A stretch of DNA of 64,000 bases from Nonlabens antarcticus. Lineage in GTDB: Bacteria > Bacteroidota > Bacteroidia > Flavobacteriales > Flavobacteriaceae. The stretch spans positions 124,001 through 188,000 of the forward strand of contig NZ_JADFCO010000063.1 of the NCBI RefSeq assembly GCF_015356755.1, given 5' to 3'. A program made the position numbers and the translations under genes. Under the pieces are notes generated by a model. The model had not been told where the DNA came from, did no database searches, and saw only the letters and a list, made by a program, of their open reading frames with translations. Shown here one piece after another: positions 1 to 64,000 of the stretch; position 1 is the stretch's first letter; every line of letters begins with the position of its first letter.

Positions 1-722
1 TTACGAGCCATAGATAAAGTGAAAGCCGTTTTTCCCATACCTGGACGCGCAGCAACGATAATTAAATCACTGGGTTGCCATCCACTGGTCAAACGGTCAA
101 GATCTGTAAAACCGGTAGGAATTCCACTAAGTCCATCGCGGTTTGCGATTTCTTCTATGCGCTGCTTTGCCTGGCGTACCAGGTCCATTGCAGTTTCTGT
201 AGTCTTTCTTATGTTCCCTTGAGCAACCTCATATAACTTTGATTCTGCCTTATCAAGTAAGTCAAAAACATCTGTAGACTCCTCGTAAGAATCGTTGATG
301 ATTTCTGTAGAAATTTTAATCAGACTGCGCTGGATAAATTTCTGTAAAATGATGCGCGCATGAAATTCTATGTGAGCGGTTGAACTCACCATTTGGGACA
401 ATTGAACCAAATAATGATCTCCTCCCACGGACTCCAACTTCTCATCCTTACGCAGTTGTGCGGAAACGGTTAATAAATCCACTGGACTACCGGCCTTGAA
501 CAACTTATCGATGGAATCAAAAATCAATTGATGTGCTTTATGATAGAAAGCATCAGGTGTCAGTAAGTCAATAACCTCATCAACCCCTTTCCCATCAATC
601 ATCAACGCACCTAACACAACTTTCTCAAGATCAACTGCTTGAGGCGGTATCTTACCTTTCTCCAACGAGATGACCGGGCTGTTGCCAGAGACTAATGAGG
701 TGCGTTCTTGTACTTTTTCCAT
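1..722 (-). CDS. dnaB: Replicative DNA helicase DnaB, N-terminal part (cut by window edge)
   Basis: This is the hexameric helicase that unwinds DNA at the replication fork and interacts with primase. The 240 visible codons start at ATG 722 with MEKVQERTSL. They contain the DnaB N-terminal all-helical domain (about residues 30-130), the linker, and the start of the RecA-like ATPase domain with the Walker A motif ARPGMGKTAF near residue 230. The reading frame runs off the left edge, so the Walker B and hydrolysis motifs are not visible. The gene lies downstream of accA, transcribed the same way, but a strong terminator at 938-969 lies between them. Family identity is very secure. Confidence 0.95.
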   Translation of the reverse strand, partial: MEKVQERTSLVSGNSPVISLEKGKIPPQAVDLEKVVLGALMIDGKGVDEVIDLLTPDAFYHKAHQLIFDSIDKLFKAGSPVDLLTVSAQLRKDEKLESVGGDHYLVQLSQMVSSTAHIEFHARIILQKFIQRSLIKISTEIINDSYEESTDVFDLLDKAESKLYEVAQGNIRKTTETAMDLVRQAKQRIEEIANRDGLSGIPTGFTDLDRLTSGWQPSDLIIVAARPGMGKTAFTLSMAR

Positions 723-937
723 AGAGATCAAAAGTAGTGGTTTGATACTGATTATTATGATTTCCTTGTCTTATGGTAATCAACAATCGAACCTTAATTT
801 TAGTTGATAACATGTTGAGAACCCCAAAATTTAATACCGCCTAGCCTAAAACTATTTGATAGCCCTTGTAGGAAAAAACTTTATATTTTGAAACTCAGGT
901 TATGGGCTGACAATAACTTTGCAAAACCAGTTCAAAC

Positions 938-969
938 AAAAAATACCAGCCTATCGGCTGGTATTTTTT
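938..969 (-). terminator. Rho-independent terminator after accA
   Basis: A perfect 14-bp stem (AAAAAATACCAGCC paired with GGCTGGTATTTTTT) surrounds a 4-nt loop. It has A and T runs on both sides, so it can work in either direction. It lies 22 nt past the accA stop and isolates accA from dnaB. Confidence 0.9.
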
Positions 970-990
970 AAACATCGGCAAGCCGCTGTT

Positions 991-1944
991 TTATCCTTTG
1001 TAAACTCCCATGTTAGCATATTTATCCATACGCTGTTTTACTAATTCCTTAGCAGATAAATCTTTCAATTCATCATAATTGCGATCAATACATTTAGCAA
1101 CCGATACAAAGATTTCTTCTCGATCCCTGTGCGCGCCGCCATCAGGTTCGTCAAGGATTTCATCAACTAGCTTTAATTTCTTCATGTCCTTACTGGTTAA
1201 TTTCAAAGCTTCCGCAGCTTCTTCTTTATGTTCCCAGCTTCTCCATAATATAGAAGAACAAGATTCTGGCGAGATCACGCTGTACCAGGTGTTCTCAAGC
1301 ATGACCACACGATCACCCACACCTATTCCTAATGCTCCACCACTAGCTCCTTCACCTATAATAACAACAATAATAGGTACTTTTAAGCGGGTCATTTCTA
1401 GAATATTACGCGCAATTGCTTCTCCTTGACCACGCTCTTCTGCCTCTAGTCCAGGGAAAGCCCCAGGAGTATCAATTAATGACACCACGGGAATACCAAA
1501 TTTCTCTGCACTCTTCATTAAGCGCAATGCCTTGCGATACCCTTCAGGATTTGACATCCCAAAATTTCGATATTGGCGAGTTTTAGTATTGTAGCCCTTT
1601 TGCTGACCTATGAACATATAGGTTTGATTTCCTATTTTTCCTAGACCACCTACCATTGCTTTGTCATCTTTGACATTGCGATCTCCATGCATTTCCAGCC
1701 AGGAATCACCACACATACTCTTGATATAATCAAGCGTGTATGGACGATCAGGGTGGCGGGACATCTGCACCCTTTGCCAGGGCGTCAAATTACTGTAAAT
1801 CTCCTTGCGGGTTATTTTTATCTTTTTCTCTAATTGAGAAATTGTTTTGCTGACATCGACTTGATTATCAGCGCCTAATTCCAGTGTTTGCCGGTATTTT
1901 TCTTCCAGCTCCTTAATAGGCAATTCAAATTCTAGATATTCCAT
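991..1944 (-). CDS. accA: Acetyl-CoA carboxylase carboxyltransferase subunit alpha
   Basis: This subunit, with AccD, transfers the carboxyl group from carboxybiotin to acetyl-CoA to give malonyl-CoA, the first committed step of fatty-acid synthesis in the cytosol. The 317 residues match the usual AccA length. They begin with a helical N-terminal segment and carry the crotonase-fold motifs [38 protein letters not shown] and [12 protein letters not shown]. The ATG start at 1944 is preceded by a -7 box at 1970-1977, and the gene ends in its own terminator, so it is probably monocistronic. Confidence 0.97.
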
Positions 1945-1969
1945 AGTTGGGTTTTCCAGTTGGGGTGAA

Positions 1970-1977
1970 CAAATATA
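1970..1977 (-). promoter_or_regulatory. Bacteroidota -7 box (TATATTTG) for accA
   Basis: TATATTTG on the minus strand fits TAnnTTTG. It lies 25 nt upstream of the accA ATG. No clear -33 TTG was seen. Confidence 0.5.
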
Positions 1978-2059
1978 AGGAAAGATCGCAGTGTGTAATA
2001 GCGATATTCCTATCTAATCTCGCAGTTTAATCGCGTTAGAATAATGGCTTTTTGAAGCA

Positions 2060-2075
2060 CGCTTCCGCGAAAGCG
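2060..2075. repeat. Near-exact copy of the 16-bp dispersed palindrome
   Basis: CGCTTCCGCGAAAGCG differs from CGCTTTCGCGAAAGCG at one base. It is intergenic, between accA and the EamA transporter gene. Confidence 0.7.
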
Positions 2076-2142
2076 TAATTTTTAAAGTCTAAGCTGCACT
2101 CCATGAGCTTACAAAAAACGACTGCATCACAGTTTAGAATTA

Positions 2143-3069
2143 TCAAGGATGCTTCTTTAACGCCAGTCTCTCTCGTTTTGCCATTCTGTTTTTAATAATC
2201 CCATTCGTAATGATAACTGCCAGAATCACGACAGCGCCCAGGTAGAATTCTGGAGTCATTTGCTCCACATCACCTAAAATAAAAAACGCTAATAAAATTC
2301 CATAAACCGGTTCGAGATTGATGGTCAACATGATGGTATAAGCACTTAAAAATTTCATCACCTTAACGCTGGCAATAAATGCATAAGCGGTACAAAAACT
2401 TGCCAAAATCCCGATCCACAACCAGTCCATATCCGTTAAGGCAGATGGCGGTACAAAATCGGAAGGAACAAATAAAAAGTAAATAGTTATCAAACCTACC
2501 CCACTCAATAATTCATAAAAACTAATGATGGATGGCGGGTGATCCTTGGCCCATTTTACGTTAATAATGGAAAAAGTGGCGCTTAATAAAGCACTGATCA
2601 ATCCCAGCACCATTCCCAATACGTATTCCGTTTCTACATTAAATATATAATACAGCGCACCGATGATAATCGCACCGAATATCAATTCATAACCTACAAA
2701 CTTTTTAGATGTAAATATGGGTTCCAGAATAGCAGTAAAAAAAGCTCCCGTGCTCACCATCGCCAGTGTAACTGATACATTGCTTTCTTTAATCGCTCCA
2801 AAAAAGGTGACCCAATGCAGTGCAATAACGCAACCTGCACCCATAAAACCTATGATGCGCTTGCGAGGCAATGCATCAGGACCCGTGAGCCTAAACGGAA
2901 TGCGCATGATTTTCATATAAATGAAGATCAGGACAACGGCAATTCCCATGCGCCACCATACGAGAGGAATGCTTTCAATACTGATCAACGCTCCCAATAC
3001 TGCGGTAAATCCCCAGATGAAAACTATAAAATGTAAATGGAGGTAATTGAGTACTCTATCGTCTTGCAT
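2143..3069 (-). CDS. EamA-family (drug/metabolite transporter superfamily) inner-membrane permease
   Basis: A 308-residue polytopic protein with about ten hydrophobic segments arranged as two EamA repeats, the layout of the DMT superfamily. Visible features include the N-terminal HFIVFIWGFTAVLGALIS helix and the second-repeat NLEPVYGILLAFFILGD signature, which is typical of EamA exporters. The substrate cannot be read from sequence; relatives export amino acids, purines or other small metabolites. The start ATG overlaps the end of the upstream LptF/G-type gene by 14 nt, so it is translated as the last gene of the tgt operon. The C-terminus is short, basic and cytoplasmic. Confidence 0.88.
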   Translation of the reverse strand: MQDDRVLNYLHLHFIVFIWGFTAVLGALISIESIPLVWWRMGIAVVLIFIYMKIMRIPFRLTGPDALPRKRIIGFMGAGCVIALHWVTFFGAIKESNVSVTLAMVSTGAFFTAILEPIFTSKKFVGYELIFGAIIIGALYYIFNVETEYVLGMVLGLISALLSATFSIINVKWAKDHPPSIISFYELLSGVGLITIYFLFVPSDFVPPSALTDMDWLWIGILASFCTAYAFIASVKVMKFLSAYTIMLTINLEPVYGILLAFFILGDVEQMTPEFYLGAVVILAVIITNGIIKNRMAKRERLALKKHP

Positions 3070-4126
3070 TTCTTAGTAAGAATAAAGCCACTATGGCAAA
3101 GAAAATATTAGGCGTCCAGACGGCAATCCAGGGAGAGAATGTGCTCTTCTCTGCTATCGTTCCAAATACCTTGTCTAAAAACATATAGCTCATAGCTATA
3201 ACGATACCTATGGCAAGATTTACTCCCATTCCACCACGTTTTTTAATAGAAGAAACCGCTACCGCAATGATGGTAAAAATGAAAGCGCTTACAGGTATAG
3301 ACGTGCGTTTATATTTTTCAACTAGGTAAATATTCATGTTTGCATTTCCACGCTTTTCTTCTGTTTTGATATATTCATTGAGCTTTGAATAAGAAAGCGT
3401 TTCTGCAATATAAGTAGTGGGCGTTAGCTCGTCGATGTCAAAATCGAACACGGTATCCAGTTTGCTTTGTTGGACTATTATCTCGCTGTTTTCCAGAATT
3501 GTGCGTTTTTTATACTGGCTCAAAGTGTAAACGCTGTCTTTGAAACTAATTCGGTTTGCATAGATTTTATATTTTAAAACATTACCCTCAAAGTGTTCTA
3601 AAGTAAAATCATAACCCGTCTGATTGGTTTTTTGGTAGTTGCTGACAAACACATAATCATTGTCATTGATCTGCCTAAAAACATTGGTGGTTTCCATATC
3701 ACCACCCCTTTTAAAATACTTGTACTGGAACTCATTGAACCCAGCTGCTGCATTAGGAACAAAAATGGCATTGAAAACTAAGGCGCCTCCACATATCAAG
3801 CTTGCTCCTATGATATAGGGACGTAAAAATCTATTGAAAGAGACACCCGAGCTTAAAAATGCGATGACCTCCGTATTGTTAGCCAACTTAGATGTAAAAA
3901 ACATCGTAGAAATAAACAGAAAGATTGGAAATAAGAAGTTCGTGAATACCTGTGTGAAATCTCCCAAGTAAATGATCGTTTCCCAGAATGGCACTTCTTC
4001 AGCTATGATTTTCCCTATTTTTTCTGCAATATGAACCGTTACCATAATTGGTAAAAACAACATTAGCAGCAAAAAGAAGCTCCCTAAATAACTTTTTAAT
4101 ATGTATCTATCGAGTATACTAAACAC
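3056..4126 (-). CDS. LptF/LptG (YjgP/YjgQ) family permease of lipopolysaccharide export
   Basis: In the LptB2FG complex this family pulls LPS out of the inner membrane. The 356 residues have the expected layout: two or three N-terminal transmembrane helices (ILKSYLGSFFLLLMLFLPIMVTVHIAE), a periplasmic jellyroll region at about residues 120-260, and three C-terminal helices ending FFAIVALFLLRNARR. The start codon is GTG, placed directly after the tgt stop (TAA|GTG), so it is translationally coupled to tgt. Whether it is LptF or LptG cannot be settled from one paralogue. Confidence 0.9.
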   Translation of the reverse strand: MFSILDRYILKSYLGSFFLLLMLFLPIMVTVHIAEKIGKIIAEEVPFWETIIYLGDFTQVFTNFLFPIFLFISTMFFTSKLANNTEVIAFLSSGVSFNRFLRPYIIGASLICGGALVFNAIFVPNAAAGFNEFQYKYFKRGGDMETTNVFRQINDNDYVFVSNYQKTNQTGYDFTLEHFEGNVLKYKIYANRISFKDSVYTLSQYKKRTILENSEIIVQQSKLDTVFDFDIDELTPTTYIAETLSYSKLNEYIKTEEKRGNANMNIYLVEKYKRTSIPVSAFIFTIIAVAVSSIKKRGGMGVNLAIGIVIAMSYMFLDKVFGTIAEKSTFSPWIAVWTPNIFFAIVALFLLRNARR

Positions 4127-5257
4127 TTACAGTCGATTGTCCATTTGCTTCACCATTTTATCTTTCCAAGTTCTGAAATCTCCAGCAATAATATGCTTTC
4201 TAGCCTCCCGCATCAACCACAAGTAAAAAGCCAGATTGTGAATGGTACAAATCTGTCTTCCTAGCATTTCATTTACCGTAAATAAATGTCTTACATAAGC
4301 TTTAGAGTATTCTGTATCTACCCAGGCATAATTTGCATCGTCCAGTGGGCTGAAATCCATCTCCCACTTTTTATTCTTCATATTAATAGTACCGTGCGCC
4401 GTAAAAATCATGCCGTTTCTACCGTTTCTAGTAGGCATCACGCAGTCAAACATATCGATTCCCAGTGCAACATTCTCAAGGAGGTTAATAGGTGTTCCAA
4501 CACCCATCAAATATCGAGGTTTGTCTTTGGGAAGTATTGCAGTAACAACATCAGTCATCGCATACATTTCCTCTGCAGGTTCCCCAACAGACAATCCGCC
4601 TATCGCATTTCCATCCAATTCACAACTCGCGATGAATTCTGCGCTTTGTTTTCTTAGATCAGTATAAGTACTCCCCTGAATTATGGGGAATAATGTTTGA
4701 GTGAATCCGTATTTATCTGGTGTGTTATCAAAACGTTCTATACATCTTTTTAACCAGCGGTGCGTCATGTGCATACTGCGACGCGCATAATTGAACTCGC
4801 AGGGATACGGAGTACACTCATCAAATGCCATAATAATATCAGCACCTATCGTGCGCTGGATGTCCATCGCACGTTCTGGAGTAAAAGTGTGGTAGGATCC
4901 ATCAATATGGGATTTGAACTTTACGCCTTCCTCCTTAATTTTTCTATTAGCACTAAGGGAATACACCTGAAATCCACCAGAATCTGTCAATATAGGCCGG
5001 TCCCAATTCATAAACTGATGCAAACCACCTGCTTTTTCCAAAACTTCAGTTCCTGGTCGCAAATACAAATGATAGGTATTTGCTAGGATTATATCTGGAT
5101 TTACATCTTCCTTAAGTTCACGCTGGTGAACACCTTTTACCGTGGCAACGGTGCCTACCGGCATAAATATAGGTGTCTCAATAGCACCATGATCTGTATG
5201 CACAACACCAGCTCGAGCCTGACTGTTTGCATCTGTTTGTAGAAGGTCAAATTTCAT
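4127..5257 (-). CDS. tgt: tRNA-guanine transglycosylase (queuosine pathway)
   Basis: This enzyme exchanges guanine-34 for preQ1 in tRNAs with GUN anticodons. The start is the ATG at 5257 (MKFDLLQTDANSQARAG), giving 376 residues, the usual bacterial size. An in-frame ATG lies two codons upstream at 5263. The open frame extends to 5491, but that extension translates A-rich intergenic DNA and should be dropped. Recognisable motifs are IFMPVGTVATVKGV, LANTYHLYLRPG, the active-site segment LTDSGGFQVYSL, FDECTPYPC, and GGLSVGEP. The usual zinc-binding Cys/His cluster is represented near the C-terminus by CTIHNLAFYLWLMREAR. The gene heads an operon with the LptF/G and EamA genes. Confidence 0.96.
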   Translation of the reverse strand: MKFDLLQTDANSQARAGVVHTDHGAIETPIFMPVGTVATVKGVHQRELKEDVNPDIILANTYHLYLRPGTEVLEKAGGLHQFMNWDRPILTDSGGFQVYSLSANRKIKEEGVKFKSHIDGSYHTFTPERAMDIQRTIGADIIMAFDECTPYPCEFNYARRSMHMTHRWLKRCIERFDNTPDKYGFTQTLFPIIQGSTYTDLRKQSAEFIASCELDGNAIGGLSVGEPAEEMYAMTDVVTAILPKDKPRYLMGVGTPINLLENVALGIDMFDCVMPTRNGRNGMIFTAHGTINMKNKKWEMDFSPLDDANYAWVDTEYSKAYVRHLFTVNEMLGRQICTIHNLAFYLWLMREARKHIIAGDFRTWKDKMVKQMDNRL

Positions 5258-5269
5258 TTTCATGCGTGG

Positions 5270-5277
5270 CAAAGATA
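5270..5277 (-). promoter_or_regulatory. -7 box (TATCTTTG) for the tgt operon
   Basis: The box lies 12 nt upstream of the ATG at 5257 and 6 nt upstream of the ATG at 5263. It supports an internal start over the long upstream extension of the frame. Confidence 0.5.
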
Positions 5278-5410
5278 AGGAGAGTTGGGAGTTTACGCTT
5301 TGAAGTTTTGACGAATGACTGGCTGGATTGTCGCTACGCTTCAACCTTGCTGACATAATCTGTATGGCCAAAGCTCCGATATCCTGAGGATATTTCTCCT
5401 TTAAAAAAAC

Positions 5411-5518
5411 AAAAATAAAATCAAAAACAAAAACAAAATAAAGGTGGAAACAAGAACACCTCAACGCCAAACTGTATTCTGGAGGCGACAAAAACCGCCA
5501 TTAAAAATAAAATCAAAA
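5411..5518. repeat. A-rich blocks with a shared 16-mer
   Basis: AAAAATAAAATCAAAA occurs at 5411-5426 and again at 5503-5518. Between the copies is a less A-rich segment with short inverted repeats. Confidence 0.55.
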
Positions 5519-5642
5519 CGAAAATCAAAATGAAGCGAGACATTACAAGGCTCTACGTACAAATTGATATTTTGGAAGCGAAAAACGTTAGCTGAGGGTT
5601 CAGCAGGAGTTTCCACTTCAATTATACCGTAATAAAGTCATA

Positions 5643-5723
5643 CGTCAACTGTCACAAGAGTTCTCGCAGGGAACATGAGCATTATTCGTCAACCGTCACA
5701 AGAATTCCCGCAGGGAACACGAG
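5643..5723. repeat. Two-copy 37-bp imperfect direct repeat
   Basis: Unit 1 (5643-5679) and unit 2 (5687-5723) match at 33 of 37 positions, and all four differences are transitions. A 7-bp spacer separates them, so the period is 44 bp. Each unit contains a small inverted repeat; in unit 2 it is TTCCC-GCA-GGGAA. Confidence 0.8.
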
Positions 5724-5892
5724 TCATCCTATGTCTTATGTCATTTTAATCTAGGTTCAGATTCAAAATTAGATTTTGATTTTTTAAAGTTTGTTCACAA
5801 AACCACCCAAATCGTTGATAAGTCAAATTTTCTCCAAAAGTCTTTACCATAGGATCTTCCTACCTTTACAGCTACTAACTAATTTTCACAAA

Positions 5893-6738
5893 ATGGCTGA
5901 TATACAGCACTTAAAAGATGTAGTCTCGCAGGTACGTCGCGACATCGTTCGTCAGGTTCATGCGGTCAACAGTGGACATCCTGGTGGATCACTAGGATGT
6001 ACAGAATTCATTGTAGCGCTCTACAATGAAATCATGGAACACGACCCTTCCTTTACTATGGATGGTAAAAATGAGGATCTTTTCTTCTTATCTAATGGTC
6101 ACATTTCGCCCGTATTCTACAGCGTTCTTGCCCATGCCGGTTATTTTCCTAAGGAGGAATTATCCACATTCCGCAAGCTTAATTCTAGATTACAAGGCCA
6201 CCCGACAACTCACGAGGGACTTCCCGGAGTGCGTATTGCCAGTGGATCTTTAGGTCAGGGAATGAGTGTGGGAATAGGCGCTGCGTTGACTAAAAAGCTA
6301 AACGGTGATGACAAAACAGTTTTCACGCTTCATGGTGATGGTGAATTGCAGGAAGGTCAGAATTGGGAAGCCATTATGTATGCGAGTGCAAATAACGTTG
6401 ACAATTTGATTTCTACCATTGATGTTAACGGTCAACAAATTGACGGTAGTACAGACAGCGTGCTCGCTTTAGGTGATTTGCGCAATAAGTTTGAGTCTTT
6501 TGGTTGGGAAGTAGTAACTGTTGATAAAGGAAACGACATTGAATCTGTTATTGCTGGAGTCCAGGAAGCGATCTCGCTTTCGCGAAAGCGTAAACCCGTC
6601 TGCATCCTTCTTCATACAGAAATGGGAAATGGCGTGGACTTTATGATGGGATCACATGAGTGGCATGGCGTTGCTCCAAATGATAAGCAACTGGCAGATG
6701 CACTGCAGCAAAACCCAGAAACATTAGGCGACTATTAA
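5893..6738 (+). CDS. Transketolase, N-terminal (TPP-binding) subunit
   Basis: Together with the next gene this makes a two-subunit transketolase of the pentose phosphate pathway, moving two-carbon units between sugar phosphates. The start is ATG 5893 (MADIQHLKDVV), giving 281 residues; the frame is open upstream to 5791, but that part reads intergenic DNA. Motifs are the substrate/TPP loop SGHPGGSLG and the Mg-TPP motif GDGELQEGQNWEA with a downstream IDVNGQQIDG. Codons 228-233 (SLSRKR) are made by an exact copy of the dispersed palindrome. The C-terminal subunit follows after 33 nt. Confidence 0.95.
   Translation: MADIQHLKDVVSQVRRDIVRQVHAVNSGHPGGSLGCTEFIVALYNEIMEHDPSFTMDGKNEDLFFLSNGHISPVFYSVLAHAGYFPKEELSTFRKLNSRLQGHPTTHEGLPGVRIASGSLGQGMSVGIGAALTKKLNGDDKTVFTLHGDGELQEGQNWEAIMYASANNVDNLISTIDVNGQQIDGSTDSVLALGDLRNKFESFGWEVVTVDKGNDIESVIAGVQEAISLSRKRKPVCILLHTEMGNGVDFMMGSHEWHGVAPNDKQLADALQQNPETLGDY
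6575..6590. repeat. Dispersed palindrome CGCTTTCGCGAAAGCG, exact copy
   Basis: It lies inside the transketolase N-subunit gene, read in the frame that gives SLSRKR, between conserved domain segments. Confidence 0.9.
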
Positions 6739-6771
6739 TCAAAAAACGACCGCAAATCGCGGGACGCATTT

Positions 6772-7728
6772 ATGAAAACATATACAAATACAGGGAATAA
6801 GGATACCAGATCAGGATTTGGAGCTGGACTTTCAGAGTTGGGAAAAAGTAACGATAATGTAGTTGCACTCTGTGCAGATCTTACAGGTTCACTTAAAATG
6901 AATGCCTTTGCCGATGCACATCCAGAGCGGTTTTTCCAGGTAGGAATTGCAGAAGCTAACATGATGTGTATCGCTGCCGGAATGACCATAGGCGGAAAAA
7001 TACCATTTACTGGAACTTTTGCTAATTTTTCAACAGGTCGCGTTTATGACCAGATCAGACAGAGTATTGCTTATTCTGACAAAAACGTAAAAATTTGTGC
7101 TTCACACTCAGGAGTTACTTTGGGTGAAGATGGTGCAACGCATCAGATTTTAGAGGATATAGGATTGATGAAAATGTTGCCTGGAATGACCGTAATCAAT
7201 ACTTGTGATTACAATCAAACTAAAGCAGCTACTCTTGCGATTGCAGAGCATCATGGGCCAGTATATTTAAGATTCGGTCGTCCTAAAGTTGCCAATTTCA
7301 CTCCGGAGAACGGCGAATTCAAAATCGGCAAAGCAGTGCTTTTGAGCGAAGGGACTGATGTTACTATAGTTGCTACTGGACACTTGGTTTGGGAAGCGCT
7401 AGAAGCAGCTAAAGCCTTGAATGAAAAAGGAATTAGCGCAGAAGTCATCAACATCCACACCATCAAACCATTGGATGAGGAAGCCATCATCAAATCTGTA
7501 AAGAAAACAGGTTGCATAGTTACTGCAGAGGAGCATAATTATATGGGCGGTCTAGGAGAAAGTGTTGCAAGAACATTATCACTAAGCGTTCCTACTCCAC
7601 AGGAATTTGTAGCGACACAAGACACATTTGGTGAAAGTGGAACCCCAGAGGAACTTCTTGAAAAATACGGACTGAATGCAGCAAGTATTGTTGAGAAAGC
7701 AATGGCAGTGATCAAACGTAAAAAGTAA
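6772..7728 (+). CDS. Transketolase, C-terminal (pyrimidine-binding) subunit
   Basis: Its 318 residues carry the pyrimidine-binding domain (about 1-165, with the glutamate in QVGIAEANMMCIAAGM that activates the TPP aminopyrimidine, and SGVTLGEDGATHQ) and the C-terminal transketolase domain (about 185-318, with GHLVWEALEAAKAL and EEHNYMGGLGESVA). It lies 33 nt behind the N-subunit in one operon that ends at the terminator 7773-7807. Split transketolases of this type are known in many bacteria and archaea. No other thiamine enzyme of this architecture fits better, although DXS-like paralogues share the folds. Confidence 0.94.
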   Translation: MKTYTNTGNKDTRSGFGAGLSELGKSNDNVVALCADLTGSLKMNAFADAHPERFFQVGIAEANMMCIAAGMTIGGKIPFTGTFANFSTGRVYDQIRQSIAYSDKNVKICASHSGVTLGEDGATHQILEDIGLMKMLPGMTVINTCDYNQTKAATLAIAEHHGPVYLRFGRPKVANFTPENGEFKIGKAVLLSEGTDVTIVATGHLVWEALEAAKALNEKGISAEVINIHTIKPLDEEAIIKSVKKTGCIVTAEEHNYMGGLGESVARTLSLSVPTPQEFVATQDTFGESGTPEELLEKYGLNAASIVEKAMAVIKRKK

Positions 7729-7772
7729 GAATTGACTCTTCTCAATCTGAGGAGCAATATTTTAACAAGTTC

Positions 7773-7807
7773 AAAAGCCCTGACAGCAATTCTGTCAGGG
7801 CTTTTTT
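7773..7807 (+). terminator. Terminator of the transketolase operon
   Basis: A perfect 14-bp stem AAAAGCCCTGACAG / CTGTCAGGGCTTTT with the 5-nt loop CAATT, followed by further Ts. Confidence 0.92.
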
Positions 7808-7968
7808 GTGATTGTGTTGACCATGCTTTTGGCTAGTATTATTCTTTCATTAGAATCAATAAAATGATGACACACGCAGTATCATCATAAGAGAATCGAG
7901 CCATTATATATTAGGAAGCATGAAACTCTATGCCTAATTATTCCGGAACTCGCATATAATTTTGAACG

Positions 7969-8002
7969 AAAAAATCCGTGGATGATACATCCACGGATTT
8001 TT
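7969..8002 (-). terminator. Terminator downstream of rny
   Basis: The stem AAAAATCCGTGGATG / CATCCACGGATTTTT has a 3-nt ATA loop and A/T runs on both sides. It lies about 115 nt past the rny stop, so rny has a long 3' untranslated region. Confidence 0.9.
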
Positions 8003-8090
8003 CTATTTCAATTTATTTGAGATCCAGATTTTAAAATTCGGACCAATAACTTCCAATAGCTTTTACTTGTAGAAGTTATACTCAAAAATT

Positions 8091-8111
8091 ATAGCTCATA
8101 GCACATAGCTA
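8091..8111 (-). repeat. Heptamer tandem array in the rny 3' untranslated region
   Basis: Read on the rny sense strand, three 7-mers run in order: TAGCTAT, GTGCTAT, GAGCTAT. The array starts 7 nt after the stop codon. It resembles the GAGCTGT array after lpdA. Confidence 0.65.
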
Positions 8112-8118
8112 AAATTGG

Positions 8119-9699
8119 TTACTTGGCTATATTCACAGCCCTAGTTTCCCTAATCACGGTAACTTTAACCTGACCTGGATAAGTCATATCAGTCTGAATT
8201 TTTTGCGAAATTTCAAAGGATAATTGGCCAGCGCGCTCGTCAGAGATCTTTTCGCTTTCTACCATCACTCTCAATTCTCTACCTGCCTGGATTGCATATG
8301 CTTTCTCTACCCCACCAAAACCGAATGCAATATCCTCAAGATCCTTCAAACGCTTGATGTAAGAATCCAGCACCTGTCTTCTAGCTCCAGGGCGCGCGCC
8401 GCTTATGGCATCACATACTTGAACAATAGGAGATAGTAAAGAGGTCATTTCTATCTCATCGTGGTGAGCTCCTATCGCGTTACAAACTTCTGGCTTTTCA
8501 CCATGCTTTTCAGCTAGCTTCATCCCTAGGATTGCGTGAGGAGTCTCATCATCATCTTCAGGAACCTTTCCTATGTCGTGAAGTAAACCGGCACGTTTAG
8601 CAAGTTTTGCATTCAAACCAAGTTCTGCTGCCATGGTTCCACACAATTTTGCTACTTCCCTACTGTGTTGTAATAGGTTTTGTCCATAAGAAGATCTGTA
8701 CTTCATTCTTCCTACCATTTTGATCAGTTCTGGATGTAATCCATGAATTCCTAGATCGATAACGGTTCTTTTCCCAACCTCCGCAATTTCCTGATCAATT
8801 TGCTTTCTTGTTTTTGCAACTACTTCTTCAATACGAGCTGGGTGAATCCTACCGTCGGTAACCAGTTTGTGCAGTGACAAACGAGCTACTTCACGTCTAA
8901 CCGAATCAAAACAACTTAAGATAATCGCATCTGGCGTGTCATCTACAATAATTTCAACACCAGTAGCTGCCTCGATGGCGCGTATGTTGCGACCCTCACG
9001 ACCGATGATTCTACCTTTGACATCATCACTTTCCAGATTAAAAACAGATACGCAGTTTTCTACGGCTTCCTCAGTTCCTATACGTTGGATCGTATTGATA
9101 ATTACCTTACGGGCTTCTTGTTGGGCCGTAAGTTTTGCCTCTTCAATGGTGTCTTGTATGATCGACATCGCTTCCGTTCGAGCTGTGTCTTTCAAGGATT
9201 CTACTAATTGTTTTTTAGCATCTTCTCCAGACATACCACTGATGACTTCCAACTGCTTGATTTGTTGAGAATGCGTTTTTTCAATTTCCTCCTGCTTCTT
9301 AGAAAAAGCTTCTCGTTTATCATCAAGATCCTTGACTTTGCTGTCTAGGCTCTGGGTCAGTCTTTTATTTTGAGCCAGTTCATTTGATACTTTAGACTCT
9401 TTATCTTTCACTCTTTTTTCTGCATCCTCCATTTTCTTCTCTCGCTGCATGATATCCTTTTCATGTGCAGACTTGAGTTCAATGAACTTCTCTTTAGCTC
9501 TGTAGGTTTTTTCAGATTTTATTTTTTCACCTTTTACTTGAGCGTCTTTAACTAGTGATTCCGCTTCTTTTCTAGCATCTGCGATGAGTTGGGAAGGTTT
9601 ACCTTTTTCAACTATTGATTTTGCAATGAAAAAGCCTATTGCTAGGCCTATAATTAGTGCGACGATCGCACTAATGATTACTATTATATTGGTCTCCAT
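8119..9699 (-). CDS. rny: Ribonuclease Y (membrane-anchored endoribonuclease)
   Basis: RNase Y starts mRNA decay at the inner face of the membrane. The start is ATG 9699 ([15 protein letters not shown]), giving 526 residues, close to the family norm. Order of parts: an N-terminal transmembrane helix (about 5-25), a long charged coiled coil (about 30-210), a KH RNA-binding domain with [21 protein letters not shown], and an HD domain with [17 protein letters not shown] and the metal-binding pair in LLHDIGKV. The frame is open nine codons further up, but that stretch runs into the probable 6S RNA terminator. It follows zapA with the 6S RNA in between. Confidence 0.96.
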
Positions 9700-9712
9700 G
9701 ATTGTTATAAAT

Positions 9713-9879
9713 AAAAAAACCTGCACAAGTTCGGTTTTGTATGAACTCCCTAAATAAAGTTTAAGGCTAACTGGCTGATCAAGGATCCGGCTCTAGGCAC
9801 GGCTTGCTTTTACAACCACGACTCACCCTTTTTAAAGAATTAATTGTTGAGTTCACCAAAAAATGAAACAAGTGCAGGT
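9713..9879 (-). ncRNA. ssrS: Probable 6S RNA (ssrS), between zapA and rny
   Basis: 6S RNA mimics an open promoter and sequesters RNA polymerase holoenzyme. The segment has a closing stem CCTGCAC (9878-9872) / GTGCAGG (9726-9720), extended by further pairs after an internal loop. A large weakly paired centre and an inner GC-rich arm follow. A run of seven U at 9719-9713 comes immediately after the closing stem as an intrinsic terminator. Length (about 160 nt), shape and position beside zapA fit 6S RNA. No covariance-model search could be run, so the name rests on structure and location. Confidence 0.72.
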
Positions 9880-9905
9880 AGTAACTGTTTGTGTTTAAAG
9901 AACGT

Positions 9906-10196
9906 CTATGACAAATGTTGATTCAATAAGTCATCTAGAATCTGCAGCCGATCCTGAACTTCCTCATGGTCATCACTCTTGTCAATAATATGTTGCTCAG
10001 ATCTTGCAGCAAACTGCAATGCGCACATAGCAAGTACGTCCTGTTTATCGCGTACGGCATAACTTTGTTCCAGTTGCTTCATCATATCCTGGATACTTTT
10101 TGCCGCCTTGCGCAGTCCTTCTTCCCGTGAGGGATCAATAGTTAGCGGATAAACCCTATCTGCAATCGAAATTTTGATTTTGAGTTTATTTTCCAC
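9906..10196 (-). CDS. zapA: Cell division protein ZapA
   Basis: ZapA bundles FtsZ filaments and promotes Z-ring assembly. The 96-residue protein begins KLKIKISIADRVYPLTIDPSREEGLRKAAKSI, the typical ZapA N-terminal beta-sheet and helix. A long helix with LAMCALQFAARSEQ follows, and an acidic coiled-coil tail ends it. The start is GTG at 10196, one nucleotide after the stop of the preceding coiled-coil gene, so the two are coupled. Confidence 0.9.
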   Translation of the reverse strand: MENKLKIKISIADRVYPLTIDPSREEGLRKAAKSIQDMMKQLEQSYAVRDKQDVLAMCALQFAARSEQHIIDKSDDHEEVQDRLQILDDLLNQHLS

Positions 10197-10197
10197 A

Positions 10198-10485
10198 CTA
10201 TGCTAATTGTGCAATACACTGATCGATTTCTCTTACAAGTGCATTGATCTTGAGTTTTGTTTTTGTTTTGTAATCGTCACTACCTAACATCGCATTTGCT
10301 GTTTTAAGCGCTATAGTGTTCTCAGCACTATTACAAATCTCTTCCTGTGCCTCCTTTAATTCCTTTTCTAGGCCATCGATTCTTTCCAGATTATCGACAG
10401 CTTCTCCTTGAAGTCGCAGGTTTTCGTCTATCAAAGTCTTGATCTTTAGCTCAATCTGATCTATTTGTTTCAAGGCCTTTGACAT
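10198..10485 (-). CDS. Small coiled-coil protein coupled to zapA
   Basis: The 95 residues are almost entirely helical, with heptad-like spacing (IDQIELKIKTLIDENLRLQGEAV and LERIDGLEKELKEAQEEI) and no membrane segment or signal peptide. The gene sits directly upstream of zapA with one nucleotide between stop and start, which suggests a role with ZapA at the division site, comparable to ZapB. That role is inferred from context and shape, not from a recognised domain. A -7 box 5 nt before the ATG serves the operon. Confidence 0.75.
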   Translation of the reverse strand: MSKALKQIDQIELKIKTLIDENLRLQGEAVDNLERIDGLEKELKEAQEEICNSAENTIALKTANAMLGSDDYKTKTKLKINALVREIDQCIAQLA

Positions 10486-10490
10486 ACAAG

Positions 10491-10498
10491 CAAAATTA
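10491..10498 (-). promoter_or_regulatory. -7 box (TAATTTTG) for the zapA operon
   Basis: Only 5 nt separate the last base of the box from the ATG at 10485, so the transcript would be leaderless or nearly so. Confidence 0.55.
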
Positions 10499-10568
10499 AT
10501 GCAGTTCCTACAAAATTAGGATTCCCCTGAGACAATCCAAATATTTATGGAACAAAGTTTGAAATCCT

Positions 10569-10599
10569 TTTGAGGAGCGCTCCTACCACCATATATTTA
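10569..10599 (+). promoter_or_regulatory. Candidate promoter: TTTG (10569-10572), 19-nt spacer, TATATTTA (10592-10599)
   Basis: This is the only promoter here with both elements at textbook Bacteroidota spacing. The -7 element has A where the consensus has G. It ends 4 nt before the ATG of the M23 peptidase. Confidence 0.5.
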
Positions 10600-10603
10600 G
10601 ATC

Positions 10604-12313
10604 ATGCATAGAAAATATTTTATTTTATTGTTACTGGGATTGTTTTTAGTTCGCTTTGGCGAAAGCCAAACACCACAAAATCTTCCACAAGACTATTTTC
10701 AAAATCCACTGGATATTGAGCTTAAATTGAGTGGCTCTTTTGGTGAATTGAGATCTAACCATTTTCACAGCGGTATGGATATCAAAACTAACCAGCGCAC
10801 CGGTGCCAAGGTCTATGCGGCAGCTTCTGGATATGTAAGCCGTATTAAAATTGAAACCTATGGATATGGAAAAGCACTTTACATAACCCATCCCAATGGT
10901 TATACCACGGTTTATGCACACCTGGAAAAGTTTGCGCCACGGATCGAGGAATATGTAAAAGCAAAACAATACGCAAATGAAGATTATGAAATACAGTTGT
11001 ATCCTGATGATCTAGAATTGCGTGTAGATCCAGGTGAATGGGTTGCCTACAGCGGTAATACCGGTGGCAGTGGAGGTCCACATTTACATTTTGAAATACG
11101 CAACAGCGCAGAGCGTCCTACAAACCCTATGCTATTTGGTATTGAAATTCCGGATTCACGGGAACCTTTAGTAAAACAAGTGAAGGCTTATCCGCTGAAC
11201 GCAGAATCTACTATAAATGGTAAAAACCAATCCCAAATGTTGCGATTGATCCCATTAAAAGGAAACAAGTTCAAAACCGAAACATTTTCTGCCTACGGAG
11301 AAATAGGAATAGGTGTGAATACAAATGATCAAATGGACGGCTCTAATAATCAAAATGGAGTTTACGACATTAAAACCTACTTTAACGGAAAGCCTAGTTT
11401 TGAAATGATTTTTGACCAGTTCGGTTTTGATGAAACGCGATATATAAACCAGATGATTGATTATGAGCATTTCAAAAACTCCAAGAGTAGAATCTCTAAA
11501 TTATATGTTCCTGACGGCAGTCCTTTAAGTATGTATAGAGAATCTGTTGACAACGGTAAGCTAAAACTTTATAATCCCGGAACCCAGCACAATTATAAAA
11601 TTTCAATAACCGACTTTAAAGGCAACGAAAGTGAAATCAATGTGGACATTGATAATGAACAAAAGGTTGAAGATCTTATTCCAGTAGATACAAAAAATGC
11701 CATTCTCGTTGCTCACAATGAAAGCTTTACAACAACTCAAGGTTCCTACACCCTTACCATACTTAAAGGCACTTTATATGAAGACACATTTCTAGACATC
11801 AATGAAAATGCAGATGTCTTGAAAGTTCATGAAGATGTCATCCCACTGCATAAAAGTATGGTCATCAATTACGATATGAAAAGCAAGACAGGTGATGATA
11901 TGAGCAAATATTATCTAGCGAGAATTACATCATGGGGAGCAGCTTATCACACTCCTTCCAGATTGAGCGGCAATACTTTAACGGCTTTCACAAAAACATT
12001 AGGGACTTATGCGATACGTAAGGATACTAAACCACCATCTATAGTTCCCGTTAATTTTAAAGACGGACAATGGATCAGTAAAAACAGAAACTTAAAATTA
12101 AAAATAAGCGACAGGGAAACGGGTATTAAGGCCTATCGCGCTACAATTAACGGTAAGTTTATACTCATGGAATATGATTATAAAACAAACTTGATCACTT
12201 ATGATTTTGATGATGCTGTAATTACCGATCCTGATAATGAACTTATTGTTATCGTGACGGACGACGTAGGAAATAGCAGTAAATTTGAAGCCAACTTCAA
12301 ACGTAAGGAATAA
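10604..12313 (+). CDS. Secreted M23-family metallopeptidase (LytM-type) with C-terminal beta domains
   Basis: The 569-residue protein has a Sec signal peptide (HRKYFILLLLGLFLVRFGESQ). An M23 endopeptidase domain follows at about residues 40-180, with its metal ligands in HFHSGMDIKT and in GPHLHFEIR plus HPNGYTTVYAHLEKF. Such enzymes cut peptide cross-links in peptidoglycan. About 380 further residues look like beta-sandwich repeats (for example YKISITDFKGNESEINVDI), which could anchor or regulate the peptidase. All zinc-binding residues appear intact, so it is likely active. The downstream TonB receptor gene follows after 9 nt. Confidence 0.92.
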   Translation: MHRKYFILLLLGLFLVRFGESQTPQNLPQDYFQNPLDIELKLSGSFGELRSNHFHSGMDIKTNQRTGAKVYAAASGYVSRIKIETYGYGKALYITHPNGYTTVYAHLEKFAPRIEEYVKAKQYANEDYEIQLYPDDLELRVDPGEWVAYSGNTGGSGGPHLHFEIRNSAERPTNPMLFGIEIPDSREPLVKQVKAYPLNAESTINGKNQSQMLRLIPLKGNKFKTETFSAYGEIGIGVNTNDQMDGSNNQNGVYDIKTYFNGKPSFEMIFDQFGFDETRYINQMIDYEHFKNSKSRISKLYVPDGSPLSMYRESVDNGKLKLYNPGTQHNYKISITDFKGNESEINVDIDNEQKVEDLIPVDTKNAILVAHNESFTTTQGSYTLTILKGTLYEDTFLDINENADVLKVHEDVIPLHKSMVINYDMKSKTGDDMSKYYLARITSWGAAYHTPSRLSGNTLTAFTKTLGTYAIRKDTKPPSIVPVNFKDGQWISKNRNLKLKISDRETGIKAYRATINGKFILMEYDYKTNLITYDFDDAVITDPDNELIVIVTDDVGNSSKFEANFKRKE

Positions 12314-12322
12314 CCAGCCGCA

Positions 12323-14797
12323 TTGAAATACTATCTATTTAGCTTATTATTTGTCGTAACTACCCTCAGTTTTGCGCAGGAATCTATCGTTCAAGGTGTG
12401 ATTTTAAATGAGCAGCAACAGCCGGTTAACAATGCAAATGTTTCCATTATAGGAACCACATTAGGCAGCAGCAGTAATTCTAATGGTTATTATCAAATCA
12501 AGGTTCCGTCAAATACACTTATAGAACTTCAGTTTTCCAGTATTTCTTACAAATCTATCCTGTTTAAAAACCTAATTCTCAAAACAAATGAGATTCTAGA
12601 AATAAACCCTGTTTTTAAAGTCAATGTGGAACAGATTGCGCCCGTTACCATAAGTTCGACTTCTACCCGTGAATTTACTGGTGTAACTACTATTGATCCT
12701 CAATTGATACGTCGGATTCCTGGCGCACAGCCCGGTGTTGAGAATATTTTAATGTCGCTACCGGGTGTGAATAACAATAATGAACTGAGCACTCAATATG
12801 CGGTGCGTGGTGGAAATTATGATGAAAACCTTGTCTATATTAACGAGATTGAGGTTTACAGACCGTTCTTAATCCGCAATGGACAGCAGGAAGGTTTGAG
12901 TGTTGTCAATACAGACCTGGTGCGCAGCGTGGACTTTTCGGCAGGAGGTTTTCAGGCAAAATATGGTGATAAATTGAGTTCTGTTCTTGACATTGAATAC
13001 CGCCGCCCAACGGATTTGAGCGCTGGTGTTGATGCGAGTTTGTTGGGCGTTAATGCATTTGTTGAGGGAACCGCTTTCGCGAAAGCGTTGACTGCCACAG
13101 CTGGATTGCGCTACAGAGACAATAGTTTATTCATCAATTCTCTGGAAACCCAGGCGAGCGCCGTACCGAGATTTTACGATGCACAAACCTATATTACCTA
13201 TAGAGTCAGTCCCAAATTTGAACTGGCATTTTTAGGAAACATCGCTGTCAACAGCTATGATTTCATGCCGGAAGATCGACAAACTAATTTTGGTACCATA
13301 AACGAACCTATTGCGGTGGTCATTGATTATGAAGGTCAGGAGCAAGATCAATACGAAACTTATTTTGGCGCTGCAAAAGCCAGTTATGACGTGAACGAGC
13401 GATTGAATCTGCGTTTTATTTCCAGCGTTTATCTGACTCAGGAACAAGAACATTATGATATTCTCGCCCGCTATGGAATAGGAAACCCAAATACGGATAT
13501 AGGGAGTCGAGATTTTGGACAGGTGGATTTTGTGACTGGAATAGGCTCAGAACTGGAACACGGCCGTAATGATCTGGACGCATTAATAGCTACTGTTGAA
13601 CATCGCGGAACATATGTTTTTAAGAAAGAGGGTATTTCCAACGATCAGCTGGACTGGGGAGTTAAATATAATCTGGAGGATATACGCGATCGCGTCCGGG
13701 AATACAATGTTGTTGATAGTGCTGGTTTTAATGTTAGACCGCCAGATGGTGGCTTTAGAAACGATGAGCCTTATAATTCGTTTGATGCTCCGTTAGCTCC
13801 TTTTACCTCTATTCGTGCAAATAATGAAGTGCAGATCCAGCGTATTCAAGCATATGCGCAATACAGCAGTCGCGGTTACTGGGGCGATAGTGAGGTGTTT
13901 TGGAATTTAGGTGGACGCGTTCACAACTGGACGGTTTCTGGGGATGCTTTTAAGAATTCTACACAGACGGTACTTTCTCCACGTGGGCAATTTGCAATCA
14001 AACCGGACTGGGCAAGTACAGATATGCTATTTCGTTTATCTACTGGAATTTATTATCAACCACCATTTTACAGAGAATTGCGTGACGACAATGGCGCTGT
14101 TATACCAGATGTAAAAGCTCAGAAATCGGTGCATTTTGTCCTGGGTAACGACTGGAGTTTTACCATGAATGATCGACCTTTCAAATTGACTTCTGAAGTT
14201 TACTATAAGAATCTAACTGATGTCAACACTTATACTTTAGAAAATGTACGCATACGATACCGAGCAAATAATGATGCCAAAGCCTATGCCTATGGCCTGG
14301 ATCTGCGGTTAAACGGTGAGTTTATCAAAGGAACCGAAAGCTGGATATCGGCTGGATATTTAAAGACGGAAGAAAACCTCAACGATCGCGGTTTCATTTC
14401 CCGACCTACCGATCAACGTTTGAAATTTGCTATGTTGTTTCAAGATTATGTTCCTAACATGCCGCAGCTTAGAATGTATTTGAACCTAGTTTACAACACC
14501 GGTCTACCTGGAGGTTCCCCCAGTTATGCAGATCCATACGACTACCAGTTCCGTTTGCGGGATTACCGCCGTGCCGATTTAGGAATTAACTACGTTTTCA
14601 AGGATGATAAGAATGAAAGTAAAACTTTCGATATGTTTGAGGAATTCTACATAGGTGCAGAGCTTTATAATATTTTTGATAATCAGAATAGCATTACAAA
14701 CATCTGGGTGCGCGACATTGCTTCCAACCGCCAGATTGGTATTCCAAATTTCTTAACTCCACGGGTTTTAAATTTTAGGTTGGTGGCAAGGTTTTGA
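12323..14797 (+). CDS. TonB-dependent receptor with carboxypeptidase-like regulatory domain
   Basis: An outer-membrane active transporter of 824 residues. The order is signal peptide (YYLFSLLFVVTTLSFAQ), a CarboxypepD_reg-like beta domain (about 20-105, with GVILNEQQQPVNNANVSI), a plug domain (about 120-225, with the LPGVNNNNELSTQYAVRGGNYDENLVYI region), and a 22-strand barrel ending RVLNFRLVARF with a terminal Phe. The substrate is unknown; there is no SusD partner. The start is TTG at 12323, 9 nt after the M23 gene, since no ATG fits the signal peptide. Codons 251-255 (AFAKA) are formed by a dispersed palindrome. Confidence 0.93.
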   Translation: MKYYLFSLLFVVTTLSFAQESIVQGVILNEQQQPVNNANVSIIGTTLGSSSNSNGYYQIKVPSNTLIELQFSSISYKSILFKNLILKTNEILEINPVFKVNVEQIAPVTISSTSTREFTGVTTIDPQLIRRIPGAQPGVENILMSLPGVNNNNELSTQYAVRGGNYDENLVYINEIEVYRPFLIRNGQQEGLSVVNTDLVRSVDFSAGGFQAKYGDKLSSVLDIEYRRPTDLSAGVDASLLGVNAFVEGTAFAKALTATAGLRYRDNSLFINSLETQASAVPRFYDAQTYITYRVSPKFELAFLGNIAVNSYDFMPEDRQTNFGTINEPIAVVIDYEGQEQDQYETYFGAAKASYDVNERLNLRFISSVYLTQEQEHYDILARYGIGNPNTDIGSRDFGQVDFVTGIGSELEHGRNDLDALIATVEHRGTYVFKKEGISNDQLDWGVKYNLEDIRDRVREYNVVDSAGFNVRPPDGGFRNDEPYNSFDAPLAPFTSIRANNEVQIQRIQAYAQYSSRGYWGDSEVFWNLGGRVHNWTVSGDAFKNSTQTVLSPRGQFAIKPDWASTDMLFRLSTGIYYQPPFYRELRDDNGAVIPDVKAQKSVHFVLGNDWSFTMNDRPFKLTSEVYYKNLTDVNTYTLENVRIRYRANNDAKAYAYGLDLRLNGEFIKGTESWISAGYLKTEENLNDRGFISRPTDQRLKFAMLFQDYVPNMPQLRMYLNLVYNTGLPGGSPSYADPYDYQFRLRDYRRADLGINYVFKDDKNESKTFDMFEEFYIGAELYNIFDNQNSITNIWVRDIASNRQIGIPNFLTPRVLNFRLVARF
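13072..13087. repeat. Dispersed palindrome CGCTTTCGCGAAAGCG, exact copy
   Basis: It lies inside the TonB-dependent receptor gene, read as AFAKA at residues 251-255, in the early barrel. Confidence 0.9.
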
Positions 14798-14893
14798 TTT
14801 ATTAACGAAAAACCGCTACACTTCGGCTGAGTTTAGTAAGTTCGATAAATGATTATTGACCGCTCAATTAATTATTGGTAGCTTAAAATCCGC

Positions 14894-14911
14894 AAATTAC
14901 CTAGGTAATTT
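14894..14911. repeat. Perfect 18-bp palindrome AAATTACCTAGGTAATTT
   Basis: It is centred on CCTAGG, about 100 nt upstream of the small membrane protein gene. It could be an operator, but no regulator is adjacent. Confidence 0.45.
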
Positions 14912-15011
14912 TATGTCAGGAAGGATTGTATTGAAACTTTTTATGTAAGATTTTCTAAATGGAGATTTTAACTTTAAACGTAGAATTCCACGATTTACAA
15001 AAAAATTCAAA

Positions 15012-15332
15012 ATGTTAGCTAACGAAAAAGAAAAACGGAATATTGTCTTATCTCCTTTGCTGTTATTAGTAGGGATTTACTGTCTTTTAGCTCAAAATAT
15101 TCTTTTGAAAGGACAATTCGAAACCTTCAGGTTTTCTCAAAATAGTTACATCTATGATTACGGTATTTTAATATCTAAGGGAATGGTGTATTTGGCCTTT
15201 GCTTTATCATTCATGTTTCCACTAATAATTTGGATAAACAAAAAACATAGCCTTAAGAAAAAAATATTATTGACAATTGTTGGTTCTCTACCTGCATTAT
15301 ATTTTATTCTGCTTTATTCATTGTCAAGCTAA
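15012..15332 (+). CDS. Small membrane protein of unknown function
   Basis: A 106-residue protein with three hydrophobic helices (about residues 13-30, 55-75 and 84-103) separated by short polar loops (MLANEKEKRN at the start, WINKKHSLKKK before the last helix). The positive residues suggest a cytoplasmic N-terminus. I recognise no family. It stands alone between the TonB receptor and the cysteine desulfurase, and is more AT-rich than its neighbours. The reading frame and plausible membrane topology are the only support. Confidence 0.5.
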   Translation: MLANEKEKRNIVLSPLLLLVGIYCLLAQNILLKGQFETFRFSQNSYIYDYGILISKGMVYLAFALSFMFPLIIWINKKHSLKKKILLTIVGSLPALYFILLYSLSS

Positions 15333-15396
15333 TAAGAAATAGTTGTAGCCTTATGATCAATTGATCTACAAACCCGACTTGTAATCTCAGATAAAA

Positions 15397-16554
15397 TTAA
15401 TTCTTTATCCCATCCAAATAATCCTTCAACACTCCAACTACATAATCCAATTCTTCCTTAGTATTATAAATCGAGAAGCTAAACCTTAAACTAGGTTTAT
15501 CCATATCTTCATCACTTAAAACTTGAGTGAGCACGTGAGAACCTTTTTGACTTCCGCTTTGACAAGCGCTTCCTTTAGAACAGGCGATTCCTTTCAAATC
15601 CATGGTAAACAACAGCATTGCCGCTTTATCTGCTGGACATGGCAAACACACATTTAGTAACGTATAGGTCGAGTTATCAGAATCTCCGCATTTTCCATTG
15701 AATTTGATTCCGTCGATTTTCGCCTTGAGCTCACTTTTAAAATATTCTTTTAACTCCTTAATATAAGCACGGTCTTTTTCAAGATGTTCATAAGCCATTT
15801 GCATCGCTACATCCATCCCAACGATATTGTGCACACTTTCTGTACCGGCACGGATACCACGCTCCTGAGAACCTCCCAGTATTAATGGCTTTAAACCGGT
15901 TCCTTTTCTAATAAAAGCAAAGCCTACTCCCTTAGGACCATGAAATTTATGCGCGCTAACTGCTGTGAAATCTACTGGGATCGCACCTAAATCCATTTCA
16001 TAATGCCCCACGGACTGCACACAATCGCTATGAAATAGAGCATCGTGTTTTTTACACAAAGCCCCTACCCGATCAATATCAAGTCGATTTCCTATCTCAT
16101 TATTAATATGCATAAGAGAAACCAGTGTTTTCTGATCTGATTCCGTCAGCAATTTTTCCAAATGCAAATAATCTGGAGTTCCACATTCCTGAAGCTGCAC
16201 ATGATCTACGTGAACTCCATATTTCTCCTTACAATAGTCCACAATGTAAACAACCGCATGATGCTCAATACCTGTCGTGATAATGCGCTTAACATCAAGA
16301 TCCCGGACGCAGCTATGGATGGCAAGGTTATCAGCCTCAGTTCCACCAGATGTGAAAATAATTTCAGCAGCAGACACATTTAATTGCTTTGCAATATTCT
16401 TGCGAGCGGTTTCAACGAGCGATTTAGCACTGCGACCATAGCTATGGGTGGAACTAGGATTTCCATAATTATCCGACATGACTTCTGCCATGCGATTCAC
16501 AACTTCAGGACGCAATTGAGTTGTTGCGGCGTTATCTAGATAAACTTGCTTCAT
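15397..16554 (-). CDS. Cysteine desulfurase (IscS/NifS class)
   Basis: This PLP enzyme removes sulfur from cysteine as a persulfide for Fe-S clusters or thiolated tRNA. Its 385 residues are full length. Motifs are YLDNAATTQ at the N-terminus, SGGTEADNLAI (cofactor phosphate contact), the PLP lysine K203 in SAHKFHGPKG, RAGTESVHNIVG, and the catalytic cysteine C331 in SKGSACQSGS. The spacing of the active-site loop fits group I enzymes. No isc or suf partners are next to it, so its physiological sulfur acceptor is open. The ATG start is 4 nt from a -7 box. Confidence 0.94.
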   Translation of the reverse strand: MKQVYLDNAATTQLRPEVVNRMAEVMSDNYGNPSSTHSYGRSAKSLVETARKNIAKQLNVSAAEIIFTSGGTEADNLAIHSCVRDLDVKRIITTGIEHHAVVYIVDYCKEKYGVHVDHVQLQECGTPDYLHLEKLLTESDQKTLVSLMHINNEIGNRLDIDRVGALCKKHDALFHSDCVQSVGHYEMDLGAIPVDFTAVSAHKFHGPKGVGFAFIRKGTGLKPLILGGSQERGIRAGTESVHNIVGMDVAMQMAYEHLEKDRAYIKELKEYFKSELKAKIDGIKFNGKCGDSDNSTYTLLNVCLPCPADKAAMLLFTMDLKGIACSKGSACQSGSQKGSHVLTQVLSDEDMDKPSLRFSFSIYNTKEELDYVVGVLKDYLDGIKN

Positions 16555-16558
16555 CCTG

Positions 16559-16566
16559 CAAAAATA
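16559..16566 (-). promoter_or_regulatory. -7 box (TATTTTTG) for the cysteine desulfurase
   Basis: Four nucleotides separate the box from the ATG at 16554. It faces a second box (16614-16621) that serves the divergent lipoprotein gene. Confidence 0.55.
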
Positions 16567-16613
16567 AAATTTTCACACTCAATAACCGTTATCCTTTCTC
16601 TATAATGATATAC

Positions 16614-16621
16614 TACCTTTG
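16614..16621 (+). promoter_or_regulatory. -7 box (TACCTTTG) for the Asp-rich lipoprotein
   Basis: The box ends 4 nt before the ATG at 16626. This confirms that start over longer upstream extensions of the frame. Confidence 0.6.
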
Positions 16622-16625
16622 CGAT

Positions 16626-17594
16626 ATGAAGAAAATTATTTACGCTTTTTTGTTAATTGCTGTTGCCGGCTGTGATGATGGTGATATTATCATTGAAGAC
16701 TTTAGTTTTGATGGTATTGATTTAAAAGCTTGCCTCCCGCAAGCTACCGATGGTTCCAGAAATTATGTGTTTTACAAAGTTGACAATACCAATTTTGAAA
16801 GTCTGAGTTTACAATTCACAACAAATGAAGAAATTTTCAATGTAGACGACACTTATGGTCCTTTTGATATAGGCCCAGCAAATACAGTGGAATACAGGAA
16901 GTACGATGCCGCTCCTGGAACTGACTATTTTTGTAGTTCTGTACCACCTGCAGAACCACGTGTTAATGACGCATTGAAATCTGCAGCAGGAAGATTTTTT
17001 ATCACCACTGAAAATCAGTCATTGACCAGTCAAGCTGCATTGACAAATACAGAAGCTCCAAACGTGGACACAGACAATGATGGCGTGCCTTCTAATCAGG
17101 AGCCGTCAGGACAGGATACAGACGGTGATGGTCTGGAAGATAAAGTTGATTTTGACGATGATGGGGATAATGTTCCCACTGTCGATGAGGGCGTTGTTAT
17201 TATTGATGGTGTTGTGTCAATATCTATGAGCCGGGATACGGATGGTGATGGCATCCTAGATTATCTTGATAATGATGATGATGGCGACGGTATCTTAACC
17301 ATTCAGGAAGATTTAAACGGTGACTTAGATCCTCGGAATGATATGACTGGAACGCTGCCCAATTACTTAAATCCGTCAGTTGCAACAGCTGCAAGCCCTG
17401 CCATTGACCTTTTTAAAGAACATAGCTATTCAAGAACTGCACAACTCACATTACGTTTGGAAAATTTGATTTTGACTCGTGATAATGAAGAAGTCGTTTT
17501 TGATAACTTCAATAATTTTGGCACCTTTATCAGACCTCAATACCAAGTGAGAGTTACTCCAGATTTTACAGAAATGGAATCGACTAATCCTTAA
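16626..17594 (+). CDS. Lipoprotein with thrombospondin type 3-like calcium-binding repeats
   Basis: The start is ATG 16626, giving 322 residues. A lipoprotein signal (KKIIYAFLLIAVAGC) places it on the outer or inner membrane after lipidation of Cys15. The middle (about residues 140-240) holds several Asp-rich repeats of the DTDGDGLEDKVDFDDDGD kind, which in TSP3 and OmpA-linked proteins bind calcium. The rest matches no family I recognise. The gene converges on the Smr gene and the two coding ends overlap by 11 nt. An FKBP lipoprotein at 27.7-28.7 kb carries similar repeats. Confidence 0.82.
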   Translation: MKKIIYAFLLIAVAGCDDGDIIIEDFSFDGIDLKACLPQATDGSRNYVFYKVDNTNFESLSLQFTTNEEIFNVDDTYGPFDIGPANTVEYRKYDAAPGTDYFCSSVPPAEPRVNDALKSAAGRFFITTENQSLTSQAALTNTEAPNVDTDNDGVPSNQEPSGQDTDGDGLEDKVDFDDDGDNVPTVDEGVVIIDGVVSISMSRDTDGDGILDYLDNDDDGDGILTIQEDLNGDLDPRNDMTGTLPNYLNPSVATAASPAIDLFKEHSYSRTAQLTLRLENLILTRDNEEVVFDNFNNFGTFIRPQYQVRVTPDFTEMESTNP

Positions 17595-18129
17595 TTTTCG
17601 CGTTTTGAAATAGATACACCTCAGTAGCGCCCTTACCATACTTTTGATAATCTGCATCGTAGTATTTCAGATAGTCATATCGCTGGAAAAGGTAATCAAG
17701 CTCTTGTTTGAGGACGCCCTCGCCTACACCGTGGATAAAAACCAACTTAGGAATATTACTGCGATGTGCCCACTCGATTTTATCACGTGCGGTATCGATT
17801 TGTAAATTAAGCATGTCATAATTATCCATTCCTCTCTGATTCTCGGTTAGGTTATGGATGTGTAAATCAACTTCAACTGCTGGTATAAAAGCTGCTTTTT
17901 TACGGGACTGTATTCTGCGCTTCGGCTTTTTGGGAGCAGGCTCACTTTTAGCAATGACCCTGCTCACTTTAAATCGCTGGTCAAGAATCAACTCATTTTC
18001 ATGGAAAGTAATATCTATGTCGTCAGTGGTGGTAATTGTTATTTGGTCCGCTTTCGCGAAAATAACTGTCCCACTAAGATCATCGTCTATAACGAGCACT
18101 TCGTCTCCTATGTTGAATTTACTTTTCAT
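17584..18129 (-). CDS. Smr-domain protein (MutS2 C-terminal-like)
   Basis: Its 181 residues have an N-terminal small beta domain (KFNIGDEVLVIDDDLSGTVI, about 1-60), a basic linker (PKKPKRRIQSRKKA), and a C-terminal Smr domain with the conserved DLHIH and FIHGVGEGVLK motifs. Smr domains of MutS2 bind nucleic acid and often have nuclease activity; recent work ties them to cleaving mRNA at collided ribosomes. It lacks the MutS ATPase. A degenerate palindrome copy supplies IFAKA near residue 25. Its start overlaps the stop of a small membrane protein gene by 11 nt. Confidence 0.88.
   Translation of the reverse strand: MKSKFNIGDEVLVIDDDLSGTVIFAKADQITITTTDDIDITFHENELILDQRFKVSRVIAKSEPAPKKPKRRIQSRKKAAFIPAVEVDLHIHNLTENQRGMDNYDMLNLQIDTARDKIEWAHRSNIPKLVFIHGVGEGVLKQELDYLFQRYDYLKYYDADYQKYGKGATEVYLFQNAKIKD
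18050..18065. repeat. Degenerate copy of the dispersed palindrome
   Basis: The first 13 of 16 bases match (CGCTTTCGCGAAA). It is read on the minus strand as FAKA inside the Smr gene. Confidence 0.6.
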
Positions 18130-18313
18130 CCAGGTGATCGTCTTTATGTTTTGACCAATGTTTACTTGCTCGATAAGCTCCTATCATCAATAAAACCAAT
18201 CCCAGTACTTGAACGTAGATATTAGTATCTGTAACTGTCAGAGTATAAACTAACAATGCACCGCCTATTAAAATTAACACACCGTTAAAAAGCTGCTGTG
18301 ATGATTTGTTCAT
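18119..18313 (-). CDS. Small two-helix membrane protein
   Basis: A 64-residue protein with two hydrophobic segments (LFNGVLILIGGALLVYTL and YVQVLGLVLLMIGAYRA) and a charged C-terminus (KHWSKHKDDHLDEK). It probably forms a hairpin in the inner membrane. Function unknown. Its stop overlaps the Smr gene start by 11 nt, so the two are likely translated together. Confidence 0.7.
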   Translation of the reverse strand: MNKSSQQLFNGVLILIGGALLVYTLTVTDTNIYVQVLGLVLLMIGAYRASKHWSKHKDDHLDEK

Positions 18314-18396
18314 CGATAATATTTGTATTTTGCCGATGTTATTTTCGACGTTTATAATTGTGTCTAAAATTAACGATATTACTCTAGTAAAGAGTA

Positions 18397-18404
18397 TATT
18401 TTTG
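18397..18404 (+). promoter_or_regulatory. -7 box (TATTTTTG) for the T9SS protein operon
   Basis: The box lies 21 nt before the ATG at 18426 and supports that start over the open frame reaching further upstream. Confidence 0.5.
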
Positions 18405-18425
18405 CAACAAGTAAAAGGTTTTCCT

Positions 18426-20480
18426 ATGAAAAAAATTACACTTCTTTTTTTAGTATTAGGCGTGGTTTCTACGGCTGTGGCTCAAATGCATGTTATCAAC
18501 GACGCATTTGTGTATTCCAAGGGGACGGATATTTTTATTACTCAGGAGTTGACTTTAAAGGATGCTCCGACGATTACTAATAATGTTCCCAATGGTGGTT
18601 CTGCATTTTATTTAAGGGATGAGGCTCAATTGAGACAAGGTGATAATAATATAAAAAACACTGGAGCGGGAACCTTTTCCGTTTTCCAAGAAGGTGTGGG
18701 GAATAATTTTACATATAATTACTGGTCATCACCTGTTTATGACCCTGCAACATTTGACCAAGCAACTTCTGGTACCGACAAAGGATTTACAAATAAGCAA
18801 TTTTATTTTCCTACTTTGATGGCACAGTTTGGCCCGACAGACACAGATCTAGTTATCAATGCAAAAAAAGCTGAAATATTACCTTTTAGTAATAGCTTTC
18901 TAGATGGAAGGACAGATCAACAGAATATGTCTGGCGTAACTTCAGATTTACAAATAGCTTCTAGATGGTTGTACAGTTACAATAGTCTAGGAGTAGGACC
19001 AGGAGGTGGAAATGGTGGTGTTCCTGGGTATTACGGTTTTCAATCCATTTCAGATCCAAGTGCTGTGGTTTTTCCCGGGTATGGGTTTTTAATGAAAGGT
19101 GTTTATGAAATCAGTGGAGTTAACATTAAAGGTTCTGATGAATTGACTGATGAATATGGGCAACGATATGATTTTAGAGGTATACCTAATAATGGTGACA
19201 TTAAAGTAGGTGTTGCAACTGCTGATTTTTCTGTTGTAGGAAACCCGTATCCATCTGCTCTTGATTTGAAAAAGTTTATGATCGATAACAAAGAAGATTC
19301 AAGCGGTAATCCGATTATTGATGGCCAACTCTATTTTTGGGATTCTAGATCTACAACCCATTATGTACAGGATTATGTGGGTGGCTATGGTGCTTATATT
19401 CCTGACGGCGATGAAAAAAATTCAGATGGAACCTATAAATCTGAAGGAATGTATATAAACGCTGCATTCTTAACATATAATAATAATGGAGACCCTGTAA
19501 ATTTTAGTGGTCCTCCCGGTATTGATGAGGAGGGTAGCATTCCTAAAAGTGCTAGTAGAAGGTACGCGGCAATAGGACAAGGTTTTGTAATACAACGCAG
19601 TTTAGCAGATGATCCTAACACACCAGGAATAATAGAAGGTGATGGAGATTTTCTTCTAGGATCCGGACCTGGAGAGGTAACGTTTAAAAACGATCAACGC
19701 ATTTTTGAAAAGGAAAACTCCTCTACTAGCATTTTCAAATCGGCACCAGGGTCTTCAGGTGATCAAACAGGTAACAACAATCCACCTTTTGTCAGGCCAA
19801 AAATTAGAATCAACACTTTTATCAATAAGCAATTCAATAGACCCATGATTTTGGCTTTTGGTGAAAACGCTACTTTTGCTTGGGACTGGGGGCTGGAGGC
19901 AAGCAATAATGCGAATCGCACGGATATAGATATATATATGCCCGTCGAGAAAAAGGAAACAATTATACAAACCATTCCGCCAATTAATGATGAGACAATA
20001 GTTCCTATAGAGTTTAGATCAAATATTCAGGATGCTAGCTTCCAGATTAAGGTAACTGCTTTCGAAAACTTCGACACTGATAAAGTTCTCATCCACGACA
20101 AACTCAACAACACCTATCACGATATTTTAAACGATAGTTTCACGATTGAAACTGGAAAAGGAGAAACTAAAGACCGTTATGAAATCGTTTTTGAAGAAAA
20201 AACAACTTTAGGAACTGGAGATGTGGCGCTAGAAGAAGGTATGCTCGTTTTCCAAAACAATCCACAAAGTTTGCTTACGGTTCGCAACGTTAACAGAAAA
20301 GATATTTCAAATATATCCGTTTATGATCTAGCGGGAAGACTGGTTACAAGCTCTAATCCAAAAGACATCAATGAAGAATACACTTTTAATACTACTGCAT
20401 TCTCTGTTGGTATTTACATTGTAAAAGTAACCACTTCAGATGATGCTGTAAGCGCTACGAAAGTGAGTATTTCAAACTAG
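18426..20480 (+). CDS. Secreted protein with type IX secretion C-terminal sorting domain
   Basis: The start is ATG 18426, giving 684 residues, with a Sec signal peptide (KKITLLFLVLGVVSTAVAQ). The large middle is rich in Gly, Asn and Asp with repeated aromatic strands and resembles big surface proteins of Flavobacteriia; I recognise no enzymatic motif. The last 75 or so residues form a type A sorting domain (ISVYDLAGRLVTSS, then FSVGIYIVKVTTSDD and a final KVSISN), the signal by which the type IX system exports and anchors proteins at the surface. It heads a run of small membrane-protein genes. Confidence 0.87.
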   Translation: MKKITLLFLVLGVVSTAVAQMHVINDAFVYSKGTDIFITQELTLKDAPTITNNVPNGGSAFYLRDEAQLRQGDNNIKNTGAGTFSVFQEGVGNNFTYNYWSSPVYDPATFDQATSGTDKGFTNKQFYFPTLMAQFGPTDTDLVINAKKAEILPFSNSFLDGRTDQQNMSGVTSDLQIASRWLYSYNSLGVGPGGGNGGVPGYYGFQSISDPSAVVFPGYGFLMKGVYEISGVNIKGSDELTDEYGQRYDFRGIPNNGDIKVGVATADFSVVGNPYPSALDLKKFMIDNKEDSSGNPIIDGQLYFWDSRSTTHYVQDYVGGYGAYIPDGDEKNSDGTYKSEGMYINAAFLTYNNNGDPVNFSGPPGIDEEGSIPKSASRRYAAIGQGFVIQRSLADDPNTPGIIEGDGDFLLGSGPGEVTFKNDQRIFEKENSSTSIFKSAPGSSGDQTGNNNPPFVRPKIRINTFINKQFNRPMILAFGENATFAWDWGLEASNNANRTDIDIYMPVEKKETIIQTIPPINDETIVPIEFRSNIQDASFQIKVTAFENFDTDKVLIHDKLNNTYHDILNDSFTIETGKGETKDRYEIVFEEKTTLGTGDVALEEGMLVFQNNPQSLLTVRNVNRKDISNISVYDLAGRLVTSSNPKDINEEYTFNTTAFSVGIYIVKVTTSDDAVSATKVSISN

Positions 20481-20484
20481 TTTT

Positions 20485-20778
20485 ATGACAGATTTCATGG
20501 GTGATAGCTGGATGCTTCCCTGTATGACTAAGCAAATGATAGGAATGGATTGTCCTGGATGTGGTATCCAGCGGTCCATTTCTTTATTGTTACAAGGCGA
20601 TATTATCAGTTCCTTTTTAATGTACCCTGCATTAATACCAATAATTTTTCTCTTAGGTTTCCTTATTTTTGATATGTTTGTGAACGTAAAATACAGTGAG
20701 CAATTAAAATTATGGGGGACTATAATAGCAGTTGGTACTATTATTACGAGTTACATCATCAAACTAACCTTAACCTAA
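20485..20778 (+). CDS. DUF2752-family membrane protein
   Basis: Its 97 residues carry the DUF2752 core MIGMDCPGCGIQRSISLLLQGDI followed by two hydrophobic helices (about 40-60 and 70-92). The CPGCG.QR motif is the family hallmark, but the role is unknown. It starts 4 nt after the T9SS protein gene and ends 10 nt before the first CCC-motif gene, so it is in one operon with both. The Cys pair could bind metal or form a disulfide; that is speculation. Confidence 0.82.
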   Translation: MTDFMGDSWMLPCMTKQMIGMDCPGCGIQRSISLLLQGDIISSFLMYPALIPIIFLLGFLIFDMFVNVKYSEQLKLWGTIIAVGTIITSYIIKLTLT

Positions 20779-20788
20779 AAACTATTAC

Positions 20789-21154
20789 ATGCAAAAATTA
20801 AACACAACCGTAGTCTACATCCTATCCATTGTTGGATTTTTATGTTGCTGCGCATGGGGACTTGGCCTTGTTGCCTCCATCATTGCTTTTGTTATCGCAA
20901 CTAAAGAATTGAAAAAATATGCTGCGAATCCAGAAATGTATTCTAACGGCAAACAAATGAAAACGGCAAAAACGGTAGCATTGATAGCACTTATCGTTTC
21001 TGGTATTGCAACGGCTTATACGGCTTACAACTACTTTGCTTTTACAGAGGAAGAGCAGATGGAACGAAATATCGAGATGATGGAATCCCTAGGAGTTCCT
21101 CAAGAATTTATCGATCAAATGAGAACTCAATCAGAAGCAAATTTAGACGAGTAG
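20789..21154 (+). CDS. CCC-motif membrane protein, copy 1
   Basis: A 121-residue protein with two transmembrane helices and the motif VGFLCCC in the first, followed by GLVASIIAFVIATKELKKY and a cytoplasmic-type basic segment. The C-terminus is acidic (MMESLGVPQEFIDQM). It belongs to the CCC-motif membrane family of Bacteroidota, function unknown. A neighbouring paralogue (21258-21641) shares its N-terminus and central NGKQMKTAK-like segment, and an almost identical terminator follows each gene. Confidence 0.8.
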   Translation: MQKLNTTVVYILSIVGFLCCCAWGLGLVASIIAFVIATKELKKYAANPEMYSNGKQMKTAKTVALIALIVSGIATAYTAYNYFAFTEEEQMERNIEMMESLGVPQEFIDQMRTQSEANLDE

Positions 21155-21179
21155 ATTCTAGAAATCAACAATTAATTTG

Positions 21180-21210
21180 AAAAGGGAAAGCTAACGCTTT
21201 CCCTTTTTTT
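21180..21210 (+). terminator. Terminator after CCC-motif copy 1
   Basis: Stem AAAAGGGAAAGC / GCTTTCCCTTTT with a TAAC loop and T tail. The stem-loop sequence is repeated at 21683-21712. Confidence 0.9.
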
Positions 21211-21257
21211 ACTTAAAAACTCAATCCTTATATTAGTTCCAGCTAAACCATCAAATC

Positions 21258-21641
21258 ATGCAAAAATTAAATACGACCACCGTTTACTTATTATCAATCG
21301 TAGGATTTCTTTGTTGCTGTCTAGGAATAGGCGTCATAACATCTGCGATAGGACTTAACATTGCAAATAAAAGCCTGAAGAAATACAAAGAAAATCCAGA
21401 ACTTTATAGTAATGGAAATGCCATGAAGACTGCTAGAATCGTAGCTATCATTGCGTTGATTATTTCTATCATTACTACTGGAATTGTAATTTACATTATA
21501 GTGATGCTCTCTACGTCTGCAGAATTTGCCTGCGAATTTTACCGTAACGCTGTGGAAAGTATGCAAAACAACCCGAGCGTAACATCAGATCAAATCCAAC
21601 CCTGGATTGAAAAGCAACAAGAAGCGTGCAGCCAATTATGA
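21258..21641 (+). CDS. CCC-motif membrane protein, copy 2
   Basis: A 127-residue paralogue of the preceding gene. It shares MQKLNTT.VY.LSIVGFLCCC, the segment PELYSNGNAMKTARIVA, and the same two-helix layout. The C-terminal tail (CEFYRNAVESMQNNPSVTSDQ) has diverged and contains two further cysteines. It has its own terminator. The duplication seems old, because the proteins differ widely outside the N-terminus while the terminators are nearly identical. Confidence 0.8.
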   Translation: MQKLNTTTVYLLSIVGFLCCCLGIGVITSAIGLNIANKSLKKYKENPELYSNGNAMKTARIVAIIALIISIITTGIVIYIIVMLSTSAEFACEFYRNAVESMQNNPSVTSDQIQPWIEKQQEACSQL

Positions 21642-21682
21642 TATAACTGTATCACTATTTCAGGCCGGAACACTTGAAACCA

Positions 21683-21712
21683 AAAAAGGGAAAGCTAACG
21701 CTTTCCCTTTTT
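21683..21712 (+). terminator. Terminator after CCC-motif copy 2
   Basis: Stem AAAAAGGGAAAGC / GCTTTCCCTTTTT with a TAAC loop. It is the same stem-loop as after copy 1. Confidence 0.9.
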
Positions 21713-21853
21713 CTTTTAATTTGTGACTTCACACTTGCTTGGTGACTTCATTCTGACTTGGAGTAAACCTATTGAATGGTAAATTTGTAACTCAGTCTCA
21801 ACCGGGATTTAAATTACCAATTCAAAGTAATGTGGACTGCATCATTCTTTCAA

Positions 21854-23131
21854 CTATTCAAACTCCTTTAGAGTCTTGATAATAATTGCGATACATTCAT
21901 CCAGTTGCTCCTTGTTCATAACCAGTGGTGGTGCAAATCTGATAATGTTCCCATGAGTTGGCTTAGCTAGCAAACCGTGATCGCGCAATCTTAAACATAT
22001 ATTCCAGGCCGTATCTCCTTCTTCAGAATCATTGATCACGATGGCATTCAGCAAACCGCGACCGCGTACAAGAACTACGGTATCTGTTGTTTCTATGTAT
22101 TCATTTATTTTTGCTCTGAAATAGTTTCCTAACTCACGTGCATTCTGTGCTAAATTTTCATCTTTGATAACTTGCAACGCCGCAACACCTACTGCTGCTG
22201 CTACTGGATTACCGCCAAAAGTACTTCCGTGCTGTCCTGGATTAATGACATCCATAACGTGATTATCTGCAAGAACAGCGCTCACTGGATAAGCTCCGCC
22301 AGAAAGTGCTTTACCTAAAATCAATATATCTGGTCGCGCATAAGTAGCTTCCTGACGTTCACAATGACCTTGACAATCGCATTGACCACAAACCGCAAGC
22401 AATGCTCCAGTTCTAGCGATACCCGTTTGAATTTCATCTGCGATGAATAACGCATTGTGTTTTTTACAAAGGTCACGTGCATTACGCATATAATCGTCTG
22501 CGGGAACAAATACACCGGCTTCACCTTGAATAGGTTCTACCATGAAACCAGCAATATTATCTTGTTGTAGCGCTTTTTCTAAAGCAGGCATATCATTGTA
22601 AGGAATCTTTATAAACCCTGGTGTGTAGGGTCCAAAGTTTTTCCGTGCATTTTCGTCATTGGAAAAGGAAATGATGGTGGTTGTTCTACCATGGAAGTTA
22701 TTATCCACTACAATAATCTGGGCATCCTTCTCTTCAACTCCTTTTTTCTCATAAGCCCATTTACGGGCGATTTTAATCGCCGTCTCAACGGCCTCTGCCC
22801 CAGTATTCATGGGCAACACTTTATCAAATTTGAAATATTCTGTTATGTATTTTTCAAATTCACCCAGTTTGTTATTATGAAAAGCTCTAGAGGTAAGTGT
22901 CAATGTGCGCGCCTGTTGATCCATGGCTCCTACAATCGCTGGATGGCAGTGACCCTGGTTAACCGCACTATAAGCACTTAAAAAGTCATAGTACCGTTTT
23001 CCATCAACATCCCATACATACACGCCTTCCCCACGCTCCAGTACTACGGGTAATGGATGGTAGTTGTGCGCTCCGTGAGCATCTTCAATGTCTATAAAAT
23101 GTTGTGCTTTCTTAGATTCTACTGCGTTCAT
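21854..23131 (-). CDS. rocD: Ornithine aminotransferase
   Basis: A PLP enzyme that converts ornithine and 2-oxoglutarate to glutamate semialdehyde and glutamate, in the cytosol. The 425 residues carry [32 protein letters not shown], the cofactor-contact [11 protein letters not shown] and the PLP lysine in [16 protein letters not shown], with [11 protein letters not shown] downstream. An insertion after [25 protein letters not shown], contains four cysteines and is absent from the classic enzyme. It could bind metal, which is untested. The gene is unpaired with other arginine genes here. Confidence 0.92.
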
Positions 23132-23263
23132 GAATAGTATTTTAATTCGTTTGTGCCAATTTACAAAAACACAGCAGGTTTTTTCCTTATCTAGGGTTAA
23201 TTCTCTGCTTTCAAAACAAGTGAAAATTATGTCTAGAACTCGTTAAGATCTGACGGTTTCCCT

Positions 23264-23271
23264 TAATTTTG
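23264..23271 (+). promoter_or_regulatory. -7 box (TAATTTTG) for the rRNA methyltransferase operon
   Basis: The box ends 6 nt before the ATG at 23278. The in-frame TTG at 23269 that would extend the protein lies inside the box, so it is an unlikely start. Confidence 0.6.
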
Positions 23272-23277
23272 AGCCCT

Positions 23278-24702
23278 ATGTCTAAACGAAGAAGAAGAGC
23301 CCAGCAAACCTTTGAGAACGTACCCGTTGTGGATGCCGGTGCACGAGGTAAAAGTGTTGCAAAAACTGAAGAAGGTGCCGTGATTTTTTTGACGGATGCC
23401 GTTCCCGGTGATGTTGTCGATATCACGACCTTTAAAAAGAAAAAATCTTTCTACGAGGGGAATGTCACAAAATTCCACGTGCTTTCTGACCGTCGCACGA
23501 CGCCTGTTTGTAAACATTATGATACTTGTGGTGGTTGCAAATGGCAAGAAATGGCTTACGATAGCCAGCTCTATTTCAAACAAAAAGAGGTTACGGAAAA
23601 CCTGACTCGCATAGGACATCTGGAATTGCCAGAAATCACGCCTATCAAAGGCAGTGACCAGCAATATTATTATCGCAATAAAATGGAGTTCAGCTTTTCT
23701 GCAAATCGCTGGTTGACCTTAAAAGAGATTCAGTCAGACATGGAGATCGATGCAGATGATAAAAAAGCACTTGGCTTTCACATTCCCGGCATGTGGGACA
23801 AGATTTTGCACTTGGATGAATGTCATTTGCACCCGGCCATTGGGGAGCAGATTAGGTTGAGTGTCCACGCTTTCGCGAAAGCGAAAAATATCTCCTATTT
23901 CTCTCCGCGAGAAAAATCTGGTACCTTAAGAACTTTAATGCTACGTATGTCCAGCACCGGCGAGGTAATGGTAGTCATCCAGTTCTTCCAGGATGAACCG
24001 AAAGATCGCATTGCTTTGTTAGAGCATTTGAAAGAAGATTTCCCACAGATTACCTCGTTGCAATACATTATTAACGAGAAAGCTAATGACACGATCTATG
24101 ATCAAGATGTGATTCTATACAACGGTGTAGATTACATTATGGAAGAAATGGAAGGTCTGCAGTTTAAAATTAGTGCTAAGTCTTTTTATCAAACAAATAG
24201 TGCTCAAGCATATGAACTGTACAAAATCACGAGAGATTTTGCAGGACTTGATGGCTCACAAATCGTTTACGACCTCTACACAGGGACTGGAACCATCGCC
24301 CAGTTTGTGGCTTCAAAAGCTGCCAAAGTGGTAGGAATTGAATCCATCCCACAAGCCATTGAAGATGCTCAGGCAAATGCATTGTATAATAAGGTAGAAA
24401 ATGCCGAGTTCTATGTAGGGGATATGAAAGATGTTTTTAATGAGGATTTCATTGCAGCACATGGTACCCCAGATGTAGTGATTACAGACCCACCGCGCGA
24501 TGGAATGCATAAAAATGTGGTGGCACAATTGCTACAACTTTCTGCTCCCAGGATCGTTTATGTAAGTTGTAACAGTGCAACACAAGCCCGTGATCTTGAG
24601 CTTTTAGATGAGAAATACAAAGTGATAAAAGTCCAGCCAGTGGATATGTTCCCACAAACGCACCACGTAGAAAATGTGGTTTTATTAGAATTAAAAAAAT
24701 AA
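23278..24702 (+). CDS. RlmD-type 23S rRNA (uracil-5-)-methyltransferase
   Basis: An SAM-dependent RNA methyltransferase of the RumA/RlmD family, 474 residues from ATG 23278. An N-terminal TRAM-type domain (about 10-65) is followed by the Fe-S cysteines in VCKHYDTCGGCKWQEM and the SAM motif IVYDLYTGTGTIAQFV. The DPPRDGMH motif and the catalytic cysteine in IVYVSCNSATQARDL come last. Which uridine it modifies (m5U747 or m5U1939 in E. coli numbering) cannot be told. Codons 198-202 (AFAKA) come from an exact palindrome copy. The next gene starts after 6 nt. Confidence 0.92.
   Translation: MSKRRRRAQQTFENVPVVDAGARGKSVAKTEEGAVIFLTDAVPGDVVDITTFKKKKSFYEGNVTKFHVLSDRRTTPVCKHYDTCGGCKWQEMAYDSQLYFKQKEVTENLTRIGHLELPEITPIKGSDQQYYYRNKMEFSFSANRWLTLKEIQSDMEIDADDKKALGFHIPGMWDKILHLDECHLHPAIGEQIRLSVHAFAKAKNISYFSPREKSGTLRTLMLRMSSTGEVMVVIQFFQDEPKDRIALLEHLKEDFPQITSLQYIINEKANDTIYDQDVILYNGVDYIMEEMEGLQFKISAKSFYQTNSAQAYELYKITRDFAGLDGSQIVYDLYTGTGTIAQFVASKAAKVVGIESIPQAIEDAQANALYNKVENAEFYVGDMKDVFNEDFIAAHGTPDVVITDPPRDGMHKNVVAQLLQLSAPRIVYVSCNSATQARDLELLDEKYKVIKVQPVDMFPQTHHVENVVLLELKK
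23868..23883. repeat. Dispersed palindrome CGCTTTCGCGAAAGCG, exact copy
   Basis: It lies inside the rRNA methyltransferase gene, in a linker ahead of the catalytic domain (HAFAKAKNISYF). Confidence 0.9.
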
Positions 24703-24708
24703 GAATTA

Positions 24709-26190
24709 ATGAAGAATTATGTTGCTCTCGTGCTTATCGCATTAGTCTTGTTTTCTTGTAAAAATGATGAGGATTTTGAAATCGAATTTGATGCTGATGC
24801 AAAAACCATTATTTCTGGAAACGTAAGTAATGTGGACGCTCTGGGAATTGATAAACTCACTGTTTATACATATGATTATTTAGCAACGGATTATCAAGAA
24901 TTCTCCGCAGATATTAACGCAGACGGAAGTTTCAAACTGGAAGTACCATTGACCAGTCCTGCTGAGTTGACTGTGGTGGGAAATGCTCCTTTTAATATTC
25001 TTGCAATTCCAGGAGATTCTATTCACGTGACATACACTGCAGTTGACGTGGACAGCTTGAGATCTAAAACCAATTATAAATTTACAGGTGATCGCAGTGT
25101 TGTAAACGAGCGCTTGGTCGCTTACAAAGCCCAATTCCCTCTAGATGTACAGCCATTTTATGAATCTGAAGAAGAAACTGCAACAGCAGATTTTCTTTCT
25201 TATGTCTCAAAAAGTCAAAAAACACTGGAGGATTTTAATGCTAAATTCATTCAGGATTCTGATGAGCCTGTTTTGAAAAATTATATCAAGGCACAAGAAA
25301 AATATTACCTACCCACTACCCTACTTGATTTTGCAAATTACCGCAGCTACTATGACTTTGAAGCTCCAGATGCAGATGGCGAATATTACACATTCCTCGA
25401 TAACGTCCCAGAATTGAAAACTACCGATTTGGTAAATACAGGGACGGTGCAGCGTCTGATTTATAATCTGACCTATCGTTTGCGTAGTGAAGCAAGAGCA
25501 ACTGCTGGTGCAGAAATGGATGACGACGCCATGGATGTTAAAGCCATTGAACTCGCAGCAGCTCAAAAAGAAAAAGGTTTACTTTATGATTATGTGATCC
25601 ATGATCTGGCTTATGGAAGTTTTGCAGATCATAACCTAATCGTTTATGAAAAATCCAAAGAGCTCATTTCTAAGTCCATAACTAATGCCGCTATTAAGAA
25701 GTCAGTGATCGATCGATACAACGATGAGAAAAGATTATTAGATTCACCGGAATTACCAAAAGAAGCAGAGCTACTGACTTTTAAATCTGACGATCCAGAA
25801 AACTATCTTGATGAAATCGTGGCTAATGCTAACGGTAAGGTGATTTACATCGACAACTGGGCGACCTGGTGTGGACCATGTAAAGTAGAATTTAAAAATG
25901 CGTCACCTCAACTTCACGAAAAATTTAAGGATGATGTAGAATTTATTTATCTGTGTCACAACAGTGAACGTGCCGCTTACATTCCATCTATCGCACAGTT
26001 TCAAATAAAAGGGAAACACTACTTCTTAGAAGATAAAGCATCAAGTGTTATTGCAAGCCAGATCAATTTAGAAGGTTTCCCAACTTATACTATTTTCAAT
26101 AAAGAGGGAGAAATGGTTCAATCAGATTATATTCACAGGCCTAGTTATCCAGAAACCACAGAAATTTTGACAAAACTTATTAATGAATAA
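24709..26190 (+). CDS. Thioredoxin-like lipoprotein (TlpA-type)
   Basis: A 493-residue lipoprotein with signal KNYVALVLIALVLFSC (lipidated Cys17). The C-terminal third is a thioredoxin/TlpA domain with the redox pair in WATWCGPCKVEFKNASPQL and the cis-proline region NLEGFPTYTIFN. The N-terminal part (about 30-330) has beta-sheet then helical character as in Bacteroidota DUF4369-like proteins, though I cannot assign it firmly. It likely reduces or isomerises disulfides in the periplasm. It is the second gene of an operon and overlaps the next by 8 nt. Confidence 0.87.
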   Translation: MKNYVALVLIALVLFSCKNDEDFEIEFDADAKTIISGNVSNVDALGIDKLTVYTYDYLATDYQEFSADINADGSFKLEVPLTSPAELTVVGNAPFNILAIPGDSIHVTYTAVDVDSLRSKTNYKFTGDRSVVNERLVAYKAQFPLDVQPFYESEEETATADFLSYVSKSQKTLEDFNAKFIQDSDEPVLKNYIKAQEKYYLPTTLLDFANYRSYYDFEAPDADGEYYTFLDNVPELKTTDLVNTGTVQRLIYNLTYRLRSEARATAGAEMDDDAMDVKAIELAAAQKEKGLLYDYVIHDLAYGSFADHNLIVYEKSKELISKSITNAAIKKSVIDRYNDEKRLLDSPELPKEAELLTFKSDDPENYLDEIVANANGKVIYIDNWATWCGPCKVEFKNASPQLHEKFKDDVEFIYLCHNSERAAYIPSIAQFQIKGKHYFLEDKASSVIASQINLEGFPTYTIFNKEGEMVQSDYIHRPSYPETTEILTKLINE

Positions 26191-26695
26191 ATCAAAACTT
26201 CTTATTGTAGGAATTTTATTATGCACAATTATGTCTTCTTGTGAGAAGGATGATTTGTGTATTCCAGAAGAAGCGGCAACACCACGGTTAATAATTCTTT
26301 TTAAGGACAGTAATAATCCCCTAATTAGAAAACCGGTATCAGACCTTCAAGTAATTGAAATAGCAAGCAACACAGCCGCTCCTTTGAATGATGCGGGAAA
26401 CACCCGTTTGACTCAGGTAGACTCCATCGCAATACCTTTACGCATTAATGCGAGTATGTCTGAATATGATTTCGTCAGGATATTGAATGGGGCGACAAAC
26501 GCTGATCCTATCAATTTTACATATGTATCAGCTCCAGAATATATCAACCGCGCCTGCGGTTATAAGGCAGTTTATAACGAGTTAACTGCAACACCAGTAA
26601 CAGAATCACCTTCTGCACAATGGATTAGAAACATTATCGTTAAAAATAGTAGCGTCACCTCAAATCAAGATGTCCATGTGGAGATACGTCACTAG
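26183..26695 (+). CDS. DUF6452-family lipoprotein
   Basis: A 170-residue lipoprotein (signal KSKLLIVGILLCTIMSSC) with a core of predicted beta-strands, including DDLCIPEEAATPRLIILFKD and YINRACGYKAVYNEL. These fit the DUF6452 family of Bacteroidota, whose function is unknown. Its start overlaps the thioredoxin-lipoprotein gene by 8 nt and its end overlaps the DUF6048 gene by 26 nt, so all three envelope proteins are co-translated. This suggests a shared outer-membrane role, which is inference. Confidence 0.82.
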   Translation: MNKSKLLIVGILLCTIMSSCEKDDLCIPEEAATPRLIILFKDSNNPLIRKPVSDLQVIEIASNTAAPLNDAGNTRLTQVDSIAIPLRINASMSEYDFVRILNGATNADPINFTYVSAPEYINRACGYKAVYNELTATPVTESPSAQWIRNIIVKNSSVTSNQDVHVEIRH

Positions 26696-27377
26696 CTTTT
26701 GTGTTTTTCTATGTTGTACCAATGCTTTTTCACAAAATGCGGAAGCACCATCTGTAGCAACTGACAGCACCCAATACAAAGAAACCTATGGTTTGCGAGT
26801 AGGGGTTGATCTTGCGAGTTTGATTAGAACTGGCTTTGATAAGGAGTATTCTGGATTTCAAATCCTGTCTGATTATCGCTTGACAGACCGATGGTACCTG
26901 GCAGCAGAATTGGGAAATGAACAATTAGAAAGAGAAACAAATCAAATTGATTTTGAAACCAGTGGATCTTATGTAAAAGCTGGCGGCGACTATAATTTCT
27001 ACCGCAACTGGCTCGATATGGATAATATGATTTATGTGGGCTTGCGTGTAGGAGCTGCTAATTTTTCCCAAACCCTCAATCGCTACAATTACTACCAGGA
27101 CAATGAACTATACGATCAGGTAACCGTATTTCCTAATGAGAAAACCACAGGACTTATTGTCATATGGGGAGAGGTTCAAACTGGCCTTAAGGTCGAGGTG
27201 TTGAATAATGTTTATATGAACATTAATGTACAGTTGAAGGTTATGGCTAGTGAAGATGCCCCTGAAAATTTTGGAAATCTCTATGTACCTGGATTTGGTC
27301 GTACCTATGACACTAATAATATAGGCGTGGGTTATTCCTATGGGATTTCTTATAGAATCCCATTTTATAAGAAGTAA
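26670..27377 (+). CDS. DUF6048-family outer-membrane beta-barrel protein
   Basis: A 235-residue protein with a signal peptide (SFCVFLCCTNAFSQ) and repeated amphipathic strands (YGLRVGVDLASLIRTGF, YVKAGGDYNFYRNWL), ending in a short terminal strand (GISYRIPFYKK). It matches the DUF6048 pattern, a small outer-membrane barrel. The start is ATG 26670, with a second ATG two codons on. It overlaps the DUF6452 gene by 26 nt and ends the operon 15 nt before a palindrome. Confidence 0.82.
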   Translation: MSMWRYVTSFCVFLCCTNAFSQNAEAPSVATDSTQYKETYGLRVGVDLASLIRTGFDKEYSGFQILSDYRLTDRWYLAAELGNEQLERETNQIDFETSGSYVKAGGDYNFYRNWLDMDNMIYVGLRVGAANFSQTLNRYNYYQDNELYDQVTVFPNEKTTGLIVIWGEVQTGLKVEVLNNVYMNINVQLKVMASEDAPENFGNLYVPGFGRTYDTNNIGVGYSYGISYRIPFYKK

Positions 27378-27392
27378 AATTTAATAGAAGTC

Positions 27393-27408
27393 CGCTTTCG
27401 CGAAAGCG
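27393..27408. repeat. Dispersed palindrome CGCTTTCGCGAAAGCG, exact copy
   Basis: Intergenic, 15 nt past the DUF6048 gene. Here the symmetry extends by one pair to CCGCTTTCGCGAAAGCGG. Confidence 0.9.
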
Positions 27409-27638
27409 GAAAACCATTCCACAATCTGACTTCAAATTATTCCATAATACCCCATTATAAATTCCGAAACAAATGACCTAGAGTTTTATAAATATGGAAA
27501 GCAGCTATGCTCTACATAAATTCAATATGTTTTAAAAATCAACACTTGCGTGAACGCTTTACAAGTATATTTGAGTGTGCATTTGTTTGAATTAAACGAT
27601 ACATCAGACCACAATATTGAAGTTTTGAAACACATCAT

Positions 27639-27675
27639 AAAAAATCCCGTGACGTAAACGTTCACGGGATTTTTT
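27639..27675. terminator. Bidirectional terminator between DUF6048 and FKBP genes
   Basis: Stem AAAAAATCCCGTGA / TCACGGGATTTTTT with a 9-nt loop; A and T runs on either side serve both convergent genes. Confidence 0.88.
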
Positions 27676-27714
27676 AGATCTTATCTCTTGAATTACAGTC
27701 GAATCATCAACTCG

Positions 27715-28665
27715 CTAATTTTCGGTCTGATTATCTAAGTAATCCGGTATTCCATCACCATCAGTGTCCTTAGCATCGCTGGGGTTTCCATCGCCGTTAG
27801 GATCTGCATTTTCATCTTTGGTTAAAATACCGTCGTTATCATCATCTGCATCTATATAGTTATATAGGGGCTGTCTTCCAGGACCGAAATCTTCATCTGT
27901 ATTATCAATAAAGCCAGTTGATCTCAAATTACCATCACCATCAAGATCCTCAAAAACGGAAAGGATGCCATCACCATCATGATCAGTAATTTTAACTTTA
28001 CGAAGCTTGAAGGTAAATATTAATGGAGAATACGCCGGTATTCTAGCTTGTGTGCTACCAAAATAACCCAATCCGGATGGTATAAAAACAGCGCCTATAC
28101 CACTGCCTTTGTAGCTAATTGTCCCATCATCATTTGGAATTATCACTTCAGAATCTTTGAATTGTGTTACACCGACGGTAAATCCTACTATCGTTGCTGG
28201 GGTTACTAAACTTCCTGGCAAATCAAACCAGATGCTGTTAATGCTACTATCAAATTCAGTCCCATCTAAAAGAGTTCCTTTATAACTCACTAAAGCACTA
28301 TCTGCAAAGGTAGGCGGTCTTGTTCCTTCACCTTCACGGGCTTTTAAGATATAGACCTGATAATCAACTCCATTTCTAGTAACATTCTGGCTAATTACCT
28401 GTTGTGATAGAGGAATTTGCGAACTATCACCTGCTTCAATTTCTTTGAAATTCACATCAAAATCAGCACCGTCTGGAGCATTCTGCATTTCAGTTTGATC
28501 CCAATAGTGGGTATTGAGGAACAAATTGATCTCTGCGATATCTTCTAGATAAACCTCTTGAGGATCTCTTTGCTCTATTTCTGGAGAATCATCGTCGCTA
28601 CCACAAGAAATTAATAAGAGTGCGGCGATAAGTGTTAGAAATTGTAATTTTAGTTTTTTCATCAT
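27715..28665 (-). CDS. FKBP-type peptidyl-prolyl isomerase lipoprotein with calcium-type repeats
   Basis: Starting at ATG 28665 (316 residues; a second ATG follows directly), this lipoprotein has the signal KKLKLQFLTLIAALLLISC. An FKBP fold spans about residues 80-215 (VSYKGTLLDGTEFDSS, then IPSGLGYFGSTQARIPAYSPLIFTFKL). A tail of Asp-rich TSP3-like repeats follows (DHDGDGILSVFEDLDGDGN, DTDGDGIPDYLDN). FKBP domains speed proline isomerisation, here in the periplasm. The in-frame TTG at 28683 lies within the -7 box and is not a likely start. The repeats resemble those of the 16.6 kb lipoprotein. Confidence 0.88.
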   Translation of the reverse strand: MMKKLKLQFLTLIAALLLISCGSDDDSPEIEQRDPQEVYLEDIAEINLFLNTHYWDQTEMQNAPDGADFDVNFKEIEAGDSSQIPLSQQVISQNVTRNGVDYQVYILKAREGEGTRPPTFADSALVSYKGTLLDGTEFDSSINSIWFDLPGSLVTPATIVGFTVGVTQFKDSEVIIPNDDGTISYKGSGIGAVFIPSGLGYFGSTQARIPAYSPLIFTFKLRKVKITDHDGDGILSVFEDLDGDGNLRSTGFIDNTDEDFGPGRQPLYNYIDADDDNDGILTKDENADPNGDGNPSDAKDTDGDGIPDYLDNQTEN

Positions 28666-28680
28666 CGATTTTTCGAGCCT

Positions 28681-28688
28681 CAAAGATA
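28681..28688 (-). promoter_or_regulatory. -7 box (TATCTTTG) for the FKBP lipoprotein
   Basis: It lies 15 nt before the ATG at 28665 and 12 bp from a divergent box (28700-28707), forming a compact two-way promoter. Confidence 0.55.
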
Positions 28689-28699
28689 GTATTTTCAGC

Positions 28700-28707
28700 T
28701 ATTTTTG
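28700..28707 (+). promoter_or_regulatory. -7 box (TATTTTTG) for the S4-domain gene
   Basis: It lies 30 nt before the ATG at 28738. Confidence 0.5.
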
Positions 28708-28737
28708 TAAGGATAACGCTATATTAAACGGCATCTT

Positions 28738-29118
28738 ATGCGCATTGATAAATATTTATGGTCTGTTCGTTATTATAAAACCAGAAGCAAAGCTACTGAC
28801 GCGGCAAAAAAGGGCCGTTTTAGAGTGAACGGTGACATTGTAAAACCAGCACGTGACGTGTTTCCTGGTGATATGATAAGCCTGCGTAAAGATCAGATAG
28901 ATTACAAGGTAGAAGTACTGGATCTACCTGCTAGTCGCGTGGGGGCTAAATTAGTCAACCTATATAGAGTAGATCGCACGCCTCAAGAAAATTTTGATGC
29001 TAAAAAAATGATTGAACTCAATCAGGATTACTATCGCCGCAAGGGAGAAGGAAGACCCACTAAGAAAGATCGTAGAGATCTTGATGATGTTCTTGATCAA
29101 ACGGAAGAAATTGACTAA
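28738..29118 (+). CDS. S4-domain RNA-binding protein (Hsp15/HslR-like)
   Basis: The 126 residues begin with an S4 RNA-binding domain (MRIDKYLWSVRYYKTRSKATDAAKKG, then VNGDIVKPARDVFPGDMISL). A basic tail ends in an acidic stretch (DRRDLDDVLDQTEEID). Hsp15 binds stalled 50S subunits carrying a nascent chain and helps recycle them. The length and N-terminal arginine-rich motif fit that family. It shares a bidirectional promoter with the FKBP lipoprotein. Confidence 0.88.
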   Translation: MRIDKYLWSVRYYKTRSKATDAAKKGRFRVNGDIVKPARDVFPGDMISLRKDQIDYKVEVLDLPASRVGAKLVNLYRVDRTPQENFDAKKMIELNQDYYRRKGEGRPTKKDRRDLDDVLDQTEEID

Positions 29119-29246
29119 TCCTTAAGTCCCGATTTTTCGATAAAATTCTAAAGAATAACCTTTAAATGATTGATTTTAACCCATCGGTTGAATTAGAAGG
29201 ATTTTAATTCATCTAGCTGTAAATAGGTAACCAACAAACACTTTCT

Positions 29247-29735
29247 ATGGAAATATTAAACCATGATCAGATAACAAATAAAATTCGCCGCATCGCTTAT
29301 CAAATTGGCGAGGTTTACATGGAGCATGACCAGATAGTTCTCGCTGGTATTGCTGACGGTGGTTTTGTACTTGCTAAAAAGCTCAAGGAACATCTAGCCC
29401 AAATTTGCGATTTTGAGGTAATTCTCTGTGAGGTTACCATGGACAAGCAGAACCCACTGGATTCTGTAAAAACAAGTCTTGATGCTGCGGCCTATGAAAA
29501 TAAGGGAATTGTTCTGTGCGATGATGTATTGAATTCAGGAACCACTTTAATGTATGCCGTAAGACATTTTCTTGAAGTTCCTGTCAAAAAGTTTAAAACA
29601 GCAGTTCTTGTCAATCGCAATCATAAGAAATATCCCGTTAAAGCAGATTTTAAAGGAATCTCGCTTTCCACAACGATTGAGGAGCATGTTCAGGTTGATA
29701 TTGAATCTGAAGTGTACAGTGTGAGTTTAAACTAA
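29247..29735 (+). CDS. PyrR-like phosphoribosyltransferase family protein
   Basis: A 162-residue type I phosphoribosyltransferase fold with the PRPP-binding loop IVLCDDVLNSGTTLMYAV and the N-terminal pattern IAYQIGEVYMEHDQIVLAGIADGGFVLAKKL. PyrR proteins act as uracil phosphoribosyltransferases and, in some bacteria, bind pyr mRNA. No pyr operon is adjacent, so its role (uracil salvage or a related base) is uncertain. It converges with aroK and the coding ends overlap by 9 nt. Confidence 0.85.
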   Translation: MEILNHDQITNKIRRIAYQIGEVYMEHDQIVLAGIADGGFVLAKKLKEHLAQICDFEVILCEVTMDKQNPLDSVKTSLDAAAYENKGIVLCDDVLNSGTTLMYAVRHFLEVPVKKFKTAVLVNRNHKKYPVKADFKGISLSTTIEEHVQVDIESEVYSVSLN

Positions 29736-30263
29736 GGTTCTAATTTCCTGAGCTAATTGTTGCGGCGTCTTTCCTTCTATCGATACGGTAAAATCAGCCA
29801 TGTCATAAAAAATGGATCGTTCCAAAAGATGTTTGCCAATAAATTCTGCTAGCTCTTCTTTGTCATCAATACTTCTAATCAGTGGACGATGTTCTTTTTC
29901 GATAAATAATCGATCAGTCAAAAAAGGGACGTTTGCTCTTAGATAAATAGAAGCAGCATTTGAACATTTGTTTACTAAATTCATATTATCATAGTAACAA
30001 GGTGTTCCACCACCTAGAGATAAAACCGTTTTTTCAGAGCGCTTCAAAAGCATTTCCAAATGAGTCATTTCCTGTTTTCTGAAATAAATGATGCCTTTTT
30101 GGTCGATTATCTCTGCAATAGTAGAATTTTCGCTAGATTCTATGTAATCATCAAGATCAATATGAACATAGCTTAAAACAGATGCAAGCTCCTGTCCCAC
30201 AGTTGTTTTACCCGACCCCATATACCCTAACAACACAATAACCGATTTACTTTCTTCGCTCAT
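29727..30263 (-). CDS. aroK: Shikimate kinase
   Basis: It phosphorylates shikimate at O3 in aromatic amino-acid synthesis. Starting at ATG 30263 (178 residues), it shows the Walker A loop LLGYMGSGKTTVGQ, the shikimate-binding LDDYIE, FRKQEM (the R/E pair that contacts substrate), VLSLGGGTPCY, and the lid REHRPLI-like segment KEHRPLIRSI. An in-frame TTG two codons upstream is less likely. The 5' gene is the tRNA pair, transcribed away. Confidence 0.95.
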   Translation of the reverse strand: MSEESKSVIVLLGYMGSGKTTVGQELASVLSYVHIDLDDYIESSENSTIAEIIDQKGIIYFRKQEMTHLEMLLKRSEKTVLSLGGGTPCYYDNMNLVNKCSNAASIYLRANVPFLTDRLFIEKEHRPLIRSIDDKEELAEFIGKHLLERSIFYDMADFTVSIEGKTPQQLAQEIRTLV

Positions 30264-30285
30264 TTTCAAGTAGATAATTTTCTTT

Positions 30286-30293
30286 CAAATTTA
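30286..30293 (-). promoter_or_regulatory. -7 box (TAAATTTG) for aroK
   Basis: It lies 22 nt before the ATG at 30263. Confidence 0.45.
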
Positions 30294-30329
30294 TATCAAA
30301 AAGATTAGCAGGTTATGCAGGATACGTTT

Positions 30330-30337
30330 TATATTTG
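30330..30337 (+). promoter_or_regulatory. -7 box (TATATTTG) for tRNA-Lys
   Basis: It ends 20 nt before the mature tRNA 5' end. Confidence 0.6.
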
Positions 30338-30357
30338 CACCCGCAATTAAAAATACC

Positions 30358-30430
30358 GACTTGGTAGCTCAGCTGGTAGAGCATCACACTTTTAATGTGA
30401 GGGTCCTGGGTTCGAACCCCAGCCAAGTCA
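30358..30430 (+). tRNA. tRNA-Lys (anticodon TTT)
   Basis: 73 nt. The acceptor stem GACTTGG / CCAAGTC pairs fully and ends in discriminator A. The D arm is GCTCAGCTGGTAGAGC and the anticodon stem TCACA / TGTGA holds loop CTTTTAA with anticodon TTT. The T arm is CTGGGTTCGAACCCCAG. No CCA is encoded after the discriminator (CAA follows), so CCA must be added by the nucleotidyltransferase. Confidence 0.98.
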
Positions 30431-30451
30431 CAAAAGCCGTAAGGTTTTTAT

Positions 30452-30480
30452 AAGTCCTTATTCAATAAGGGCTTTTTTTT
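30452..30480 (+). terminator. Terminator between tRNA-Lys and tRNA-Leu
   Basis: Stem AAGTCCTTA / TAAGGGCTT with one G-T pair and the 5-nt loop TTCAA, then eight Ts. Confidence 0.85.
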
Positions 30481-30481
30481 T

Positions 30482-30566
30482 ACCCGGGTGCTGAAATTGG
30501 TAGACAGGCACGGTTGAGGGCCGTGTGTATTTATACGTGTGGGTTCAAGTCCCATTCCGGGTACCA
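30482..30566 (+). tRNA. tRNA-Leu (anticodon GAG), CCA encoded
   Basis: A long-variable-arm tRNA. The acceptor ACCCGGG pairs with TCCGGGT, and discriminator A is followed by encoded CCA (30564-30566). The anticodon stem CACGG / CCGTG holds loop TTGAGGG with anticodon GAG. The variable arm spans TGTATTTATACG and the T loop is TTCAAGT. It begins 2 nt after the tRNA-Lys terminator, and no separate promoter is evident. Confidence 0.97.
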
Positions 30567-30569
30567 AGT

Positions 30570-30613
30570 AAACCCCTTAAAAGAGTTGTATCAACTCTTT
30601 TAAGGGGTTTTTC
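30570..30613 (+). terminator. Long terminator after tRNA-Leu
   Basis: A perfect 19-bp stem running from AAACCCC (30570) to GGGGTTT (30610) with a TAT loop, followed by TT. It is one of the strongest hairpins in the window. Confidence 0.92.
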
Positions 30614-30744
30614 TATTCTAGAAAAATTAGTTTTATAAACTACAAATCTCAGATCAACCTTAAAACCTCTTATTCAAAGCTTGTATTGATTGCGCTAGTC
30701 TACAAGCCATTCTTTTGTTACCGTAACGTATTTAAAAATAGACC

Positions 30745-30782
30745 AGGTCAATTAGTAATACTTTATACAATTATTGACCCCT
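30745..30782. repeat. Interrupted inverted repeat upstream of the metal cluster
   Basis: CAGGTCAAT and its partner ATTGACC(C)CTG face each other across about 19 nt, with one bulged C. It could be an operator or a weak hairpin. Confidence 0.4.
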
Positions 30783-31005
30783 GTGGTAAGTATTAATAAA
30801 ACGATATTCAAATTGAGTTCTACAAACCCTAACGAATGCCCACGCACGTTAACCTGTCAATCATTTCACTATCAAAAATTTCAACCTGGATGACAAAAGG
30901 GTTTAGGTATACTTTTATTCAGTATTAGGACATCATTGCTATCTTATATTTAGCGAAATTTTGAAAGCACCAACAAAACATATAGAGTTTAATAACAATG
31001 TATAT

Positions 31006-31013
31006 TATATTTG
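31006..31013 (+). promoter_or_regulatory. -7 box (TATATTTG) for the metal cluster
   Basis: It ends 7 nt before the ATG at 31021, which fixes that start over an upstream TTG at 30961. Confidence 0.55.
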
Positions 31014-31020
31014 CGAACTG

Positions 31021-31416
31021 ATGAAAATTATCACTTCCATTTCAATGGTTTTTCTATTCCTGTTTCAAGGAGTGAATGTACGTATGAGTTTTCATGAGTC
31101 CTTAGAAAAGGTGTCTGATTTTATTTCCCATTACCAAGTACATAAAGCGTATGACGACGATTCTTTCCTACAGTATGCCGTAGAAGAATTATTTGATCAC
31201 CCTAGCGATAGCGAGTCTCATCATAAAGAAACTCATGATAATGAGACACCCGCGCACTCCCATCAACAAATTTTTCAAGTTTCTGTATTTGTAGCACCTT
31301 CTAATAGTCTAACAATTAATTCTGTGGCTATAGAGCAAATGAAGCAATACAGCCATTATTCTTTTCAGTTTAATTCTAGGTCTCTAGAATCTCTCTTCCA
31401 GCCTCCCAGAGTATAA
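31021..31416 (+). CDS. His-rich exported protein at the head of the metal cluster
   Basis: 131 residues from ATG 31021, with a hydrophobic N-terminus (KIITSISMVFLFLFQGV) that could be a signal or anchor. The middle is rich in His, Asp and Glu (DSESHHKETHDNETPAHSHQQ), which suggests divalent metal binding outside the cytosol. No named domain is recognised. It precedes the RND pump gene in the same direction, so a metal-capture or sensing role is plausible but unproven. Confidence 0.65.
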   Translation: MKIITSISMVFLFLFQGVNVRMSFHESLEKVSDFISHYQVHKAYDDDSFLQYAVEELFDHPSDSESHHKETHDNETPAHSHQQIFQVSVFVAPSNSLTINSVAIEQMKQYSHYSFQFNSRSLESLFQPPRV

Positions 31417-31475
31417 TTAAGTTTTCACGGGACAACTCTGTCTTTTCGTGACTTTACTTTAGATAAGTACAGTTT

Positions 31476-31491
31476 CGCTTTCGCGAAAGCG
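31476..31491. repeat. Dispersed palindrome CGCTTTCGCGAAAGCG, exact copy
   Basis: Intergenic, between the His-rich gene and the RND pump gene. Confidence 0.9.
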
Positions 31492-31602
31492 ACATCCCTT
31501 TTATCACATATTTAGATTCAATATTATAGGCGCTTTGTAGTGATCTGTATTATGAGCTTTTTATGTCATGCTTAATTTTCACTCAAAAAATATTCTCATA
31601 TA

Positions 31603-34600
31603 ATGTTGGATAAAATCATTCAATTCTCGATCAACAACAAGCTGGTTGTCGGGATATTAACTCTGTTTCTCATAGGCTGGGGAGCTTATTCCCTAACCCA
31701 ATTGCCCATTGATGCGGTACCAGATATTACCGATAATCAGGTAATGGTAATTACAGTTTCCCCTACCCTTGCAGCACAAGAGGTGGAGCAGCTTGTTACA
31801 TTTCCAGTTGAACAGACCATGGTGAGTATTCCTGGAATAAAAGATATGCGTTCGTTTTCCCGCTTCGGGCTTTCCATAGTAACTATTGTTTTTGAAGAAA
31901 GTGTAGATTTATACTGGGCACGGCAACAAGTTCAGGAACGACTGTCATCTGCAGCTGATCAAATTCCCCAAGGCGTCGGTAAGCCTGAAATGGGACCCGT
32001 AACTACTGGATTGGGTGAAATATATCAATATGTAATTCATACCGAAAAGGGATATGAAGATAAATATGATGCAACCGAATTAAGAACCATTCAAGACTGG
32101 ATTATAAAAAGACAACTCTTAGGAACACCTGGTGTTGCAGAAGTGAGTGGTTTTGGGGGTTTAGTGAAGCAATATGAAATTGCTATAGATCCAGATAAAC
32201 TTCAAAGTTTGAATGTTACTATTGAAGAAATTTTTACCGCGCTAGAAAAAAACAATCAAAATACCGGTGGGGCTTATATTGATAAAGGTCCCAATGCCTA
32301 CTTCATAAGAAGCGAAGGCCTTGTTAACAACCTGCAAGAGCTGGAGAAAATAGCTGTGAAATTGAATAATGGGACACCTGTGCTAATTAGGGATGTTGCT
32401 AATGTACAGTTTGGTCACAGCGTACGTTATGGTGCTGCTACTCGTAATGGTGAGGGCGAGGTAGTAACGGGAATTGTAATGATGCTAAAAGGAGCCAACT
32501 CCTCCGCAGTTATCAATGATGTAAAGGATAAAATTGAACAGATTAAAGAAACTTTACCCGAAGGTGTAACTATTGAGCCCTATTTAGATAGGAAAAATTT
32601 AGTGGACCGCGCAATAGGAACAGTTACCACAAATCTTACGGAAGGTGCCTTGATCGTAATTTTTGTGTTGATCCTCTTTCTGGGTAATTTTAGGGGTGGA
32701 TTGATAGTGGCCTCGGTAATACCGCTCTCCATGCTTTTTGCCATCGCAATGATGAACCTCTTTGGAGTTTCAGGAAACCTTATGAGTTTGGGGGCTATAG
32801 ATTTTGGCCTTATTGTAGATGGGGCTGTAATTATCGTCGAGTCGATAATGTTTGGCATTCATACCAGTAAAAACAAATATGCCGGAGTTGAAAAACTGTC
32901 TTCTAAACAGATGGATATTGAAGTAAAAAGTTCTGCAGGAAAAATGATGAATTCTGCAGCCTTTGGACAAATAATCATTCTCATTGTGTATCTCCCTATT
33001 CTAGCCTTGACTGGGGTCGCTGGGAAAATGTTCCACCCTATGGCACAGACGGTAATGTTTGCTATTCTAGGAGCTTTAATTCTATCGTTGACCTATGTTC
33101 CCATGATGTCAGCACTCATCCTGAACCGTAATACGGAACACAAAAGAAATTTTTCTGATAGAATGATGGATTTCTTTCAACGTATATACAATCCTATAAT
33201 AAAAGCTGCTCTTCATGCAAAGCTCCTTGTAATTGGGGTGGCGGTGGTCTTATTTCTCATTACACTGGTCGTGTTTGTAAATATGGGGGGAGAGTTTATT
33301 CCTCAACTGGACGAAGGTGATTTTGCGGTTGAGACACGAGTGCCTGTCGGCAGCTCTATTGATCAAATGATTGATGTCTCTCAAAAAGCACAGACCATAT
33401 TATTAAATGAGTATCCAGATGAAGTATTGCAGGTGGTGAACAAGATAGGTTCAGGAGAAATTCCAACGGATCCCATGCCTATTGAAGCAGGAGATATGAT
33501 GGTTATTTTAAGCTCCAAAGATGACTGGACAAAAGCTAGTGGAAGAGAGGAACTGGCGGCAGAGATGAAAGAATCCCTATCAATTATCCCCAATGCTACT
33601 TTTAGCTTTCAACAACCCATACAAATGCGTTTCAATGAGCTTTTAACGGGTGCAAAACAGGATGTAGTTTTGAAAATTTATGGGGAAGACCTCAATACTC
33701 TTTCTGATCTCGCCGGTAATGTAGGTAGCAAAATAAAATCTGTAGAGGGGGTTGCAGATTTATATGTTGAGGAAGTCACCGGACTACCACAGATCAATAT
33801 TCAAATGAACCGGGATAAGATTTCGCAATACGGGATGAACATTGAAAGTATAAATAATACTATTGAAACTGCTTTTGCAGGTACATCTGCAGGCCTTGTG
33901 TATGAGGGGGAACGCAGGTTTGATCTTGTGGTGCGACTTGACAAAGAATTCCGAACCGATATAAGCGACGTACAGAATCTTTATATCAGCACCCCAGAGG
34001 GCAATCAAATCCCCTTAAGTGAAGTTGCTACTGTTTCATTTGAACCAGGACCTGTTCAGATTCAACGGGACAATGCCAAACGCCGGATTATTGTTGGCTT
34101 TAATGTACGTGATCGTGATGTGCAAAGTATCATTGAAGATATCAAACAGATCATGACAAAAAATGTGGAGATGCCAGCTGGTTATTACGTGACCTATGGA
34201 GGGCAATTTCAGAACCTACAAGAGGCTAATCAAAGGCTGATGATTGCTTTACCTATAGCGTTACTGCTGATTTTAATACTGCTCTATTTTGCCTTCGGAT
34301 CCATGAAACAGAGCTTGCTCATTTTTTCGGCAATTCCATTATCTGCTATTGGAGGTGTTTTTGCTCTTATCATAAGAGATATACCCTTTAGTATTTCTGC
34401 AGGTATAGGTTTTATAGCATTATTTGGTGTGGCGGTTTTGAATGGCATCGTACTGGTGGCAGAATTCAATCGACTGGACAAAGAAGGAGTAACAGATATT
34501 TATGAACGTGTCCTTCAAGGTACGCGGGTTAGACTTAGACCGGTACTGATGACTGCGACTGTAGCTGCGTTAGGTTTTCTACCCATGGCTTTATCAAATT

Positions 34601-36003
34601 CCTCAGGTGCAGAAGTACAACGTCCTCTAGCAACGGTTGTTATAGGTGGATTGATTACTGCGACTGCGTTAACGCTTATCGTTCTACCCGTTTTATACAT
34701 CTACTTTACAGATAGAAAAGCAAAGTTTAATCTCGGTAAGAAGAAAATTGGTACCACGTTAATCGTGATTGGCGGTTTGTTCTTTCCTGCCATGCAACTC
34801 CAGGCACAAGAGGTAAAATTAGTGCCAGAGCAAAAAATAACATTGCAACAAGCCATTGAAATAGCACTTCAGAACAACAACCGGATCAGGATTGCACAAT
34901 ATGAAATTGAGATGGAAGAAACTGGAAAATACGGAGCGATAAACATTCCGAGAACAGAATTTTCCTATTCGCGTGGAGAGTTTAATACGCCTACCGTAAA
35001 TGATAATCAATATGGTATTACACAACGTTTTAATTTTCCAACAGTTTATGTCAGTCAGTTCAATTTGGCGAAAGCCAAAGTTAAGAGCAAGAAGCAATTA
35101 AAAGTCATTGAAGAAAACGAACTCATCGCTGACGTAAAAATTGCCTATTTAAGAACTGTATTCTTAAAGGATAACAAGCGTTTATTAGAACGTCAAGATA
35201 GTTTGTATGGTAATCTTAGTAGGTCAAGTTTGATACGTTATGAAACTGGGGAATCCACTAAATTAGAGAGTGTTACGTCCGCCACTCAATCGATGCAGAT
35301 AAAGAACAAGCTTCAACAAAATGAAGCCGAATTGAGAATGGCCCAAAAGCGGCTTCAGGTAGTTTTAAACACTCAGGATATTATTAGTGTCGCAGATGTT
35401 GAGTTAGTTGCTCGAGAAATAGATTTAGCTATCGAGAGTCAATCTGTTGAACAAAGTCCCTTATTTATTTATTTAAAGCAAGAATTAGAGGTCAGCAAAC
35501 GGGAGACCAATGTGGCAAGAAATAAAATTTTGCCAGATATTATGTTTGGTTACAATAGCCAAACCTTTAATGGTGCTGCCAGTAACGGTATAGCAAACCA
35601 AATTTTCAGTAATAATGACCGGTTTTCATTCTTTCAAGTAGGCATAGCAATTCCCATTTTACCTGGAGGACACCGTTCCAAAATAAATGCGGCAAAAATA
35701 GAAGAGAATATAGCTTTATCTCAAATTGAGCTGAATAAAACCCAGCTACAAGGGGAACTGGAAAATTTACTTCAAGAATATTATAAGCTACAAGGAACCG
35801 TGAAATACTATCAGGATGAGGCCCTGCCACAAGCAGAGCTCATTATTGACAACTCGGAAAAAAGCTTTAAAAGTGGAGATATTTCTTATACTCAATATTT
35901 GCAAAATTTAACTTTGGCAAGCAATATTCAAACCGAATATTTGAACTCCCTATTTCAATTAAATCAATCCATCATAGTAATTGAAGCCCTACTAGGCTTG
36001 TAA
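31603..36003 (+). CDS. CzcA-type heavy-metal RND efflux pump fused to its TolC-like outer-membrane channel
   Basis: 1466 residues. Residues 1 to about 1040 are a complete RND pump: first helix NKLVVGILTLFLIGWGAY, periplasmic domains, and twelve helices. The fourth-helix signature DFGLIVDGAVIIVES is close to the DFGxxxDGAVxxVEN motif of CzcA-type pumps (Zn, Co, Cd or Ni) and unlike the Cu/Ag type. At about 1046-1069 a second signal-peptide-like segment (KKKIGTTLIVIGGLFFPAM, ending in QAQE) precedes about 400 residues of outer-membrane factor with the repeat LQQAIEIALQNNNRIRIA and long coiled-coil helices. The adaptor gene follows after 32 nt. Similar pump-channel fusions occur in other Flavobacteriia. 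Confidence 0.93.
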   Translation: MLDKIIQFSINNKLVVGILTLFLIGWGAYSLTQLPIDAVPDITDNQVMVITVSPTLAAQEVEQLVTFPVEQTMVSIPGIKDMRSFSRFGLSIVTIVFEESVDLYWARQQVQERLSSAADQIPQGVGKPEMGPVTTGLGEIYQYVIHTEKGYEDKYDATELRTIQDWIIKRQLLGTPGVAEVSGFGGLVKQYEIAIDPDKLQSLNVTIEEIFTALEKNNQNTGGAYIDKGPNAYFIRSEGLVNNLQELEKIAVKLNNGTPVLIRDVANVQFGHSVRYGAATRNGEGEVVTGIVMMLKGANSSAVINDVKDKIEQIKETLPEGVTIEPYLDRKNLVDRAIGTVTTNLTEGALIVIFVLILFLGNFRGGLIVASVIPLSMLFAIAMMNLFGVSGNLMSLGAIDFGLIVDGAVIIVESIMFGIHTSKNKYAGVEKLSSKQMDIEVKSSAGKMMNSAAFGQIIILIVYLPILALTGVAGKMFHPMAQTVMFAILGALILSLTYVPMMSALILNRNTEHKRNFSDRMMDFFQRIYNPIIKAALHAKLLVIGVAVVLFLITLVVFVNMGGEFIPQLDEGDFAVETRVPVGSSIDQMIDVSQKAQTILLNEYPDEVLQVVNKIGSGEIPTDPMPIEAGDMMVILSSKDDWTKASGREELAAEMKESLSIIPNATFSFQQPIQMRFNELLTGAKQDVVLKIYGEDLNTLSDLAGNVGSKIKSVEGVADLYVEEVTGLPQINIQMNRDKISQYGMNIESINNTIETAFAGTSAGLVYEGERRFDLVVRLDKEFRTDISDVQNLYISTPEGNQIPLSEVATVSFEPGPVQIQRDNAKRRIIVGFNVRDRDVQSIIEDIKQIMTKNVEMPAGYYVTYGGQFQNLQEANQRLMIALPIALLLILILLYFAFGSMKQSLLIFSAIPLSAIGGVFALIIRDIPFSISAGIGFIALFGVAVLNGIVLVAEFNRLDKEGVTDIYERVLQGTRVRLRPVLMTATVAALGFLPMALSNSSGAEVQRPLATVVIGGLITATALTLIVLPVLYIYFTDRKAKFNLGKKKIGTTLIVIGGLFFPAMQLQAQEVKLVPEQKITLQQAIEIALQNNNRIRIAQYEIEMEETGKYGAINIPRTEFSYSRGEFNTPTVNDNQYGITQRFNFPTVYVSQFNLAKAKVKSKKQLKVIEENELIADVKIAYLRTVFLKDNKRLLERQDSLYGNLSRSSLIRYETGESTKLESVTSATQSMQIKNKLQQNEAELRMAQKRLQVVLNTQDIISVADVELVAREIDLAIESQSVEQSPLFIYLKQELEVSKRETNVARNKILPDIMFGYNSQTFNGAASNGIANQIFSNNDRFSFFQVGIAIPILPGGHRSKINAAKIEENIALSQIELNKTQLQGELENLLQEYYKLQGTVKYYQDEALPQAELIIDNSEKSFKSGDISYTQYLQNLTLASNIQTEYLNSLFQLNQSIIVIEALLGL

Positions 36004-36035
36004 TATCTAATAATATCACCATTAAACACAAACAG

Positions 36036-37226
36036 ATGAAAATCAAATTTAATAACACGCTACTTATTTTGTCCGCTCTATTTATGGTGGCTTGTGGCAA
36101 CAAGGAGTCAGACAGCATAGAAACTACCGAAGAATCTTCAATGCAAGATGAAAAACCAAGTACAGATGGAGTGAAACAAATAACATTTACAAAAGACCAG
36201 TACAATCTTGCCGAAATTGAGACTGGAGTGATTGAGATGAGAAACCTCAGTAATATTATTAAACTCAATGGAGTCATTGATGTAGAGCCTGAAAGTATGG
36301 CCTCTGTCTCTGCACCTTTAGGAGGGTACTTAAAAACTGCGGGAAGATTGCCTGGTGAAGCCATTAAAAAAGGTCAGGTATTAGCAACCATCGAAAATCC
36401 TGAATTTATCACCATCCAACAGGGATATTTGGAGAGCTTGAGTAAACTTCAATTTCTTGACGAGGAATTCAACCGCCAAAAAAAGTTGAGAGAGGAGGAT
36501 ATAAATTCTGCAAAAATATTTCAACAGGTATCTTCTGATTATAGGATAACCCAGGGAAGAGTGAAAGCATATGAGCAACAACTTGCACTTGCGGGAATAA
36601 GTAGCAATTCTGTTAAAAATGGCAACATTACACGGACGGCAAACCTTTATGCGCCTATTTCGGGTTTTATAAAAGAGAGCAACGTTAATATTGGAGATTA
36701 CGTATCGCCACAAGATGTTCTATTTGAAATCGTCGATCTAAACGATATTCATTTGGCATTAAATGCTTTTGAAAAAGATTTGGCAAATATAAAAATTGAT
36801 CAAACCGTTAAGTTTTCGCTTTCCAATGATAATATGTTCAACCGGACTGCCGCCGTTTTTTTAATAGGAAAAGCTACTGGTAATGACCGTATGACACCTG
36901 TTCATTGTCACATAAATGAAGATGACCAGCAAGGTCTTTTGCCTGGTATGTACGTCAAAGCTTGGTTAGAAAGCGGTACCAATAAACAAAGCGCCATCCC
37001 TTCAGAGGCTATCGTTCAATATCAAGGCAAAGACTATGTTATTTTACAATCGAAAGAAGTGGAGTCTGGCTACACCTTTAAATTAGAACAGGTGAAAAAA
37101 GGAATTGAGCAAGAGGGTTATACAGCTATAACTTTCGCGGAAGGTGCCGATGCTCAAAATTTTGAGCTTGTAACTAAGAATGCCTATTCCATATTGTCTG
37201 CATTGAGGAATTCTGAAGAAGAATAA
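36036..37226 (+). CDS. Periplasmic adaptor (membrane fusion protein) of the metal efflux system, CzcB/CusB type
   Basis: A 396-residue lipoprotein (signal KIKFNNTLLILSALFMVAC) that should bridge the RND pump and the outer-membrane channel. The barrel-sandwich/lipoyl region begins at GVIDVEPESMASVSAPLGG and resumes with NLYAPISGFIKESNVNIGDYV around a helical hairpin (about residues 125-190). A beta-barrel region follows (IKIDQTVKFSLSND). A membrane-proximal domain carries HCHINEDDQQGLLPGMYVKAWL. That HCH triad could add metal contacts; it is seen in the sequence but its role is not tested. Confidence 0.9.
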   Translation: MKIKFNNTLLILSALFMVACGNKESDSIETTEESSMQDEKPSTDGVKQITFTKDQYNLAEIETGVIEMRNLSNIIKLNGVIDVEPESMASVSAPLGGYLKTAGRLPGEAIKKGQVLATIENPEFITIQQGYLESLSKLQFLDEEFNRQKKLREEDINSAKIFQQVSSDYRITQGRVKAYEQQLALAGISSNSVKNGNITRTANLYAPISGFIKESNVNIGDYVSPQDVLFEIVDLNDIHLALNAFEKDLANIKIDQTVKFSLSNDNMFNRTAAVFLIGKATGNDRMTPVHCHINEDDQQGLLPGMYVKAWLESGTNKQSAIPSEAIVQYQGKDYVILQSKEVESGYTFKLEQVKKGIEQEGYTAITFAEGADAQNFELVTKNAYSILSALRNSEEE

Positions 37227-37261
37227 TAATTTAAATTTAAAAACTATATAAATCAAACCTT

Positions 37262-37453
37262 ATGAAAAAAGTACTTTTTATTGCAGCCATTAGCTTGACC
37301 TTATTAGCTTCCTGTAGAGAATCTGAAAAAAATGAAACCATTTCCAACGAAGAGATGATGCTTCAAAAACAGGATAGTCTTGAACAGGTAAAAGCAGAAA
37401 ATAAAAGAATGGATAGCCTGCAGCAAGTTGAATCGCACGGTCACGCTCACTAA
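37262..37453 (+). CDS. Small lipoprotein with C-terminal HGHAH
   Basis: 63 residues: lipoprotein signal KKVLFIAAISLTLLASC, then a charged helix (MLQKQDSLEQVKAENKRMDSLQQ) and the terminal sequence ESHGHAH. The C-terminal histidines could hold a metal ion. No family is recognised. It lies 35 nt after the adaptor gene and is followed by a hairpin (37462-37494), so it seems part of the same operon. Confidence 0.65.
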   Translation: MKKVLFIAAISLTLLASCRESEKNETISNEEMMLQKQDSLEQVKAENKRMDSLQQVESHGHAH

Positions 37454-37461
37454 TTCATAAT

Positions 37462-37494
37462 ACCCCATTGTGCAGTGATGTGCAATGGGGTTTA
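37462..37494 (+). terminator. Hairpin inside the metal operon (weak terminator or attenuator)
   Basis: Stem ACCCCATTG / CAATGGGGT with a 12-nt loop. The T run after it is short (TTT then AATAA), so partial termination or mRNA processing is as likely as a full stop. It lies 12 nt before the HupE-type gene. Confidence 0.5.
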
Positions 37495-37506
37495 ATAAAC
37501 TCCACG

Positions 37507-38196
37507 ATGAAGACAAAGAAGATAATATCCCTTATAGTAGTAACTGTTGTTTGTGCACTGTACACTACCGCATGGGCTCACGGTGTCGATGAAGACACGC
37601 AAAGTTTTTTGGTAGGAAATAGCGGCGTGGCTTTCGGGCCATTTCTTTATATAGGTGCTAAACATATGCTAACGGGATATGACCATCTCCTATTTCTAGT
37701 AGGCGTTATTTTCTTCCTTTATAAACCTAGGGAAGTGCTTTTATACGTCAGCTTTTTTACCATTGGACACAGCACAACTTTACTTTTAGGTGTTCTAGCA
37801 GACATCAGTATTAATGCATTTTTGATCGATGCGATTATTGCCCTCTCGATCGTGTATAAGGGTTTTGATAATCTAGGCGGGTTCAAACGATTCTTTGGTA
37901 AACAACCCAATACTAAAGCTGCTGTCTTGATCTTTGGATTGTTCCACGGTTTTGGTCTAGCCAGTAAACTACAAGAATTCAAATTTGATAAAGAAGGTCT
38001 TTTTACAAACTTGATAGGCTTCAATATTGGAGTAGAAATAGGACAGTTTATTGCGTTGGCAATAGTATTGATCCTCATAACCGTATGGAGAAGGCAACCT
38101 AGTTTCATGAAGTTTTCTACCATTACGAATACCGCACTAATGGCCGCAGGTTTTTTACTGCTCGGCTTCCAACTAACAGGCTATATAACATCTTAA
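37507..38196 (+). CDS. HupE/UreJ-family membrane protein
   Basis: 229 residues from ATG 37507 (an upstream in-frame TTG would start inside the hairpin). A signal segment (KKIISLIVVTVVCALYTTAWAH) and about six further helices follow. The motif KHMLTGYDHLLFLVG matches the HPxxGxDH signature of HupE/UreJ nickel or cobalt permeases, and the second hallmark appears as GLFHGFGLASKL. Within an efflux operon it may move or buffer the same metal. Family assignment is good; substrate and direction are inferred. Confidence 0.8.
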   Translation: MKTKKIISLIVVTVVCALYTTAWAHGVDEDTQSFLVGNSGVAFGPFLYIGAKHMLTGYDHLLFLVGVIFFLYKPREVLLYVSFFTIGHSTTLLLGVLADISINAFLIDAIIALSIVYKGFDNLGGFKRFFGKQPNTKAAVLIFGLFHGFGLASKLQEFKFDKEGLFTNLIGFNIGVEIGQFIALAIVLILITVWRRQPSFMKFSTITNTALMAAGFLLLGFQLTGYITS

Positions 38197-38206
38197 AAAA
38201 ATAAAT

Positions 38207-38839
38207 ATGTCAGAAATGAAACATCCAGTATTGGAAAAGAAACAAATTATCAAGGCAACCATCATTTCAATTCTTATAGGTGCCGTATTGCTGGTGGTAG
38301 CGGTATTACCCGCAGAATATGGAATGGATCCTACAGGTGCGGGAGAATTGTTCGGGTTTAGTAAACTTTATGTTCCGGAAGAAGCTGGAGAAACAAATCT
38401 GGAAGCTATGGCTACTACCTTTTCCACCCCACTAATCAAACTGGAAAAAGCAGGTTCTGGACCTGATGTGGAGAGACCGGTGGAGGCAGACAATCCTGCT
38501 CCAACCACCCAATTAAATTCACGGGAAGATGAAACTGAGGTAATTGTCCCAGCTGGAAAGGGAATTGAATTTAAAATAAACATGCTGAAATACGGCAAAA
38601 TGAAATACGAATGGACTACCTCTAATGGCGAAATTCTATATTTCGATTTTCATGGTGAGGTTAAACAAGAAAAAGAGGTGAAAGAGGTTTATTTTGAGAG
38701 CTACACCATTGCCAATGCTAATAATATGGTGGGAACTTTCTTAGCACCCTACGAAGGCAAACACGGTTGGTTTTTTAGAAATACAACTAATAAGGATGTT
38801 GTTGTAAACTTAAGGTTGAAAGGTCAGTATGATTTATGA
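38207..38839 (+). CDS. Membrane-anchored periplasmic protein of the metal cluster
   Basis: 210 residues with one N-terminal helix (IIKATIISILIGAVLLVVAVLPA) and a periplasmic beta-rich part (VIVPAGKGIEFKINMLKYGKMKYEWTT, then GTFLAPYEGKHGWFFRNTTN). It resembles proteins annotated only as transmembrane anchor proteins beside HupE-like genes. It starts 10 nt after the HupE-type gene, which implies a functional pair. The biochemical role is unknown. Confidence 0.72.
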   Translation: MSEMKHPVLEKKQIIKATIISILIGAVLLVVAVLPAEYGMDPTGAGELFGFSKLYVPEEAGETNLEAMATTFSTPLIKLEKAGSGPDVERPVEADNPAPTTQLNSREDETEVIVPAGKGIEFKINMLKYGKMKYEWTTSNGEILYFDFHGEVKQEKEVKEVYFESYTIANANNMVGTFLAPYEGKHGWFFRNTTNKDVVVNLRLKGQYDL

Positions 38840-39237
38840 TTTTAAGTCCTGTAATGAGGGAGTAATTACTTAATCTATACGGTCATTAATTACCCTGCAT
38901 TAACAGGCACAAACTATCAAATATGGTTTTTGAAAATAAAATAATGTCTTAGGTTTTACATACAGCTGAAGCCCAATTTTTTCCGCCATTATTAATTCTA
39001 TATGCTTTAGTGAATAAATTGGAAATATTAACGGCAAGAACTCAAAGTAGCAGGAGTAGATGAAAGAAAAAACACGTATTCATCTCACGATAGAAACTCA
39101 AAAAAAAAGATCGAGGGTATTATTACACTTATCATTTTGATTTATCGCCAAAGTCCTACTTTACTTTTTTGTGCTAAAAGAGAATTCTATGTTCAAACTC
39201 TACCTGCAGTTGGTAATAACCCTTAACTCAAGACCAG
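38840..39237. other. Gap between the metal cluster and the HMG-CoA lyase family gene
   Basis: About 400 AT-rich nt. Besides the inverted repeat at 38848-38907 no gene, RNA or terminator is convincing. A 26-codon frame starting near 39060 is too short and plain to call. Confidence 0.6.
38848..38907. repeat. Imperfect 21-bp inverted repeat after the metal cluster
   Basis: The left arm (38848-38868, starting CCTGTAATG) and right arm (38887-38907, ending CATTAACAGG) pair with three single-base bulges across an 18-nt loop. It lies just past the last metal gene. Confidence 0.55.
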
Positions 39238-40101
39238 TCAATGATATTGCCTGAAAATCTTAGTCGCTTCATTATAGCTGCTTTCAAATGCCATAGCCTT
39301 TACATTACATTGAGCCTTGGCCGTATTAAAATAGCTTACCATTTTCTCAGTAGGCATATTTCCAGTCAATTCATCCTTGGCCATAGGACAACCGCCAAAA
39401 CCTTGTATAGCACCATCAAATCTGCGGCAACCAGCCTGGAAAGCTGCGTCAACTTTCTCGTGCCATTTGTCTGGTGTGGTATGTAGGTGAGCACCAAATT
39501 CAATCTTTGGATATTTAGGAATCAGGTTTGAAAACAGATAATTAATAGACTCAGGATCTGAAGTCCCTACAGTATCTGACAGGGAAAGGATTTCTACTCC
39601 CATCGCGCTAAGTTTCTCCGTCCATTGTCCTACAATATCAACATCCCAAGGGTCACCATATGGATTACCGAAACCCATTGAAATATAAACTACCACCTTC
39701 TTACCTTTCGCATGAGCGAGATTGAGAATTTCTTGTAATAACTCAACAGACTGAGAAATAGTTTTATGTGTATTGCGCATTTGGAAATTCTCACTTATGG
39801 AGAAAGGATACCCTAAATAGTCAATCTCTGGATGTTCGCAAGCAGATTCAGCGCCTCGTAGGTTAGCAACAATGGCAAGAAGTTTAGAATCCGTTTTTGA
39901 AAGGTCGAGCTGGGATAGAACCTCAGCAGTATCTGTCATTTGTGGGATCGCTTTAGGTGACACAAAACTTCCAAAATCAATAGTATCAAAACCACAACGC
40001 AACAACGATTGCAGATATTGAACCTTCGTTTTAGTCGGGATCATGTCTTTAATTCCCTGCATTGCGTCCCGCGGACATTCTATGATTTTCACTTTTTCCA
40101 T
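39238..40101 (-). CDS. Hydroxymethylglutaryl-CoA lyase family protein
   Basis: A TIM-barrel HMGL-like enzyme, 287 residues from ATG 40101. It has the first-strand motif KIIECPRDAMQG (the classic lyase has a GPRDGLQ form), FGSFVSPKAIPQM, the metal-ligand region GAHLHTTPD, and FDGAIQGFGGCPMAKDELTGNMPTEKMV, whose Cys loop matches HMG-CoA lyase. The enzyme would cleave HMG-CoA to acetyl-CoA and acetoacetate in leucine degradation, but related aldolases share these motifs. No leucine-catabolic genes are adjacent. A TATCTTTA box-like element lies just upstream. Confidence 0.85.
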   Translation of the reverse strand: MEKVKIIECPRDAMQGIKDMIPTKTKVQYLQSLLRCGFDTIDFGSFVSPKAIPQMTDTAEVLSQLDLSKTDSKLLAIVANLRGAESACEHPEIDYLGYPFSISENFQMRNTHKTISQSVELLQEILNLAHAKGKKVVVYISMGFGNPYGDPWDVDIVGQWTEKLSAMGVEILSLSDTVGTSDPESINYLFSNLIPKYPKIEFGAHLHTTPDKWHEKVDAAFQAGCRRFDGAIQGFGGCPMAKDELTGNMPTEKMVSYFNTAKAQCNVKAMAFESSYNEATKIFRQYH

Positions 40102-40402
40102 CTGGGTAAAGATAAAACGATTAACAATAAGCATAAAAATTCATCCAGCTAATAATTACTAACCATTCAAATTATTGAAAAGTAAATTTTAATTCAGTTT
40201 CTAATTTTATCAACGCTTACTAAAATGTCTCTTAAAAACTCAAATGTTGAATAACATTTAAGGTTAAAATAACAATGACAAAACAGCGGACTTCAATCTC
40301 TCCTAACATAGTGTTAAGCAACGTTCAAGTCCTGTTAAACTCTATAAACATATTGATTTAAGCTAAAAATAGGTCGTTTATTTACGGTCCCTAAATTAAG
40401 TT
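40102..40402. other. Divergent intergenic region, HMGL to GT2
   Basis: About 300 AT-rich nt carrying the promoters of both genes. No repeat, RNA or exact TAnnTTTG box was identified. Confidence 0.55.
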
Positions 40403-41809
40403 ATGCCCTATAAAAACAACTTTCCTAAACAAAAGGAAAAAACCATCCGCGCCCATAATAGGCTTGTCAACAAAATAAAATCTAACCCCAGAGCAACGAT
40501 TGTCATGTTTGCAACAGCGGTGCTGTTGCTGCTTGCTGTTTACCTGTTCTTGTTCTGGCAACTGGATTATCAAAATATGCATCTGGAACAAATATCAACG
40601 CCAGTGGGTCAGGTGGTAGTCTGGTTGGGACTGGCATTGCTAGCGATTAATGCGGGATACTTTTCGTTTATCCTTTATCGGTTTTTTAAATACAGATCCA
40701 TCCCTTCAGTTGCTAGTGATGAATTGCCTACCGTTACCGTGATCGTTCCCGCCTACAACGAGGGCAAACAAGTCTATGCAACGCTTAAAAGTCTAGCAAA
40801 CAGTGACTTTCCTATCGAAAAATTACAGCTTTTGTCTATTGATGATGGTAGTCAAGATGATACATGGTACTGGATGCAAAAAGCTAAAAAAGAACTGGGA
40901 TCCCGTGTCATTATTTCACAGCAGCCTGAGAATATGGGTAAACGTCACGCACTCTATCGAGGTTTCAAAGAGGGAAATGGTGATATTTTTGTTACCGTAG
41001 ATAGTGATTCTATCGTTACAAAAGATACGCTACGCAACCTCGTCAGCCCATTTGTAGTTCGTAAGAATTGTGGTGCCGTTGCCGGTAACATACGTGTACT
41101 CAATAATAAAAAAGCATTACTACCCAAAATGTTAGATGTCAGTTTTGCGGTAAGTTTTGAATTTGTTAGATCTGCAGAAAGCACATTGAACAGCGTTCTA
41201 TGTACGCCAGGTGCGCTGGCTGCGTATAAAAGAGAATCTGTTTTTAATTGTCTGGAAAAATGGATCAATCAGCGTTTTATGGGAAAACCCAGCGATATAG
41301 GTGAAGATCGCGCATTAACTAATATGATCCTGGCTCAAGGTAGGGATGTACTTTTCCAGCGAAATGCTTATGCTTTTACGAACGTTCCAGAAACCTATGA
41401 AGGTCTCTATAAAATGTTTATACGCTGGGGTCGCAGCAACGTTCGAGAAAATATTGAAATGGCAAAATATGTATTTGCTGACTTTAAGCATAAAGGAAAA
41501 ATTGGAACACGAGTATTGTTTTTAAAGCAATCTCTAACCTTACTAATAAGCTATCCTGGATTGTTATTTATGCTAGTATTGCTGGCATGGCATCCTTTAT
41601 TAATATTAAGCGCCACACTTACCACCATACTAATTTTCTCAACATTCCAGACCGTATTTTATGCTAAGAGACATAAAGTTTCAAGCAGTTTTTGGTCCTA
41701 TTCCTATAGTGTGCTATTTACCTTCGCGTTGTTCTGGATCACACCATATGCCATTGCGACAGCGGCAAAAAGCGGTTGGTTAACCCGCAATTTGCCGCAA
41801 TCATCATAA
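40403..41809 (+). CDS. Membrane glycosyltransferase, family GT2 (processive-type)
   Basis: 468 residues. Two N-terminal helices (about 30-55 and 65-90) precede a GT2 catalytic domain. This begins PTVTVIVPAYNEGKQV with DDGSQDDT, the DxD-type VTVDSDSIV, the catalytic GEDRALTN and the acceptor motif RWGRSN. Three C-terminal helices follow. The layout matches hyaluronan- or cellulose-synthase-like enzymes that polymerise and export a polysaccharide, although a single-sugar transferase cannot be excluded. It stands alone with a terminator after it. Confidence 0.88.
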   Translation: MPYKNNFPKQKEKTIRAHNRLVNKIKSNPRATIVMFATAVLLLLAVYLFLFWQLDYQNMHLEQISTPVGQVVVWLGLALLAINAGYFSFILYRFFKYRSIPSVASDELPTVTVIVPAYNEGKQVYATLKSLANSDFPIEKLQLLSIDDGSQDDTWYWMQKAKKELGSRVIISQQPENMGKRHALYRGFKEGNGDIFVTVDSDSIVTKDTLRNLVSPFVVRKNCGAVAGNIRVLNNKKALLPKMLDVSFAVSFEFVRSAESTLNSVLCTPGALAAYKRESVFNCLEKWINQRFMGKPSDIGEDRALTNMILAQGRDVLFQRNAYAFTNVPETYEGLYKMFIRWGRSNVRENIEMAKYVFADFKHKGKIGTRVLFLKQSLTLLISYPGLLFMLVLLAWHPLLILSATLTTILIFSTFQTVFYAKRHKVSSSFWSYSYSVLFTFALFWITPYAIATAAKSGWLTRNLPQSS

Positions 41810-41828
41810 TATACTTGTAGAGTTTTAT

Positions 41829-41871
41829 AAAAAAGTTCGATGTCTCTTTTTATGAGTGTCGAACTTTTTTT
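41829..41871 (+). terminator. Terminator of the GT2 gene
   Basis: Stem AAAAAAGTTCGA / TCGAACTTTTTT with an inner TCTC/GAG pairing, then a T run. A dispersed palindrome begins 5 nt later. Confidence 0.88.
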
Positions 41872-41876
41872 ATTTA

Positions 41877-41892
41877 CGCTTTCGCGAAAGCG
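41877..41892. repeat. Dispersed palindrome CGCTTTCGCGAAAGCG, exact copy
   Basis: Intergenic, between the GT2 terminator and the toxin gene stop. Confidence 0.9.
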
Positions 41893-41904
41893 GAATAAAA
41901 ATCA

Positions 41905-42237
41905 CTAATACTTAAAAATCAAATTCATCGAATTTATAGTTTGTTCTAACTGTCCTCTTGTTATGGATCCAATTTTATTTTTCAACCTTTTTTTAGATAT
42001 AGATCTCATATGAATATTCAAGATCTCAGATTCGTATTTTAAGCCATTACGCTCGTCCGGCTTTAAAATAACGTCGCCATGATAGTTTTTTAGCTTAGTT
42101 GTTATGGGACAAATTATAACCGTGTTGGCATTATCGTTAACCGCATTTCCAGATATTATAACTACCGGTCGTCTACCACCTTGCTCACTGCCTAAAACAG
42201 GATCTAGAAATGCTTCATAGATCTCACGTTGTTTCAT
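41905..42237 (-). CDS. MazF/PemK-family toxin (endoribonuclease)
   Basis: 110 residues from ATG 42237, with an equally possible ATG at 42240. The MazF fold is indicated by MKQREIYEAFLDPVLGSEQGGRRPVVIISG, where the arginines follow the usual GxxRP pattern. TVIICPITTKLKN and a C-terminal SITRGQLEQTI complete it. Such toxins cut single-stranded RNA and stop growth until bound by antitoxin. The start lies inside the antitoxin gene (14-17 nt overlap), the usual order for a type II pair. An open frame runs further upstream, but only through the antitoxin gene. Confidence 0.9.
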   Translation of the reverse strand: MKQREIYEAFLDPVLGSEQGGRRPVVIISGNAVNDNANTVIICPITTKLKNYHGDVILKPDERNGLKYESEILNIHMRSISKKRLKNKIGSITRGQLEQTINSMNLIFKY

Positions 42238-42475
42238 CATCGAGATCTTCAAGTTGCTGCATGTAATCTGCCATTCCCTCTTCTGCCAATGCAAGCATGT
42301 CTGGATCTTGAGCCATACGCTTATATGAATTGATGAACTTTGCCTTATCAATTTGCTCAAGATAGATGCTCAGCGCTTTTTCAATAAGCTTATTCTTAGG
42401 AAGTTTCATTTCCTTTGCAGCATCTGCAAGTTGTTTGAGCAGATCATCAGGAAGTGAAGATGTGAAAGTGGCCAT
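42224..42475 (-). CDS. Ribbon-helix-helix antitoxin partner of the MazF-type toxin
   Basis: 83 residues. The N-terminus TFTSSLPDDLLKQLADAAKEMKLPKNKLIEKALSIYLEQ is a MetJ/Arc-type DNA-binding domain. An acidic C-terminus (MADYMQQLEDLDDE) should wrap the toxin. Antitoxins of this kind repress their own promoter, and a perfect 11-bp inverted repeat with a 7-nt loop (42481-42509) sits 5 nt upstream of the ATG. Confidence 0.87.
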   Translation of the reverse strand: MATFTSSLPDDLLKQLADAAKEMKLPKNKLIEKALSIYLEQIDKAKFINSYKRMAQDPDMLALAEEGMADYMQQLEDLDDETT

Positions 42476-42480
42476 CGCTG

Positions 42481-42509
42481 TTTTATATTTATGAATCGTA
42501 AATATAAAA
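42481..42509. promoter_or_regulatory. Candidate autoregulatory operator of the toxin-antitoxin pair
   Basis: TTTTATATTTA and TAAATATAAAA flank TGAATCG as a perfect inverted repeat. It overlaps a TATATTTA -7-like element on the minus strand, so bound antitoxin would block transcription. Confidence 0.6.
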
Positions 42510-42526
42510 ATATTTATCGGTTATAG

Positions 42527-43144
42527 CTATATTATAAATATCGCCACCGCAATCCCGACAAATACCACTATCTGTATCCACTTCATCGCTGGAGCAAACC
42601 ACTGGGAGGATCTAATAAACTGGGCTACGCTGCCGCCCAAAAAGGCAACCGTATAGAAAGTAACCAAAGAAACCGCCATAAATATTCCGCCTAGAATATA
42701 GATCTGGATCCATTCTTCCATGACTCCTGGAATGACGAATTGGGGCAAAAGCGCTAGAAAAAATAGCGTCACTTTAGGATTTAGAAGGTTCATCGTGATT
42801 CCTACTCGGTACAATTTCCACCAGCTTTGTGCCATCGTTCTTTCCTCTGAAAGATGAATAGCCGAATCAGATTTATAAACTTTGTAAGCTAGGAATAATA
42901 GATAGATCGCGCCGAAAATCTTAATCAGCAGCAACAACCATTCATTATCTCTTAAAACTACCGCAAATCCAAGGGCTACAATTGAAGTATGGAAAATACA
43001 TCCGGTTATAAGTCCGCTGGCGACGGCAATTCCATAGCTCGCCCCACGAGCCACGGATTGTGTCAGGACAAAAATATTATCTGGACCTGGCGATAGCGCC
43101 AGTAAAAAAGCTGCAAGAGAAAAAGCGAGACAGGACTCAAGCAT
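42527..43144 (-). CDS. LysE/RhtB-family amino-acid exporter
   Basis: 205 residues with six hydrophobic helices. The N-terminus LAFSLAAFLLALSPGPDNIFVLTQSVARG carries the SPGPD motif diagnostic of LysE/RhtB permeases, and NLLNPKVTLFFLALLPQFV is the second hallmark. These proteins export amino acids such as lysine, homoserine or threonine; the specific substrate is unknown. It is transcribed in the same direction as pyrD, after an 80-nt gap. Confidence 0.9.
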   Translation of the reverse strand: MLESCLAFSLAAFLLALSPGPDNIFVLTQSVARGASYGIAVASGLITGCIFHTSIVALGFAVVLRDNEWLLLLIKIFGAIYLLFLAYKVYKSDSAIHLSEERTMAQSWWKLYRVGITMNLLNPKVTLFFLALLPQFVIPGVMEEWIQIYILGGIFMAVSLVTFYTVAFLGGSVAQFIRSSQWFAPAMKWIQIVVFVGIAVAIFII

Positions 43145-43223
43145 AGGCTATAATTTCAAGAGATGCTGACCTTCGACAGCATAACAGATTAAAAAAAGGT
43201 TACTTATTCTATACCCTCTCATT

Positions 43224-44264
43224 TTATAAACCTTGTTTAATTATCTCCCGATTGATATCTCGTATTAATGCAGGGCCTTCATAAACAAATCCCGTATAGA
43301 TCTGAACAAGTCTGGCGCCAGCTTTCAGCTTATCGATCGCATCCTGCGCACACATAATCCCTCCTACTCCTATTATGGGGAAAGCGCCGTTGCTTTTTTG
43401 ATGGAGGAATGAAATCACCTCTGTTGCTCGGTTTTTTAGTGGTGCTCCGCTTAAACCGCCAGCTTCTTTTTGAAGGTTGAGATCGCTTTTAAGGTCCTTG
43501 CGTTCGATGGTGGTGTTTGTGGCGATAACGCCATCGATTTTGGTGTCTTCCACGATTCCTATGATATCCAGCAATTGATCGTCTGTCAGGTCTGGAGCGA
43601 TCTTTAATAATATCGGTTTACGGGTGGGCTTTGCGTTGTTTAAATCCTGCAAGGTTTGCAGGATGTGTGTGAGCGGTTTTCTGTCCTGCAACTCGCGCAA
43701 TCCAGGCGTATTAGGCGAGCTTACATTTACCGTGAAATAGTCAACGTAATCAAAGAGTTTGTTGAAACAGATCACGTAATCGTCCACCGCTTTATCGTTA
43801 GGTGTGATCTTATTCTTACCTATGTTACCGCCTATTAAAACATGTCGCTTTCCAGCAGTATTTTTTTTCAACCGTTCCACAGCGTCATCGACACCGCCAT
43901 TGTTAAAACCCATCCTGTTAACGATTGCCTGATCTTCTTTGAGTCTGAAAAGTCGGGTTTTTGGGTTTCCTTCTTGGGGTTGCGGAGTCAAGGTTCCTAT
44001 CTCAATAAAACCGAATCCTAGGTTTGAAAATTCTCTAAATGCTTTGGCATCCTTATCAAATCCTGCGGCCATTCCGACCGGATTATCAAACTCTAATCCA
44101 AACAAAGTTCGTTTTAAAGCTGGGTTTTGAGGTTTGAACCGCTTTCGCGAAAGCGAACTAATACCAGGTATTCTATTTAATAATTTAATCGCTTTGAATG
44201 AGAAATGATGAACATCTTCTGGGTCAAAACGGAATAATAGCGGTCTAATAATGGATTTATACAT
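43224..44264 (-). CDS. pyrD: Dihydroorotate dehydrogenase (quinone-linked, class 2)
   Basis: It oxidises dihydroorotate to orotate in pyrimidine synthesis and passes electrons to quinone at the inner membrane. It has 346 residues from ATG 44264; an in-frame TTG six codons upstream lies in the -7 box. The N-terminal hydrophobic/amphipathic extension ([22 protein letters not shown]) marks class 2. Others are [24 protein letters not shown], the catalytic-serine region [15 protein letters not shown], and FMN contacts NTTIER and [11 protein letters not shown]. Codons SLSRKR near residue 35 come from a palindrome copy. It diverges from lpdA. Confidence 0.96.
44140..44155. repeat. Dispersed palindrome CGCTTTCGCGAAAGCG, exact copy
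   Basis: It lies inside pyrD, read as SLSRKR on the minus strand in the linker between the membrane-binding extension and the barrel. Flanks (CC before, AAC after) match the copy at 57072. Confidence 0.9.
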
Positions 44265-44279
44265 GGCAAATGGGTTGGT

Positions 44280-44287
44280 CAAAAATA
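44280..44287 (-). promoter_or_regulatory. -7 box (TATTTTTG) for pyrD
   Basis: It ends 15 nt before the ATG at 44264. Its last three bases form the TTG that could be mistaken for a start. Confidence 0.55.
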
Positions 44288-44339
44288 CAATGGTTAGCCG
44301 TTTATTCTATATTTTTACATCTCTTAAAAATTAACAGAT

Positions 44340-45731
44340 ATGAGTAAATATGATGTGATCGTTTTAGGTAGTGGTCCAGGCGGATATGTAACTGCGATAC
44401 GCGCTTCCCAGCTGGGTATGAAAGTGGCTATTGTAGAGAAAGAATCTCTAGGTGGTGTGTGTTTGAACTGGGGTTGTATTCCTACTAAAGCGCTTATAAA
44501 AAGTGCAGATGTCTTCAATTACCTCAACCATGCCGAAGATTATGGGTTGAAAGTTACTGGTGCAGATAAGGATTTCGGTGCTGTAGTAAAACGCTCTCGT
44601 GATGTTGCAGATGGTATGAGCAAAGGTGTTCAGTTCTTGTTGAAGAAGAACAAAGTGGACGTGATCATGGGCTATGGCACTTTGAAAAAAGGAAAGAAAA
44701 TAGAGGTCAAAGCAGAAGATGGTTCTACCTCTACTGTAGAAGCAAAACATATAATTATTGCCACCGGTGCAAAATCCAGAGCACTTCCTTCCCTTCCACA
44801 GGATGGCAAAAAGGTGATAGGATATAGGGAAGCTATGACGCTGGAAAACCAACCCAAAAAGATGATCGTTGTAGGTTCTGGCGCCATAGGTGTTGAGTTT
44901 GCTTACTTCTACAATTCTATGGGAACTGAAGTAACGATCGTTGAATATCTAGATCGCATTGTTCCCGTTGAAGATGTGGACGTTTCTAAACAAATGGAAC
45001 GCAGTTTCAAAAAAGCCGGAATCAAAATCATGACTTCCAGTGAAGTTACTGGTGTTGACACGAGCGGCGATGGCGTAAAAGCAACTATTAAAACTAAAAA
45101 AGGAGAAGAAGTTCTTGAAGCTGACATCGTTTTAAGCGCTGTAGGTATCGAGACAAATATCAAAAATATAGGCCTTGAGGAAGTAGGGATCTCAACAGAT
45201 CACGGAAAAGTTCTCGTAAATGACTGGTATCAAACAAATATTCCAGGATACTATGCCATAGGTGACATCACCGCTGGACCAGCACTTGCACACGTTGCTA
45301 GTGCGGAAGGAATTTTATGCGTTGAAAAAATAGCCGATATGCATGTGGAGCCACTGAATTATGGAAACATCCCAGGATGTACGTATTCCTCTCCAGAGAT
45401 CGCAAGCGTTGGTTACACCGAGGCGCAAGCGAAAGAAGCCGGTTACGAAATCAAAGTGGGGAAATTCCCATTCTCGGCATCTGGAAAAGCAAGTGCTTCC
45501 GGAGCTAAAGACGGTTTTGTAAAAGTGATTTTTGATGCTAAATATGGTGAGTGGTTAGGCTGTCACATGATAGGCGCTGGTGTCACTGATATGATCGCTG
45601 AGGCGGTTCTAGGACGTAAACTAGAAACTACAGGGCACGAAGTGCTTAAAACAATCCACCCGCACCCAACGATGAGTGAGGCCGTAATGGAAGCTGTTGC
45701 AGATGCTTATGGTGAAGTGATTCACTTGTAG
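44340..45731 (+). CDS. lpdA: Dihydrolipoyl dehydrogenase
   Basis: The E3 flavoenzyme that reoxidises lipoamide in 2-oxo acid dehydrogenase complexes. 463 residues: FAD motif DVIVLGSGPGGYVTAIRA, the redox disulfide GGVCLNWGCIPTKAL, the NAD motif MIVVGSGAIGVEFAYFYNSMG, an FAD-binding YAIGDITAGPALAHVA, and the C-terminal catalytic pair in HPHPTMSEAVMEA. No E1 or E2 genes are beside it, so it probably serves several complexes. A heptamer array (45736-45776) follows the stop codon and a terminator ends the transcript. Confidence 0.96.
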   Translation: MSKYDVIVLGSGPGGYVTAIRASQLGMKVAIVEKESLGGVCLNWGCIPTKALIKSADVFNYLNHAEDYGLKVTGADKDFGAVVKRSRDVADGMSKGVQFLLKKNKVDVIMGYGTLKKGKKIEVKAEDGSTSTVEAKHIIIATGAKSRALPSLPQDGKKVIGYREAMTLENQPKKMIVVGSGAIGVEFAYFYNSMGTEVTIVEYLDRIVPVEDVDVSKQMERSFKKAGIKIMTSSEVTGVDTSGDGVKATIKTKKGEEVLEADIVLSAVGIETNIKNIGLEEVGISTDHGKVLVNDWYQTNIPGYYAIGDITAGPALAHVASAEGILCVEKIADMHVEPLNYGNIPGCTYSSPEIASVGYTEAQAKEAGYEIKVGKFPFSASGKASASGAKDGFVKVIFDAKYGEWLGCHMIGAGVTDMIAEAVLGRKLETTGHEVLKTIHPHPTMSEAVMEAVADAYGEVIHL

Positions 45732-45735
45732 TTGT

Positions 45736-45776
45736 GAGTCAGAGTCTTGAGTTGTGAGCTGTGAGCTGTGAGCTTA
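45736..45776 (+). repeat. Heptamer tandem array in the lpdA 3' untranslated region
   Basis: After a partial GAGTCA, five 7-mers run in order: GAGTCTT, GAGTTGT, GAGCTGT, GAGCTGT, GAGCTTA. The array starts 5 nt after the stop codon. Its consensus GAGCTGT resembles GAGCTAT after rny. Confidence 0.75.
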
Positions 45777-45826
45777 AAGTATTAAATACGGAGTACAACG
45801 TATTAAGAATTTTGATTAGAAAATTG

Positions 45827-45866
45827 AAACTCCCAAGAAACATTCATGTTTCTTGGGAGTTTTTTG
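45827..45866 (+). terminator. Terminator after lpdA
   Basis: A 17-bp stem (from AAACTCCCAAG at 45827 to CTTGGGAGTTT ending 45862) with a 2-nt loop, then a T run. Confidence 0.9.
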
Positions 45867-45904
45867 TTTTCATAAGGGTGGACTTAAGTCCACCCTTATG
45901 AAAA
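45867..45904. repeat. Perfect 38-bp palindrome next to the lpdA terminator
   Basis: Two 19-nt arms with no spacer, centred on CTTAAG, running from TTTTCATAAGGG to CCCTTATGAAAA. It directly abuts the terminator T run. Confidence 0.8.
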
Positions 45905-46019
45905 TAGAAACTTGAAATCTCGAATTTAGATTTGTGATGTAAATTAATAATCGGTAATTTATACAGATCCTTATAGCGCGCTTTTTTTTTAGAGCTTAAG
46001 GTTTGAAAATTGAAGACTT

Positions 46020-46898
46020 TTACTTCAAATCCCTTTTATAAAAAACAACATCGACCTGCTCCCCCACTTTGAAGCTGGAAAGCATACTTATTTCTTTACC
46101 GTTACCGTCCGTGATTCTGATCTGGGCGGTGTTGGGTGGTTCAGTACCTTCCGTGAGGGCTTTTAGGGAAAGCTTATTTATTTCTTTGTTGAAAATCAGC
46201 GGGATTTTAGTCTTTGCTTTTGTAGGCGAGTAATTTGCCTTGATCACTTTTCCATTGAGAACTATTGACATTTCATCTCCATCCACAGTACCTGGATCCC
46301 AGATTTCTAGGTAAGCGATTTTTGATTCCCAAAACACGTTGAGTGTTTCGCCTCCCATTAATCCTTTGCTTTTAGTGCTATTGAGGAATTTACTGTTAGC
46401 AATGCGTTGCTTAACACTGTCGGCAAATTTATCAGATCGCGCTACTCGTCGCTGTATTTTTTCGCTTTTGCGTTGTACCTTTTCTTCGCCCTGTAAGATT
46501 AATGTTCCGTTGATGCAGGTTTGTAGATCATCATAAAAACTTTTGAACTCACCATCTATTTTTGCACGGCCATTCAGGTTTCGCAATTTCCCTGAAAAAT
46601 ATACGTAGCAAAAATCCAATTCTTTTATGGGCGACTTCGTGTAAACAATATCAACTTCACGGAATTCAATCTTGTTTTCCTTTTCATAATACCTACCAAC
46701 TAGGGTGTTTTTAGATTCATGTGGACCGTTTAAATCTGTGTAAGTAAAGCCTTTTAATTTACCGTCTTTTTGAGTCAATTCAATTTTATAGGGAATAAAA
46801 GTGCTGTCTGGTAAAGTGAGAAGTCCTACATACTCGATTTGTTGTGCTTGTAATAAAAAACTACTAATTAATAACAATAGGACTGAAAGGGTTTTCAT
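46020..46898 (-). CDS. Secreted protein of unknown function
   Basis: 292 residues with a Sec signal peptide (KTLSVLLLLISSFLLQAQ). The N-terminal half is beta-rich (IEYVGLLTLPDSTFIPYKIELTQKDGKLKGF) and includes a basic stretch (EKVQRKSEKIQRRVARSDKF). The C-terminal half (about 190-292: EIWDPGTVDGDEMSIVLNGKVI) looks like a small beta-sandwich. No family is recognised. It is divergent from a TM2-domain gene. Confidence 0.7.
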   Translation of the reverse strand: MKTLSVLLLLISSFLLQAQQIEYVGLLTLPDSTFIPYKIELTQKDGKLKGFTYTDLNGPHESKNTLVGRYYEKENKIEFREVDIVYTKSPIKELDFCYVYFSGKLRNLNGRAKIDGEFKSFYDDLQTCINGTLILQGEEKVQRKSEKIQRRVARSDKFADSVKQRIANSKFLNSTKSKGLMGGETLNVFWESKIAYLEIWDPGTVDGDEMSIVLNGKVIKANYSPTKAKTKIPLIFNKEINKLSLKALTEGTEPPNTAQIRITDGNGKEISMLSSFKVGEQVDVVFYKRDLK

Positions 46899-46907
46899 GC
46901 AAAGTTT

Positions 46908-46915
46908 TATATTTG
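46908..46915 (+). promoter_or_regulatory. -7 box (TATATTTG) for the TM2-domain gene
   Basis: It ends 28 nt before the ATG at 46944, in the short divergent region. The minus strand carries a near-box TATCTTTA for the secreted protein. Confidence 0.5.
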
Positions 46916-46943
46916 GTAAAGATAACTAACAAAATTACCTATT

Positions 46944-47297
46944 ATGAATTCAAGAATTACTCTCGCACTTATGAGCATTTTCATGCTTGTAGGGTCTTTT
47001 AGTTACGCCTCCTTTCCTGTGGAACGTGAAACGGTCGTAACAATCAATTCAGAAACTTCTATTGAAGAATCTACCACAGTTTTAAGCTCTCCAGCAGCCC
47101 TTGCATGGACTGAGGATCAAACGATAGCAACTGTTTTATGGGCAATTCCAATTACAGGATTTTTAGCAGGTCACAGATGGTTCTTAGGAAGTCCATGGTA
47201 TTGGAATCTTCTATTTATTGTTACCGGTGGTTTTTTCCTTGTTGGTTGGATCATTGACGGTATCGACATTATAACTGGGAGATATCCCGGATTGTAA
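46944..47297 (+). CDS. TM2-domain membrane protein
   Basis: 117 residues with a signal-like N-terminus (SRITLALMSIFMLVGSFSYA) and a C-terminal TM2 domain: helix AIPITGFLAGHRWFLGSP, then YWNLLFIVTGGFFLVGWIIDGIDI. The G.HRWFLG and WIIDGIDI elements are the domain hallmarks. The function of TM2 proteins in bacteria is unknown. It has its own promoter and terminator. Confidence 0.82.
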   Translation: MNSRITLALMSIFMLVGSFSYASFPVERETVVTINSETSIEESTTVLSSPAALAWTEDQTIATVLWAIPITGFLAGHRWFLGSPWYWNLLFIVTGGFFLVGWIIDGIDIITGRYPGL

Positions 47298-47318
47298 TCC
47301 ATCTTTCATTAATCATAG

Positions 47319-47353
47319 AAACCCGTCTCGATGCACATTGAGACGGGTTTTTT
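47319..47353 (+). terminator. Terminator after the TM2-domain gene
   Basis: Stem AAACCCGTCTC / GAGACGGGTTT with a 10-nt loop and T tail. Confidence 0.9.
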
Positions 47354-47380
47354 ATGACCTAATAGTTTCTAAAATTTCCT

Positions 47381-47812
47381 TTACTCTTCCCGTTTATTCA
47401 TAAAACTCTGGATGGCCAACTTGTATCCATCCAGCCCAAAGCCAGCGATCGTTCCTGCTGCATTTTTGGAAATCATAGATATATGTCTGATCTTCTCGCG
47501 ATCCATCACATTTGATATGTGAACTTCAACTACCGCAATCTCTATAGAGGCTACCGCATCTGCAATGGCGAGTGATGTATGTGTATATGCTGCTGGATTC
47601 ATGATAATACCCTCAAAACCTTCTTCCTGGGCATTGTGAAGTTTGTTGATCAACTCACCTTCCACGTTAGATTGATAAAACGCCAACTCTATTTCTTGGA
47701 AGCCAAACTGAAGCTCTGAAAAATATTGATCAAAAGTTTTTGATCCATATATTTCCGGTTGACGCTTGCCTAATAAATTAAGATTAGGGCCATTAATGAT
47801 AAGTAGTTTCAT
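47381..47812 (-). CDS. aroQ: 3-dehydroquinate dehydratase, type II
   Basis: It converts 3-dehydroquinate to dehydroshikimate. Its 143 residues match the type II size. Motifs are IINGPNLNLLGKRQPEIYG with the catalytic tyrosine, SNVEGELINKLHNA, IIMNPAAYTHTSLAIADA and VEVHISNVMDREKIRHIS. It lies upstream of xerD on the other strand, with the outer-membrane protein gene between. A palindrome copy occupies its 5' flank. Confidence 0.95.
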   Translation of the reverse strand: MKLLIINGPNLNLLGKRQPEIYGSKTFDQYFSELQFGFQEIELAFYQSNVEGELINKLHNAQEEGFEGIIMNPAAYTHTSLAIADAVASIEIAVVEVHISNVMDREKIRHISMISKNAAGTIAGFGLDGYKLAIQSFMNKREE

Positions 47813-47834
47813 GCTAGAAAGATATTAGTAAATA

Positions 47835-47850
47835 CGCTTTCGCGAAAGCG
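47835..47850. repeat. Dispersed palindrome CGCTTTCGCGAAAGCG, exact copy
   Basis: Intergenic, 22 nt upstream of the aroQ start. Confidence 0.9.
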
Positions 47851-47961
47851 GAACTCCATAAAATAATACCCTTAGACCGCTAGATTAAGATTATGCATCC
47901 AATCGTTGCAGAGTAAAGGTTCAAGAATATTTATCTAAAAACAGTAGCTTCAAAAAAAGTC

Positions 47962-47993
47962 AAAAAAAAAGCAGCTCTGAGAAAGAGCTGCTT
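47962..47993 (-). terminator. Terminator after the outer-membrane beta-barrel gene
   Basis: Stem AAGCAGCTCT / AGAGCTGCTT (loop GAGAA on the plus strand). The minus strand ends in nine Ts. Confidence 0.9.
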
Positions 47994-48014
47994 AAATAAA
48001 TACTTTGTAAGTAA

Positions 48015-48617
48015 CTAGAATTTGTAACCTAAGTTTATTGAAAATACTTGGTTAGTTATATCATCTGAGAACGTATCGTTGTCCTCATATATATTTGTCA
48101 AACCTACCATGTATCTAGCAGATGCACTCAAACCTTCTAGGGTTGTACCTTCTTTAAATTTGTAAGAAAGACCACCACCTACACTTAAGTCGATAGTTTC
48201 AGCATCAAAATCTTCAGTAACGGTAACTCCTCCGCCTTCAAACTTAGACTCATCATTCACTACAAACCCTACCTGCGGTCCTGCATCGATTGAAAAACCA
48301 GAACCTCCTAGATAAAATTTAGCTAAAACAGGTACATTAATGTAATCTAATTTTAAAGTTTGCTTAATTCCAGCTGCTTCGCCTTCTGCTCCTTGTTGAG
48401 AATAGATAGCTCCAACCATTAAACCAAAATTTGGAGAAAATGCATACTCTCCAGTTAGTCCCACATTGATACCTGTACGTGAATCCACATCATCAACATC
48501 ATCTCCTTGAAGATTTGCAAAATTCACACCTGCTTGTACTCCAAAATCAATTTCCTGCGCTTGGGCAAATCCTATGGAACCCAATGCTACTACTGCAAAT
48601 ACTAATAATTTTTTCAT
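48015..48617 (-). CDS. Outer-membrane beta-barrel (porin-family) protein
   Basis: 200 residues from ATG 48617 with signal KKLLVFAVVALGSIGFAQAQ. The mature part alternates strands as in small OmpX/PorT-type barrels (FGVQAGVNFANLQGDD, GINVGLTGEYAFSPNFGLMVG, FSIDAGPQVGFVVNDE) and ends NQVFSINLGYKF with terminal Phe. It probably spans the outer membrane with eight strands. Function unknown. Confidence 0.88.
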   Translation of the reverse strand: MKKLLVFAVVALGSIGFAQAQEIDFGVQAGVNFANLQGDDVDDVDSRTGINVGLTGEYAFSPNFGLMVGAIYSQQGAEGEAAGIKQTLKLDYINVPVLAKFYLGGSGFSIDAGPQVGFVVNDESKFEGGGVTVTEDFDAETIDLSVGGGLSYKFKEGTTLEGLSASARYMVGLTNIYEDNDTFSDDITNQVFSINLGYKF

Positions 48618-48641
48618 GATAGTTTGTTTAGAATTATGGAG

Positions 48642-48649
48642 CAAAACTA
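48642..48649 (-). promoter_or_regulatory. -7 box (TAGTTTTG) for the beta-barrel gene
   Basis: It ends 24 nt before the ATG at 48617. Confidence 0.5.
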
Positions 48650-48823
48650 GTCCTAGTATTGAAATCGAAGTCCTAAGAATTCCTCAATATTTATGAATAA
48701 TTGTTAAAGATTATTAAAATCAATAAACCATTCAGCCATAGAATTCGTAATGAATTGATTCTCAATCTAAAAATAACGAACTTGAAATCGGCGATTTTAC
48801 ACAAATAGTCGATTTTTACAATT

Positions 48824-49726
48824 ATGAGCTGGGAAAGACATACAAAAGACTTCAAAACGTATCTAAAACTGGAACGCGGTATGTCTATCAATACCGTTAA
48901 GGCATATACCCGCGACCTTAAAAAACTCTCCAACTGGCTCGATGAAAATGAGATTAAGATTGATCCTACCAATATTTCCATCCAGATTATAAAAGAATTC
49001 AACCATGATCTTGCGCAAAAAGTAGAACCTACAACACAAGCCAGAACGATTAGCAGTCTGAGAAATTTCTTTGCCTACCTATTAATGGAAGATTATCGCA
49101 AGGACAACCCTATGGAATTGATTGAGGCACCACGATTGGGCCGCAAGCTACCGGACACCTTGAGCATAGAAGAAATTGACCAGATTATATCTACCATCGA
49201 TCGATCCACTGCTCATGGTGAGCGCAACCGCGTGATATTGGAAACTTTATATGCCTGCGGTTTGAGAGTTTCAGAACTGGTAGAACTTAAGATAAGTGAC
49301 CTGTATTTCAATGAAGGAGTAATTCTGGTAACCGGTAAAGGCAACAAGCAACGTTATGTCCCAATAGGAGACTCTACCATAAATCTAATACAAGTCTACA
49401 TCGACCAGATACGTGTTCATATTCCTGTAAAACCAGACTCTACAAATACATTATTTCTCAACCGTCGTGGTCGTGGCCTTACCAGAGCAATGATTTTTAC
49501 CATCATCAAGGATTTAAAAACACAGGCTGGGATTCATAAAAGTATAAGTCCGCATACGTTTAGACATTCCTTTGCAACCCATTTACTGGAAAACGGTGCA
49601 GACTTGAGATCCATACAAATGATGCTGGGCCATGAAAGTATTACCACTACAGAAATCTATGTCCACGTGGACCGCTCCTACCTTAAGGGAGTGCTGGAAA
49701 AATTCCACCCTCGATCGTCCTATTAA
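48824..49726 (+). CDS. xerD: Tyrosine recombinase XerD (chromosome dimer resolution)
   Basis: 300 residues, the usual XerC/D size. An N-terminal core-binding domain (about 1-85) precedes the catalytic domain with R148 (ACGLRVSEL), K172 (GKGNKQR), H244 and R247 (PHTFRHSFA), H270 (LGHESITTT) and the nucleophile Y279. All six key residues are present. It resolves chromosome dimers at dif with FtsK. XerD rather than XerC is chosen by overall similarity and could be revised. Confidence 0.92.
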   Translation: MSWERHTKDFKTYLKLERGMSINTVKAYTRDLKKLSNWLDENEIKIDPTNISIQIIKEFNHDLAQKVEPTTQARTISSLRNFFAYLLMEDYRKDNPMELIEAPRLGRKLPDTLSIEEIDQIISTIDRSTAHGERNRVILETLYACGLRVSELVELKISDLYFNEGVILVTGKGNKQRYVPIGDSTINLIQVYIDQIRVHIPVKPDSTNTLFLNRRGRGLTRAMIFTIIKDLKTQAGIHKSISPHTFRHSFATHLLENGADLRSIQMMLGHESITTTEIYVHVDRSYLKGVLEKFHPRSSY

Positions 49727-49759
49727 AGTTATGGTAAAGTAGTGCCGTTGTTTTGAGCA

Positions 49760-49775
49760 CGCTTTCGCGAAAGCT
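49760..49775. repeat. Near-exact copy of the dispersed palindrome
   Basis: CGCTTTCGCGAAAGCT differs at the last base. It is intergenic between xerD and the aldo/keto reductase gene. Confidence 0.75.
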
Positions 49776-49799
49776 AACTTTAGGACAAATAAAATAACA

Positions 49800-50747
49800 A
49801 TGAAAAAGCTAAAGTTTAAGAACGGCGACGAGATGGACGCCATAGGACTGGGAACGTGGAAATCAGGAAAGGGCGAGGTAGGAAAAGCCATTAAAATGGC
49901 ACTGGAAGCTGGTTATCGACACATTGATTGCGCAGCGACTTACGGGAATGAAGCTGAAATAGGAGAAGCTTTCAATGAGGTTTTTAGTAAAGGAGACATA
50001 AAAAGAGAAGATGTGTGGATCACTTCAAAATTGTGGAACAACGCACACCTCAAGAGTGATGTTAAGCCTGCACTTCAAAAAACATTGAAGGATTTACAAC
50101 TGGATTATCTAGACCTTTATTTAATCCACTGGCCAGTAGCCTTCAAACCAGACGTTGCTTCACCCGAAAAACCAGAAGATTACCTCACACCTGAAGAGGC
50201 ACCTATAACTGACACGTGGGAAGCTATGGTTGCTTGCAAAAAGGAAGGTCTTGCTAAACACATAGGAGTTTCAAATTTTTCTATTAAGAAATTAGAGAAC
50301 CTCATTTCAAAAACGGATGTAGTTCCAGAAATGAATCAAGTGGAATTGCATCCTTTATTGCAACAGAATGACTTGTTCGAATTCTGTAGCAAGCATGGAA
50401 TTCACCTGACTGGATATTCACCATTAGGTAGCGGTGATCGTTCCCAGGGTATGAAGCAGGATGATGAGCCTAACATGATGGAACTGGATGCGGTAAAAGC
50501 TCTTGCTAAAAAGCACAATGTAGAACCAGGTCAGATTTTGATTTCTTGGTCTTATCATAGAGGAAATGCTGTAATTCCTAAATCTACCAGCGAGGGTCAT
50601 ATTAAAGACAATCTAGCAGCTGCAGCAGTGAATCTAGATGAGCAGGATCTAAAAGATCTCGCAAATCTTGACCGTCATTATAGGTATGTCACTGGAAAGT
50701 TCTTTGAAGTTCCAGAAAAAGGATATCCCAACATCTATGATGAGTAG
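49800..50747 (+). CDS. Aldo/keto reductase
   Basis: A 315-residue NADPH-dependent TIM-barrel enzyme that reduces carbonyls. It carries the first signature GYRHIDCAATYGNEAEIGEA (catalytic Asp and Tyr), the lysine in WITSKLWNNAH, the histidine region LYLIHWPVAFKP, KHIGVSNFSIKKL and the cofactor loop VIPKSTSEGHI. Closest in style to AKR3/AKR5-type proteins; the substrate is unknown. A terminator follows at 50774. Confidence 0.92.
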   Translation: MKKLKFKNGDEMDAIGLGTWKSGKGEVGKAIKMALEAGYRHIDCAATYGNEAEIGEAFNEVFSKGDIKREDVWITSKLWNNAHLKSDVKPALQKTLKDLQLDYLDLYLIHWPVAFKPDVASPEKPEDYLTPEEAPITDTWEAMVACKKEGLAKHIGVSNFSIKKLENLISKTDVVPEMNQVELHPLLQQNDLFEFCSKHGIHLTGYSPLGSGDRSQGMKQDDEPNMMELDAVKALAKKHNVEPGQILISWSYHRGNAVIPKSTSEGHIKDNLAAAAVNLDEQDLKDLANLDRHYRYVTGKFFEVPEKGYPNIYDE

Positions 50748-50773
50748 GTTTTAGACTTTAACAGTTTTACCTT

Positions 50774-50801
50774 AAAAATACCCCATAGAGGGTATTTTTT
50801 T
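50774..50801 (+). terminator. Terminator after the aldo/keto reductase gene
   Basis: Stem AAAAATACCC / GGGTATTTTT, loop CATAGA, T tail. Confidence 0.85.
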
Positions 50802-50802
50802 A

Positions 50803-50879
50803 TACTCAAAACAGTTCGATCTTTACAATGTCTTGTAGAAGTTATTAGGGGTAATATTTTTACAAGACAGTTTTGAGTA
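50803..50879. repeat. Nested inverted repeat
   Basis: Outer arms are TACTCAAAAC (50803-50812) and GTTTTGAGTA (50870-50879). Inner arms are GTCTTGTA (50830-50837) and TACAAGAC (50861-50868). The left side has 17 extra nt between its two arms. Confidence 0.6.
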
Positions 50880-50971
50880 AAGGTTGCTGTAGTTCTAGAA
50901 TGAATCTCTAAAGAGGATTTCAAAATTTCAGAAACCGAAAATAGTTTCTGATATTAGGGACATTAGAAACA

Positions 50972-50998
50972 AAAAAGCCGCCTTTCAGGCGGCTTTTT
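50972..50998 (-). terminator. Terminator of the ruvX-def-DUF5606 operon
   Basis: A perfect 11-bp stem AAAAAGCCGCC / GGCGGCTTTTT with loop TTTCA and T runs on both sides. Confidence 0.92.
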
Positions 50999-51014
50999 AG
51001 TGTTATAAAATTTC

Positions 51015-51054
51015 TAGATTTGAGTTGGAATCGGGAGATTCCAACTCAAATCTA
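51015..51054. repeat. 18-bp hairpin with GGGA loop in the DUF5606 3' region
   Basis: The arms run from TAGATTTGAG to CTCAAATCTA, pair perfectly over 18 bp and enclose GGGA. It begins 12 nt after the DUF5606 stop codon (minus strand) and precedes the terminator. Confidence 0.75.
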
Positions 51055-51066
51055 AAATGTAATTAG

Positions 51067-51468
51067 TTATTCCTCTTCTTCAGCAACAGAAGCGAGCAGG
51101 TCATTTTCCTGTAAGATGTTATACCACTGCAAGACCTTTTTAATATCACTTGCGTACACACGCTCCTCATCATAATCAGGAAGAACCTCCTTAAAATAAT
51201 CAGCTAGTTCTTTTTTATCTGCCTTGTGGCTTATTGCTGCTCCCTTATCTTCCTTTGCGGCTATCTTACTAAAAACTTCCTTCAAGGGCATTTCTGCTTC
51301 ATGAGTGTAAATGGAAATATCTTTAAGGACACTTACATTGTGATTCATTCCTATGATAGATGTTTTATTATCAATCAATGACTCTACTACAAAGCCACTT
51401 CTAGCTTTCGTTTTTAATTTATACAATCCAGGTTTTCCTGTGATGGATAAAATGCTATCTAAACTCAT
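51067..51468 (-). CDS. DUF5606-family protein
   Basis: 133 residues. The N-terminal half is a small beta domain (LSITGKPGLYKLKTKARSGFVVESLIDNKTSII). A helical region (MPLKEVFSKIA, LADYFKEVLPDYDEERVYASDIKKVLQWYNIL) and an acidic end follow. The pattern fits DUF5606 of Bacteroidota. No signal peptide; cytosolic. It is the last gene of the ruvX-def operon, 39 nt after def. Function unknown. Confidence 0.82.
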   Translation of the reverse strand: MSLDSILSITGKPGLYKLKTKARSGFVVESLIDNKTSIIGMNHNVSVLKDISIYTHEAEMPLKEVFSKIAAKEDKGAAISHKADKKELADYFKEVLPDYDEERVYASDIKKVLQWYNILQENDLLASVAEEEE

Positions 51469-51507
51469 ATTTATATTTTAAGCGGTCGCAAATATATAAA
51501 ACCGCAA

Positions 51508-52098
51508 TTATCTGCGTCCTTTTACATCAGGAAAACGCATGCGATAATCCACATTAGTTTTTCCCTTTGAAATATTACTCAATTTACTTTTAATCAAACG
51601 TTTCTTAAGAGATGAAATTTTATCGGTAAATAAAATTCCCTCAATATGATCATATTCATGCTGCACCACTCTAGCTATTAAACCGGTATAGGTATCTTGA
51701 TGCTCGACAAAATTTTCATCTACGTATTTGATCGTGACCGTTTCTGGTCTAAAAACATCTTCACGCACGTTAGGAATGCTCAAACAACCTTCATTAAACG
51801 ACCATTCTTCACCGGTCTCTTCAACTACTTGCGCATTGATGAATGCTTGTTTGAAGCCAGCAAGTTCCTTTTGCTCATCACTAGATAAATCTGGATCATC
51901 ACTAAAAGGTTCTGTATCCACCATAAACATGCGTATGGGAAGACCTACTTGTGGTGCGGCAAGACCTACTCCAGCAGCATTATACATGGTTTCCCACATA
52001 TTATCAATGACTTCCTTTAACTTAGGATAATCGGTTGTAATGTCTTCAGCTTCTTTTCTCAGTACGGGATCACCGTATGCAACTATAGGTAAAATCAT
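51508..52098 (-). CDS. def: Peptide deformylase
   Basis: It removes the formyl group from nascent N-terminal methionine at the ribosome exit. 196 residues carry the three motifs: GVGLAAPQVG, EGCLSIP with metal ligand C105, and QHEYDHIEG with H147, H151 and catalytic E148. A loop insertion (EPFSDDPDLSSDEQKELAGF) is typical of Bacteroidota forms. It follows ruvX by 22 nt. Confidence 0.97.
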   Translation of the reverse strand: MILPIVAYGDPVLRKEAEDITTDYPKLKEVIDNMWETMYNAAGVGLAAPQVGLPIRMFMVDTEPFSDDPDLSSDEQKELAGFKQAFINAQVVEETGEEWSFNEGCLSIPNVREDVFRPETVTIKYVDENFVEHQDTYTGLIARVVQHEYDHIEGILFTDKISSLKKRLIKSKLSNISKGKTNVDYRMRFPDVKGRR

Positions 52099-52120
52099 AT
52101 AAAATGATTGGTGTTTTTAA

Positions 52121-52534
52121 TTAAAACTTTCGGTCCATATAGGACTGCAATATAATGGTCGCGGCAATCTCATCCACCAGCGCTTTATTGCGGCGCTGTT
52201 TTTTATTCAAACCGCTATCAATCATGGTTTGAAACGCCATTTTTGAGGTAAATCTCTCGTCCACGCGTTCCACTTTTATACTGGGGTATTGTAGGTGTAA
52301 CGCTTTCGCGAAAGCGGTAATCACGCCACCCAGCTCACTATCTGTATAATCCATTTGCTTAGGCTCCCCTACAACGATCGTTTCCACAGATTCCTTGCTC
52401 AAATAATCTTTCAACCAGTCTCCCAAAGTCTTAGTTTCTACCGTGCACAGGCCTGAGGCGATGATTTGCATAGGGTCAGTAACGGCAATGCCGGTTCTTT
52501 TCTTCCCATAATCGATAGCCATGATCCGTCCCAT
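52121..52534 (-). CDS. ruvX: Putative Holliday junction resolvase / pre-16S rRNA nuclease (YqgF family)
   Basis: 137 residues from ATG 52534. The RNase H-like fold starts IMAIDYGKKRTGIAVTD, has VVGEPKQMDYTDSELGG, and ends with VERVDERFTSKMAFQ and KALVDEIAATIILQSYM, giving the catalytic Asp/Glu residues. In E. coli, YqgF trims 16S rRNA ends; a role in junction resolution is also proposed. The frame is open upstream, but the -7 box at 52541-52548 fixes this start. An exact palindrome copy makes TAFAKAL near residue 75. Confidence 0.93.
   Translation of the reverse strand: MGRIMAIDYGKKRTGIAVTDPMQIIASGLCTVETKTLGDWLKDYLSKESVETIVVGEPKQMDYTDSELGGVITAFAKALHLQYPSIKVERVDERFTSKMAFQTMIDSGLNKKQRRNKALVDEIAATIILQSYMDRKF
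52301..52316. repeat. Dispersed palindrome CGCTTTCGCGAAAGCG, exact copy
   Basis: It lies inside ruvX, read on the minus strand as AFAKA between two conserved motifs. Confidence 0.9.
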
Positions 52535-52540
52535 AATTTG

Positions 52541-52548
52541 CAAAAATA
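52541..52548 (-). promoter_or_regulatory. -7 box (TATTTTTG) for the ruvX operon
   Basis: It ends 6 nt before the ATG at 52534. Confidence 0.6.
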
Positions 52549-52622
52549 GGAATAAAGGATCAGTCATCAAGTAGAAAGCGCTCTAGCCTGGATAATGAAC
52601 CCCTAATTCCGATTTTAGGTTT

Positions 52623-52630
52623 TATCTTTG
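52623..52630 (+). promoter_or_regulatory. -7 box (TATCTTTG) for the dapD operon
   Basis: It ends 19 nt before the TTG start of dapD. AGGAAA just upstream of that TTG resembles a ribosome-binding site. Confidence 0.5.
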
Positions 52631-52649
52631 AGATTCAAAAATCAGGAAA

Positions 52650-53465
52650 TTGGAACAAATAAAGAATGTCATAGAGAACGCTTGGGAGGACCGTAGTTTG
52701 TTAGAAAACTCTGTTACGCAAAGTGCAATTCGCAATGTTATTGACTTGCTTGATACTGGTGAGTTGCGCGTGGCAGAACCTACTGATAAAGGATGGCAGG
52801 TGAATGAGTGGGTAAAGAAAGCAGTGGTTCTATATTTCCCGATTCAGAAAATGGAAACCCTGGAATGCGGTCCCCTAGAATTCCATGATAAGATTCCGCT
52901 TAAAAAAGGCTATAAGGAGCGTGGCATTCGTGTGGTTCCTCATGCAGTTGCACGACACGGATCCTATATTTCTAAAGGAGTAATTTTGATGCCTAGTTTT
53001 GTAAACATAGGCGCTTATATAGGAGAAGGAACCATGGTTGATACCTGGGCCACAGTGGGAAGTTGCGCACAAATAGGATCAAATGTCCACTTGAGCGGTG
53101 GTGTGGGAATAGGTGGTGTTTTAGAACCGTTGCAAGCGGCTCCTGTGATTATAGAAGACAATGCTTTTATAGGTTCTAGATGTATTGTTGTTGAAGGCGT
53201 GCGAGTAGAGCGAGAAGCCGTATTAGGCGCTAACGTTGTTTTGACAGGTAGTACTAAGATTATTGATGTAACAGGTGATGAGCCTAAAGAAATGAAAGGT
53301 ATAGTGCCCGCAAGATCTGTAGTGATTCCAGGAAGTTATGCTAAAAAGTTTCCTTCTGGAACTTATAATGTCCCTTGTGCCTTAATTATAGGAACTCGCA
53401 AGGAAAGTACCAATAAGAAAACGTCACTCAATGAAGCGTTGAGGGAATATGATGTAGCGGTGTAG
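52650..53465 (+). CDS. dapD: 2,3,4,5-tetrahydropyridine-2,6-dicarboxylate N-succinyltransferase
   Basis: It succinylates tetrahydrodipicolinate in the lysine/diaminopimelate pathway. The 271 residues have a helical N-terminal domain and a left-handed beta-helix of hexapeptide repeats (SYISKGVILMPSFVNIGAYIGEG, then GSCAQIGSNVHLSGGVGIGG and NAFIGSRCIVVEGVRVEREAVLGANVVL). The start is TTG at 52650; no ATG fits. Its stop shares a base with the GTG start of the next gene, tying it to a glycosyltransferase operon. Confidence 0.95.
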   Translation: MEQIKNVIENAWEDRSLLENSVTQSAIRNVIDLLDTGELRVAEPTDKGWQVNEWVKKAVVLYFPIQKMETLECGPLEFHDKIPLKKGYKERGIRVVPHAVARHGSYISKGVILMPSFVNIGAYIGEGTMVDTWATVGSCAQIGSNVHLSGGVGIGGVLEPLQAAPVIIEDNAFIGSRCIVVEGVRVEREAVLGANVVLTGSTKIIDVTGDEPKEMKGIVPARSVVIPGSYAKKFPSGTYNVPCALIIGTRKESTNKKTSLNEALREYDVAV

Positions 53466-54514
53466 TGAAGATTTTGCTGATTCAATATAAAATGTTAGGT
53501 GATGTTCTGACCACTAGCGTTCTTCTTGAACCTTTAAAGCAAAAGTATCCCACAGCCACTATCGATTATTTGATTGATGAACCTGCACTCCAGGTCATGA
53601 AGGGAAATCCTTTTGTAAGTAATTACATAATCACTGCAAAGGATTTCAACGATTCCACACTCGCTGTTTTTAAATTAGCAATGCAGCTGAGAAAGTCAAA
53701 TTATGATGTCGTCATAGATGTCTATGGCAAACTGCGCAGTCAGATTATAGTCGCTTTTTCTAGCGCGTCCCGTAAAATCGCCTGGAAGAAAAGCGCCACC
53801 TCATGGCTTTACACCCACAATATTACTCGGAATGTAGCATCTAAAAATGGGTGGAGTCTTGCGATTGAAAACCGGATGAGGCTTTTAGCGCCATTAGATA
53901 TTTCTACAAATCCTAAATCTCCTGAAATCTATTTAACGGAGGATGAGAAAATCAATGGAGCTAAAATCTTAACCCATCACGGGATTGATCAGGAAAAGCC
54001 TGTTTATATGATTTCAGCTTTGGGCAGTAGTATGGAGAAGACCTACCCTCTGGATTACATGGCACAATTAATAGATTTCATAGTACAGGAAAAGCCAGAG
54101 TCTCAAATACTATTTAACTACTTGCCCAGCCAATCTGATGATGCTTTAAATTTGTATGAATCTTTAAGCGAGGTGACAAAAAAACAAGTGTTTTTTGATA
54201 TTTACGCCGATAGCTTGAGGTCGTTTTTATCAATAACCTCGCAATGTGATGCGATGATAGGCAATGAAGGTGGCGCTGTGAATATGGCAAAAGCCTTGAA
54301 TATTAAAAGTTTTATTTTGTTTGCTCCTTATCTACAAAAGAAGAATTGGTTTAGTGAAAAGGAATTAAATCATAAAGCAGTTCACTTAGCAGATTACATC
54401 ACTTATGGACCTGAGGATTATGTAGAAGCTAAAAAGAATTCCCAAACATATTACCGCAATTTTGAGCCTAGTCTTATCTTTAGCGATTTGAGAAACTTTC
54501 TTGCATCACTTTAA
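53465..54514 (+). CDS. Glycosyltransferase family 9 (heptosyltransferase-like)
   Basis: 349 residues, GTG start overlapping the dapD stop by one base. The N-terminus KILLIQYKMLGDVLTTSVLLEPLKQKYP is the GT9 signature, and the C-terminal domain has the nucleotide-sugar motif SQCDAMIGNEGGAVNMAKAL. GT9 enzymes add heptose or related sugars to the LPS core in the cytosol. In Bacteroidota the sugar may differ. Its stop overlaps the next ATG (TAATG). Confidence 0.88.
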   Translation: MKILLIQYKMLGDVLTTSVLLEPLKQKYPTATIDYLIDEPALQVMKGNPFVSNYIITAKDFNDSTLAVFKLAMQLRKSNYDVVIDVYGKLRSQIIVAFSSASRKIAWKKSATSWLYTHNITRNVASKNGWSLAIENRMRLLAPLDISTNPKSPEIYLTEDEKINGAKILTHHGIDQEKPVYMISALGSSMEKTYPLDYMAQLIDFIVQEKPESQILFNYLPSQSDDALNLYESLSEVTKKQVFFDIYADSLRSFLSITSQCDAMIGNEGGAVNMAKALNIKSFILFAPYLQKKNWFSEKELNHKAVHLADYITYGPEDYVEAKKNSQTYYRNFEPSLIFSDLRNFLASL

Positions 54515-56349
54515 TGCCCTATAGATTCCTGATTTATTTTTCTTATACCTATGCGATTCCTATCGCAGAACCTTTGGAACGGGAGATTGAAAGATTGGGT
54601 TATGAAGTAAAATGGTTTGCAGATCATAAAGAAGGTCAGGAGGGGATTTTGCAAAAAGAAAACGTCCTCCACACTATAGAGAGTGCTCTAGAGTATGCGC
54701 CTCATGTAATTCTTTGTATCACAGACAGCTGTCCCGATTTTTTCAATTCTCTCAAGGTTCAAGTCTTTCATGGATTTAATGCAGAGAAACGAAAATCAAC
54801 TATAGATCATTTTAATATTAGAGGTCTTTTTGACCTTTATTGTACACAAGGCCCATCCACCACCAGCATTTTTAAAGAGTTAAAGAAACAATACAATCAC
54901 TTTAACGTCATAGAAACAGGCTGGTCTAAGGTAGATCCCATGTTTCCTTTACAAAAGGACAACAACAATCCAGTCCCTAGAATATTTGTTGCGTCTACTT
55001 TTTCTTCTAGACTTAGCATGGCGCTAGATCCAGAGGTTTTTTCAGAGATTAAAAAACTTTCTCTAACCGGTAAATACCATTTTGACATGGTGCTTCACCC
55101 TAAATTAGAGGAATCTGTTAAAGAAAAATGGAAAACTTTAGAAGGAGCTTTTTTTACATATCATGATACCACATCATTTATCCCTCTTATGAAAAGAGCA
55201 GATATGATGATGTGCGATACGACTTCTGTAGTACAGGAATTCGGTTTGTTAGAAAAGCCTATTGTTACTTTCAGACATAGAGTTCCTAGACCACATCATA
55301 TTAATGTAACAATAATTCAGGATATAGAACCAGCTTTGGACAGAGCGCTTACTAAATCTCAAGACCTTGTTGAAAATCTAAAAATATTCAACGCTGCATT
55401 ACATCCTTACCAGGATGGTAAATCGAGCGGTAGAGTTATTCAAGTTTGCATCAACCAGCTGCATGCCACAAAAAACGACCTGAAAAAGAAGCCTCTCAAT
55501 CTGGTTAGAAAGTGGAAGGTTAGAAAAACGCTTCAATACTTTACCTTAAAGAGTTACAATAAACCATTTCATCTTCCCGACTGGAGCAATAGACAGCCCT
55601 TGACTGCCATATTACCCGTAGGCAATGAAATAGACAATATTCAAGAGGTCATCGATTCGGTTTCTTTTGCAGATGAGATTCTGGTCATCGATAGTATGAG
55701 TACTGATGGTACTCATGACATTGCGCAGACTAAGAACGTGAGAATTATAAGAAGACCTTATGAATACAGTTCTTCCCAGAAAAATTTTGCGATCCCATTA
55801 GCTTCTCATGAATGGGTTTTACTAGTGGATGCTGATGAGCGAGTCACTCCTAAATTAAAGGATGAAATTTTGATCAAGCTCATCAACCCTAGTGTTAATG
55901 GAAATGTAGCTTACTGGATAGGTCGTACAAACCACTTTATGAATAAAAGAATACGTCATAGTGGTTTGCGCAATGATAAGGTAATACGCTTATTCATGCG
56001 TGATAAATGCAGGTACGAGGATAAAATGGTTCATGCAGAGATCGTTGCAGACGGCAAAGTGGGTACATTGAAAAATAAATTCTATCATAATACCTATCGA
56101 GGAATTGATGAATTTATTGAAAAGATGAATCGTTATTCGGGATGGCAAGCGGTAGATTATGACAAAACTACAGGAACCTTAACTCCGTTTCATTTTGTAT
56201 TGAAGCCTATTTATAGATTTACTAAGCATTATGTGATTCAACTAGGTTTTCTAGACGGAATGGTAGGACTTTTCATAGCGTACTTGCACGCTTATATGGT
56301 TTATATGCGCTATCTAAAACTGTGGTTGCTGCGTAGAAACTTGAAATAA
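54514..56349 (+). CDS. Two-domain glycan enzyme: CDP-glycerol transferase-like N-half fused to a GT2 C-half
   Basis: 611 residues. Residues 1 to about 340 resemble the CDP-glycerol glycerophosphotransferase/TagB-type GT-B fold (VFHGFNAEKRKSTID, ETGWSKVDPMF, LHPKL, MCDTTSVVQEFGLLEKPIV). From about 365 there is a WaaE-like GT2 domain (LTAILPVGNEIDNIQEVIDSV, LVIDSMSTDGTHD, DxD-type LLVDADERVTP). A C-terminal hydrophobic region ends it. The fusion would perform two consecutive transfers on a surface glycan. The N-half identity is based on a few motifs and is less certain than the GT2 half. Confidence 0.8.
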   Translation: MPYRFLIYFSYTYAIPIAEPLEREIERLGYEVKWFADHKEGQEGILQKENVLHTIESALEYAPHVILCITDSCPDFFNSLKVQVFHGFNAEKRKSTIDHFNIRGLFDLYCTQGPSTTSIFKELKKQYNHFNVIETGWSKVDPMFPLQKDNNNPVPRIFVASTFSSRLSMALDPEVFSEIKKLSLTGKYHFDMVLHPKLEESVKEKWKTLEGAFFTYHDTTSFIPLMKRADMMMCDTTSVVQEFGLLEKPIVTFRHRVPRPHHINVTIIQDIEPALDRALTKSQDLVENLKIFNAALHPYQDGKSSGRVIQVCINQLHATKNDLKKKPLNLVRKWKVRKTLQYFTLKSYNKPFHLPDWSNRQPLTAILPVGNEIDNIQEVIDSVSFADEILVIDSMSTDGTHDIAQTKNVRIIRRPYEYSSSQKNFAIPLASHEWVLLVDADERVTPKLKDEILIKLINPSVNGNVAYWIGRTNHFMNKRIRHSGLRNDKVIRLFMRDKCRYEDKMVHAEIVADGKVGTLKNKFYHNTYRGIDEFIEKMNRYSGWQAVDYDKTTGTLTPFHFVLKPIYRFTKHYVIQLGFLDGMVGLFIAYLHAYMVYMRYLKLWLLRRNLK

Positions 56350-56353
56350 ATCA

Positions 56354-57115
56354 TCAAGATTTACCCATTAATTCGCGGACTTTCTTTTTCAGCCGTTTCT
56401 TTTTGTGAAATTTTTCTTGGAATTTTTGGGTATAGCTCCACATGGCATCTATTGTCGTTTCAGAATCTTTATCCATAAGTGAGGCATATTCTGCTCCCAT
56501 AATGTCATACATCCACTTCTCTGGTGATAAACGTTCAAAGTTTTTCAATCGATCTTCGAAAGGAATATCATAAAATTTCATTCGGTTCAAATCAACCAAA
56601 TAAAAATCATACGATCCAGCCGTTTTGGAAATCAAAGTGTTGCCGGGCGAGTTATCTAGAAAATAAATATTTGCTTCATGCAGCTTAAATATGAATCTGG
56701 TAAAATGTATTAGGATTTTTTCTTTATCAGTTAATTCCTCATCATTTATAATCTCGCGGTAGGTAAAATCGTGTTCTACATAGTCACTTATATAATAACT
56801 TTCCTGAAACTCAACGGCAGTCATTTTCTCCAAATAACCTAATGGCGCTGGGGTTCCTATACCATTTTCAATTAAATATTTAGCGTTTTCATAAGAGCGT
56901 TGAGCCTTAGAAGGCCTAAAAAACCGATAGACTAATTTGTTAATAAGATTAGGTGATCTAAACGATTTAACCACCAGCTTTTTGTTTTCAAAGTTGACCA
57001 CCTTAATGGTATTGCGCGGATTGCCCAAAGTCATCTCAGAAGCATGGAATAGATCAAGAATGTTTTGAAACCGCTTTCGCGAAAGCGAACCACTCACAAA
57101 TTTTTCACTACTCAT
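56354..57115 (-). CDS. LPS-core kinase, WaaP/InaA-like
   Basis: 253 residues from ATG 57115; the open frame extends upstream but would read intergenic DNA. The protein-kinase-like fold shows KKLVVKSFRSPNLINK (ATP-binding Lys), FKLHEANIYFLDNSPGN (catalytic Asp loop) and YLVDLNRMKF (metal-binding Asp). Such kinases phosphorylate core heptose or Kdo. It converges on the two-domain transferase gene. SLSRKR near residue 10 is made by a palindrome copy. Confidence 0.85.
   Translation of the reverse strand: MSSEKFVSGSLSRKRFQNILDLFHASEMTLGNPRNTIKVVNFENKKLVVKSFRSPNLINKLVYRFFRPSKAQRSYENAKYLIENGIGTPAPLGYLEKMTAVEFQESYYISDYVEHDFTYREIINDEELTDKEKILIHFTRFIFKLHEANIYFLDNSPGNTLISKTAGSYDFYLVDLNRMKFYDIPFEDRLKNFERLSPEKWMYDIMGAEYASLMDKDSETTIDAMWSYTQKFQEKFHKKKRLKKKVRELMGKS
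57072..57087. repeat. Dispersed palindrome CGCTTTCGCGAAAGCG, exact copy
   Basis: It lies near the 5' end of the WaaP-like kinase gene, read as SLSRKR on the minus strand. A 20-bp stretch around it is identical to the pyrD copy. Confidence 0.9.
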
Positions 57116-57258
57116 AACTCTTGATAAATTGAATTGCAAAGTAACAATTTTAAAACAATGGAAAGGTGATGGTAACATAGTAGATTGTCCGGTTTCTCCA
57201 TCTAAAGCGAAAATTAATTTCTATCATTGCAATCATTTCACTCGTTAAAAACTGAGAA

Positions 57259-58050
57259 TTGGATATCACCTGTAGTCTTATTATCCCCACCTATAACTGG
57301 CCAGAGGCATTAGAACTGGTATTATTGAGTGTTTTGGAACAAACGGTGATGCCACAAGAAATAATTATAGGTGATGACGGTTCAACCATAGCTACTAAAG
57401 AATTAATTGAGTCCTATAGAGGTAAGTTTTCCATTCCATTGACTCATTTATGGCAAGAAGATCAAGGAAACCGCAAGGCTACAATGATGAATAAATCAAT
57501 TGCCGTAGCCTCCCATCCATACATCATTGAAATTGATGGCGACGTAATTCTTCATCCAGATTTTGTCAAAGACCACCTTTCACAAGCTGAGCAAGGAAAC
57601 TATCTCTACGGCAGTAGGGTAAATATTCAGAAATCGGCATTGACCCACTTATTTAATAAGAAGCAAATTAAATTTAATTACTTCTCTAGTGGAATTAAAA
57701 AACGCAATCGGACGTTGCGTATTCCTTTCTTAGCAAACCAAAAGAAGTCAGTTTTAGGGCTGAGCAAAAAATTACGTGGGTGCAATATGTCGTTTTGGAA
57801 GACTGATTTTATTAAGGTAAATGGATACAATGAAGAATTTACCGGGTGGGGAATGGAGGACAGCGAGATGATCCTGCGCATGGTGAATGCCGGCATCAAG
57901 GGTAAAAGGCTTCACTACCGAGCTATCATCTATCACATTTATCATAAGGAGCAAGATAAATCCAGTGTAAAACGCAATCGTTCATTAGAAGCTCAGACTA
58001 AGGATGATGGTTTGATACGCTCAAAAATGGGTGTCGACCAATATTTGTGA
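57259..58050 (+). CDS. Glycosyltransferase family 2
   Basis: 263 residues. The GT2 core begins TCSLIIPTYNWPEALELVL, with IGDDGSTIATKELI, the DxD in IIEIDGDVILH, and the acceptor-side GWGMEDSEMILRM near the C-terminus. Soluble, no membrane helices. TTG at 57259 is the best start because no ATG precedes the core. It is probably part of the surface-glycan set around it; the donor sugar is unknown. Confidence 0.86.
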   Translation: MDITCSLIIPTYNWPEALELVLLSVLEQTVMPQEIIIGDDGSTIATKELIESYRGKFSIPLTHLWQEDQGNRKATMMNKSIAVASHPYIIEIDGDVILHPDFVKDHLSQAEQGNYLYGSRVNIQKSALTHLFNKKQIKFNYFSSGIKKRNRTLRIPFLANQKKSVLGLSKKLRGCNMSFWKTDFIKVNGYNEEFTGWGMEDSEMILRMVNAGIKGKRLHYRAIIYHIYHKEQDKSSVKRNRSLEAQTKDDGLIRSKMGVDQYL

Positions 58051-58094
58051 TTCACCTGTTCAAGAACCTTCTTAATTTGATTAAGACCATTGAT

Positions 58095-59087
58095 CTAACG
58101 CTCATATGCTAAAATACCTCGATTGTTTCTATCGATCAAATAGGGGTTAGTAGAATTTAGTAATTCTCCATTTAAAACCTTTTCATATAACTTTAAGTAA
58201 TTCTTTGTCATCACCTCTGAATTAAAAAGATCTCGTGCATATTCGTGACAGTGTTTAGGTGAATAATTAGCTTGATTCACAGCATTTATAAGTTCGTTTT
58301 CATGAAAACTAGTAAATCCTACATCTTCATTTATTAGTTCTTTTAAAGCACCATAAGGGGTTGCAAAGACTGGACTCCCGCAGTAAAAACTTTCTATGAC
58401 TGCCAGACCAAAAGGCTCATGCCACCTCACAGGAAAAATAAGACCTTTAGATTTGCTGCATATATTCATTTTCTGATCATTATCTACCATGCCTAAAAAT
58501 TCAATCTTAGAATTAAATAAATATTTGAATCCTTTTTTGAGGTTGTATTCACTCCATTTCTTTCCACCTAAAACTTTAAGATTCAAATTACCTTTATGAG
58601 CGATGGAGTAAGCTCCAAGCGCATTTTTTACTTTCCAGGTCGCTTTCCCCAAGAAATGATAGTGCTCCCTATCAAGATTAAGATTCACCTTAGGATAGTC
58701 GTCCCAATCAAGCCCGTTATAGACGAAAACATTTGAATTGTTGCGGGCTGCATGATCTTTTGATAAGAATACTGATTGTTTATCAAAAGGTTCTTCATCA
58801 TCATAATTACCGTGAATAGTGATCAAGTAAGGTTTTGATATGTTTTCTTTTAACTTGAAATGCACATGGACTAAATCAACATCTTGTGGTATTTGTTCAT
58901 CAAGTGATTTGAGCGGGTCGTAAAACAAGACCTCCGCAAAATCGCAGTAAGAACCTTCTGGAACAAGAAATATTACGGTATGATTTAAACTGGAAAGCAT
59001 TTTTCCCAACCCCCATATAACGCGCTCTGTACCACCGTACTTTATCGCAGGAATTTTTCCTCCATTATCAACTAAAACTATTTTCAT
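58095..59087 (-). CDS. Glycosyltransferase family 4
   Basis: 330 residues of GT-B fold. The N-terminal glycine loop is KIPAIKYGGTERVIWGLGKML, and the C-terminal nucleotide-sugar motif is HEPFGLAVIESFYCGSPVFATPYGALKELI with the conserved E-x7-E pair. These retaining enzymes build LPS or exopolysaccharide. It converges with the GT2 gene upstream and is divergent from the FkbM methyltransferase. Confidence 0.88.
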   Translation of the reverse strand: MKIVLVDNGGKIPAIKYGGTERVIWGLGKMLSSLNHTVIFLVPEGSYCDFAEVLFYDPLKSLDEQIPQDVDLVHVHFKLKENISKPYLITIHGNYDDEEPFDKQSVFLSKDHAARNNSNVFVYNGLDWDDYPKVNLNLDREHYHFLGKATWKVKNALGAYSIAHKGNLNLKVLGGKKWSEYNLKKGFKYLFNSKIEFLGMVDNDQKMNICSKSKGLIFPVRWHEPFGLAVIESFYCGSPVFATPYGALKELINEDVGFTSFHENELINAVNQANYSPKHCHEYARDLFNSEVMTKNYLKLYEKVLNGELLNSTNPYLIDRNNRGILAYER

Positions 59088-59241
59088 GATCTCAGGATTT
59101 GCACTTTGATTTGAGTAGTAGAACTATATCAGAATATACATCGCTCCACTTTACAACTGGATTATAATATTCTTTCTGTTTTTTACTCGTAAAAATAACT
59201 TGTTTATTTTAGCACTTACCAACCCAACCAGTAAGATTCCT

Positions 59242-60180
59242 ATGAATTTAATGAACGGATTAGCAAACGGTTTTACAGCAATAAGCCGAAAATTGCCAAA
59301 ACACCGGAAAATCAATCAAATTTACAAGCATTTTAATTGGCTGTTTCTAACATTAGGTACGCAACCCATTGTTATGGCTACAATGGATGACGGTACGAGG
59401 ATCAAAGTTGATTTGACAACCAGAACCGAAAGAATGGCTTATTATTCTGGAGGTTATGATTCTGAATTACTAGAAATTATTATTAAATTACTGAAGCCTG
59501 ATAACGTTTTTTTAGATGTAGGAGCAAATATTGGGTTTTATTCCGTTGCTGTTTCTGAGGTTTTTAGAAAAATGAAAAGCAAAGGAAAGGTTGTTTCTTT
59601 TGAGCCTTTTAAGGGTAATTATGAACGACTTAAATTCAATATAAAGACAAACGGGTTAGAGGATTATTGTTTGATAAACACCTATGGATTATCTGATGAA
59701 GCTGGAACAAATGTTATCACGTTGAGAGAGGATTTTAAACATGGATCCAGTACTGGGAATGCGGCTATTCCTACGAGTGAATCCATGGATGAAGGTTTTA
59801 AAAAATCTACTATTGATCTCAAAAAATTAGATGACGTCTGGAATACTGACTTTAACCAACTTGGCAAAATTGAAATCATTAAAATGGACATTGAAGGACA
59901 CGAGGATTTCTGTTTAAAAGGTGGATTAAAAACCATTGAAGAGAGCAGGCCTACCCTATTAATGGAAGTTAATAAGCCTTATTATAAATCACGTGGAGTC
60001 GATCTTGACAATACATTTTTTCCATTGATACCTGTTGACTATAAAGTATTCAGAAAGGTAAACAATGAATGGATGGAGTTATCATCGCTCGAAGAATGTC
60101 GTAAACTTGACAACGTATTCATAATACCCGTGGAGAAATTAAGTACGAGCGCATATGCTATGTTTAAAGCTTCCATTTGA
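59242..60180 (+). CDS. FkbM-family methyltransferase
   Basis: 312 residues from ATG 59242; a TTG at 59200 is less likely and a second ATG follows at 59251. The SAM-binding core has VFLDVGANIGFYSVAVSEVF and SFEPFKGNYERLKFN, with the FkbM hallmark EIIKMDIEGHEDFCLKGGLKTI near the C-terminal half. FkbM enzymes O-methylate sugars or polyketides. The glycan neighbours suggest a sugar hydroxyl as the target. Confidence 0.85.
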   Translation: MNLMNGLANGFTAISRKLPKHRKINQIYKHFNWLFLTLGTQPIVMATMDDGTRIKVDLTTRTERMAYYSGGYDSELLEIIIKLLKPDNVFLDVGANIGFYSVAVSEVFRKMKSKGKVVSFEPFKGNYERLKFNIKTNGLEDYCLINTYGLSDEAGTNVITLREDFKHGSSTGNAAIPTSESMDEGFKKSTIDLKKLDDVWNTDFNQLGKIEIIKMDIEGHEDFCLKGGLKTIEESRPTLLMEVNKPYYKSRGVDLDNTFFPLIPVDYKVFRKVNNEWMELSSLEECRKLDNVFIIPVEKLSTSAYAMFKASI

Positions 60181-60316
60181 TAAAAGGTTTTATCACGCCA
60201 TAACTTCAAAACTATAAAGAGACGAGAAACTAGGAATTTCTTTTATCCTCCTCTAATATTATGATTCCAGACTCTAGATAGTTAGTCGTCATAGAATTTC
60301 TCAAGATTAGAATCCC

Positions 60317-60324
60317 TAATTTTG
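60317..60324 (+). promoter_or_regulatory. -7 box (TAATTTTG) for the Sua5/YrdC gene
   Basis: It ends 4 nt before the ATG at 60329. Confidence 0.6.
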
Positions 60325-60328
60325 CACT

Positions 60329-60976
60329 ATGAGTAAAAGCGATAGAAGTACTAATAGAAAAGATCAGGTTAGAGGTCGCCCTTCTAAGAAAAGAGAAGAG
60401 GCACCACTACAGGTACCTAAATCCTTTGTCATAGAGGCTGTAGCCCAATTGAAAAAAGGCAATACCATTCTCTATCCTACTGATACCATTTATGGGATAG
60501 GTTGTGACGCCACTAATTTTGAAGCGGTAGAAAAGATTTATGCAATAAAGGAACGCGATCCTTCAAAATCATTACTGATTTTAGTGGATAGTTTCCCTAT
60601 GCTAGATCAATACATTGAAGAAATACCAGAGATGGCATGGGAAGTTTTAAAACTCAATAAAAACCCCTTAACCATCATTTTTGACCGTCCTAAAGGTGTA
60701 GCAGAAAACCTAATTGCCAGCGATAATTCCCTAGCTATTAGAGTGACAAACGATCCTTTGTGTCGGGAAATCATACGTGGATTGCGCAAACCCATTGTTT
60801 CTACAAGTGCTAATATTAGCGGGCAGCCATCCCCAGTTCACTTTGAGGATATTTCTAAAGATTTGATCAGTCGCATTGATCATGTAGTGGACTTGCCACT
60901 CCCCTCAAAAAATGTCAAACCCAGTGCCATTATGAAAATTTCAAATGATGGTATTATTAAGATTATTAGAAAATAA
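60329..60976 (+). CDS. L-threonylcarbamoyladenylate synthase (Sua5/YciO/YrdC family)
   Basis: 215 residues, with a basic N-terminal stretch (RKDQVRGRPSKKREEA) before the YrdC domain. The domain shows AQLKKGNTILYPTDTIYGIGCDAT, KIYAIKERDPSKSLLILV, NPLTIIFDRP and PIVSTSANISGQPSP. The enzyme makes threonylcarbamoyl-AMP for the t6A37 modification of ANN-decoding tRNAs. YciO-type paralogues cannot be excluded. The CCA-adding enzyme gene starts 4 nt later, giving a tRNA-maturation operon. Confidence 0.88.
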   Translation: MSKSDRSTNRKDQVRGRPSKKREEAPLQVPKSFVIEAVAQLKKGNTILYPTDTIYGIGCDATNFEAVEKIYAIKERDPSKSLLILVDSFPMLDQYIEEIPEMAWEVLKLNKNPLTIIFDRPKGVAENLIASDNSLAIRVTNDPLCREIIRGLRKPIVSTSANISGQPSPVHFEDISKDLISRIDHVVDLPLPSKNVKPSAIMKISNDGIIKIIRK

Positions 60977-60980
60977 ACCC

Positions 60981-62411
60981 ATGGCCGATTCCTTTTTTAA
61001 AGAAGCCCTGAAATCAAGCGTATTTAAAACATTGAGTCAAGCGGCACGAGAAATCGATGTGGATGCTTATGTAATAGGTGGGTTTGTTCGTGATTTTCTC
61101 TTGGAAAGAGGCAACAAACAAGACATTGATATTGTTGCTGTTGGTAGCGGCATAGCCCTTGCTCAAAAAACAAAAGATCTCCTCGCTCAAAGCACAAAAA
61201 TCAGCATTTTCAAGAACTATGGTACTGCCATGATCAAAACTAATGATCTGGAACTTGAATTTGTGGGCGCGAGAAAAGAAAGCTATGATCGCGACAGCCG
61301 CAATCCCATTGTTGAGGACGGTTCTCTTGAGGACGATCAGAATAGGCGTGATTTCACTATTAACGCCATGGCTTTTTCACTTCAAGATAGTGATTATGGA
61401 AGATTGTTAGATCCTTTCAATGGCATGGAAGATCTTGAAAAAAAGATCATACGCACGCCCTTAGATCCAGATATTACCTATAGTGACGATCCATTGCGCA
61501 TGTTGCGAGCGATACGATTTGCAAGCCAGCTGGGTTTTGTAATTGAGCCAGAATCATTTGCAAGCATTAAGAAAAACGCCTACCGAATCAATATTATCTC
61601 TATCGAGAGAATCGTTACTGAATTAAATAAAATAATGATCTGCGATCAACCATCGCAAGGATTTTTATTGTTGGAAACCTCTGGATTATTAGAACTTATT
61701 TTACCAGAACTAACCGCACTGAAAGGAATTGAAGAAGTTGAGGGACAAACGCACAAGGATAATTTCTATCACACCCTAGAAGTCGTTGACAATATATCTA
61801 AAAATACAGATGATCTATGGTTACGCTGGGCGGCCATGTTTCATGATATAGGCAAGGCACCTACAAAAAAATTCAGTCAAAAAGTGGGGTGGACATTTCA
61901 TGGACATGAATTCAAAGGTTCTAAAATGGTGTATCATATTTTCAAACGACTGCGCATGCCGTTAAATGAAAAAATGAAATTTGTGCAAAAAATGGTACGC
62001 ATGTCCTCGCGTCCCATTGCTGTTATTGATGAGGCTGCCACAGACAGTGCGGTGAGACGACTAGTCCACGATGCTGGCGATCACATAGAGGATTTAATGA
62101 CCTTGTGTGAGGCAGATATAACCACTAAGAACCCTAAACGCTTCAAGAAATACCATAGTAATTTCCAAAAGGTTAGAGATAAAATTGTAGAGGTAGAAGA
62201 ACGCGATCAAGTGCGTAATTTCCAGCCGCCAGTTACTGGTGAGGAGATTATGGAAACCTTTAATTTGAAGCCTTGCCGAGAGATAGGCATCATAAAATCT
62301 GCCATTAAGGAAGCCATTTTAGATGGAGATATTCCTAACGAACATGATGCCGCCTATGCATTAATGGTGGATAAAGGGAAGAAATTGGGGTTGAAGCCTT
62401 TTAATTCATAG
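60981..62411 (+). CDS. tRNA CCA-nucleotidyltransferase with HD domain
   Basis: 476 residues from ATG 60981. The head and neck domains have YVIGGFVRDFLL, the catalytic DIDIVAVG aspartates and RRDFTINAMAF, then DPLRMLRAIRFASQLGF. An HD phosphohydrolase domain follows (MFHDIGKAPTKKFS, HGHEFKGSKMV). It adds or repairs the 3' CCA of tRNAs, which fits the tRNA-Lys gene here that lacks an encoded CCA. A palindrome copy follows 5 nt after the stop. Confidence 0.93.
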   Translation: MADSFFKEALKSSVFKTLSQAAREIDVDAYVIGGFVRDFLLERGNKQDIDIVAVGSGIALAQKTKDLLAQSTKISIFKNYGTAMIKTNDLELEFVGARKESYDRDSRNPIVEDGSLEDDQNRRDFTINAMAFSLQDSDYGRLLDPFNGMEDLEKKIIRTPLDPDITYSDDPLRMLRAIRFASQLGFVIEPESFASIKKNAYRINIISIERIVTELNKIMICDQPSQGFLLLETSGLLELILPELTALKGIEEVEGQTHKDNFYHTLEVVDNISKNTDDLWLRWAAMFHDIGKAPTKKFSQKVGWTFHGHEFKGSKMVYHIFKRLRMPLNEKMKFVQKMVRMSSRPIAVIDEAATDSAVRRLVHDAGDHIEDLMTLCEADITTKNPKRFKKYHSNFQKVRDKIVEVEERDQVRNFQPPVTGEEIMETFNLKPCREIGIIKSAIKEAILDGDIPNEHDAAYALMVDKGKKLGLKPFNS

Positions 62412-62416
62412 AAATT

Positions 62417-62432
62417 CGCTTTCGCGAAAGCG
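62417..62432. repeat. Dispersed palindrome CGCTTTCGCGAAAGCG, exact copy
   Basis: Intergenic, 5 nt after the stop of the CCA-adding enzyme gene. Confidence 0.9.
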
Positions 62433-62507
62433 AACAATTTTATAAACCCTGTAGCAATTTTAAGATCTTGCTAATAATAAGGGTAAGTTGATTTGCTATC
62501 TTTCCAT

Positions 62508-62903
62508 ATGCGTCGGAAACTTCTCTTTTGCCTAGTCATCTTTACGGGAGCATTGGGATTTTCCCAAATAGTCCCCATAAATAACATTTCATCAGATTCT
62601 TTGAATTTTCAAAATCAGGGTTTGATTTTGAACAAGATCATTCCACTGAGCAAATCTGTATTTTTAGATGTTGCAGCAAAGAGTTACAAAATTGATCTCG
62701 CTTATCGCCCTGAGTATAAAGTTCAACAATCCATTTTGAATTACGATATAAAGCCGATTCCAGAAAAACCCTATTTTGACTTTAGCGATCGCAATAATTT
62801 TGAAGCTATCTATAAAACAAAAAATCGCGCTTTTTATGAAGCGGTAAAGAATACAGCACTTTCACAACTATACAACCCATTTTCTCTACACAAACAATTA
62901 TGA
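62508..62903 (+). CDS. Small secreted protein of unknown function
   Basis: 131 residues from ATG 62508 with signal RRKLLFCLVIFTGALGFSQ. The mature part has no recognised domain; it includes a beta-like stretch (KSVFLDVAAKSYKIDLAYRPEYKV) and a helical C-terminus (AFYEAVKNTALSQLYNPFSLHKQL). Its stop overlaps the pepT start by the ATGA pattern, so the two genes are co-translated. Confidence 0.7.
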   Translation: MRRKLLFCLVIFTGALGFSQIVPINNISSDSLNFQNQGLILNKIIPLSKSVFLDVAAKSYKIDLAYRPEYKVQQSILNYDIKPIPEKPYFDFSDRNNFEAIYKTKNRAFYEAVKNTALSQLYNPFSLHKQL

Positions 62904-64000
62904 CTCCACAAGAAATAACCGACAGATTTATAAGTTACATTACCATTGACACAGAGTCAGACGCAGCCAGTGACACCACTCCCAGCACAGAAAAACAATG
63001 GGATCTTGCTAGAAAACTACATCAACAATTAATTGATTTTGGAATGCAGGATGTGACTATTGATAAAAATTCTTATGTGATGGCAACCCTGCCCAGCAAT
63101 GTAGATCACGAGGTTCCCGTCATAGGTTTTGTCTCTCATTTTGACAGTACGCCAGATTTTACCGGTAAGGATATCAAGCCTCAAATTATAAAAGATTACG
63201 ATGGTGGAGATATTCCATTAAAGGGAAGCGATCTCATTTTATCACCAGATTATTTTGAAGATTTAAAACAATACAAGGGTCAAACGATTATAACAACAGA
63301 CGGCACAACGTTGCTTGCTGCTGACGATAAAGCGGGAATTACTGAGATCATGACCGCAATGAAGCATTTAATCGACAACCCTCAAATCAAACACGGTACT
63401 ATTAAAGTAGGCTTTACACCGGATGAAGAAATAGGTCGTGGCGCGCATAAGTTTGACGTTAAAAAATTTGGTGCAGATTGGGCTTATACAATGGATGGCA
63501 GCCAGATAGGCGAGCTGGAATATGAAAATTTCAATGCCGCAGGAGCAGTGGTTACTTTTCATGGGAAGATAGTTCACCCAGGATATGCTAAAGGTAAAAT
63601 GGTCAACTCTATGTATATCGCCACTAGCTTTGTTGAATCTTTACCCAGATTAGAAACACCAGAACATACGGAAGGGTACCAGGGGTTCTTTCATTTACAT
63701 AATATGAATGGAGCTGTTGAAAAAACCGAATTGCACTACATCATTAGAGACCATGATAAAGATCACTTTCAAGCCCGAAAAGAAGTAATGCACAAACTTG
63801 TTGCAGACATGAATGCACAATTTGAAAGTGAGATCGTGACTATTGAAATCAAAGATCAGTATTTCAATATGAAAGAAAAAGTGGAGCCTGTCATGCATAT
63901 TGTTGATTTTGCAGAACAAGCTATGAAAGATGTAGGCATTGAACCGTTGATCAAACCTATTAGAGGAGGAACGGATGGTGCTCAATTGAGTTACATGGGA
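62900..64000 (+). CDS. pepT: Peptidase T (tripeptidase), C-terminus beyond the window
   Basis: An M20-family zinc aminopeptidase that cleaves tripeptides in the cytosol. The 367 visible codons start at ATG 62900 (MTPQEITDRFISYITIDTESD). They contain the metal-ligand motifs VSHFDSTPD (the classic family has HMDT) and TLLAADDKAGITEIM, the catalytic EE pair in VGFTPDEEIGRGAHKF, and DGSQIGELEYENFNAA. They end at RGGTDGAQLSYMG, just before the last zinc histidine. The frame is open to the right edge. Confidence 0.95.
   Translation, partial: MTPQEITDRFISYITIDTESDAASDTTPSTEKQWDLARKLHQQLIDFGMQDVTIDKNSYVMATLPSNVDHEVPVIGFVSHFDSTPDFTGKDIKPQIIKDYDGGDIPLKGSDLILSPDYFEDLKQYKGQTIITTDGTTLLAADDKAGITEIMTAMKHLIDNPQIKHGTIKVGFTPDEEIGRGAHKFDVKKFGADWAYTMDGSQIGELEYENFNAAGAVVTFHGKIVHPGYAKGKMVNSMYIATSFVESLPRLETPEHTEGYQGFFHLHNMNGAVEKTELHYIIRDHDKDHFQARKEVMHKLVADMNAQFESEIVTIEIKDQYFNMKEKVEPVMHIVDFAEQAMKDVGIEPLIKPIRGGTDGAQLSYMG

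What the first reader, a model, noticed from the sequence alone, without database searches (positions are those of the whole stretch)
31603..36003. RND pump fused to its outer-membrane channel with an embedded signal peptide
The pump part ends near residue 1040. Residues 1046-1069 then repeat the layout of a Sec signal peptide (KKK, a hydrophobic core, and QAQE) before the TolC-like part. An inner-membrane pump and an outer-membrane barrel cannot easily stay one chain unless the linker spans the periplasm or the chain is cut. The retained signal suggests cleavage by signal peptidase after co-translation, giving a fixed 1:1 supply of both parts.
Basis: partly seen in the sequence, partly recalled or inferred. 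Interest (0 to 1): 0.6.

Follow-up and report, generated by a model that had tools for sequence, protein, structure and literature searches.

The report
Metal pump fused to its channel
One bacterial gene encodes both an inner-membrane metal pump and its outer-membrane exit channel, joined by a built-in export signal that the cell very probably cuts, and the same arrangement is widespread among related bacteria.

Summary
Window 31603-36003 (+) is one 1466-aa frame: a CzcA/ZneA-like RND metal pump (residues 1-1041), a Sec-type signal peptide (about 1046-1068) and a complete TolC/CusC-type channel (1069-1466). The pump has 12 helices, so its C-terminus is cytoplasmic and the channel needs a new export signal. 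I tested cleavage against the Bacteroidetes "Q-rule" (signal peptidase I exposes Gln). Of 76 representative fused proteins (window included), 74 carry [Ala/Gly/Ser]-Gln after the embedded core. The same test gave 0-12 of 74-76 for the twelve true helices, and a mean of 27.5 (maximum 40) in shuffles. Of nine split relatives, eight have the channel as the next gene, with its own Q-rule signal peptide where the fused form has the embedded one; a plasmid record adds another, and in four of these the genes overlap. The window has no start codon between pump and core, so internal initiation is unlikely. The predicted mature channel starts 10 residues before TolC's residue 1, leaving no tether. Best explanation: a polyprotein cut by signal peptidase I, the spent signal staying on the pump as a thirteenth helix. 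Cleavage is untested. The fusion is annotated in databases; its processing was not found in the papers searched.

The parts
31603..34725 (+). RND pump part, residues 1-1041, CzcA/ZneA-like heavy-metal efflux family, hydropathy peaks grouped by hand into 12 helices (TM1-TM12)
   Evidence: TIGR00914 1192.9 bits; PF00873 residues 5-1035; hydropathy; closest solved chain ZneA 4k0e
34738..34806 (+). Embedded Sec-type signal peptide, residues 1046-1068 (KKK n-region, core IGTTLIVIGGLFFPAM, then QLQA)
   Evidence: core 16 aa; alignment of 83 fused sequences, window included
34804..34809 (+). Predicted signal peptidase I site Ala1068|Gln1069 (Q-rule)
   Evidence: [AGS]Q in 74 of 76 representatives; Q-rule from PMC5837995 section 16
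34807..36000 (+). TolC/CusC-type outer-membrane channel, residues 1069-1466 (398 aa)
   Evidence: PF02321; AlphaFold2 mean pLDDT 95.4; CusC 3pik Z 27.8, TolC 1ek9 Z 26.5
36036..37226 (+). Separate periplasmic adaptor, probably of the same operon (CusB/CzcB type, lipoprotein-like N-terminus LFMVAC)
   Evidence: TIGR01730 106 bits, cut-off 94.9; PF16576 103 bits; sequence
31021..31416 (+). Small His-rich protein upstream, possible metal-binding partner (frame listed from 30961; in-frame ATG at 31021)
   Evidence: no Pfam match up to E = 1; association by position only

Best explanation
The gene encodes a bacterial polyprotein. The ribosome makes the CzcA-like pump, which threads 12 helices into the inner membrane and leaves its C-terminus in the cytoplasm. 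The Lys-rich stretch plus the core at 1046-1068 then acts as an internal signal peptide and restarts export. Signal peptidase I cuts after Ala1068 and releases the 398-residue channel with an N-terminal Gln (probably cyclised to pyroglutamate). The freed channel goes to the outer membrane as a TolC-type trimer and joins the pump and the separately encoded adaptor (36036-37226). The cut signal most likely stays on the pump as a thirteenth helix with its end in the periplasm. Shown here: the architecture, the conserved site, the split relatives, and the very short stretch between site and channel fold. Inferred: cleavage, pyroglutamate, helix retention, co-translational coupling, divalent-metal substrate.
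For: (1) Site conservation: [AGS]Q after the embedded core in 74 of 76 representative fused proteins; the same test gives 4/74 for TM1 and 0, 3, 0, 0, 3 of 76 for the other in-to-out helices TM3, 5, 7, 9, 11, and at most 12/76 (TM4) over all twelve; shuffles mean 27.5, maximum 40 of 1000. Position -1 is Ala in 69 of 74 (the script preferred Ala where several sites qualified). The literature mean for predicted N-terminal signal peptides in Bacteroidetes is 71% Gln (PMC5837995 section 16). (2) Natural splits: of nine split loci (L092 and the eight same-class loci L166-L173), eight (all but L167) have the channel as the next gene with its own signal peptide ending [AGS]|Q; L092 and L166 overlap stop and start as ATGA, and L173 overlaps in another frame. 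The plasmid record of Hymenobacter sp. BRD128 is a further overlapping split ending SYG|Q. In L168-L172 the pump is 84-86% identical to that of fused L124 and the channel 78-79% to that of fused L121. (3) Topology: 12 helices put the C-terminus inside. (4) No room for a tether: the channel fold begins at mature residue 9, and model residue 11 aligns with residue 1 of TolC 1ek9. (5) No ATG/GTG/TTG in frame between pump end and core start in the window (read; ATG). (6) A signal peptidase I family frame and a glutaminyl cyclase family frame (PF05096) occur in the genome.
Against: No fragment has been seen. Hydrophobicity of the segment overlaps with true helices (59% of the 76 exceed a 19-residue mean of 1.6). 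Chance alone gives about 27 of 76 because these stretches are rich in Ala and Gln. Two of 76 lack the site as defined (L129 has TQ; L165 has SAEAC). The site window was chosen after I had seen the alignment, though the controls use the same window; the helix controls sometimes include a neighbouring helix, which lengthens their cores. Many representatives are related by descent, so 76 rows are not 76 independent events.
Confidence: 0.86

Rival explanations
1. Uncut tethered chain: the segment is an ordinary thirteenth helix and the channel stays attached to the pump.
For: Many embedded segments are hydrophobic enough to be called helices (59% over 1.6). The reading frame runs through the junction in 139 frames.
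Against: It does not explain the conserved [AGS]|Q (74 of 76) or the split forms. Only about 8-10 residues lie between the site and the channel fold, whereas the pump's periplasmic domain plus adaptor hold the channel more than 100 angstrom from the inner membrane (recalled from tripartite pump structures).
Confidence: 0.06
2. Internal initiation: ribosomes also start inside the junction, so the channel is made partly or wholly as a separate product with an N-terminal signal peptide.
For: 28 of 76 representatives have an in-frame ATG between pump end and core, several followed by Lys as in a typical start; 42 of 76 have ATG, GTG or TTG. Split relatives use such starts.
Against: 28 of 76 is close to what random stretches of equal length from the same proteins give (mean 26, range 15-38; these include Met-rich helices, so a local excess is not excluded). 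34 of 76 have none of the three codons, and neither has the window. The full frame is translated anyway.
Confidence: 0.05
3. Cleavage by a different enzyme (lipoprotein signal peptidase or a periplasmic protease).
For: Many RND channel proteins are lipoproteins (CusC, OprM; recalled). L165 has a Cys near the site.
Against: No Cys near the window site; -1 is Ala in 69 of 74 with Gln at +1, the signal peptidase I pattern of this phylum.
Confidence: 0.03

Closest known systems
CzcA/ZneA-type heavy-metal RND pump (TIGR00914; ZneA 4k0e, CusA 3k07)
   Same: Full-length pump homology, 1192.9 bits; ZneA is the best solved match (E 9.6e-203), with the AIDFGxIVDGA stretch of TM4 shared with ZneA
   Different: Carries a signal peptide and a complete channel at its C-terminus; the three Met residues that I recall as the CusA triad align with Glu, Ala and Glu, so copper/silver is unlikely
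TolC/CusC/OprM outer-membrane factor
   Same: Whole fold: CusC 3pik Z 27.8 over 377 residues, TolC 1ek9 Z 26.5
   Different: Low sequence identity, 15% to CusC 3pik and 13% to TolC 1ek9; not an independent gene; no lipid-anchor Cys in the window copy
FbcH cytochrome b/c1 polyprotein of Bradyrhizobium (recalled; no paper on it found)
   Same: Inner-membrane protein and exported protein in one frame, separated by an internal signal peptide cut by signal peptidase
   Different: Both FbcH products stay at the inner membrane; here one product must leave for the outer membrane. FbcH cleavage is experimental (recalled), here it is predicted
Bacteroidetes Q-rule substrates (PMC5837995)
   Same: Ala|Gln at the cut site
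   Different: Here the signal is internal; the passages of that paper found with 'internal' and 'fusion' describe no internal signal peptide

Membership tests
CusA/CzcA heavy-metal RND (TIGR00914) | Score over the curated cut-off across the whole pump | tested here: met
   1192.9 against 701.45 bits, residues 1-1041
CusA/CzcA heavy-metal RND (TIGR00914) | Twelve transmembrane helices | tested here: met
   19-residue hydropathy peaks, grouped by hand, give 12 helices
CusA branch (Cu(I)/Ag(I)) | Met triad (residue identity recalled) | tested here: not met
   Aligned residues are Glu, Ala, Glu; so CzcA/ZneA branch rather than CusA
CusA/CzcA heavy-metal RND (TIGR00914) | Metal export activity | not testable with these tools
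   Needs an assay
Outer-membrane factor (TolC/OEP) | PF02321 over cut-off | tested here: met
   115 against 22 bits, two stretches
Outer-membrane factor (TolC/OEP) | TolC fold with barrel hairpins and long helices | tested here: met
   pLDDT 95.4; Z 26-28 to CusC, OprN, TolC
NCBIfam type_I_sec_TolC subfamily (TIGR01844) | Curated cut-off | tested here: not met
   41.2 against 225.15 bits; not filed there
Signal peptidase I substrate, Q-rule type | Basic n-region, short core, small residue at -1, Gln at +1 | tested here: met
   KKK, 16-aa core, QLQA|QE
Signal peptidase I substrate, Q-rule type | Observed cut and pyroglutamate | not testable with these tools
   No proteomics available
Signal-peptidase-processed bacterial polyprotein (FbcH kind, recalled) | One frame, internal signal peptide between two proteins that are separate genes elsewhere | tested here: met
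Signal-peptidase-processed bacterial polyprotein (FbcH kind, recalled) | Cleavage demonstrated | not testable with these tools
   Needs blot or mass spectrometry

The most novel reading that the evidence does not exclude
A large part of this group makes an outer-membrane channel as the tail of an inner-membrane protein. The channel is therefore exported co-translationally through the pump's insertion route rather than by the usual post-translational route, and every processed pump carries the spent signal as a thirteenth helix with a periplasmic end, next to the exit channel it was born with. The splits suggest that the arrangement is reversible in evolution because cutting makes fused and split genes give nearly the same two proteins.
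Probability: 0.5. Interest if true: 0.68.

Novelty: new variant of a known kind. Interest (0 to 1): 0.55.

Why it matters
If true, it is a widespread bacterial polyprotein whose two products end in different membranes. It would give a natural system to ask whether an outer-membrane protein can be exported co-translationally, whether pump and channel made from one chain assemble with each other, and how signal peptidase I reads a signal that follows twelve helices. It also means that database entries named only "CusA/CzcA transporter" can hide a channel protein (32 of the 39 plasmid places seen with at least 80% cover carry that kind of single-gene name). The Q-rule serves here as a comparative test of internal cleavage.

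Tried and rejected
Tethered single chain, internal initiation and lipoprotein processing were considered and rejected as main explanations (see rivals). Hydropathy alone was tried as a way to tell signal from helix and does not separate them. An excess of Met in the junction was tested and not seen (28 of 76 against a mean of 26 in random stretches). A fusion limited to this genome was rejected: 139 fused frames. A fusion gained many times was not supported: on two pump trees (76 fused rows with 24 and with 23 split rows) the label needs 6 changes, and the split rows L092 and L166-L173 sit among fused ones in the drawn tree, which I read as few fusions and several later splits; the root is not inferred, long branches were flagged, and the starred branches force 6 and 5 changes. 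Copper/silver specificity was rejected on the Met alignment. The animal-type glutaminyl cyclase question stayed open: PF04389, a broad peptidase family, gives 7 matches that I did not sort. In plasmid records, 39 of the 43 with at least 80% cover were visible and all bear Bacteroidota genus names (names judged from memory; one checked); four were not listed; the 20 visible rows from other groups stop at residue 1032-1072. A search of phage records gave one unannotated record and nothing useful.

Papers: no discussion of the processing, or of a pump-channel fusion, was seen in what I looked at through. I saw search listings with abstract openings; word-search passages of PMC4827864, PMC8277102 (first 300,000 characters held), PMC11960050 and PMC10434189; a word search of PMC10653852 without any occurrence; and abstract, passages and sections 16 and 26 of PMC5837995. 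Most subscription papers are not in that library. FbcH is recalled; searches found no paper on it.

Rows dropped: L154, taken as fused from its 1777-residue frame, held no channel and was not counted; 63 of 139 fused frames were dropped as at least 80% identical to a kept one; L103 and L141 were left out of the structure alignment, 74 of 76 used; L188 was left out of the second tree. favours fused relatives because its query was the fused protein (79 of 80 loci fused), so it says nothing about how common the split is. Among the same-class rows shown, my hand count is 44 long and 8 short frames besides the window's own genome; that call did not list all matches.
Full report
OBSERVATION. The frame at 31603-36003 (+) is 1466 codons long with an ATG start. 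Its first 1041 residues match the CusA/CzcA heavy-metal RND family far above the cut-off (1192.9 against 701.45 bits). Its end matches the outer-membrane efflux family in two stretches (115 bits). Residues 1046-1048 are KKK, the maximal hydrophobic segment is 16 residues (IGTTLIVIGGLFFPAM, 1049-1064), and QLQAQE follows with Ala1068 and Gln1069 at nt 34804-34809.

NEIGHBOURS. A CusB/CzcB-type adaptor with a lipoprotein-like start follows at 36036-37226. A small His-rich protein precedes the gene (in-frame ATG at 31021) and has no Pfam match. A HupE/UreJ-type membrane protein follows the adaptor (PF13795, 185 bits). The genome has three more fused frames and several unfused pumps and channels.

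WHAT THE HALVES ARE. The best solved pump match is ZneA (4k0e), then CusA. The TM4 stretch AIDFGLIVDGA resembles ZneA, and the three Met residues I recall as the CusA triad align with Glu, Ala and Glu, so a divalent-metal pump is more likely than a copper pump; the substrate was not tested. It matches CusC 3pik (Z 27.8, 377 residues, rmsd 4.9), OprN, TolC and others.

TOPOLOGY. The 19-residue hydropathy profile, grouped by hand, gives 12 helices in the pump, so the C-terminus is cytoplasmic; the embedded segment stays below 1.5 in the window (1.43). Something must export the channel, and the segment 1046-1068 is the obvious candidate.

TEST 1, THE SITE. Bacteroidetes signal peptidase I substrates usually have Gln at +1 (mean 71% of predicted substrates over species; PMC5837995 section 16). 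I collected 139 fused frames: 4 from this genome, 79 of the 80 loci (4 of these lacked a full frame because of contig ends), 44 same-class loci and 12 loci that the tool labels same phylum but not same class. Clustering at 80% identity left 76, window included. An [AGS]Q pair lies in the site window after the embedded core in 74 of 76; L129 (TQ) and L165 (SAEAC) are the exceptions. The identical test on the twelve true helices of the same proteins gives 4/74 for TM1 and 0, 0, 12, 3, 3, 0, 0, 0, 2, 3, 2 of 76 for TM2-TM12. Shuffling the residues from the seventh of the core onward gives a mean of 27.5 and a maximum of 40 in 1000 rounds, so chance is not small but is far below 74. Position -1 is Ala in 69 of 74, the script preferring Ala where several sites qualified. 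The median core is 14.5 residues against 24-46 for the helices by the same measure, which sometimes takes in a neighbouring helix. Against my reading, peak hydropathy overlaps: 59% of the embedded segments exceed 1.6, and TM11 is no more hydrophobic. The site window was set after I had seen the alignment.

TEST 2, NATURAL SPLITS. Of nine split loci (L092, a named Chryseosolibacter record, and the eight same-class loci L166-L173), eight have the channel as the next gene, and in all eight it starts with a signal peptide ending [AGS]|Q; L167 has no channel in the fetched stretch. In L092 and L166 the pump's stop and the channel's start overlap as ATGA, and in L173 the two frames overlap. A named plasmid record (Hymenobacter sp. 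BRD128) has annotated overlapping genes whose channel starts with a signal peptide ending SYG|Q. In L168-L172 the pump is 84-86% identical to that of fused L124 and the channel 78-79% to that of fused L121, so the split there is fairly recent. The embedded segment therefore has direct counterparts that are ordinary N-terminal signal peptides. In the split forms the pump ends soon after TM12, so the spent signal is not needed for pumping as such.

TEST 3, TETHER. The first structural element of the channel is at mature residue 9, and model residue 11 aligns with residue 1 of TolC 1ek9. The predicted cut thus puts the mature N-terminus about where TolC's own lies. Eight to ten residues cannot bridge from the inner membrane to the channel body in a tripartite pump (dimensions recalled).

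TEST 4, INTERNAL STARTS. The window has no ATG, GTG or TTG in frame between pump end and core start. Over the 76, 28 have ATG and 42 any of the three; random stretches of equal length give a mean of 26 with Met, range 15-38. Internal initiation is possible in some relatives, not evidently here.

MACHINERY. The genome has a signal peptidase I family frame (PF10502) and a glutaminyl cyclase family frame (PF05096, E 1.4e-85; that this is the plant-type family is recalled). Whether the latter is exported was not examined.

DISTRIBUTION AND HISTORY. In 247 sampled genomes of the phylum, 184 have a TIGR00914 match at E up to 1e-200. Among the same-class rows listed there, outside this genome, I counted 44 long and 8 short frames by hand; all 44 long ones held a channel, and 12 of the 13 long ones I fetched from the rest of the phylum did. 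On two pump trees the fused/split label needs six changes, and in the drawn one the splits L092 and L166-L173 lie among fused rows. I read this as an old fusion with several later splits; the root is not inferred. In plasmid records, 39 of 43 with at least 80% cover were visible; all are Bacteroidota by genus name, and 32 of the 39 are annotated as one CusA/CzcA gene. So the fusion is in databases; no discussion of its processing was seen through.

MECHANISM AND STATUS. The most likely path is: pump inserted, internal signal engaged, signal peptidase I cut after Ala1068, channel released with (pyro)Gln1069, outer-membrane assembly, joining with pump and adaptor. Architecture, conservation and splits are shown by comparison; the cut, pyroglutamate, retained thirteenth helix, co-translational export and stoichiometric benefit are inferred. 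The closest mechanistic precedent, the FbcH polyprotein, is recalled. This works like FbcH; membership in processed polyproteins awaits a demonstrated cut.

Noticed in passing
L168, L170, L171 (channel start, about 8118-8260 in gene orientation): In this split clade the channel's N-terminal region contains copies of a TTTGCGAACTTTGCG-like repeat; the core motif was found 1-3 times in L168-L172 and not in fused L114, L121, L124, L128, though those fetched stretches are less than half as long. A repeat insertion may have caused the split.
   Followed up: partly
L165, junction (G168): Fused protein without Gln after the core, with SAEAC instead; either a non-Q site or a different processing.
   Followed up: no
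L153 and L160: Fused forms from other classes with more than 40 residues between the end of the pump match and the signal core, still with an A|Q site.
   Followed up: no
L036: A contig labelled Ignavibacteriae carries a fused gene 80% identical to the window's; horizontal transfer or mis-binning.
   Followed up: no
window 31021-31416: His-rich small protein (HSDSESHHKETHDNETPAHSHQ) directly upstream of the pump, no Pfam match.
   Followed up: no
G000:C62:103941 and G000:C63:61903 (outside the window): Two further RND frames of 1270 and 1277 aa whose ACR_tran match breaks into pieces, each with a separate channel gene close downstream.
   Followed up: no
L089 and L090: Contigs of two different metagenome bins share the same junction, GMGQVSVAQQ, with two possible Q sites; only L089 was kept as representative.
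   Followed up: no
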